A stretch of DNA of 24,596 bases, from positions 1 through 24,596 of IMG/VR virus record IMGVR_UViG_3300037069_001196. The stretch is one strand, 5' to 3'. The notes under the pieces are model-generated. The model did not search any database and was not told the DNA's origin. It saw nothing but the letters and a program-made list of their open reading frames with translations. This DNA is from a virus. This document shows positions 1-24,596 of the stretch, piece after piece (position 1 is the stretch's first letter; each line of letters begins with the position of its first letter). Made by a program: the position numbers and the translations under genes.

Positions 1-284
1 GCTGGCAAACGAATCTCCAGCCCGAGGGCCTGGGCGATGTGGTGCTCAAGCGTGGCGCCCTTGGAGTTCTCCCAGCCGGGCAGGAGCTGGATGGCATCGC
101 AGGTGATAAGCTGGGCGATGTCCAGGCGCATGTAGTCGAGCCACACGAAGCCGTCGATCAAGCCATGATCGGCAGGGTTCAGCACCTCGTGGCCCTCAGC
201 GCGCAGGCGGTCGGCTTCGGCATTGAAGGCGGGGAAATTGAAGTCTTTGAGGCCCGTCATGGGGCCAGCGATGTAGATACGCAT
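1..284 (-). CDS. DUF4406 (nucleoside deoxyribosyltransferase-like) protein, C-terminus off window
   Basis: The minus strand is open from an ATG at 284 to the window edge and begins MRIYIAGPMTG, followed by an aromatic-rich stretch and later LLPGWENSKGATLEHHIAQA. The early GPMTG loop and the late 'W..S.GA..E...A' helix are the hallmarks of DUF4406, a small Rossmann-like family related to nucleoside 2-deoxyribosyltransferases and common in phages. The glutamate of the TLEHH segment fits the family's catalytic position. The enzymatic role in phages is not established; nucleotide salvage is inferred. It starts 3 nt after the stop of the Cro-like gene, so both are read from the leftward promoter at 486-514. 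The last residues lie outside the window. Confidence 0.8.
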   Translation of the reverse strand, partial: MRIYIAGPMTGLKDFNFPAFNAEADRLRAEGHEVLNPADHGLIDGFVWLDYMRLDIAQLITCDAIQLLPGWENSKGATLEHHIAQALGLEIRLP

Positions 285-287
285 CCC

Positions 288-479
288 TTACCCCGCTTTC
301 GCAGGCTTGCGCCGTGGGGGTGGGGTCGCCTTGCGGTAGAGGGCCGCCTGAACGCGATCAACAAGACGCTGCGGCAACTCGTCAGGCCACTGGCAATACG
401 CCTGAGGCGTGATGCCGATGGCGCGGGCCGCCTCCGCCTCGTTCTTGCCTAATGCTTGAGTAGCTTCGGATTTCTTCAT
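288..479 (-). CDS. Cro/YdaS-like helix-turn-helix regulator
   Basis: This 63-residue basic protein has a single helix-turn-helix: residues 9-31 include 'ALGKNEAEAARAIGITPQAY', in which the Ala-rich helix, the Gly turn and the recognition helix are visible, followed by 'LPQRLVDRV'. This is the pattern of small Cro/YdaS-type phage regulators. It is the first gene of the leftward transcript and lies back-to-back with the repressor gene, as cro does with cI. It probably binds the same operators (488-501, 511-524). The ATG at 479 falls about where transcription should begin, so the mRNA may be leaderless. The tail (RKATPPPRRKPAKAG) is basic and disordered. Confidence 0.75.
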   Translation of the reverse strand: MKKSEATQALGKNEAEAARAIGITPQAYCQWPDELPQRLVDRVQAALYRKATPPPRRKPAKAG

Positions 480-485
480 GTCTTT

Positions 486-514
486 ATTAAAGCACGCTTT
501 AGATAACAGCGCAA
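486..514 (-). promoter_or_regulatory. Leftward promoter of the Cro-like gene
   Basis: Read on the minus strand there is a -35 TTGCGC (514-509), a 17-nt spacer and a -10 TTTAAT (491-486). The -10 is the same as in the rightward early promoter at 1553-1581. The expected start point is about 479-480, at the A of the Cro-like ATG. Confidence 0.65.
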
Positions 515-524
515 GCGCACTTTA
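488..524. promoter_or_regulatory. Operator pair on the leftward promoter
   Basis: Two 14-bp sites start 23 bp apart: TAAAGCACGCTTTA (488-501), a near-perfect palindrome, and GCAAGCGCACTTTA (511-524), 11 of 14 bases matching the perfect palindrome found at 1566-1579. The first covers the -10 and spacer, the second the -35. Binding by the repressor (550-1263) or the Cro-like protein is inferred from position and from the matching pair at 1543-1579. Confidence 0.7.
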
Positions 525-549
525 CGTCTCGGCAGGGACAATCCTGGAC

Positions 550-1263
550 ATGGACCTAAAGGGGAGACTTGCCCGCGTGAAGCAGCGCGTCATTGATCTT
601 GGCAAAACACCGCTGAGAGGGGCCATCACGCGCATGGCAGAGGCGGCCGGGTGCAGCGTTCAAAATATGTCGCAGGCGCTGCTTGGGATAAACAAGCTCG
701 AAGACCGCCCGCTTCGCAATCTGGCAAAGTGGGCGCAGGTTGAGGCCGAATGGCTGATCGGCGGAGTGCCGCCCATGCTGAAACCGGAGGCCACAAAACA
801 GCCGCCTGAGAATTCCATTAGTGGAAAATACCAACCGCTAGCATCCTCGCAACGATGGTCACATCGTGATACAACGATGAGATGGGCACCGGTCATCCGG
901 GCTGATCAAATGGGGAAGTCCTTGCTAGAAGCCAACACCAATTGGCCCGAAAGCGAACAGAGACCGTTCGTTACCACCGCGCAGACATCGGGCATCTGCA
1001 AATTCGTGATGGTGAACGACGACAACATGGCGCCTCGCCTTGTGCGTGGGGACTGGGCTCTTTTTGACCCAGAGCGACCGCCAGAGAGGGGTAAGCGCGG
1101 GTTATTTCTCTTGCCAGATGGCGACTATGTCATCCGCTTCTATGAGCCGCTGGCCGGTGGCGGTTTTGAGGCCAGGGACGAATCAGGGCGCTGTCTTGAT
1201 AGCATCAAGCACGGCATTGTGTATGTGGGGCTTTATCTGCTTATGCAGAGCGAGGGTGGGTGA
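550..1263 (+). CDS. Phage repressor, HTH plus S24/LexA-like domain without catalytic residues
   Basis: The 237-residue protein has an N-terminal DNA-binding domain (about residues 5-70, with 'AEAAGCSVQNMSQALLG' as the helix-turn-helix) and a C-terminal LexA-like domain (about 150-230, with 'VNDDNMAPRLVRGDWALFDP'). The LexA family uses a Ser in a 'xSM' motif and a Lys 37 residues later. Here the aligned positions are Asn159 and Arg196, also 37 apart, so self-cleavage is not expected. The ATG at 550 is chosen because a start at 478 would put both operators inside the gene and add a tail not typical of repressors. It probably represses both flanking promoters. The following membrane-protein gene overlaps its stop. 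Confidence 0.85.
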   Translation: MDLKGRLARVKQRVIDLGKTPLRGAITRMAEAAGCSVQNMSQALLGINKLEDRPLRNLAKWAQVEAEWLIGGVPPMLKPEATKQPPENSISGKYQPLASSQRWSHRDTTMRWAPVIRADQMGKSLLEANTNWPESEQRPFVTTAQTSGICKFVMVNDDNMAPRLVRGDWALFDPERPPERGKRGLFLLPDGDYVIRFYEPLAGGGFEARDESGRCLDSIKHGIVYVGLYLLMQSEGG

Positions 1264-1454
1264 TGGGATCTTTAAGCATTTGGCACTGGCTCGTTGTACT
1301 TCTTTTCATGAGCGTCCTGTACTTGATGCCGGCGTGCATGATTCTCAAAAAATCCGGGCACCATCCGGCGTGGGCTGTTGTTGGCCTTGTGCCCGCCCTC
1401 AACGTCATCGGCCTGTGGTTCCTGGCGCTCAAGAAATGGCCACCCCGGCCTTGA
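1263..1454 (+). CDS. Small two-helix membrane protein cotranscribed with the repressor
   Basis: The 63-residue protein has two hydrophobic segments, about residues 5-25 ('WHWLVVLLFMSVLYLMPACM') and 35-54 ('PAWAVVGLVPALNVIGLWFL'), joined by a short basic loop (KKSGHH) and ending in KKWPPRP. It should lie in the inner membrane. The ATG at 1263 shares a base with the repressor's TGA; a GTG at 1260 is also possible. A terminator follows at 1476, so it is the last gene of the repressor unit and would be made in the lysogen. That position fits a lysogenic-conversion or superinfection-exclusion role, but this is inference and I recognise no family. Confidence 0.65.
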   Translation: MGSLSIWHWLVVLLFMSVLYLMPACMILKKSGHHPAWAVVGLVPALNVIGLWFLALKKWPPRP

Positions 1455-1475
1455 CCGCCTTGCGCCGCCGCCATT

Positions 1476-1498
1476 AGCCCGCCTAGCGCGGGCTTTTT
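1476..1498 (+). terminator. Intrinsic terminator after the repressor unit
   Basis: AGCCCGC (1476-1482) and GCGGGCT (1488-1494) form a perfect 7-bp stem with a 5-nt loop, followed by a T run to 1498. It separates the repressor unit from the early promoter downstream. Confidence 0.85.
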
Positions 1499-1542
1499 CG
1501 CATCGCAAATTTAGATCCTCCGGTCTAATCGCCCCTTTTTTC

Positions 1543-1579
1543 TAAAGCCCGCTTGACATCTAAAGTAAAGCGCGCTTTA
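1543..1579. promoter_or_regulatory. Operator pair on the rightward early promoter
   Basis: TAAAGCCCGCTTGA (1543-1556; 12 of 14 matches) overlaps the -35, and the perfect palindrome TAAAGCGCGCTTTA (1566-1579) overlaps the spacer and -10. The starts are 23 bp apart, exactly as in the pair at 488-524. Repressor binding is inferred. Confidence 0.75.
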
Positions 1580-1581
1580 AT
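1553..1581 (+). promoter_or_regulatory. Rightward early promoter
   Basis: A consensus -35 TTGACA (1553-1558), a 17-nt spacer and -10 TTTAAT (1576-1581) form a strong sigma-70 promoter. The expected start is about 1588, 38 nt before the first gene of the early operon. Both elements are covered by operator sites. Confidence 0.85.
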
Positions 1582-1625
1582 GAACCCATCGCACACCAAG
1601 TGCCAACCAACCGCCCCAAGGGGCA

Positions 1626-1877
1626 ATGGAGATGGGGATGCAAGGCAACACGGAAGCGAAGATCCTGACCAAGGCGCAAGCCGAAGCCGTCTATAGCGCC
1701 ATGTGCGCGCTGAACAATGTGGACTTTCGGGCCTGCAACCTGAGTTTTGGCAACGCCATCGTCAAGCAAGCATTCAACGGGACGATCAGTGTGATCGGGA
1801 CCGCCGCCGTGGACGACGAGCAGCACGACAACCAATCCGCCTTCGCCACCGCCTACGGTCTTGAGGTGGCAGCATGA
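1626..1877 (+). CDS. Hypothetical early phage protein
   Basis: First gene of the rightward early operon, 83 residues, with no domain I recognise. It has an Ala-rich helical stretch (LTKAQAEAVYSAMCALNNVD) and ends in AFATAYGLEVAA. The start is uncertain: ATG 1626 has GGGG just upstream, while ATG 1638 (MQGNTEAK) has GGAG at good spacing. The end overlaps the next gene's ATG by 4 nt, which supports translational coupling. Confidence 0.6.
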   Translation: MEMGMQGNTEAKILTKAQAEAVYSAMCALNNVDFRACNLSFGNAIVKQAFNGTISVIGTAAVDDEQHDNQSAFATAYGLEVAA

Positions 1878-2401
1878 ACGCCCGCACCCTCCCCCACTTC
1901 GACATGCAGGCACCTGCTGCGCACTATGCGGCTGTGCAGGGGCTGTGCCCTGGCGTCAGTGCTGAGGAAAGCAGCCTGCTGCTCAATGGCGCGACTGTCA
2001 GCACCAACGACCCCGAGGTGATTGCCTGGGCTGCATCGTTGCCCAAGGCCGCGCCCATCAAGGCATTGAGCCCGGTCTTGATGGCGCTCAATTGCGCCAC
2101 CGACCGCGCCGACGTACACCTCGCGCTTGAACAGATTTTCCGCGCTCAGATGGCGGCAGGCTTTACGGGCAATCTGCCCGGCTGTGAGCGCACTGCCGAG
2201 GGCGCCTACATCCTGGCTGAGGACAAGGCTTACATCGAAGTGCTGGAGGCGCTCGATCAGCCCGCGGCCTTTGAAGTGTTCGCCGAGGTCATCAAGGCCA
2301 GCACTTGCCCACTGGTTGCCAAGCTGCGCCGGCACATGTCGGACGCCTACGTCCAGAACAACATCGAGCAGGTTTGCGAAGCTGTGGGGGTGGTTGAGTG
2401 A
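1874..2401 (+). CDS. Hypothetical early phage protein
   Basis: The 175-residue acidic, mainly helical protein has no motif I recognise. It overlaps the gene before it by ATGA and the next by GTGA, so it is a coupled member of the early operon. The C-terminal half (AYIEVLEALDQPAAFEVFAE and onward) looks like an alpha-helical repeat-like segment. There is no signal peptide or membrane segment. Its position before the recombination genes suggests an early accessory function only by association. Confidence 0.65.
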   Translation: MNARTLPHFDMQAPAAHYAAVQGLCPGVSAEESSLLLNGATVSTNDPEVIAWAASLPKAAPIKALSPVLMALNCATDRADVHLALEQIFRAQMAAGFTGNLPGCERTAEGAYILAEDKAYIEVLEALDQPAAFEVFAEVIKASTCPLVAKLRRHMSDAYVQNNIEQVCEAVGVVE

Positions 2402-2598
2402 GCATCGACCTCCAATCCTGCTGCGAGGCGCATGGCAAAACAGATTGCCGGCAAGGGCGTGACTGCCCAGCCCGTCATGTCGATTGCGTCGAGCACTTGC
2501 GCTATCACGCAGCAGGCAAAGCACCCACCCCAACCCCCGTAACCCTGTCTGCCGAGGCCATGAGGGCCATGGACGACACGATGGAGAGCCACAAATGA
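2398..2598 (+). CDS. Small Cys-rich early protein, possible zinc-binding
   Basis: The 66-residue protein starts at GTG 2398, inside the previous stop. Its N-terminal half carries five cysteines and several histidines (CCEAHGKTDCRQGRDCPA, then HVDC..H). 'C-x-QGRDCPAR'-type strings occur in other small phage proteins, so a zinc knuckle is plausible but unproven. The C-terminal half is a Pro/Thr linker and an acidic helix. It overlaps the next gene by 4 nt (ATGA at 2595). Confidence 0.55.
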   Translation: MSIDLQSCCEAHGKTDCRQGRDCPARHVDCVEHLRYHAAGKAPTPTPVTLSAEAMRAMDDTMESHK

Positions 2599-3758
2599 AC
2601 GCACCAATTGAAATCCTTGACGCCGCACCCGTGATCGAGTCGGCGCTTACCTCCAGCATCAGCAAGGTGCAAGGCGAGGTCGCTGCATTTGACCGGATTG
2701 CTGCCGGCATTGCAGCCATCGAAGCAGCCCACCCCAAGACCCTTGTCGTGGACGTGTCCACCACCACAGGGATGAAGCAGGCCATTGCAGGCCGCGCCGC
2801 CTACCGTGACCCACGCATTGCTGTGGAGAAAGCGCGCAAGGCTGCGAAGGCCCCGGTGCTTGAGCTTGGCAAGCAGATCGACGCCTTTGCCGTGAACCTT
2901 GAGGCCACCCTGCGCGAAGGCGAGGACAACTACGACAGCCAGATCAAGGCAGAAGAAGCCCGCAAGGAAGCTGAACGCGCCGCAAAGGCTGAGGCTGAGC
3001 GCGCCCGCGTTGCAGCAATCCAGTCACGCATTGCTGCTTTCAATGTCCCGCCTCAAGTGGCGTCATCGGATGCCGCAACCATTCGTGACTTTGACATCCC
3101 CAATGTTGAAGCGATGGACGTTGGCGACGACTTCCAAGAGTTCAAGCCTCAAGCTGAGGCCGCGAAATCCGCCGCGCTCGAAACGCTGCGAAAAATGCTC
3201 GACGCCGCCACTCACCGCGAAGCCGAGCAAGCCCGCATCAAGGCTGAGCAGGAAGCCGAGGCCGCCCGCATCGCTGAAGAACGCGCCGAACTGGCCCGCC
3301 TGCGTGCTGAGTCTGAAGCGCGTGAACGTGAGGCCGCAGCCGCCCGGGCCGAGCAAGAGCGCAAGGATCGTGAAGCCCGCGAGACCGCTGAGCGCGAACA
3401 AGCCGCCACCCTGGCCGCCGAACGCGCCGCACAAGCCGAAGAACTGCGCAAACAGCGCGAAGCCCAAGAGGCCGAACTGAAGGCGCAGCGCGAAGCACAA
3501 GCCAAGGCCGACGCCGAAGCCGCAGCAGCCCGCCGCGCCGAAGAGGCCCGCCTTGCCGCCGAGCGCCAAGAGATCGAGCGTCAACGCGCAGAGGCCGAAG
3601 CCCAACGCGCGGCCGATGAAAAGGCACGGGCAGCAGTTGAGGCCAAAGCCAAGGCCGCAGCCCTGAGCATGCTGAAGGCGCTGAAGAAGATCGCCAAGGT
3701 CAGCACCCAGGACGAGGTGAAGGCCATCGCAAATGCAGCCATCGCGGAGGCATCCTAA
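2595..3758 (+). CDS. Long Ala/Glu/Arg coiled-coil protein of the recombination module
   Basis: The 387-residue protein has a folded N-terminal part (about 1-110), a DUF1351-like arrangement around 'YRDPRIAVEKARKAAKAP', a central region (150-200), and a very long charged helix from about 205 to 360 built of repeated E/A/R/K heptads (AEQERKDREARETAEREQ). A short helical tail (ALKKIAKVSTQDEVKAIANA) follows. It lies three genes upstream of the Bet/exonuclease pair, as DUF1351-type proteins often do; a role in recombination or replication is inferred. The ATG at 2595 overlaps the previous gene. The frame is open further upstream, but that part is arginine-rich and out of register with the operon. 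The helical region is low in complexity. Confidence 0.7.
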   Translation: MNAPIEILDAAPVIESALTSSISKVQGEVAAFDRIAAGIAAIEAAHPKTLVVDVSTTTGMKQAIAGRAAYRDPRIAVEKARKAAKAPVLELGKQIDAFAVNLEATLREGEDNYDSQIKAEEARKEAERAAKAEAERARVAAIQSRIAAFNVPPQVASSDAATIRDFDIPNVEAMDVGDDFQEFKPQAEAAKSAALETLRKMLDAATHREAEQARIKAEQEAEAARIAEERAELARLRAESEAREREAAAARAEQERKDREARETAEREQAATLAAERAAQAEELRKQREAQEAELKAQREAQAKADAEAAAARRAEEARLAAERQEIERQRAEAEAQRAADEKARAAVEAKAKAAALSMLKALKKIAKVSTQDEVKAIANAAIAEAS

Positions 3759-3944
3759 ATGCGTAAGCACCTCGCCACCCTGGCCCGCCTCGCCGACATC
3801 ATGACCCGCCGCCGCTTGCGTCAGCTTGCCTGGGTCATCGGTCGCGCAGTCGATGGCCTGCCTCCGATGAGCGACGAGACGGTGACGCGTTGCTGCGTGT
3901 TCGCTGGGGTCTTTGCTGTGGCTTCCGTGAGGCTGTGGTCATGA
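3759..3944 (+). CDS. Small hypothetical protein with a C-terminal hydrophobic segment
   Basis: The 61-residue gene starts immediately after the coiled-coil gene's stop. The N-terminal half is strongly basic (LADIMTRRRLRQLAWVIGRA), and the end is hydrophobic (CCVFAGVFAVASVRLWS), possibly a membrane-associated helix. I recognise no family. It overlaps the next gene by ATGA at 3941, which supports it as part of the operon. Confidence 0.5.
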   Translation: MRKHLATLARLADIMTRRRLRQLAWVIGRAVDGLPPMSDETVTRCCVFAGVFAVASVRLWS

Positions 3945-4147
3945 GTCAACCCAAAGCTCCGCGCAACGAGCTGGAGGCGTACATGTCCAACCCGGCAGCG
4001 CATCCGAAAAAGGCCGACTACAGCAGGCCATCCGATGGCTTCCTGATCGCCGCGATCTGGTCCACCTCGATTCTGCTGGTGGTGTCGTTTGCCGGCTGGA
4101 TCTGGGCCCTGGCGAAGTGCCCGGGTGCTGTTGATCTTTGCAAGTGA
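3941..4147 (+). CDS. Small single-pass membrane protein
   Basis: The 68-residue protein has a polar N-terminus and one membrane helix at about residues 35-57 (LIAAIWSTSILLVVSFAGWI). ATG 3941 is chosen because it overlaps the previous stop and because the longer frame upstream lacks a sensible start. Its function is unknown. It sits directly before the annealing protein, which has its own Shine-Dalgarno site. Confidence 0.6.
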   Translation: MSQPKAPRNELEAYMSNPAAHPKKADYSRPSDGFLIAAIWSTSILLVVSFAGWIWALAKCPGAVDLCK

Positions 4148-4157
4148 GGAAATGAAA

Positions 4158-4925
4158 ATGAGTAACGCACTAACCACCCTGACGCACAAGCTGGCCAGCC
4201 GCTTCGACATGGGCGACGGCCAGGAGCTGATCAACACCTTGAAGCAAACCGTCTTCAAGGGAAACGTGACCGACTCGCAAATGACGGCGCTGCTGGTCAT
4301 TGCGAATCAGTACGCGCTGAATCCGTGGACGAAAGAAATCTACGCCTTCCCCGACAAAAACAATTCGATCATTCCTGTGGTTGGCGTCGATGGCTGGTGC
4401 CGGATCATCAACAGCCATGCGCAGTTTGACGGCATGGAGTTTGAGCATGACGAGCAGTCATGCACCTGCATCATGTACCGCAAAGACAGGACGCACCCCG
4501 TCAAGGTCACGGAGTACATGAGCGAGTGCAAGCGCCTGAATCAAGGCCCGTGGCAGACGCACCCGAAGCGGATGCTCCGGCACAAGGCCATGATCCAGTG
4601 TGCTCGCCTTGCTTTTGGGTTTGGCGGCATCTACGACCAAGACGAGGCAGAGCGCATTGCCGAGTCTGAGGGCGCGCAGTACATCAAGGCAGCGCGGACG
4701 CCTCAAGGCGCATCAGACCAGAACGCACCAGACGGCTCTGCTGATTTTGAGGCTGAGCACCTGGACAACATGCGGGCCGCTTCAATGAACGGCCATGACG
4801 CGCTGACCGCAGCCTTTAAGGCGCTGCCCAAGGGGCCGCAGAAGGTGGCGTTCTGGACCAAACATCAGGCAGAACTCAAGGATGCCGCATCGAAGGCAAC
4901 CGTCATCGACGCGGAGGCAGCATGA
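4158..4925 (+). CDS. bet: Bet/RecT-family single-strand annealing protein
   Basis: The 255-residue protein matches the Bet family of phage annealing proteins: 'MTALLVIANQYALNPWTKEI' (residues 42-61), 'VVGVDGWCRIINSH' (74-87), 'DGMEFEHDE' and 'PKRMLRHKAMIQCARLAFGF' (136-155). It binds ssDNA ends exposed by the partner exonuclease and anneals them to complementary DNA in recombination. The start at 4158 is preferred over 4152 because GAGGA (4146-4150) then sits 7 nt upstream. The last codons overlap the exonuclease ATG by 4 nt. No Gam-like or SSB gene is visible nearby. Confidence 0.93.
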   Translation: MSNALTTLTHKLASRFDMGDGQELINTLKQTVFKGNVTDSQMTALLVIANQYALNPWTKEIYAFPDKNNSIIPVVGVDGWCRIINSHAQFDGMEFEHDEQSCTCIMYRKDRTHPVKVTEYMSECKRLNQGPWQTHPKRMLRHKAMIQCARLAFGFGGIYDQDEAERIAESEGAQYIKAARTPQGASDQNAPDGSADFEAEHLDNMRAASMNGHDALTAAFKALPKGPQKVAFWTKHQAELKDAASKATVIDAEAA

Positions 4926-5548
4926 CAGTCATTCAAGGATCGCCGGAATGGTTTGCGCAGCGCGTTGGCAAGGTGACGGCCTCGCGCCTTGCTGATGTCA
5001 TGGCAAAAGGCAAAGGCAACGCGGAGGCGGCAACCCGGGCCACCTATCGCGCCGAGCTTGTGGCCGAGCGGCTAACGGGCCGCGCAGCCGAGGGCTTCAC
5101 CAACGCCGCCATGAAGTGGGGCACGGATTGCGAGCCACTTGCCCGCGCAGCATACGAGGCAGAGTTTGGTTTGCTTGTAGCCGAAACCGGCATGGTCGCT
5201 CATCCGAGCATCCCAATGTCAGGCGCATCCCCTGATGGCTTGGTGTTGGCCGATGGCCTGCTTGAAATCAAGTGCCCAGAAACCAAAGCCCACATTGACA
5301 CGATGCTGTCAGGCGCTGCGCCGGCGAAGTACATCCCACAAATGCAATGGCAAATGGCCTGCGCTGGCCGGGCCTGGTGCGACTTTGTGAGCTTCGATCC
5401 GCGCATGCCGGATGACATGCAGATGTTCACTTGCCGCGTCTTGCGCGATGACGCCCTGATCAAGGCATATGAAGCCGAGGTTGTCGCCTTCCTATCGGAG
5501 GTTGACGCCACGGTGTCGAAGCTCAAGGCCCTGAAGCAAGCCGCCTGA
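4922..5548 (+). CDS. YqaJ/lambda-type 5'-3' exonuclease
   Basis: The 208-residue enzyme resects double-strand ends for the annealing protein. The PD-(D/E)XK core is visible: E71 (TDCEPLARAAYEAEFG), D105 (SGASPDGLV), E115 and K117 (LLEIKCPE), then Q140 in 'YIPQMQWQMA'. The D-10-E-2-K spacing equals that of lambda exonuclease (D119, E129, K131). It is translationally coupled to bet, as in many phage two-component recombination systems. Length is close to the lambda enzyme (226). All expected catalytic residues are present, so it should be active. Confidence 0.93.
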   Translation: MTVIQGSPEWFAQRVGKVTASRLADVMAKGKGNAEAATRATYRAELVAERLTGRAAEGFTNAAMKWGTDCEPLARAAYEAEFGLLVAETGMVAHPSIPMSGASPDGLVLADGLLEIKCPETKAHIDTMLSGAAPAKYIPQMQWQMACAGRAWCDFVSFDPRMPDDMQMFTCRVLRDDALIKAYEAEVVAFLSEVDATVSKLKALKQAA

Positions 5549-5555
5549 CCCCCTC

Positions 5556-5576
5556 CCGCGCATGTCATCAGCGCGG
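5556..5576 (+). other. Hairpin between the exonuclease and the next gene
   Basis: CCGCGC (5556-5561) pairs perfectly with GCGCGG (5571-5576) around a 9-nt loop. No T run follows, so it is not a standard terminator; it may be an RNA-processing or stabilising structure. The rest of 5549-5724 holds only a 29-codon frame from ATG 5633, which has a good Shine-Dalgarno site (AAGGAAG) and is discussed under findings. Confidence 0.4.
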
Positions 5577-5724
5577 TGATCGACCTGGCCTGAGAAGGTC
5601 TCGAAACACCGGTTCACATCACAAGGAAGAGCATGACCACCCCCACCACACCAGCCCCAACGACATCCCCGCCGACGACACAGCGCGCCTTGATGCCTTG
5701 GCCCGCCCAGGCTGGGAGTTGAGC

Positions 5725-5874
5725 ATGAACGACGCGCCCGAGTGCCGTGATGAAGAGCTCTGGCAAGTGCATCGCGTCAGCGGTGGGCGCAATGACCGTG
5801 AGTGGACCTTGATCGGCCAGGGTGAAACGCCCCGTGCCGCCATTGATGCCGCTGTTGCAAGGAAATCCAAATGA
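5725..5874 (+). CDS. Short hypothetical protein, possibly the remainder of a frameshifted longer gene
   Basis: The 49-residue protein (from MNDAPECRDEELWQVHRV) has GGGAG 8 nt before its ATG and overlaps the next gene by ATGA at 5871. The same frame is open upstream and reads sensibly (DDTARLDALARPGWELS) but has no start of its own. An ATG at 5633 with a good Shine-Dalgarno site would join it if one base were added in the C run 5640-5644. The gene may therefore be a 79-residue protein interrupted by an indel or read by frameshifting. Confidence 0.5.
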   Translation: MNDAPECRDEELWQVHRVSGGRNDREWTLIGQGETPRAAIDAAVARKSK

Positions 5875-7367
5875 CCAACACCACCCCACAGGCCAAGTTT
5901 GGCGATCAAGTCGCCCAAGGTGATCACGAAGACGCCATTGTTGAAGCGCTGGATCAGGCCGCTCTCCGCGCCCAGGTGGCGCAGGCAGTGCCGCCAATCC
6001 CAACGGAAGCTCAGTGGGGCGGCCTGGCTCGGTCAATCATGCTGGCGTTCGATACCGATGCCAAGACGCCTCGCAAGCTGTTGGCATTCCTGGAAAAAGT
6101 GGGAGAGAAAATTCCTCAGTGGCTCCGCGATGAGCAGGAAATGACCTCACTCGATCACGTCATGAGCAAAGGCACGCGCTGCACGCTGATCTATCGCGCC
6201 ATGCTCGCACCAGCCCCACCAGCGCCCGTACAGCAGGACGTGCAGGGCGGTTGGGATGCGCAGATCCTGCCGCGTCTGACGGTAATCGACGCGAACGCTT
6301 GGGAGCCCTGCACACCAGAATTCATCAACAGCGGAGGCGTCTGTGACCCACATGCTCGACTGTGGAACAAGGCGACGTGCAACCACTGGCATCCAAAACG
6401 CATCCCACCAGCGCCCCTGCAAGCCGAGCCGTGGCCAGCCTGGAAAGACGAGGTGCAGCGCCTGTCGCAAATGGCCAGTGCCGCCATGCACCAGAGTGCT
6501 CGCGACCAGAGCAACATCCTGGAAAACCTTGCTGAGCGCCTCTGCGAGTTGATAGCGACGGATGCCACCCCGCAACCCATCGAGCAGCCTTGCCAATCAC
6601 AAACCGCCGAATCTGATCCACAAGCCGGCTTGACGCTCACGGGTGAGCCGCAACCCATCGAGCAGAGCGAGCCTGCCAAGGCTTTGCAAAAGCTGGCCGA
6701 TCAGCAGGTGGCGATTGACCCGGACATCGCCAAGGCGACATCCGATGGATTCTGGACGATGTTTCCAACCGCGCAAGCAGCCCCCGCCACCTCTGGCTTC
6801 ATGACCGTGGTGCCCGGGTCATTCGTGCCCAACCCCGACATGTCCACCGAAGTGCCGGGGCTGACGAAGGCCGAGGCCGAGCAACTCAAGGGGCAAGCAG
6901 CACCGCTGGCGCAGGGGGATTCGGGCCGCCGTGCCTCACTCGCTGAGGTGATGGCGCACCAGAAATGGTGGGACCAATTCGGTGGCGGCGATGCCTTCGG
7001 GGCATCTCAGCGCGCCTTTGTCTATGTGGTGCAGAAAGCTCGCGCCTCCCTGCCCACCAGTGGGGTGCCGGTGGCTGAGATTTACCGCAGCTACACGACT
7101 GGCAGCGGCCTGGGCGTGAGATTCCTCGGAAACCTCAAGGGCGCCACATCGGACACACCCGGCGTCGTCGGCATGAAGTTTTACGCTGCCCCTCAGCAGG
7201 CGGCACTGGTGCCGCTGAGCGATGAGCAGATTGAGCAATGCTGGCTCGCGGTGGAGGCGGAAACGGCCTCAGGTGATGAGTGCGTAGAGACTGAGTGGGC
7301 CCGATACGGCCGGAAAGTCGCTGACTTGGCTGCCGGCATCACATCTCAGGAAGGCGGTGCAGCGTGA
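5871..7367 (+). CDS. Large mosaic hypothetical phage protein
   Basis: The 498-residue protein looks like several short modules joined by Pro/Gln-rich linkers. Visible parts are a helical N-terminus (about 20-110), a Trp/Cys/His-containing block (about 125-175: 'WEPCTPEFINSGGVCDPHAR', 'CNHWHP'), a helical block (185-230), a linker with a repeated 'PQPIEQ' (about 235-265), a block starting 'SLAEVMAHQKWWDQFGGGDA', and a C-terminal 'LSDEQIEQCWLAVEAE' segment. The Cys/His block could bind zinc. Such concatenated proteins are common in early regions of Burkholderiales phages, with no known function. It overlaps both neighbours by 4 nt. Confidence 0.65.
   Translation: MTNTTPQAKFGDQVAQGDHEDAIVEALDQAALRAQVAQAVPPIPTEAQWGGLARSIMLAFDTDAKTPRKLLAFLEKVGEKIPQWLRDEQEMTSLDHVMSKGTRCTLIYRAMLAPAPPAPVQQDVQGGWDAQILPRLTVIDANAWEPCTPEFINSGGVCDPHARLWNKATCNHWHPKRIPPAPLQAEPWPAWKDEVQRLSQMASAAMHQSARDQSNILENLAERLCELIATDATPQPIEQPCQSQTAESDPQAGLTLTGEPQPIEQSEPAKALQKLADQQVAIDPDIAKATSDGFWTMFPTAQAAPATSGFMTVVPGSFVPNPDMSTEVPGLTKAEAEQLKGQAAPLAQGDSGRRASLAEVMAHQKWWDQFGGGDAFGASQRAFVYVVQKARASLPTSGVPVAEIYRSYTTGSGLGVRFLGNLKGATSDTPGVVGMKFYAAPQQAALVPLSDEQIEQCWLAVEAETASGDECVETEWARYGRKVADLAAGITSQEGGAA
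6570..6665 (+). repeat. 18-bp in-frame direct repeat inside the mosaic gene
   Basis: CCGCAACCCATCGAGCAG occurs at 6570-6587 and again at 6648-6665, 78 bp (26 codons) apart and in the same frame, encoding PQPIEQ twice. It points to duplication or domain shuffling in the linker. Confidence 0.8.
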
Positions 7368-7576
7368 GCAAGCCAACCGTGTATGCCGTCATGACGGTCA
7401 CCATCGAAATCCCCGTGCGGGCAAGTGAATCCGGCGAGACCCTGGAAGAGCTCTACCGTGTGTCGCAGCGAGAGGCCGAGGGGGTTTTGCGCCATCACCT
7501 GGATTCCAGGCATTTCAAGGTTGTCGGCACGCCGAAGTTTTCCCACGCAATCGTCAAGGAGTCGGGCAATGGCTGA
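7364..7576 (+). CDS. Hypothetical early protein
   Basis: The 70-residue protein starts at GTG 7364, which overlaps the previous TGA. The sequence suggests an alpha/beta fold (VYAVMTVTIEIPVRA, then a helix SGETLEELYRVSQREAEGVL and a final strand FKVVGTPKFSHAIV). I recognise no family. It overlaps the next gene by 8 nt. Confidence 0.6.
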   Translation: MSKPTVYAVMTVTIEIPVRASESGETLEELYRVSQREAEGVLRHHLDSRHFKVVGTPKFSHAIVKESGNG

Positions 7577-7913
7577 GCAGCAACCCGACCTCATGGAGCA
7601 GTTCATCACCGAAGCCAAGCGCATCAACCCGCGCATGCGCGCCCCGATGTGCCACGAAGACATGTGCGCCGCCTTCGACATCAAGGCCGCCGAAATCGAC
7701 CTCCTGCGCTCCCAGCAGGAAGGGCAGAGCGGGGATGAGCGCGAGTCCTTCTTGCGTGCCATGACCGTCATTGGCAAGCGCGAAGGCTGGAACTTCGGTG
7801 ATGACCAGTGGGACGAGGCCAAGGGCGAATGGGTAGACATGTACACCAATTGGATGTGGTGGGCATGGCAGGCCGCCCGCCTCCCCACACCACCTACAGG
7901 AGAGAAGGGATGA
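7569..7913 (+). CDS. Hypothetical early protein with a Trp-rich C-terminus
   Basis: The 114-residue protein starts at ATG 7569, just before the previous stop; the longer frame upstream is the shadow of that gene. It has an N-terminal helical part with CHEDMCAAFDIKAAEIDLLR and a C-terminal aromatic block (WVDMYTNWMWWAWQAAR), a pattern I associate with small unassigned phage proteins. There is no membrane segment or signal peptide. It overlaps the next gene by ATGA at 7910. Confidence 0.6.
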   Translation: MAEQQPDLMEQFITEAKRINPRMRAPMCHEDMCAAFDIKAAEIDLLRSQQEGQSGDERESFLRAMTVIGKREGWNFGDDQWDEAKGEWVDMYTNWMWWAWQAARLPTPPTGEKG

Positions 7914-8158
7914 CCCAGCAAAGCCTTGCCGACTTGGCCGTTGAAGCCTTGGCCGCTGTTGCCGCCATGTCCAGTGACGTGGGGATCGACCACCCCGAGC
8001 GCCATGTCGTTCGCAACCTCAAGCGCATTGCAACCAAAACCATCGAGGACGCCATGCGCACGGCCCTTGACCTGTCATGCCAAGCCAAAGATTTGCGCGA
8101 TCTGCACCGCGAACTGAAGGCCGCCACCCCACCCGCAGCACAGGAGCCCAAGCCATGA
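7910..8158 (+). CDS. Hypothetical helical early protein
   Basis: The 82-residue, mainly helical protein (SLADLAVEALAAVAAMSSDV; LRDLHRELKAATPPAAQEPK) has a strong purine-rich Shine-Dalgarno stretch (AGGAGAGAAGG) before ATG 7910. It overlaps both neighbours by 4 nt. No family is recognised. Confidence 0.6.
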   Translation: MTQQSLADLAVEALAAVAAMSSDVGIDHPERHVVRNLKRIATKTIEDAMRTALDLSCQAKDLRDLHRELKAATPPAAQEPKP

Positions 8159-8352
8159 CAACCGATTGGTTCCCACACGAGATCAAGCCTGTGCGCTCCG
8201 GGTGGTACGACACCCTCAACGTCAAAACTGGGGTCATTGATCAGCAGTTCCGCTGGTGGTTTGATGTGGCCACAGGAAACTGGAAGTCGGACGTGGATGG
8301 GTTTGTTTGCCAAGGCCAAAACAGATCCTGGCGCGGGAGGACCAAGCCATGA
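8155..8352 (+). CDS. Small aromatic phage protein (WFP..KPVR..WY type)
   Basis: The 65-residue protein begins TDWFPHEIKPVRSGWYDT and continues RWWFDVATGNWKSD, ending in QNRSWRGRTKP. This 'W.P...KPVR.G.Y....' beta-rich pattern with a final 'Q.R.WRG' recurs in small uncharacterised proteins of proteobacterial phages. Start and stop overlap both neighbours by 4 nt. Confidence 0.65.
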   Translation: MTTDWFPHEIKPVRSGWYDTLNVKTGVIDQQFRWWFDVATGNWKSDVDGFVCQGQNRSWRGRTKP

Positions 8353-8537
8353 GCACCCCACGCCCAGGCTCAAAGCGAGCGCAACAGCATGGTGCCATCG
8401 AGGCAAAGCGAGGTGCGCCTAGACGCGGCCCGGAGACTGGCGACACCAGCGATGGCGAAGCGGGCCAGGACATCTGGGCGCTACTGGAGCAGATCGAGCA
8501 GCAGGACAGGAGAGCGAGCGATGCTCACAGCAGTTGA
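8349..8537 (+). CDS. Small highly charged hypothetical protein
   Basis: The 62-residue protein has a basic, apparently disordered N-terminal half (MSTPRPGSKRAQQHGAIEAK) and an acidic helix (DIWALLEQIEQQDRR). Its 3' end overlaps the excisionase-like gene by 17 nt. It overlaps its upstream neighbour by ATGA. Its function is unknown. Confidence 0.5.
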   Translation: MSTPRPGSKRAQQHGAIEAKRGAPRRGPETGDTSDGEAGQDIWALLEQIEQQDRRASDAHSS

Positions 8538-8856
8538 ATTAGCCTCAGCCCTCAAAATCTGCGAGCGCCAAGTGCAGCGCCTGGTCGCGGCCGGTATGCC
8601 CTGGCAACCCGTGGGCGCCCGCAGCAAGCGTTTCGATTTGGATGAATGCCGCCTCTGGCTCAGGATCAATTACCAATGCCTATCAAGCCAACCAAAGCCG
8701 GGGGTTATGAAATATCCGTCTGCGTCAATCGTCAAAGAGTACACCGACGCCTCCCGCCGGGCACAAGTGCGAGTGAGGCCAAGCGAGTTCAAGCAGAGCT
8801 CATCGCCGCCCTCAACCGAAACCGCGCCCCGGTTATCCCTGGTGACCCAGGATTGA
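8521..8856 (+). CDS. Excisionase-like winged-helix DNA-binding protein
   Basis: Residues 1-48 form a MerR/Xis-type helix-turn-helix: 'LTAVELASALKICERQVQRL', then 'PWQPVGARSKRFDLDECRLW', i.e. two helices, a short wing and a closing helix. Such proteins bend attachment-site DNA and direct the integrase to excision. AGGAGAG lies just upstream of ATG 8521. The frame continues for about 60 more residues with a basic, Ser/Pro-rich tail that overlaps the integrase gene (8676-8856) in another frame; whether this tail is functional is unclear. Its position before int supports the assignment. Confidence 0.7.
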   Translation: MLTAVELASALKICERQVQRLVAAGMPWQPVGARSKRFDLDECRLWLRINYQCLSSQPKPGVMKYPSASIVKEYTDASRRAQVRVRPSEFKQSSSPPSTETAPRLSLVTQD

Positions 8857-9620
8857 CCGAAGTGCTGGCCATGTACTCCAAGCACGCCGAGACACTGCGC
8901 AGCCCTGATACGGCCAAGCACCACGCCAACCGGATCGCCGAGTGGGTGGCGAAGTACCGGGCCAGCGAGACGAAGCAGGCGGTGCAGCACATCGTCAATG
9001 ACATGCTGGGCGCCTACACACCAGCCACGATCAACCGCAGCCTAGGCGCGCTGTCGAAGGGCCTATCCCTGGCTTGGCACGCCGGCCGCACGCCCGTGGA
9101 TTACAGCGGCCTGGTCAAGCGCCTGCCCGAGAACAACAAGCGCACCACCTACCTGACGGTCGATGAGGTGCGCCTGATCGCGGACAAGGCCAGCGAGAAC
9201 GTCCGGGCCGCCATCTGGATTGCGCTCTACACGGGGTGTCGCCGGGGCGAGGTGTGCAAGATCCAGGCGGCCGACATCGGCGTCGACACGATCAAGCTCC
9301 AGGCCGGGAACACCAAGACGCTGAAATACCGCGAGGTGCCCATCGTGGAGCCCCTGCGGCAGTGGCTGGTCTACCTGCCCCTGCCCATCGACTTTGAGGG
9401 CCTGAAATCGGGCTTCCAGCGCGCCAGGGTGGCCGCCAAGATGGATCATGTGAATTTCCACGACCTTCGCCACTCGTGCGCCACAATTTTGATTGCCAGC
9501 GGCGCTGACCTCTACACCGTGTCCAAGATCCTGGGCCACTCGTCCGTGACCACCACCCAGCGCTACGCCCACGTCGAGACATCGCAGCAGAAGGCAGCGC
9601 TCAAGAAGGCCTTCGGATGA
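8676..9620 (+). CDS. int: Tyrosine-recombinase integrase
   Basis: The 314-residue enzyme catalyses site-specific integration and excision. It has an N-terminal arm-binding domain (about 1-50), a core-binding domain (about 55-145) and a catalytic domain with the full set of active residues: R189 (TGCRRGEV), K214 (NTKTLKYREV), H262 and R265 (FHDLRHSCA), H288 (ILGHSS) and the nucleophile Y297 (QRYAHV). ATG 8676 has AGGA 8 nt upstream and gives a normal N-terminus; ATG 8646 is also possible. It is the last gene of the early operon. The tRNA-derived att core lies 69 bp downstream. Confidence 0.93.
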   Translation: MPIKPTKAGGYEISVCVNRQRVHRRLPPGTSASEAKRVQAELIAALNRNRAPVIPGDPGLTEVLAMYSKHAETLRSPDTAKHHANRIAEWVAKYRASETKQAVQHIVNDMLGAYTPATINRSLGALSKGLSLAWHAGRTPVDYSGLVKRLPENNKRTTYLTVDEVRLIADKASENVRAAIWIALYTGCRRGEVCKIQAADIGVDTIKLQAGNTKTLKYREVPIVEPLRQWLVYLPLPIDFEGLKSGFQRARVAAKMDHVNFHDLRHSCATILIASGADLYTVSKILGHSSVTTTQRYAHVETSQQKAALKKAFG

Positions 9621-9647
9621 ATTGCACCGGCATTTACACCACAAAGC

Positions 9648-9672
9648 AAAACGGCCCCGCGATGGAGGCCGT
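9648..9672 (-). terminator. Intrinsic terminator downstream of the tRNA fragment
   Basis: On the minus strand ACGGCC and GGCCGT (9672-9667 and 9656-9651) form a 6-bp stem with a 10-nt loop, followed by TTTTGCTTT. It would stop leftward transcription from the GIY-YIG pair and, once integrated, transcription of the restored tRNA before it enters int antisense. Confidence 0.55.
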
Positions 9673-9688
9673 AAGTGCTTGATTTACT

Positions 9689-9736
9689 TGGTGGGCGGTG
9701 CAAGTTTCGAACTTGCGACCCCTGCCGTGTGAAGGC
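9689..9736 (-). other. 3' part of a tRNA-Val(CAC): att core
   Basis: Read on the minus strand, the 48 bases fit canonical tRNA positions 29-76: anticodon loop TTCACAC with anticodon CAC, 3' anticodon strand GGCAG, variable GGGTC, T-stem GCAAG/CTTGC with loop TTCGAAA, acceptor strand ACCGCCC, then ACCA. No D-arm or 5' acceptor strand follows upstream, so this is only the segment an integrating phage carries to rebuild the host tRNA. The target is therefore probably a tRNA-Val gene. Confidence 0.8.
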
Positions 9737-9831
9737 GATTTGCGCCGCCTGTCATGTGCCGTTTCCCTCTGTGCGGTCGGACTGATTCAGGCCATGTCCG
9801 ACAAACTATTGCACCAGGATTGCACCGGGCA

Positions 9832-10308
9832 TCACTTGGGCGCCTTGGCCCGCTTCACGACATCGCGCAGCCAGTTCAGGCCGTGCATGTCGATCTTGTC
9901 CCAAAGGCTGGGTGGCAGCCTGATGGTCTTCTGTTGCATCGCCTCGCCGGATGAGCTATTTCGCCCCGGGCATGCGGCAGCGGAATGGTTATAGCAATCG
10001 CCGCCTAAGGCCTCGACAGTGAGGGCCTTTTCTCTTGCAAGCGCAAGCGTAGGTGACCCCATGAGTACCACATGAAACCGAAACAATTGCCCACCATACA
10101 AACGCCACTCGCTTTGAAGTCGTTTGTTTGAGTGGCGACCTGCATCTAGCGCGCTTTTGTGAGCGCTCCACCTGCCTTTGATGTCCTTGCTTTGCCCAAC
10201 ATACACCGCCCTCGTATGCGTGTTAACGATCACATAAACGCCACAAACACGATGCGCATCCCCCTGCGGGTTGGCAATTGCACTATCAATGATGTCGGCA
10301 ATACTCAT
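9832..10308 (-). CDS. GIY-YIG nuclease-domain protein with a DNA-binding-like tail
   Basis: The 158-residue protein carries a GIY-YIG domain at about residues 20-108: GVY (23-25), YVG (36-38), R46 and H50 (KGRWSAHK), the metal-binding Glu at about E93 (LAREKALTVE) and the terminal Asn (CYNHS). Such domains cut DNA as homing, repair or restriction enzymes. The tail (about 115-158: 'GRNSSSGEAMQQKTIRLPPS', 'LNWLRDVVKRAK') resembles the separate small protein encoded just upstream. Its ATG overlaps that gene's stop by 4 nt. It lies between attP and the accessory cassette. Homing or anti-competitor roles are speculative. Confidence 0.75.
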   Translation of the reverse strand: MSIADIIDSAIANPQGDAHRVCGVYVIVNTHTRAVYVGQSKDIKGRWSAHKSALDAGRHSNKRLQSEWRLYGGQLFRFHVVLMGSPTLALAREKALTVEALGGDCYNHSAAACPGRNSSSGEAMQQKTIRLPPSLWDKIDMHGLNWLRDVVKRAKAPK

Positions 10309-10502
10309 CCCCCGGCCTTATTTCGCAATTTAGCTGCCGCCTTGCGCACCAGATCGCGGACCAGATCCATGCCGATGTACTTGGCATCCTCCCAGCCCGA
10401 ATCTGTCCAGCGCATCGGGCGCGTCTTCATCGCTTCGCCCGTGGCGCTCTTTGGCTTGCGGCCCTGGCCTCGGTCGTTCGGCGGTCGTTTTGATTCATCC
10501 AT
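10305..10502 (-). CDS. Small basic protein resembling the tail of the GIY-YIG protein
   Basis: The 65-residue protein starts with MDESKRPPNDRGQGRKPKSA and shares with the tail of the downstream GIY-YIG protein a 'GR..S..GEAM', a central Trp and a 'G....RD.V..A' helix. The basic 'GRKPK' start resembles phage proteins with a short DNA-binding ribbon or helix; this is inference. ATG 10502 is preferred over the ATG at 10520 because the latter lies upstream of the predicted -10. The transcript may begin at or beside the ATG. Confidence 0.6.
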   Translation of the reverse strand: MDESKRPPNDRGQGRKPKSATGEAMKTRPMRWTDSGWEDAKYIGMDLVRDLVRKAAAKLRNKAGG

Positions 10503-10508
10503 GCGCCG

Positions 10509-10538
10509 ATGATAGCGCATCTACGAAAGTGCTTGCAA
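10509..10538 (-). promoter_or_regulatory. Leftward promoter of the GIY-YIG pair
   Basis: On the minus strand, TTGCAA (10538-10533), an 18-nt spacer and TATCAT (10514-10509) form a good promoter. The expected start is about 10502, at the ATG of the first gene. Confidence 0.5.
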
Positions 10539-10562
10539 GGCTCGCAGTTCCGCATATACAAT
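10533..10562 (+). promoter_or_regulatory. Rightward promoter of the accessory cassette
   Basis: TTGCAA (10533-10538) is followed by TATACA (10555-10560, spacer 16) or TACAAT (10557-10562, spacer 18). The -35 hexamer is a palindrome shared with the opposing promoter, so only one polymerase could occupy it at a time. Confidence 0.6.
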
Positions 10563-10593
10563 ATCAACATCGAACAACGCAACGGAGAGCGCC

Positions 10594-10788
10594 ATGAACG
10601 CAACCCTGACAACCGAACAAGCCCGCCGCATTCGTGATGCCATCGCTGACTGTGATCGCTTCATCGCCAAAGAAGACCCCCGCCGCGCCGATCTGCGCCC
10701 TGCTGATATTCAGAAGCATCTCGACTTCTGCAAGTCGCACAAGGTCAAGTTGATGGGCATGCTCAACACCGGGGTCTGGTTGTCATGA
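10594..10788 (+). CDS. Hypothetical accessory protein
   Basis: The first gene of the rightward accessory cassette encodes 64 residues and has GGAGAG before ATG 10594. The helical sequence (LTTEQARRIRDAIADCDRFI, ADIQKHLDFCKSHKVKLMGM) shows no recognised motif. It overlaps the next gene by ATGA. There is no membrane segment. Confidence 0.65.
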   Translation: MNATLTTEQARRIRDAIADCDRFIAKEDPRRADLRPADIQKHLDFCKSHKVKLMGMLNTGVWLS

Positions 10789-11090
10789 GGCAGTACGGTC
10801 GGGAGGATGTTGATTACGCCACGTGGTACAGCGCGTGGCACAAGCGCCTTGCGTTGATGCACACAAGAGCCGAACTTGCTGCGATGGGAAATAAAGCAGC
10901 CGGAGAGGCGTCAAAAGCAAGTCGGTCGCATCTGCGGGCCATTCAAGCCACTTCATCAATGTCTGGGTGTTCGCAGCGTAGGGCGCAAACACGTAATTCA
11001 GTTTTTGGCGCATCAGAATTGCGCTTGGCTGTAGATGCTGCCCTGGAAATCTACGAGCTATTCCCAGAGCATACAAAGGAGCGGACATGA
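10785..11090 (+). CDS. Hypothetical accessory protein
   Basis: The 101-residue protein starts at ATG 10785 within the previous stop and overlaps the next gene by 4 nt. It is basic in the middle (SKASRSHLRAIQA, SQRRAQTRNS) with helical ends (LRLAVDAALEIYELFPEH). No family is recognised. Confidence 0.55.
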   Translation: MRQYGREDVDYATWYSAWHKRLALMHTRAELAAMGNKAAGEASKASRSHLRAIQATSSMSGCSQRRAQTRNSVFGASELRLAVDAALEIYELFPEHTKERT

Positions 11091-11512
11091 AAACACTTAC
11101 TCGTGACGACACGGGGCACGGCGTCGAATATGTCACAAAGGCCTGCGCCCTTGAGGCCCAGAACGCACGTGCCGCCTTAGTGCCGGTGTTGTACGTTTCG
11201 CGCCAGCAGCTCGACAGGGCAATTGCGGGCAGGCACCCTGGGTTCAAGCGCAAGGTTGAATCTGAATTTGGCGCCTTCTTTCCTGTCCGCATCAGCCCAG
11301 GCGGCCAGTTCACCGAGCCTCTTTATGCTGGGCGGGTGGCGCTTGATACCCCATCAATGCGCGCACTTGTTTCGCGGCTGGCGCTGGCGATTGACCCGGA
11401 TGCAAATCTGGAAAGATTCCCGGAAGCCCTAGCATTTCAGATTGACATGGCCCGGGCACTGTTGCGCGAGTTTGGAATTCAAGCGGTGGCCCCGACAGGA
11501 ATCGAACCCTAG
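11087..11512 (+). CDS. Hypothetical accessory protein ending in tRNA-antisense sequence
   Basis: The 141-residue protein has an alpha/beta appearance (ALVPVLYVSRQQLDRAIAGR; PFFPVRIS-like segment; DPDANLERFPEALAFQIDMA) but no family I recognise. The last codons read VAPTGIEP. This string is typical of open frames that run antisense through the 3' end of a tRNA, and the bases at 11485-11508 fit that. The natural C-terminus may therefore have been replaced when the tRNA fragment arrived. It is coupled to the previous gene by ATGA. Confidence 0.55.
   Translation: MKTLTRDDTGHGVEYVTKACALEAQNARAALVPVLYVSRQQLDRAIAGRHPGFKRKVESEFGAFFPVRISPGGQFTEPLYAGRVALDTPSMRALVSRLALAIDPDANLERFPEALAFQIDMARALLREFGIQAVAPTGIEP
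11485..11508 (-). other. Second tRNA 3'-end-like fragment
   Basis: On the minus strand these 24 bases fit tRNA positions 52-75: GG, T-loop TTCGATT, 3' T-stem CCTGT, acceptor strand CGGGGCC, A73 and CC. The match breaks after position 52, and the 5' T-stem is not complementary beyond it. It is not a functional tRNA. It could be a relic att core or a recombination scar. Confidence 0.5.
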
Positions 11513-11572
11513 AGGGCCGAAGATCAATTTTTGAGGCAGTTACCGTGAAAGTTACTGCGTGAGGATGGATGC

Positions 11573-11818
11573 ATGAGCAAGGCACGAACAACGCTTCGAG
11601 CGCTGGCAAAGAAACTCGGCATGTCAACGAGCTATCACGTTGCGGCGGTTTACACCCAGGATAGTCACATGTCGGAAAGCATTATCTCGATGACCATCAC
11701 GGTCAAGCCTTGGCTGCATGTTGATAACTATGCCGAGATAGTGGCCTACGTCAAGACGCAGGCAACGCGATGCGTTGACACGCCGAACATCACCAGCGTG
11801 ACGCGGCTTGGCACCTAA
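11573..11818 (+). CDS. Hypothetical accessory protein
   Basis: The 81-residue protein has a basic helical N-terminus (SKARTTLRALAKKLGMSTSY) and an alternating beta-like middle (IISMTITVKPWLHVDNYAEI). No family is recognised. A GAGGAT stretch lies just before ATG 11573. It is separated from the previous gene by 60 nt containing an imperfect inverted repeat (GCAGTTAC / GTTACTGC). Confidence 0.5.
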   Translation: MSKARTTLRALAKKLGMSTSYHVAAVYTQDSHMSESIISMTITVKPWLHVDNYAEIVAYVKTQATRCVDTPNITSVTRLGT

Positions 11819-11910
11819 CCTCATGACCGGCCACCCACCCGGCCTGCTGCAAGACGACTGCCGGGGCTTGAGCAAGTGGTTTTCAACCTAACACGAAGGA
11901 ATTTTCAGAC

Positions 11911-12369
11911 ATGGGAACGTCAGCGGATGGACAAATTTGCTACGGGGTCGCCTTTGAAGAGGACTTTGAGTTCCCGTGGGGCGATGAAGAGATCGAGGAC
12001 TGGTGGGCGCACACCGTGCATGGCTTCAAGCATTCATTCGAGCTTTTCGATGCAAGCGGCAATTACCTGAATGGTCGCGAGCCATCCAAGGATGAATCGA
12101 GCCGGTATTTTGCCGAGCGTCGAGAGTTTGACGCAGCACACCCGCTGCCGGTGAAGCTGGTGAACTACTGCTCCAGCGAGTGCCCGATGTATGCCATAGC
12201 CGCGCCAAGCACGATCCGCACGGCAAGACGCGGATACCCGACGACGCTTGATCTCGCGTCCCTCCGTGTGCCAGAGAGCGAGTCTGCCGGACTGCTGAAA
12301 TTCTTTGCCGATCACGGCATTGAAGCGCCAGATGCCCCGGCGTGGTTGCTGACCTCGTACTGGGGTTGA
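11911..12369 (+). CDS. Hypothetical acidic accessory protein
   Basis: The 152-residue acidic protein begins GTSADGQICYGVAFEEDFEF and continues with a Trp-rich stretch (DEEIEDWWAHTV). 'ICYGV.F.E.FEFPW' starts occur in uncharacterised phage proteins; I know no function. It has a 92-nt gap upstream in which I see no promoter of good quality; GAAGGA lies about 11 nt before the ATG. There is no membrane segment. Confidence 0.65.
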   Translation: MGTSADGQICYGVAFEEDFEFPWGDEEIEDWWAHTVHGFKHSFELFDASGNYLNGREPSKDESSRYFAERREFDAAHPLPVKLVNYCSSECPMYAIAAPSTIRTARRGYPTTLDLASLRVPESESAGLLKFFADHGIEAPDAPAWLLTSYWG

Positions 12370-12428
12370 TGCGCTTTGGGTAGTGCGCAAGGTGTGTGAT
12401 GAGATTGAACAGCGAAGGATAGGCAAAA

Positions 12429-12659
12429 ATGAACCCAAGCATTGACGATATAAATCGCATGGCTCAAATGTTCGGCATGTCGTTAATTGTGCTGAGTTGC
12501 CAGGATGCTGAACGGCTTGCGCCGCAGATCAGGGCCAGTGGCAACGTTGCGCCCTGGGCTGCATTTGATGGCATGCGCGTTGGCGGCGTCAAGGTTGTCG
12601 TTTGCGACATTGAGCGCTCTTTCGGCGTGACTTCCGGGGCGATGATTCACTTTCTCTAG
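12429..12659 (+). CDS. Hypothetical accessory protein
   Basis: The 76-residue protein combines an N-terminal helix (MNPSIDDINRMAQMFGMSLI) with hydrophobic strands (VGGVKVVVCDIERSFGVTSG). No family is recognised. It is preceded by an AGGATAGG stretch and followed by 37 nt before the next gene. Confidence 0.55.
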   Translation: MNPSIDDINRMAQMFGMSLIVLSCQDAERLAPQIRASGNVAPWAAFDGMRVGGVKVVVCDIERSFGVTSGAMIHFL

Positions 12660-12696
12660 CCCCCGCACAATCCACACAGACACGAAAGGAAGAGTG

Positions 12697-12993
12697 ATGA
12701 TCACAGCAGCAAGCATGATCCGATGGGCCATCCGCCTGACGCACATCCCGACAGGCATCAGCGTCCAGACCGACAACATGAACTCGCCTCGCGGTGAGGG
12801 GATGTTCAAGGCCAGGGACCGAATCATGAGCAGACTCAAGTCTCGCGTCTGGGCGGATCAGAATTTGGAGAAACCACCCTCCGTCGCCACCCACAATTAC
12901 AACCTGGACAAGCTTGGGGTTGATGTCGCCGACGACCGATTGCTTGAGCTTCGGCAGGATTTGCGCGCCCGCTATGGCGTGAAGGAGGGGTGA
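12697..12993 (+). CDS. Release-factor-like domain protein lacking GGQ
   Basis: The 98-residue protein contains 'WAIRLTHIPTGISVQTDNMN' followed by a Ser and a basic helix (ARDRIMSRLKSRVW). This matches the stretch after the GGQ motif of class-I release factors ('AVRITHxPTGIxVxxxxERS', then a Lys/Arg helix). The GGQ position would align with the first three residues (MIT), so the peptide-releasing motif is missing. It could bind the ribosome or act on stalled translation; that is inference. ATG 12697 follows GGAAGAG; GTG 12694 is possible. It overlaps the next gene. Confidence 0.55.
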   Translation: MITAASMIRWAIRLTHIPTGISVQTDNMNSPRGEGMFKARDRIMSRLKSRVWADQNLEKPPSVATHNYNLDKLGVDVADDRLLELRQDLRARYGVKEG

Positions 12994-13220
12994 TGGACTG
13001 GATACACGCTGGCAGGCCGCCCATCACGGACGACATCCGCGAATACCAGGTATGGCTTGGTGATCAGGTGCGCCGAGTGCGCCGCATCGGCAACCGGTCG
13101 ATGTCGCTGACGCCGGGAACGCTGGTATTCACGGACTGCCGCCACCCGATGGATCAGGCCATCTGTCACGAGCCCAGAATCATGGCTTGGCGGCTTGCCT
13201 CCCCTCCTGTAGGTGGGTAG
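12993..13220 (+). CDS. DUF551-like small protein
   Basis: The 75-residue protein starts MDWIHAGRPPITDDIREYQV, with a middle of short strands and the ending 'PRIMAWRLASPP'. A 'W......P' start with a final 'I..W..L..PP' resembles DUF551 phage proteins, whose function is unknown. GAGGGG precedes ATG 12993, which overlaps the previous stop. It is the last gene of the cassette. Confidence 0.5.
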   Translation: MDWIHAGRPPITDDIREYQVWLGDQVRRVRRIGNRSMSLTPGTLVFTDCRHPMDQAICHEPRIMAWRLASPPVGG

Positions 13221-13223
13221 AAT
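13195..13223 (+). promoter_or_regulatory. Promoter of the candidate non-coding RNA
   Basis: TTGCCT (13195-13200), a 17-nt spacer and TAGAAT (13218-13223) match sigma-70 elements at 4/6 and 5/6 positions. It overlaps the end of the last cassette gene and would start transcription near 13230. Confidence 0.5.
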
Positions 13224-13229
13224 GGCTTG

Positions 13230-13445
13230 CCCTACCAGGCGAGTGGATGCCTGGATCTTCACGCATGCTGATTGACCCGTAAAGCACGATCAACCAATCA
13301 GTTCCAAGCCAGTCGGCAGTCGTGAAGGTCAAGCAGCAATGCAGGGTCGGGGGTTCCCGGCTGCCTTCGTCGAACGGCCTGGGTAGGATACGCCGCCAAT
13401 CTGCCCATTCAAAGCCCCCTTGCTTGCATCGGGGCTTTGTCTTTG
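13230..13445 (+). ncRNA. Candidate structured non-coding RNA of about 215 nt
   Basis: No open frame longer than about 20 codons is seen here, but hairpins are dense. CTTGCC/GGCGAG (13226-13243) and CCAGGC/GCCTGG (13235-13254) are mutually exclusive. CTGATTG/CAATCAG lies at 13268-13301. A compound hairpin at 13341-13364 has an outer GCAG/CTGC stem and an inner CGGG/CCCG stem. The stretch ends in a terminator. The first hairpin starts at or before the expected transcript start. I recognise no known RNA family. An untranslated trailer of the cassette mRNA is the alternative. Confidence 0.4.
13411..13445 (+). terminator. Terminator between the convergent operons
   Basis: AAAGCCCC (13411-13418) pairs perfectly with GGGGCTTT (13431-13438) around a 12-nt loop, followed by GTCTTT. 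It closes the accessory cassette or candidate RNA, and its flanking A and T bases may make it partly bidirectional. Between it and 13609 I see no gene; a 63-codon leftward frame there looks spurious. Confidence 0.8.
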
Positions 13446-13609
13446 GGGTTTGCGTTTAAGCACTTCATGCCCACGGGTACCGCCTTGTAAATCAAGGACT
13501 TGCGAGGAGTTTCCGCCATTCTCGTGCCCACAGTGAGGCGGCGCAACGATTAGGGATTTCCGAACAGTTCCATGTCGAATCGCTCGACACGTTCGCGGGA
13601 TGCGTCGAT

Positions 13610-13954
13610 CTATCGCCCCGTTTTCGACCTATCTCGCTCCTTGTCCGATTGAGTCCGATAGGGTTGGGCGATAGGCCACTCACCCAAGGCTGCGGCGCGG
13701 CATTCCCTGTAAAGCCCGATCACCTCGATCAGCTTCTCGACCGTTGCCCCGAAACTGTCATCCGCCAGAGCTGGCAGCACTTGCGGGCAGGACGCCACGA
13801 CCAGTGGGCTCACCTCGTAATGCACGGTTGATCGAGTCGCGCACCCCTGGATCATTGGAGCACTCAGCAGAGCGATAAACAGGCACCTCGCGGATGCGCG
13901 TTTCGACCGCAGCCCGAACCGTGGTGTTCGTGATCTTGACTTGAGCAATGGCAT
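13610..13954 (-). CDS. Rz1-like outer-membrane spanin lipoprotein
   Basis: A hydrophobic segment (RCLFIALLSAPMIQGC) ends in a lipobox-like Cys38, followed by 'ATRSTVHYEVSPLVVASCPQ' and a conserved 'SFGATVEKLIEVIGLYRECR' end, as in small spanin lipoproteins. The first 197 nt overlap the Rz gene in another frame, the usual nested spanin arrangement. The lipoprotein would sit in the outer membrane and join with Rz to fuse the membranes at lysis. The true start could be an internal non-ATG codon, since 38 residues is long for a signal peptide. The C-terminal tail (about 25 basic residues after RAAA) is unusual. Confidence 0.7.
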   Translation of the reverse strand: MPLLKSRSRTPRFGLRSKRASARCLFIALLSAPMIQGCATRSTVHYEVSPLVVASCPQVLPALADDSFGATVEKLIEVIGLYRECRAAALGEWPIAQPYRTQSDKERDRSKTGR

Positions 13955-14132
13955 TTGCGGCCCCTTTCTGCGCGTCGTCGCGGGTTTGCTGGCGTGCGGC
14001 CTCGATGTCGGCCTGCCTGGCTTTTGCGTGATCGACGCCCATCCCGTAGCCCCACCAGGTGCAGCCGGCGCAGGCCAGGCCCAGGGCGAGCAACAGGGAC
14101 AGGGCGGCGATGACTTTGGCTTGGAGGGTCAT
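13758..14132 (-). CDS. Rz-like inner-membrane spanin
   Basis: The 124-residue protein has an N-terminal membrane segment (about residues 5-24: VIAALSLLLALGLACAGC), then a long helical periplasmic part (AKARQADIEAARQQTRDDAQ) and a C-terminal 'REVPVYRSAECSNDPGVRDS'. This is the layout of i-spanins, which bridge to the Rz1 lipoprotein. The gene is coupled to the DUF5675 gene by ATGA and contains the start of Rz1 in another frame. The segment also ends in a Cys (LACAGC) that could be read as a lipobox, but the membrane-anchor reading fits better. Confidence 0.75.
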   Translation of the reverse strand: MTLQAKVIAALSLLLALGLACAGCTWWGYGMGVDHAKARQADIEAARQQTRDDAQKGAANAIAQVKITNTTVRAAVETRIREVPVYRSAECSNDPGVRDSINRALRGEPTGRGVLPASAASSGG

Positions 14133-14530
14133 GCAATCTCCAGGGTGATCGCCTCGCCCCGCTTGTCGGCCGCCTGCATCTTGGCAAACAGCGCATCGAA
14201 GGCAATGCGGGACTTCAGGATCGCCTTGCCATCCGACGACACCGACGAGCCCACGAGAATGCAGCCCTCGGTGTTCTTGGCCTCGTTGCCTGGGTGGATG
14301 CGCACGCCATCAAAGCCTGGCACCTCGATCAGCAACGGGAGCAGCGTCTTGAAGCGATTGCTCATGTTGATGATGACCTTGTAGCGTCCAGCTGGAATCG
14401 CCGTCTCGCCGGGGATCTTGTGCTCGCGCACGATGTCTTCCAGCGTGACGCATTCCAGGGAGCCATCAACGAACAGCTTGCCGATGGTGCACACCGAATT
14501 GCTCGGGTTGCGCTTGAGGGTGAGTTTCAT
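14129..14530 (-). CDS. DUF5675-family protein, candidate lysis enzyme
   Basis: The 133-residue protein shows the family pattern: 'LEDIVREHKIPGETAIPAGR' (residues 30-49), 'SNRF', then 'VPGFDGVRIHPGN' and 'NTEGCILVGS' with H79, N82, T87, G89 and C90. The ordered His...Gly-Cys motif recalls the H...S/T-x-G-C active site of L,D-transpeptidase-like enzymes, but that homology is my inference. It lies between holin and spanin genes, where a phage endolysin is usually found. ATG 14530 overlaps the holin stop by ATGA; the longer frame upstream is a shadow of the holin gene. There is no signal peptide. Confidence 0.75.
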   Translation of the reverse strand: MKLTLKRNPSNSVCTIGKLFVDGSLECVTLEDIVREHKIPGETAIPAGRYKVIINMSNRFKTLLPLLIEVPGFDGVRIHPGNEAKNTEGCILVGSSVSSDGKAILKSRIAFDALFAKMQAADKRGEAITLEIA

Positions 14531-14745
14531 GGCGCACTCCCGCTGACGCTGTCTTGCTTGACCAGCCGCCCGACCACGCCAATGACCAGCAGGGCCAGCG
14601 TCAGGCCCTGAATCAGGTTCGCGGGTACGCTGGCCTTCCAGTCCTCGGGCACGCCCATCCATGCGCCCTGCACTGCCCCGGCCAGGGTCATGGCCTGCAC
14701 GGACAGCATCCGCCAGGCTTTTTTCCATTCGTCGATGAGCTTCAT
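14527..14745 (-). CDS. Two-helix holin
   Basis: The 72-residue protein has a basic amphipathic N-terminus (MKLIDEWKKAWRMLS), two hydrophobic segments (about residues 14-32 and 40-62: NLIQGLTLALLVIGVVGRLV) and a short polar tail. Size, topology and location before the DUF5675 and spanin genes fit a class II-type phage holin, which permeabilises the inner membrane at lysis. Both ends overlap neighbours by ATGA. Confidence 0.75.
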   Translation of the reverse strand: MKLIDEWKKAWRMLSVQAMTLAGAVQGAWMGVPEDWKASVPANLIQGLTLALLVIGVVGRLVKQDSVSGSAP

Positions 14746-15053
14746 GATCTGCCGCCCTTCATCTTGAGCTCGGCCTTGAGCAGGACGATCTCCAGTTGCT
14801 GTTCCACGCGCTTGAGCGTGGCGTTGAATTCGTCTTTGCTGACCATCTCGGCCCTGACCGATCGGATCTCGGAGCGGAGGGAGTCGTTCTCGCTCTTGAT
14901 CTCGGTGATCTGGCGGGCCTGCTCAACCTGCACGGACAGCGCCGTTTGAAGGTCACGGTTCAGGTTCCACAGCAGCACGCAACTGAAGGCCAGGATGCCC
15001 TTCACTGCCCACTCAGCGAACTCCAGGATGCGTTCTTTGGTCTGCTGGCTCAT
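14742..15053 (-). CDS. Membrane-anchored coiled-coil protein of the lysis cassette
   Basis: The 103-residue protein has one N-terminal membrane helix (about residues 14-31: WAVKGILAFSCVLLW) followed by a long coiled coil (ITEIKSENDSLRSEIRSVRA; LKRVEQQLEIVLLKAELKMK). The ATG at 15053 overlaps the previous stop by 4 nt; the longer upstream frame is a shadow. It could be a second holin, an antiholin or an Rz-like accessory. Position and topology do not decide between these. Confidence 0.65.
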   Translation of the reverse strand: MSQQTKERILEFAEWAVKGILAFSCVLLWNLNRDLQTALSVQVEQARQITEIKSENDSLRSEIRSVRAEMVSKDEFNATLKRVEQQLEIVLLKAELKMKGGRS

Positions 15054-15472
15054 TGGGGCCTTTGCTGAAGAACGATGGGAAGGAGGCATGGGTCAATCCG
15101 CCATGAGTCAGTGATGCCCAGAGCTTCGGCGATGGCCTCAGAGCAGAACCATTTGCGCTTGTCCTGGCGGGTTGGGCGCCAGACAAAACCAAGCAGGCCC
15201 AATAGGTCGTAGCCCTCGTCCTGGTGCTCGGCAAACCATGCGATGGCTTTCACCTGATCGCCCTTGATGTCGATCACGTCCCACTGGGTGGGGTCAAATG
15301 CCGGCGTGACTTCGAAGTGGACGCCGCCCTTGAGAAACAGGGCCGACGCACACCAACCGTTGTCGAACACCAGCACGTTGTGCGAGTACCGGCCATGCAG
15401 CCACAGGCGGACAAAGCGGCTAAACCAACCCCGCCAGCCCGGGTGCGTGCCTTTGAAGGATGCGAGCTTCAT
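15050..15472 (-). CDS. Permuted NlpC/P60-like (YiiX-type) papain-fold peptidase
   Basis: The 140-residue protein shows the permuted papain-like order: His31 in 'GRYSHNVLVFDNG', a middle beta region, 'EGYDLLGLLGF' (86-96) and a late catalytic Cys110 in 'KWFCSEAIAEALG'. Proteins of this type hydrolyse amide bonds in peptidoglycan peptides or lipids. It sits between the tail-collar gene and the lysis genes, so it may act in lysis or on the wall at entry. ATG 15472 touches the collar stop; GTG 15475 is an alternative start. There is no signal peptide. Confidence 0.65.
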   Translation of the reverse strand: MKLASFKGTHPGWRGWFSRFVRLWLHGRYSHNVLVFDNGWCASALFLKGGVHFEVTPAFDPTQWDVIDIKGDQVKAIAWFAEHQDEGYDLLGLLGFVWRPTRQDKRKWFCSEAIAEALGITDSWRIDPCLLPIVLQQRPQ

Positions 15473-16410
15473 CACACGACGCCCGTGTAAATGCGGTAAT
15501 GCACAGCGACGTTGCGGGGGCGCAATTCGCTGGCGTTGTTGGTGCCGCCCGTCAATCCGGTGTCAAAGGCCGGAATCGTTCCCTCTGGCGCTTCATTGCC
15601 CGTGCCGACCTTGCCCGAGCCTGTGATGCCAGCAGAGTTCAGCGGCTGGAGGTCAACAGTGTGTTTGTGGGATGGCAATTGCTCGGCCTGCTCGGTGCCA
15701 AGCACGCGACCCACGTCGATGCCCCGCCCAAGATCCAGGCCACGCGTGAACACACCGCGACGGTCTGGCTTGTTGAAGGTGGTGACGCCGTCGCCAGCGC
15801 CCCAAAGAATGCCGATCTTGGCGAACAGGGCGGCATAGGTGATGCGGGAAATCGCCGCGCCGTCGCACACCTCCCAGCCGGGCTCTGCCACAGCATGGGC
15901 AAACTCGGCGAACTCGCCAACGACGCGACCCGTGATGCCGGCAACCGCAGCGTCAAGCTGTCCCTTGCTCGCCGGCTGGTGGGCCGTCGTCGCATCAGGG
16001 ATGATCGGGCTGGATGTGAAGGTCTTGATGCCGTCAATCTCCTCGTCACCATCCAGGCCCACGGCATCGATGATCACCCGGGCGGCGTCATCGTCAGTCG
16101 CTGCGAGCAACTGCTGCCCCAGCAGACTGATTGCGGCGCCCACGTCATCGAACGTCTTGACCAGCGCGCCGGTCGGGATGCCTCCGGGCGTGTAAAGCGC
16201 CAGCGTGTAGGACTGAGGCAGCAGGCGCATCGAGCACCGGCCATCCGCGTCCAAGATGATGGGGTTGGTGTTCGTGACCAACTCGTCCTCGTCCTGGCAG
16301 GTGATCAGTGGTGTAGTGGTGCCGCTCTCGTAGGTGTAGAGGTAGTACCCGGCGGCAACCACGCCGCCATCGAAAAACTGCTGGTTGAAATACTGCGGTA
16401 GGCTGGCCAT
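15472..16410 (-). CDS. Tail-collar domain fibre protein
   Basis: The 312-residue protein starts with a virion-attachment-like region (SLPQYFNQQFFDGGVVAAGY), continues with a fibre stretch (about 60-170), and has a phage tail-collar domain from about 175: 'GWEVCDGAAISRITYAALFA' and 'FNKPDRRGVFTRG', then 'LPSHKH' and the final 'RPRNVAVHYRIYTG'. Such proteins form the distal receptor-binding part of tails. In P22 the tailspike gene also follows the ejection genes. A terminator and a conserved leader lie immediately upstream of its ATG, without a clear Shine-Dalgarno site. Confidence 0.9.
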   Translation of the reverse strand: MASLPQYFNQQFFDGGVVAAGYYLYTYESGTTTPLITCQDEDELVTNTNPIILDADGRCSMRLLPQSYTLALYTPGGIPTGALVKTFDDVGAAISLLGQQLLAATDDDAARVIIDAVGLDGDEEIDGIKTFTSSPIIPDATTAHQPASKGQLDAAVAGITGRVVGEFAEFAHAVAEPGWEVCDGAAISRITYAALFAKIGILWGAGDGVTTFNKPDRRGVFTRGLDLGRGIDVGRVLGTEQAEQLPSHKHTVDLQPLNSAGITGSGKVGTGNEAPEGTIPAFDTGLTGGTNNASELRPRNVAVHYRIYTGVV

Positions 16411-16423
16411 GGCGTTCAGACGT

Positions 16424-16454
16424 AAAAAAGCCGCCAGGGCGAACCGGGGCGGCT
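16424..16454 (-). terminator. Intrinsic terminator 13 nt before the collar gene
   Basis: On the minus strand AGCCGCC and GGCGGCT (16454-16448 and 16435-16429) form a 7-bp stem with a 12-nt loop, followed directly by six T. It separates the ejection-protein gene from the collar gene. The following leader ACGTCTGAACGCC closely matches that after the terminator at 22938-22960. Confidence 0.8.
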
Positions 16455-16469
16455 AGAATTGGTGCCCGC

Positions 16470-16577
16470 ATGGGGCGGGATGGGGTCTATGTGACGACTT
16501 ACCTTGTGATCAAGATCACAGTGCTATGCGTGCTGGCCTTCTTGAAGGGCCTGCTTACCGACGATCCGATGGAGTGA
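16470..16577 (+). CDS. Possible antisense small hydrophobic peptide
   Basis: A 35-codon plus-strand frame encodes MGRDGVYVTTYLVIKITVLC, continuing VLAFLKGLLTDDPME, which is membrane-helix-like. GTG 16491 with GGGG 5 nt upstream is an alternative start. It is antisense to the late operon and overlaps the last 23 nt of the ejection-protein gene. It contains a CRP-site-like palindrome. The protein-like composition is the only support, so I hold this weakly. Confidence 0.25.
   Translation: MGRDGVYVTTYLVIKITVLCVLAFLKGLLTDDPME
16505..16520. promoter_or_regulatory. CRP-consensus-like palindrome
   Basis: TGTGATCAAGATCACA is a perfect inverted repeat with both TGTGA/TCACA half sites of the CRP consensus at correct spacing (N6). 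No good promoter is evident beside it on either strand. It may be incidental. Confidence 0.3.
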
Positions 16578-18261
16578 CGGTTGCGGGGGCTGATCTCGCA
16601 AGCAGTTGAGCCAGGGCGCTTGAGTCGCCATTCGTGATCCTGGGGGTAGATCCGGAGGACTTCAGTAGCGCATTGCGCAGGCCATTGCTGTTCAGCGCGG
16701 CGTTTGCCGCCCGCCCAGCAACCGCTCCACCGGCAAGGGTTGGCAAACCAGCCAAGCCACCGGCAGCTCCACCAATCACCAGTCGCTGCAATGCCCCATG
16801 CTGGCTTTCTCGGGGCTTCAAAAACTGAGCGGAAATGTCGGCAAGCTCTTGCAGGTCTTTGCTGCGGATGCCCTTCATGTTGGCCAATCGAGCGATGGAA
16901 ATATCACCCTCTGCGCCGTTTTGAGCCAGTTTTTCAAGGGACAGCATGTTCCCGTACTGGCGGCGAACTCCAGCAAACTCCGAAGCCTGCGCCGGCCCCA
17001 GGGATCGGTCCAGGGCATCCATCAGGTGCCCCTTCAGATCAAGGGCGTAGTGAGCCTCAGGGCTGTTGCGACGGCCAATCCTGTCCAGCGTCTTTTTGAT
17101 GTTGTAGGCCGCTTGCCCATCAATGTCGCCGGTAGCTGCCTTTTGCAGGATCTCGTCGATTTGGTTGTTGATGATCTTGGCGCCATCCGAGCCAAGCTCT
17201 CGCGATGCCATTTGCCCGGCATCGACCAGGTCCGTCGCGAACTGATGATCAAGCCGAACGCTGTTGTTTTGCAGGACGCTGTCGAACTTCTGCCCAAGGT
17301 CGTTTTGGGCTTTTCGCAGAGCCTGGGTCACATTGTCCGAGTTCTGCCCGAAGGTCTTTGACAGTGCGGTGTTGAGCTGCTTGGTCATCCTCTCGCCCGT
17401 GGCGGCGCGTCCGCTGAACGGGACATATTCGAGCGTAGCCGCCAGAGCGTTCAAGGGCTTGCTGTTGGTGATTCGGTCTGCTGGGATGTCAATGCCAAGC
17501 GCCTTGGCTCGACCAGCCAGGCCGGCAACCTCCGGGCTCACCGAAAGGGAGTTGCGAATTCCTCGCCCCGCCGCGCCTGCTGCGGCAACGCCGCCAGGCA
17601 AGACGCCGCCCAAAAGCGCGCCAGCGCCTGCCGATTCGGGATCAATCAGTCCGGCAGACGCCCCACCAGTCGCCGCACCACCCAGGGCGCGCAAACCAGC
17701 ATTGCCAGCCTTCCCCGCAAGGGTTGTGGCAGGAGCACCGCCAAGCCTCAGGCCTCCGCTCTGGGCCGAGGATGCCAGTTTGTCCACCACAGGTGCGGCA
17801 CGGCCAGCCAGAGGCGCAGCCTTGCCGATCACCTTGCCCAGGATGCCGCCGACCGGCAACGTGCCGATCACCTCGCCAGCCACCTCACCCCCGCCGGCCA
17901 GGATCGGGTGCGCCTCTTTGTAGGGCGCCATTTCGGAGGCCAGATTGCTTCGGCCTTGCTGTGCATCATTGACCAGCCAATCGCCAGCCGATTGAACGAG
18001 TCCGCGCTTCTTCTTGCCGGTGACGAGCGACGACACGCCGGCCTCATCTGGCGTCACAACTTCGCCTGCCTTCTGGATTCCCTTGCCGAGCAACTCCTGC
18101 GCGCCCAGGGCCACGCGACCGAAGCCTGAGCCCAGACCGGCCGCAACCGATTTGAGGCCGCCAGGATCGTCCTTGGGCGGCTGAGGGGCCGCCTCATACT
18201 TGGCCCATGGCCCATCATCGGCAGTTTGTGAGCCGCCGTACTTTTCCCATGGACCGGCCAT
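16555..18261 (-). CDS. DNA ejection protein, P22 gp16-position
   Basis: The 568-residue protein starts with a repeated 'GPWEKY'/'GPWAKY' (residues 3-8 and 17-22), a motif seen at the N-terminus of phage internal ejection proteins. It has Gly/Ala-rich hydrophobic stretches (about 110-240: 'GEVAGEVIGTLPVGGILGKV'), a helical middle (about 290-470) and another Gly/Ala-rich hydrophobic stretch (about 500-530). Such proteins leave the virion with the DNA and help cross the envelope. It directly follows the gp20-position gene and is the third of three ejection-type genes, as in P22. Confidence 0.75.
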   Translation of the reverse strand: MAGPWEKYGGSQTADDGPWAKYEAAPQPPKDDPGGLKSVAAGLGSGFGRVALGAQELLGKGIQKAGEVVTPDEAGVSSLVTGKKKRGLVQSAGDWLVNDAQQGRSNLASEMAPYKEAHPILAGGGEVAGEVIGTLPVGGILGKVIGKAAPLAGRAAPVVDKLASSAQSGGLRLGGAPATTLAGKAGNAGLRALGGAATGGASAGLIDPESAGAGALLGGVLPGGVAAAGAAGRGIRNSLSVSPEVAGLAGRAKALGIDIPADRITNSKPLNALAATLEYVPFSGRAATGERMTKQLNTALSKTFGQNSDNVTQALRKAQNDLGQKFDSVLQNNSVRLDHQFATDLVDAGQMASRELGSDGAKIINNQIDEILQKAATGDIDGQAAYNIKKTLDRIGRRNSPEAHYALDLKGHLMDALDRSLGPAQASEFAGVRRQYGNMLSLEKLAQNGAEGDISIARLANMKGIRSKDLQELADISAQFLKPRESQHGALQRLVIGGAAGGLAGLPTLAGGAVAGRAANAALNSNGLRNALLKSSGSTPRITNGDSSALAQLLARSAPATVTPSDRR

Positions 18262-19548
18262 TTACTGCACCTTTTCCCAGTTGGATTTGTCGGATGGATT
18301 GCCACCCTTGAACCGGTAGCCGGACTCAACCATGCCGACCTTGGGCCCGCTGGATGGCGCCGGCTTTGCCGCACGCGGCTGACCAGACACGCGGGCCCGC
18401 GCATCCTCCATGTCAGACGTGATGCGGTCCACCGATTCGCGGAAGGCCTTTTCGCCCATCTTCGGATCAAGGGCGCCAACCGCCGCCGTGAGCTTTTTGC
18501 CTTCGGCATCAGAGAGCGCGCCCATACCCTTCAGTTGGGCGACCATGGGCAGGAAGGCCTGCGACTGGAAGGTGTTGAGCTCGGCTTGGAAGTTCGCGGA
18601 GTCTGAGCCTGGCATCGTCGGGAAGGCGCCGGGAAGTCCCACGGAGCGAGACAGCCCGGCATGATCCTTCAGCCGCCCCAGCGTGCCGAGCATCGTGTCG
18701 AAGCTGGCAACCTGACTGTTCTTGGTCAGGTCTTCGGTCGCCTTCTTTTCGCTGCGCTTGATGTTGTTGGCCTCCACCTGCGTGGCGTTGAACTCGCGTG
18801 CTCGATTATCTGTCCTGATCGAGTTCTCGCGAGACGTTGCATTGCTCGCGATGCTGTCCGGGCTCTGGGTCTTCTTGATGGCGGCCACGGCTGACGACAC
18901 ACCGACAGGGCCGGCCAATGGGTTCATTTGCGCGAACTGCACCGACCCACCCGCATCCTGGCGCTCGTATTTGGGAATGGTCAATTCGATCTGCTTGGCC
19001 AACTCAACGCCGCCCATCTGCATTTTCTGGATCAATGATGGCAGGGATGTGGGGTTCTGGGATAGCTCTTGCGTGATGGCTGCAAGGCGCTCTTGACTGA
19101 TGCCTGGCACGCCGGCCTGCATGCCTTGAGCCGCCCAAGCTTGCAGGTCTTGAGGGGTGCGGACGGAGCCCAAGCCCTGAAGATGCTGGGTCAGCCTTTC
19201 GTGCGCATTCTTCAGTTGCAGGCCGGTGGTTTCCTCTTTGGTCTTGCCGAGGTCAACGTCCGCTTTTTTTGCGTCAGCACGGCTCTTGATGAAGGCCAAG
19301 CCCTTTTCTGGTGATGCCGCCACGAGCGACCGCTGAAAGGTCGGATCGTCGTAGTTCGTCCCGCTGCTCAGCGCATTGCGGAACGCGTTTTGCTCGGCCA
19401 CGCCGCGCTGTTGCTGGTCATATTGGGACTGCTGGGAAAGCAGGTTCAACCGACCAGCCTTTGCCTGGATCGCGTCAGCGTCATATTCTTCGACGCTCTT
19501 TGGCTTGGCCAGGAGGTTGCCGAAGATCGAGGTATCAATGCCTGCCAT
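18262..19548 (-). CDS. DNA ejection protein, P22 gp20-position
   Basis: The 428-residue protein is largely helical, Gln/Ala/Ser-rich (SQQSQYDQQQRGVAEQNAFR; 'PTSLPSLIQKMQMGG') and ends with 'ESGYRFKGGNPSDKSNWEKV', a C-terminal motif found in phage internal or injection proteins. Its middle has a 'FQAELNTFQSQAFLPMVAQL' block (about 315-335). It lies between the gp7-like and gp16-like genes with almost no gaps (9 nt upstream, 0 downstream). It would be packaged in the head and ejected on infection. The assignment rests on motif and gene order. Confidence 0.75.
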   Translation of the reverse strand: MAGIDTSIFGNLLAKPKSVEEYDADAIQAKAGRLNLLSQQSQYDQQQRGVAEQNAFRNALSSGTNYDDPTFQRSLVAASPEKGLAFIKSRADAKKADVDLGKTKEETTGLQLKNAHERLTQHLQGLGSVRTPQDLQAWAAQGMQAGVPGISQERLAAITQELSQNPTSLPSLIQKMQMGGVELAKQIELTIPKYERQDAGGSVQFAQMNPLAGPVGVSSAVAAIKKTQSPDSIASNATSRENSIRTDNRAREFNATQVEANNIKRSEKKATEDLTKNSQVASFDTMLGTLGRLKDHAGLSRSVGLPGAFPTMPGSDSANFQAELNTFQSQAFLPMVAQLKGMGALSDAEGKKLTAAVGALDPKMGEKAFRESVDRITSDMEDARARVSGQPRAAKPAPSSGPKVGMVESGYRFKGGNPSDKSNWEKVQ

Positions 19549-19557
19549 GTGATCGCC

Positions 19558-20292
19558 TTATGCTGATGGGAACCAAGATGGGTCGGTGTAGTCGCCATAG
19601 CCGGCATTGCCCGCCTGGCCGGTCTTTGCCCCGCCGCCCTGCCACCAGTTGTTTTGATTGCCGTAGCTGCTCAGTCGGTTGACCGCGCCGCCAAAGGCAT
19701 TGCCCTGCGCCAGCGCCGTCGAGGCGTTGGAGTTGCCAACCCCATAGTTGGCGTTGCTCAAGGCATTGCCGTAGTTCTGGCCTGCCGCTTGGGCCTGGCC
19801 GTTGGCTGTCTGACCAATGCCAGCCACTGCCGCCGACCGATTGAACGCGTTGTTCGTCTGGGTCTCGTTGCGGTTGAAGGCATCGCCGAACTTGGTGGTT
19901 GCGTAGTCGTTGCCGAAGCGATTCAAGGCCTTGAGCGTGGCGCCGCTGTAGAGCCCGCCACGCGCCGATGCACTACCCTCCAGCGCGTTGCGGCCCTGCT
20001 CCATGCCGAACTGATAGCCCGGGTCCGACATGACGTTGGCGGCAGTCGTCGGGCGGTAGTTCTTGAGCAGTTCCTCGATGCTGCCGAGTTCACGAACACC
20101 GGCCTCGCGGTAGGGCTTACTGTCCTCGCGCTGCTGCTGGTAGATGCGCTCTTGGTCGGCGCGATCGCGCTCAGCGGCAAGGCGTTGCTGATAGTTCCCG
20201 GCAGAGGCGGAATCAGCGCCAATGCCCGCGCCAGCAACCGTGCCAACAGCGCCAGCAATGCCTGCAATCGCGGTGCCAGATAGTCCAAACAT
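19558..20292 (-). CDS. DNA transfer/ejection protein, P22 gp7-position
   Basis: The 244-residue protein has a hydrophobic Gly/Ala-rich N-terminus (about residues 5-30: GTAIAGIAGAVGTVAGAGIG), a charged helix (AERDRADQERIYQQQREDSK), a conserved block 'DPGYQFGMEQGRNALEGSAS' followed by 'GLYSGATLKALNRFGNDYA' (about 90-130), and an Asn/Gln/Gly-rich tail. This block is typical of podovirus DNA-transfer proteins. It is the first of the three ejection-type genes. It starts 1 nt after the cupin-like gene. Confidence 0.8.
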   Translation of the reverse strand: MFGLSGTAIAGIAGAVGTVAGAGIGADSASAGNYQQRLAAERDRADQERIYQQQREDSKPYREAGVRELGSIEELLKNYRPTTAANVMSDPGYQFGMEQGRNALEGSASARGGLYSGATLKALNRFGNDYATTKFGDAFNRNETQTNNAFNRSAAVAGIGQTANGQAQAAGQNYGNALSNANYGVGNSNASTALAQGNAFGGAVNRLSSYGNQNNWWQGGGAKTGQAGNAGYGDYTDPSWFPSA

Positions 20293-20293
20293 A

Positions 20294-20782
20294 TCAATCC
20301 CTCCCGATGAACTTCAAATCAGTGCGATTGCATTGCAGCAACTCGGCGCCCTCGCACAAGTCGCGCTCAAGCTCTTGGACATCGGTCTTGTCGGTGACAA
20401 AGAACCCCGTACACCATGTGTCCTCGTGGGCGAAGCCCACACGCTTGGCGCCCGCCTTGCTGACGATGGTGTTGTGCCCGGTCAAGCGCTTCATGCCGCC
20501 ATCGGTCCAGACCGTGATGTCACCGACAAAGACGGACAGGTGCTCTGTCTTGTGAACGGCGCCGGTCAAAACCGTGCCCTTGGGGATGAACATCTCGCGG
20601 GCGTACAGGCCTGGCGCGAAGTGGTGCTTCATTGGCAGCTCGACCTGATCACGCTTGAGAATCTCGCTTTCAAGGTGCTCGATCTGCTCCCGGGTGGGCT
20701 TGCCCGACAGCACGGCGGGTGCCGCGACAAGGTAAGCGCCAGGCGCCACGCCGACGAATGGGGTTGCGTCGATGTCGATCAT
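20294..20782 (-). CDS. Cupin-like virion-region protein
   Basis: The 162-residue protein has a beta-rich core of cupin type: 'HHFAPGLYAREMFIPKGTVL' (53-72), then 'GAVHKTEHLSVFVGDITVWT' with H77, E80 and H81, 'LTGHNTIVSKAGAKRV' and 'FAHEDTWCTGFFVTD'. The His/Glu set could bind a metal. It sits where P22 has gp14, between the tail factors and ejection proteins, so it may be a head-completion or tail protein; a catalytic role is not excluded. It overlaps its upstream neighbour by ATGA. Confidence 0.6.
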   Translation of the reverse strand: MIDIDATPFVGVAPGAYLVAAPAVLSGKPTREQIEHLESEILKRDQVELPMKHHFAPGLYAREMFIPKGTVLTGAVHKTEHLSVFVGDITVWTDGGMKRLTGHNTIVSKAGAKRVGFAHEDTWCTGFFVTDKTDVQELERDLCEGAELLQCNRTDLKFIGRD

Positions 20783-21132
20783 GCTGTAGTCAGGTAGCCG
20801 GACAAGAGGGGGGAAATGGCGCCAGCCGCATCAGCCGCAAAGCCCAGCCTTGTGCCGGCCTCGAAGTGCTGGCCGACCAGCGCGGGCACAGCAGTCGGGG
20901 CCGCGCCAACAGCAGGGATCACGAAGTCCGACAGGATGGCGTTGCCGTCGAAAATTGACTGCCCAGCGGGGACCGCGTTGATCGTCACCTTCTGCGCCGT
21001 GACGCTTGTGTTGTTGAACGACAGGGCCGAGATGGTCATCGTGGTATTCGATGGAACCGTGTAGCCGTTGTCCGCCTGCGAGACGGTCAATTGCGTGTTG
21101 AACAGCAATTGCTTGGGGAGTCGTTGGGTCAT
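20779..21132 (-). CDS. Small beta-rich structural protein
   Basis: The 117-residue protein alternates Thr/Ser/Val-rich strands (NTTMTISALSFNNTSVTAQK) and ends with 'GFAADAAGAISPLLSGYLTT'. It looks like a virion decoration or tail component, without a family I can name. It overlaps both neighbours by 4 nt in the late operon. Confidence 0.6.
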   Translation of the reverse strand: MTQRLPKQLLFNTQLTVSQADNGYTVPSNTTMTISALSFNNTSVTAQKVTINAVPAGQSIFDGNAILSDFVIPAVGAAPTAVPALVGQHFEAGTRLGFAADAAGAISPLLSGYLTTA

Positions 21133-21512
21133 GTCGCGTCCTGGAAGGTCATGTCAGAGCAGCAGTCGCCCATGGCTGACTGCAAGATGTCGGCGAAGTC
21201 CTGGGCCTGGGCGGCCTGCTGCATCACGGCGCCGAAGTCCGCGAATTGCTGGAAGAAGGGTTGCAAGGTCATCTGCCCGGCCTCTGCTGCACCAGACGCA
21301 GCGATCAGGGCGTTGACCGTGGCTTGAAGGTCGGCGATCTGGCTGCCGTAGTCGGCACCGCCAGTGCCGGTAAAGCCACCAAGCAGGCGGAAAATCCCAT
21401 TGATCTGGTCAAGCAGCACCTTGTTGGCGTAAACCTGATTGCCCTTGGAGTCCTGGCCGATGGCGACCCGTGCATTGAGTGGGAACGGGCGGTCAACTGG
21501 TGTCGTTGCCAT
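21129..21512 (-). CDS. Small virion-region protein in the needle-gene position
   Basis: The 127-residue protein starts MATTPVDRPFPLNARVAIGQ, has a short 'YANKVLLDQINGIFRLLGGF' block, then a helical part (QIADLQATVNALIAASGAAE) and a Cys-containing end (MGDCCSDMTFQ). In P22 the gene after gp10 encodes the tail needle gp26, a helical trimer; this protein is shorter than that and the equivalence is only positional. ATG 21512 overlaps the previous stop by 1 nt. Confidence 0.55.
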   Translation of the reverse strand: MATTPVDRPFPLNARVAIGQDSKGNQVYANKVLLDQINGIFRLLGGFTGTGGADYGSQIADLQATVNALIAASGAAEAGQMTLQPFFQQFADFGAVMQQAAQAQDFADILQSAMGDCCSDMTFQDAT

Positions 21513-22723
21513 TACTCGATCTCCACCAGCACGGGGTTGAACGACACGGGGTCGGTCATGCGCAACTGCCACACACGATCACGAGCAGAGCCCAGGCGGC
21601 GCAGCCTGGCGCGTGTCATGCGCTCGCCCACCTCACCCAACGGGATCTGATGCCACGAGCCCCACGAGAAGCCGCCATCGTCAGACCACCGCAGTTGGCA
21701 CACACCGCCTAGGCCCTTGTCACAGACCACCTCGAATGAACTGAAGCCCGCACGCTTGAGGCCGGGTGAGCGGTAGTGCGGGCTGATCCGGTCACGCACC
21801 AGCACATCGCCCACGTTGGCGCTCACCGACTGATCCAGCTCGTACAGCGTGCCGTCGTTGGCGCCCAGCAGGTGACGCCCAAAGGCATAGAGGTGAAACA
21901 CCCCGCGATGCGCCTTGTAGTCGCCGTTGACCAGTTCGGCCCGCTCGTGCCACTGGCCTGTGAGCGCATCGAAAACCAGCGTCGTATGCAGGCCGGGCAC
22001 GTTCAGGCAGTAGAACGATGAGCCCTGGAATTGGTAGGTGTAGGCCCTGGCGTTCTCCAGGTCCAAATCAGGCTTGGCGAGCGCCTCTTCAATGGCCCGA
22101 GTGCTGATCCGGCTGGGCGCATACCCATTGGCCCGGTACACCACGCCACCGCCCCGGGCATCGCGGCCAAGCCACACAATGCCGTTGTCCAGCTTTTGCG
22201 CGGAATGGGCGGCCACGCAGCCCACTTCAATGAACGCGCTGGGGTTGCGCTCAAAGACCGCATCCGATCCGGTGTTGACCCAAACCTCGGTGGTCTTCGT
22301 GCCGAACAACCAGACCTCCCGGTGATCAACCACCAGCGAAATCAGGTTGTCCGGCGCGCCTTCCGCGCTGGCAAAGGCCAGGGGGTCATAAATCGAGGCA
22401 TTGCCCAGCTTGGACCAGTTGAACTGCTGGGTGTTGCGGTTGATCGCAACGATGTACTGATCAATGTAGGCAATCCGACTCGACGCAGGGGCATCAGCAA
22501 CAGGCGCCAGCACGTTGGTTGCCAGGGCCATCACGTAGATGCGGTTCCCGTCAGTCAGCGTCAGTTGCGTGGTGTTCGCCGCGAACTCGACCGGGCCGCT
22601 TGACGTGTCGATGTTGCCGATGAACGTGTAGTTGCCGCTCGTGAACAGCTCGTACACACCGCGACCGGACACGATGAAGCAGCGGCCATTGGTTTCAATG
22701 CCGCCGCGCAGTTTGTCTGCCAT
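21512..22723 (-). CDS. P22 gp10-like tail/DNA-stabilisation protein, main part
   Basis: The 403-residue protein is beta-rich with repeated blade-like segments: 'GRCFIVSGRGVYELFTSGNY' near the N-terminus, 'RIAYIDQYIVAINRNTQQFN', 'DHREVWLFGTKTTEVW', 'GIVWLGRDARGGGVVYRANG' and 'HLYAFGRHLLGANDGTLYEL'. This is the pattern of gp10-like packaged-DNA stabilisation proteins that plug the portal. The start ATG 22723 lies 4 nt after the stop of a 65-residue frame that looks like the expected N-terminus of the same protein. The natural gp10 chain is therefore split in two here. It needs the partner fragment to be complete. Confidence 0.75.
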   Translation of the reverse strand: MADKLRGGIETNGRCFIVSGRGVYELFTSGNYTFIGNIDTSSGPVEFAANTTQLTLTDGNRIYVMALATNVLAPVADAPASSRIAYIDQYIVAINRNTQQFNWSKLGNASIYDPLAFASAEGAPDNLISLVVDHREVWLFGTKTTEVWVNTGSDAVFERNPSAFIEVGCVAAHSAQKLDNGIVWLGRDARGGGVVYRANGYAPSRISTRAIEEALAKPDLDLENARAYTYQFQGSSFYCLNVPGLHTTLVFDALTGQWHERAELVNGDYKAHRGVFHLYAFGRHLLGANDGTLYELDQSVSANVGDVLVRDRISPHYRSPGLKRAGFSSFEVVCDKGLGGVCQLRWSDDGGFSWGSWHQIPLGEVGERMTRARLRRLGSARDRVWQLRMTDPVSFNPVLVEIE

Positions 22724-22727
22724 GGTT

Positions 22728-22925
22728 TTAGTCCGGCTCCAGCGGTGGGTCTGGGTCGTTGCTGAATCCACCAACGAACACGGTCAAGCCGGGGATGTCC
22801 TTGAGCGTCATGCCAGCCGTCTCGTTGCCAGGCTCAATCGGAACCGGGTACATGTTCACCGTGCGCTGAGTCGCTGCCGCCCGGCTGTCCAGGTTGTAGC
22901 TGGGACCGATGAAGGGGATGGGCAT
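22728..22925 (-). CDS. Detached N-terminal part of the gp10-like protein
   Basis: The 65-residue frame reads MPIPFIGPSYNLDSRAAATQ, then 'RTVNMYPVPIEPGNETAG' and 'DIPGLTVFV', which is the usual N-terminal opening of gp10-like proteins, and ends in an acidic Pro-rich tail (NDPDPPLEPD). The stop is 4 nt from the next ATG, which is in the +1 frame relative to it. ATG 22925 is chosen; the frame extends to GTG 22949, but that lies in a terminator stem. No clear Shine-Dalgarno site precedes it. It may be a separate subunit, or the gene was broken. Confidence 0.7.
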   Translation of the reverse strand: MPIPFIGPSYNLDSRAAATQRTVNMYPVPIEPGNETAGMTLKDIPGLTVFVGGFSNDPDPPLEPD

Positions 22926-22937
22926 GGGTTCAGGCGT

Positions 22938-22960
22938 AAAAAAGCCCACCTAAGTGGGCT
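22938..22960 (-). terminator. Intrinsic terminator 12 nt before the gp10-like N-terminal gene
   Basis: AGCCCAC and GTGGGCT (22960-22954 and 22949-22943 on the minus strand) form a perfect 7-bp stem with a 4-nt loop, followed by six T. The leader after it, ACGCCTGAACCC, matches that before the collar gene. Confidence 0.85.
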
Positions 22961-22982
22961 GAGGGGGTGGGGTGGTGAGGGG

Positions 22983-24596
22983 TTAGCCCGGAATGACTGG
23001 CTCTGGCACGTAGCGGTATTTGACGCGTCCGATGTCGATATTTGCAGCGCCTGAAGTGCCGCATTGCAGCGTGGGCAAGAACACCATGCCCGCCGTACCA
23101 GTCGGCACGTAAACAGGGGGGGTGGCAACCACGCCAGAGTGAGCTTCGACGAAAGCAGAAGCTGCCGTGGTGGTGACCGCAGCGCCTCCGTAGCCGCCAT
23201 GCAACGCAGCACCACCCGAGTTTTTCATGGTGGACTGGAGCCCAACCTGACGGATGTCAGTTGGCGCGCTCATGTTGTATTCCATGAAGGCTTGTACGTA
23301 GGAGCCAGCAACGATGTTTGTCGTCACGCCCTGGCCGCCAGCAGAGCCATAGTCCATGCCGAATTGCTCAAAACCTGCCGCACCAGATAATGAGCAACGC
23401 TGCCACTCACCAGCCACGCCATCGGTGCGCGCTACTTTTGAGCCCGTGATGGTGCCAGAACCTGCGCCAATTCTCCGGCCAGTCCAGCCGGTGGTGAATG
23501 AACCAGCGCCGCCAGTGCCAGCCGTGCCGGCAGAACCCACAAGGTAGGAGTTTGGAAGCAGATTGCCCGAGGCATTATTCGCCGCATCATAGGCATCACT
23601 GGGCCCACCAAATTGAACAGGATTTCCACGGCCAATCGCATCGCGAACATGCTCAAGCAGGATTTTTCCAGCCATGTCAGCAGTTCCTTGCGCGGGGTGA
23701 ACATAAGGCGATACCGTCTCCCGCATCACCGCCGTGAGTGGATCGGTTGAACTTGCTGGGTCATAAGTACCCCCCCAGCAAGGCGAAAACACTGCATTTG
23801 GGTATTGCCTGACCGTATTGCGCATGAAGTGCATCATCTCAGAATGCGCCTGCTTGCCGGCCGTGGTCAAAGTCCGCATAGGAATGGCGGCTACAACCAC
23901 AGGTGCGCCATGCGCCTTCATGAGATCCATTGAGCGAATAAAAGATGCCTTGGCGGAGGCAACATCTGGCGTTGTATCTCCTGTGTTGTTGGTGAGGCCC
24001 TGATAAAGCCACAAAGACGGATTAGCGGCTTGCTCGGTCAGTGCGCGCTCAATCTGCTCAGCAATATCATCAGCGTATGCGGAAGGCGTTGCGTAAGGCA
24101 CAAGGTTATATGCCCATCCACTTCGGATGTTCAAGCGCTGAGCGGCCGTGTAGGAGCCAAACGATGCAGCAGATGTATTGGTTGGCAGCACCGTGAAGCT
24201 GGAATCCGACGATGGCAGCAATGAGCGCCTCACAGTAAAGGACGCGCCACTCAAAAATCCAGATGCGGCTGAAAGCCTGTACCGACCAGCAAAATTCACC
24301 TTCTTTGCGGGGCCCCTATCGCTTTCGCCACCAGCTTGATAGGCCAAGGTTTTATTGGCAGCATCCCAGTAGACAGTCCCCGCAGTGACTGTGGAATGCA
24401 ATGGGCCGACATCGATCAAACCAAGTCCCGCGAATGGCGTCGTGGTAGCGGTAGAAAAGCCATTCACATAGCCGCCACCATTGACCGAGTCGCCCACAAG
24501 CGCAATGGTGTCAGACAACCGAAGAACAGCCCCCCGAATAATCGGCGCAGTAGCAGGATCTGCTGCGCCAGCAGTTGCGGTGAGGGGGCCGGATCT
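22983..24596 (-). CDS. SGNH-hydrolase-like virion protein, N-terminus off window
   Basis: The minus frame is open to the right window edge, reading 'PATAPIIRGAVLRLSDTIAL' upstream of a TTG at 24518, so the gene continues beyond. SGNH blocks can be seen: 'VGDSVNGGG' (GDS motif, catalytic Ser), 'YQGLTNNTGDT' (block III-like) and 'YVHPAQGTADMAGK' (the His block). The C-terminal third is Gly/Ser/Thr-rich and fibre-like (GSFTTGWTGRRIGAGSGTIT). Such proteins deacylate surface polysaccharides during attachment. Lying upstream of the gp10-like gene, it may be a spike or fibre. Confidence 0.65.
   Translation of the reverse strand, partial: RSGPLTATAGAADPATAPIIRGAVLRLSDTIALVGDSVNGGGYVNGFSTATTTPFAGLGLIDVGPLHSTVTAGTVYWDAANKTLAYQAGGESDRGPAKKVNFAGRYRLSAASGFLSGASFTVRRSLLPSSDSSFTVLPTNTSAASFGSYTAAQRLNIRSGWAYNLVPYATPSAYADDIAEQIERALTEQAANPSLWLYQGLTNNTGDTTPDVASAKASFIRSMDLMKAHGAPVVVAAIPMRTLTTAGKQAHSEMMHFMRNTVRQYPNAVFSPCWGGTYDPASSTDPLTAVMRETVSPYVHPAQGTADMAGKILLEHVRDAIGRGNPVQFGGPSDAYDAANNASGNLLPNSYLVGSAGTAGTGGAGSFTTGWTGRRIGAGSGTITGSKVARTDGVAGEWQRCSLSGAAGFEQFGMDYGSAGGQGVTTNIVAGSYVQAFMEYNMSAPTDIRQVGLQSTMKNSGGAALHGGYGGAAVTTTAASAFVEAHSGVVATPPVYVPTGTAGMVFLPTLQCGTSGAANIDIGRVKYRYVPEPVIPG

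Follow-up and report, generated by a model that had tools for sequence, protein, structure and literature searches.

The arrangement described so far that comes closest to the locus analysed here is that of phage N15. In the immB region of N15 and phiKO2, which encodes the CB repressor and Cro, the repressor gene lies between a two-operator OL and an OR cluster, as it does in our locus, and the sites of CB number three at OR and two at OL (PMC4488713, PMC4997575). Cro of phiKO2 and of PY54 binds one operator only (PMC4997575, PMC4488713). The cI and cro mRNAs of PY54 begin at the AUG, as shown by RACE (PMC4488713). Gifsy prophages encode repressors that lack a cleavage motif and are induced by antirepressors (PMC3121763). 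In lambdoid phages, Cro helices correlate with OR half-sites, according to Hall et al. 2005 as cited in PMC4488713.

Here we describe a locus on a 24.6-kb viral contig (record IMGVR_UViG_3300037069_001196), the whole of which is referred to below as the window. Sequence comparison indicates that the locus is very probably the immunity region of a temperate phage, of the lambda/N15 OL–OR type, in which one CI-like repressor acts on paired operators at both PR and PL. Its genes and control sites follow the lambda order (PL/OL, accessory gene, cI, OR/PR, cro). In the mechanism that we propose, a dimer of the CI-like repressor would bind TAAAG-N4-CTTTA palindromes in pairs at PR, on the cro side, and at PL, on the recombination/integration side, perhaps cooperatively as the initial annotation proposed, with both promoters pointing away from the repressor gene. 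Within each pair one operator would cover the −35 and the other would be fused to the −10, so that bound repressor would exclude RNA polymerase from both promoters and lysogeny would be kept. The repressor and a small membrane protein would form one lysogenic unit closed by a terminator. During lytic growth, a putative P22-type Cro would compete for some or all of the operators. The cro gene, and probably cI, would be translated from mRNAs beginning at the AUG, and induction would proceed through something besides RecA-driven self-cleavage, for example an antirepressor.

Two outward-facing promoter–operator modules

The initial annotation described identical promoter–operator modules on either side of the repressor unit, and the four operators and two promoters are located exactly where it had put them (Table 1). 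The operators are of the TAAAG-N4-CTTTA type. The left module reads TAAAGTGCGCTTGC-N9-TAAAGCGTGCTTTA (524–488, minus strand) and the right module TAAAGCCCGCTTGA-N9-TAAAGCGCGCTTTA (1543–1579, plus strand), and both point outward, the left from 524 to 486 and the right from 1543 to 1581. A single ruler describes the two: an operator, a −35 at +10, a second operator at +23 and a −10 at +33. The claim that the layouts are equal to the base is correct, with start-to-start steps of 10, 13 and 10 bp in both modules and operators 23 bp apart. The word identical applies to the layout but not to the bases, since 29 of the 39 positions match between the modules, against 21 for the best unrelated 39-mer of the window, and the −35 is TTGCGC on the left, with only three of six consensus matches, versus TTGACA on the right.

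Table 1. Features of the switch region, in window coordinates
Feature	Position	Strand	Remarks
OR2	511–524	−	TAAAGTGCGCTTGC; overlaps PR −35; OR1 lies 23 bp away, the usual spacing among relatives
OR1	488–501	−	TAAAGCGTGCTTTA; cro-proximal; outer palindrome perfect; last four bases inside PR −10
PR, leftward cro promoter	486–514	−	−35 TTGCGC 514–509, 17 bp, −10 TTTAAT 491–486
OL2	1543–1556	+	TAAAGCCCGCTTGA; overlaps PL −35
OL1	1566–1579	+	TAAAGCGCGCTTTA; last four bases inside PL −10
PL, rightward promoter of the recombination/integration operon	1553–1581	+	−35 TTGACA 1553–1558, 17 bp, −10 TTTAAT 1576–1581
cro, 63 aa, putatively P22-Cro-type	288–479	−	Pfam P22_Cro E 4.2e-5; PHROG 409 E 6e-7
Repressor (cI), 237 aa	550–1263	+	HTH and S24-type C-terminal domain; phrog_4 E 1.5e-9
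Small membrane-like ORF	1260–1454	+	phrog_32536 E 1e-4, a family of unknown function
Probable terminator of the repressor unit	about 1476–1498	+	7-bp GC-rich stem, then U5; z −1.6, modest
Possible PRM −10, GACAAT	537–542	+	From sequence, position and inference from relatives; would start cI mRNA at the AUG (550)

A consensus promoter scanner that requires an A at −10 position 2 called neither PR nor PL. Both −10s (TTTAAT) lack the second-position A because the CTTTA of the operator occupies that position. The predicted +1 of PR coincides with the cro AUG (479), and that of PL falls near 1588. A C-rich stretch (such as CCCATC or CCCATG) is common to the far modules, those on the PL side, and lies at 1585–1591 in the window, ∼5–11 nt past the −10. 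No gene starts there, and the stretch may mark the PL start site.

The genes around the modules are consistent with an immunity region. The repressor and membrane-protein genes lie between the modules, as annotated; the start of the membrane-like ORF overlaps the repressor stop (TGATG at 1261–1265), and a terminator-like hairpin divides this unit from the right-hand promoter. In several relatives (L004, L006, L017) the slot between the repressor and PL holds differing small genes, among them lipoprotein-like and secreted-like ones. A divergent cro adjoins the repressor gene, as recognised from a P22_Cro match and a family alignment. The Pfam match is weak (23.7 bits, below Pfam’s own cut-off of 30.2); the window Cro is 62% identical to the reference relative. 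The cro arm may also be the replication side, as the initial annotation supposed; leftward past cro there is a DUF4406 gene and then the contig end, ∼480 bp beyond the cro start. The right module does face a recombination/integration operon, with rightward genes on the plus strand from 1626 that include RecT, a YqaJ-type exonuclease and an integrase. An ORF adjoining the integrase (9832–10308, minus strand) appears GIY-YIG endonuclease-like by eye.

A constant ruler with changing operator spelling

Relatives of the locus came to light by two routes only, the operator pattern and a Cro profile. Repressor-led searches of viral contigs, genome contigs, phage records and plasmids returned no relatives, and the Cro group had no match among 50,697 deposited phage records. 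A one-module operator pattern matched 74 loci in viral contigs, and 15 of the pattern-found viral loci carry a second module facing the opposite way, 0.5–1.7 kb off around the repressor gene. In pattern-found loci the cro ATG usually lies 7–9 nt past the cro-proximal operator. Many loose-pattern matches were rejected, either as tandem 23-bp repeats that are not such switches (L011, L024, L031 and others) or as P22-type OR regions (L005, L010 and others). A stricter operator pattern found 13 loci in bacterial genomes, eight of them Burkholderiales (Cupriavidus, Collimonas, Solimicrobium, Herbaspirillum and Achromobacter), which suggests a similar host for the window phage. The operator pattern also matches clostridial and archaeal genomes (L075–L077, L084, L086); in the Clostridia genomes (L075, L077, L084, L086) a TAAAG module occurs with TTGACA and 23-bp spacing, perhaps in an unrelated lineage. 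To avoid circularity, we also searched with a Cro alignment that made no use of the operator. This search gave 75 loci, and adding the window and removing one truncated locus and duplicates left a Cro-selected set of 68.

Across these ∼70 loci the ruler is nearly constant while the letters of the operators differ by group. The spellings include TAAAG-N4-CTTTA, TGAAC-N4-GTTCA, GTTAG/GTAAG-N4-CTAAC, TGAAT-N4-ATTCA and a few others. At the expected place of OR1 the outer palindrome is perfect in 42 of the 68 Cro-selected loci and near-perfect in 17, where background positions mostly score 2–3 of 5. OR2 can be recognised in 52 loci; of these, 38 have it 23 bp from OR1 and 11 have it 24 bp away. 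Regardless of operator spelling, the −10 keeps its first T in 59/59 loci and its last T in 57/59; the far modules likewise keep the last T (31/31). Palindromes lost while the proteins stay, which the initial annotation had held to speak against its model, are found in spelling only: the palindrome, its spacing and its position are kept in divergent groups.

The spacing also bears on where transcripts start. OR1 lies 7–9 nt from the cro ATG in 63 of the 68 loci, and with the −10 fixed in position the transcript would start on the cro AUG or one or two bases from it at most; cro thus looks leaderless. The distance between the cro and cI ATGs is 70 bp in 29 loci, the window among the loci with this value, and 67–73 bp in 47 of the 62 loci with an ATG-start cI. 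GACAAT at 537–542 would likewise put the start of the cI transcript on its AUG, and cI is probably leaderless as well.

In 20 AAG-class relatives another palindrome, spelled mostly GAAAG or GTAAG-N4-CTTTC, stands at offset 44, immediately ahead of the cI ATG; as a third operator it could control cI. At the place where these relatives score at least 7, the window has 4 of 10 matches. A near-palindromic segment at about the right place, CAGGGACAATCCTG (533–546), was considered as a replaced OR3 and rejected; its letters mismatch the operator. The two operators per side given in the initial annotation therefore describe the window phage but are not typical of its kin.

The operators on the two sides of the repressor gene change together, a co-variation for which a comparison of related phages had been proposed. 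We scored the far side of 57 loci with the half-sites of their own OR1 and with those of other groups. The far-module mean was 15.5/20 with own half-sites and 11.7 with foreign ones (Wilcoxon p 2e-10, a value that is optimistic because related loci are not independent). The own half-site beats the best foreign one in 39 of the 57 loci and ties in eight, and the far module of the window scores 19/20 with its own half-site versus at most 14 with foreign ones. The recognition helix of the repressor agrees with operator class in 47/47 loci assignable for both, an agreement that is not independent of descent, as the Cro tree is poorly resolved and offers only one independent pair on supported branches, too few for a phylogenetically controlled comparison to carry weight. 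The helix types are xQAxxQ with AAG, YQAxK with AAC and SAVxxW with TAG.

One relative, L098, shows a mixed spelling upstream of cro (∼2940–3001). Here, OR1 and OL are spelled TTAAG and OR3 retains GTAAG/CTTTC; the repressor helix is altered (VQAISLV) and the Cro helix is unaltered. This hints that OR1 and OL follow the repressor and that OR3 follows Cro.

Together, these comparisons favour the claim that one repressor acts on both arms: the gene order is lambda-like, OL and OR half-sites change together, and the recognition helix goes along with them. Matching switches on either side of the repressor gene likewise suggest that one repressor probably silences both arms. That the two arms are shut in the same way is less certain. 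The layout is common to them, but the −35s differ in strength, and at OR a third operator is present in many relatives.

Alternatively, the palindromes could be mainly those of Cro, with the repressor controlling one module only or binding elsewhere. We regard this as improbable. In its favour, some sites in the telomere phages PY54 and phiKO2 are used by only one of the two regulators, and the window repressor is distant from the repressors of its relatives (only about 20–28% identical) while the Cro is close. However, the window helix, SVQNMSQ, is of the same xQAxxQ (AAG) type as in other TAAAG phages, helix type and operator class agree wherever both can be assigned, and in L098 the spelling of OR1 and OL changed along with the repressor helix but the Cro helix did not. 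A single repressor bound at both modules is thus the reading that we prefer, and the use of one operator by Cro of phiKO2 and PY54 suggests that the window Cro may not use all four sites.

The repressor protein and its induction

The repressor is predicted to contain both an HTH and a lambda-CI-like C-terminal domain. Its AlphaFold model (mean pLDDT 71.6, from a nine-sequence alignment) matches the P22 c2 DNA-binding domain (Z 10.3, 1.6 Å) and the lambda CI C-terminal domain (Z 13.4). The residues of the catalytic dyad, placed by an alignment that rests on ∼20% identity, are replaced: the Ser by Asn159 (window 1018–1029, residues 157–160) and the Lys by Arg196 (window 1132–1143, residues 195–198). 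The surrounding motifs read DDNM-AP versus GDSM-xP in active relatives, and YVIRFY versus VKR or FKK. The Ala-Gly cleavage site likewise reads Met121-Gly122.

These substitutions indicate that the window repressor is probably not self-cleaving, and induction would therefore probably occur by means other than RecA-driven self-cleavage, such as an antirepressor. Most TAAAG-class relatives encode short repressors of 120–160 aa that lack the C-terminal domain. With the dyad lost here and the domain absent in most relatives of the same class, induction by self-cleavage is unlikely in this phage, and the pattern suggests that direct self-cleavage is not the rule in the group. The relatives L117, L144 and L163 also lack the Ser/Lys dyad; L165 is among those that retain it. 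No antirepressor was found in the window, which is a partial contig, and a search of the same sequence for LexA-type boxes found no exact box, and those with one mismatch were fewer than chance would give.

A repressor that still cleaves itself through an unusual active site, with lambda-like SOS induction, would keep an S24-type fold, as this protein does, and at ∼20% identity the dyad could be misaligned. We regard this, too, as improbable, given that both dyad motifs and the cleavage site depart from those of active relatives, that other relatives are also without the dyad, and that many are without the domain entirely.

Chance expectation and comparison with described switches

The paired palindromes exceed what is expected by chance. 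Palindromes with up to two mismatches number six in the window, whereas shuffled sequences lead one to expect 1.9; the operators account for four of them. Operator pairs, defined as two palindromes at 23-bp spacing with no more than three mismatches summed, occur exactly twice in the window and in none of 300 order-2 Markov sequences of equal length. Short-palindrome repeats do arise by chance in AT-rich phages, and some loose-pattern matches are plain tandem repeats, but chance resemblance and a recent duplication without function both have next to no probability: no simulated sequence had such a pair, the positions are kept in relatives with diverged spelling, and the spacer and inner bases differ between the modules as expected of old, selected copies.

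More tentatively, and with somewhat less than even confidence, we conjecture that a large set of uncultured temperate phages, with hosts including several Burkholderiales, shares one frozen ruler with a −10-fused operator and leaderless cI and cro, and that new immunities may arise in it when the recognition helix is rewritten together with all the operators on either side. If true, this would constitute a natural series of insulated switches. The ∼70 switches, with constant geometry and co-varying operator spelling and helix, provide a ready test set for the origin of phage immunities and also supply matched repressor/operator pairs of non-enterobacterial origin.

The locus combines features of several known immunity regions. 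Lambda shares the gene order, and its accessory slot between cI and OL (rexAB) resembles the variable slot between repressor and PL in the window and its relatives. The lambda operator pairs also overlap the −35 and −10, with a spacing of 24 bp versus 23 bp in the window, and the C-terminal domain of CI has the same fold as that modelled for the window repressor. However, each side of the lambda region has three operators, a leader puts the cro ATG 26 bp past OR1, CI is self-cleaving and the operator sequence is unrelated. P22 immC (c2, cro) shares the half-sites TAAAG/TTAAG, the 14-bp palindromes and the 23-bp spacing; the window Cro may belong to the Pfam family of P22 Cro, judging by a weak match, and c2 matches the HTH of the repressor model. 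In P22, by contrast, cro has a leader, and the position of the promoter against the operators is shifted by ∼13 bp. In PY54 leaderless cI and cro are demonstrated, whereas in the window they are predicted from spacing; PY54 differs in having a single Cro operator and lacks a third OR operator controlling cI. Unlike the Gifsy repressors, the window repressor keeps a C-terminal domain, although without the dyad.

N15 remains the nearest match. Its OL footprint spans 39 bp, its OR footprint ends 5 bp before the cro ATG, and its −10, TATAAT, lies 7 nt before that ATG. N15 and phiKO2 differ from the window in operator sequence and in that their OL faces a replication gene rather than a recombination operon; the window, for its part, has no recognisable OR3 and has an extra membrane-like gene between the repressor and PL. 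As a switch in the style of lambda and N15, the region would not represent a new mechanism.
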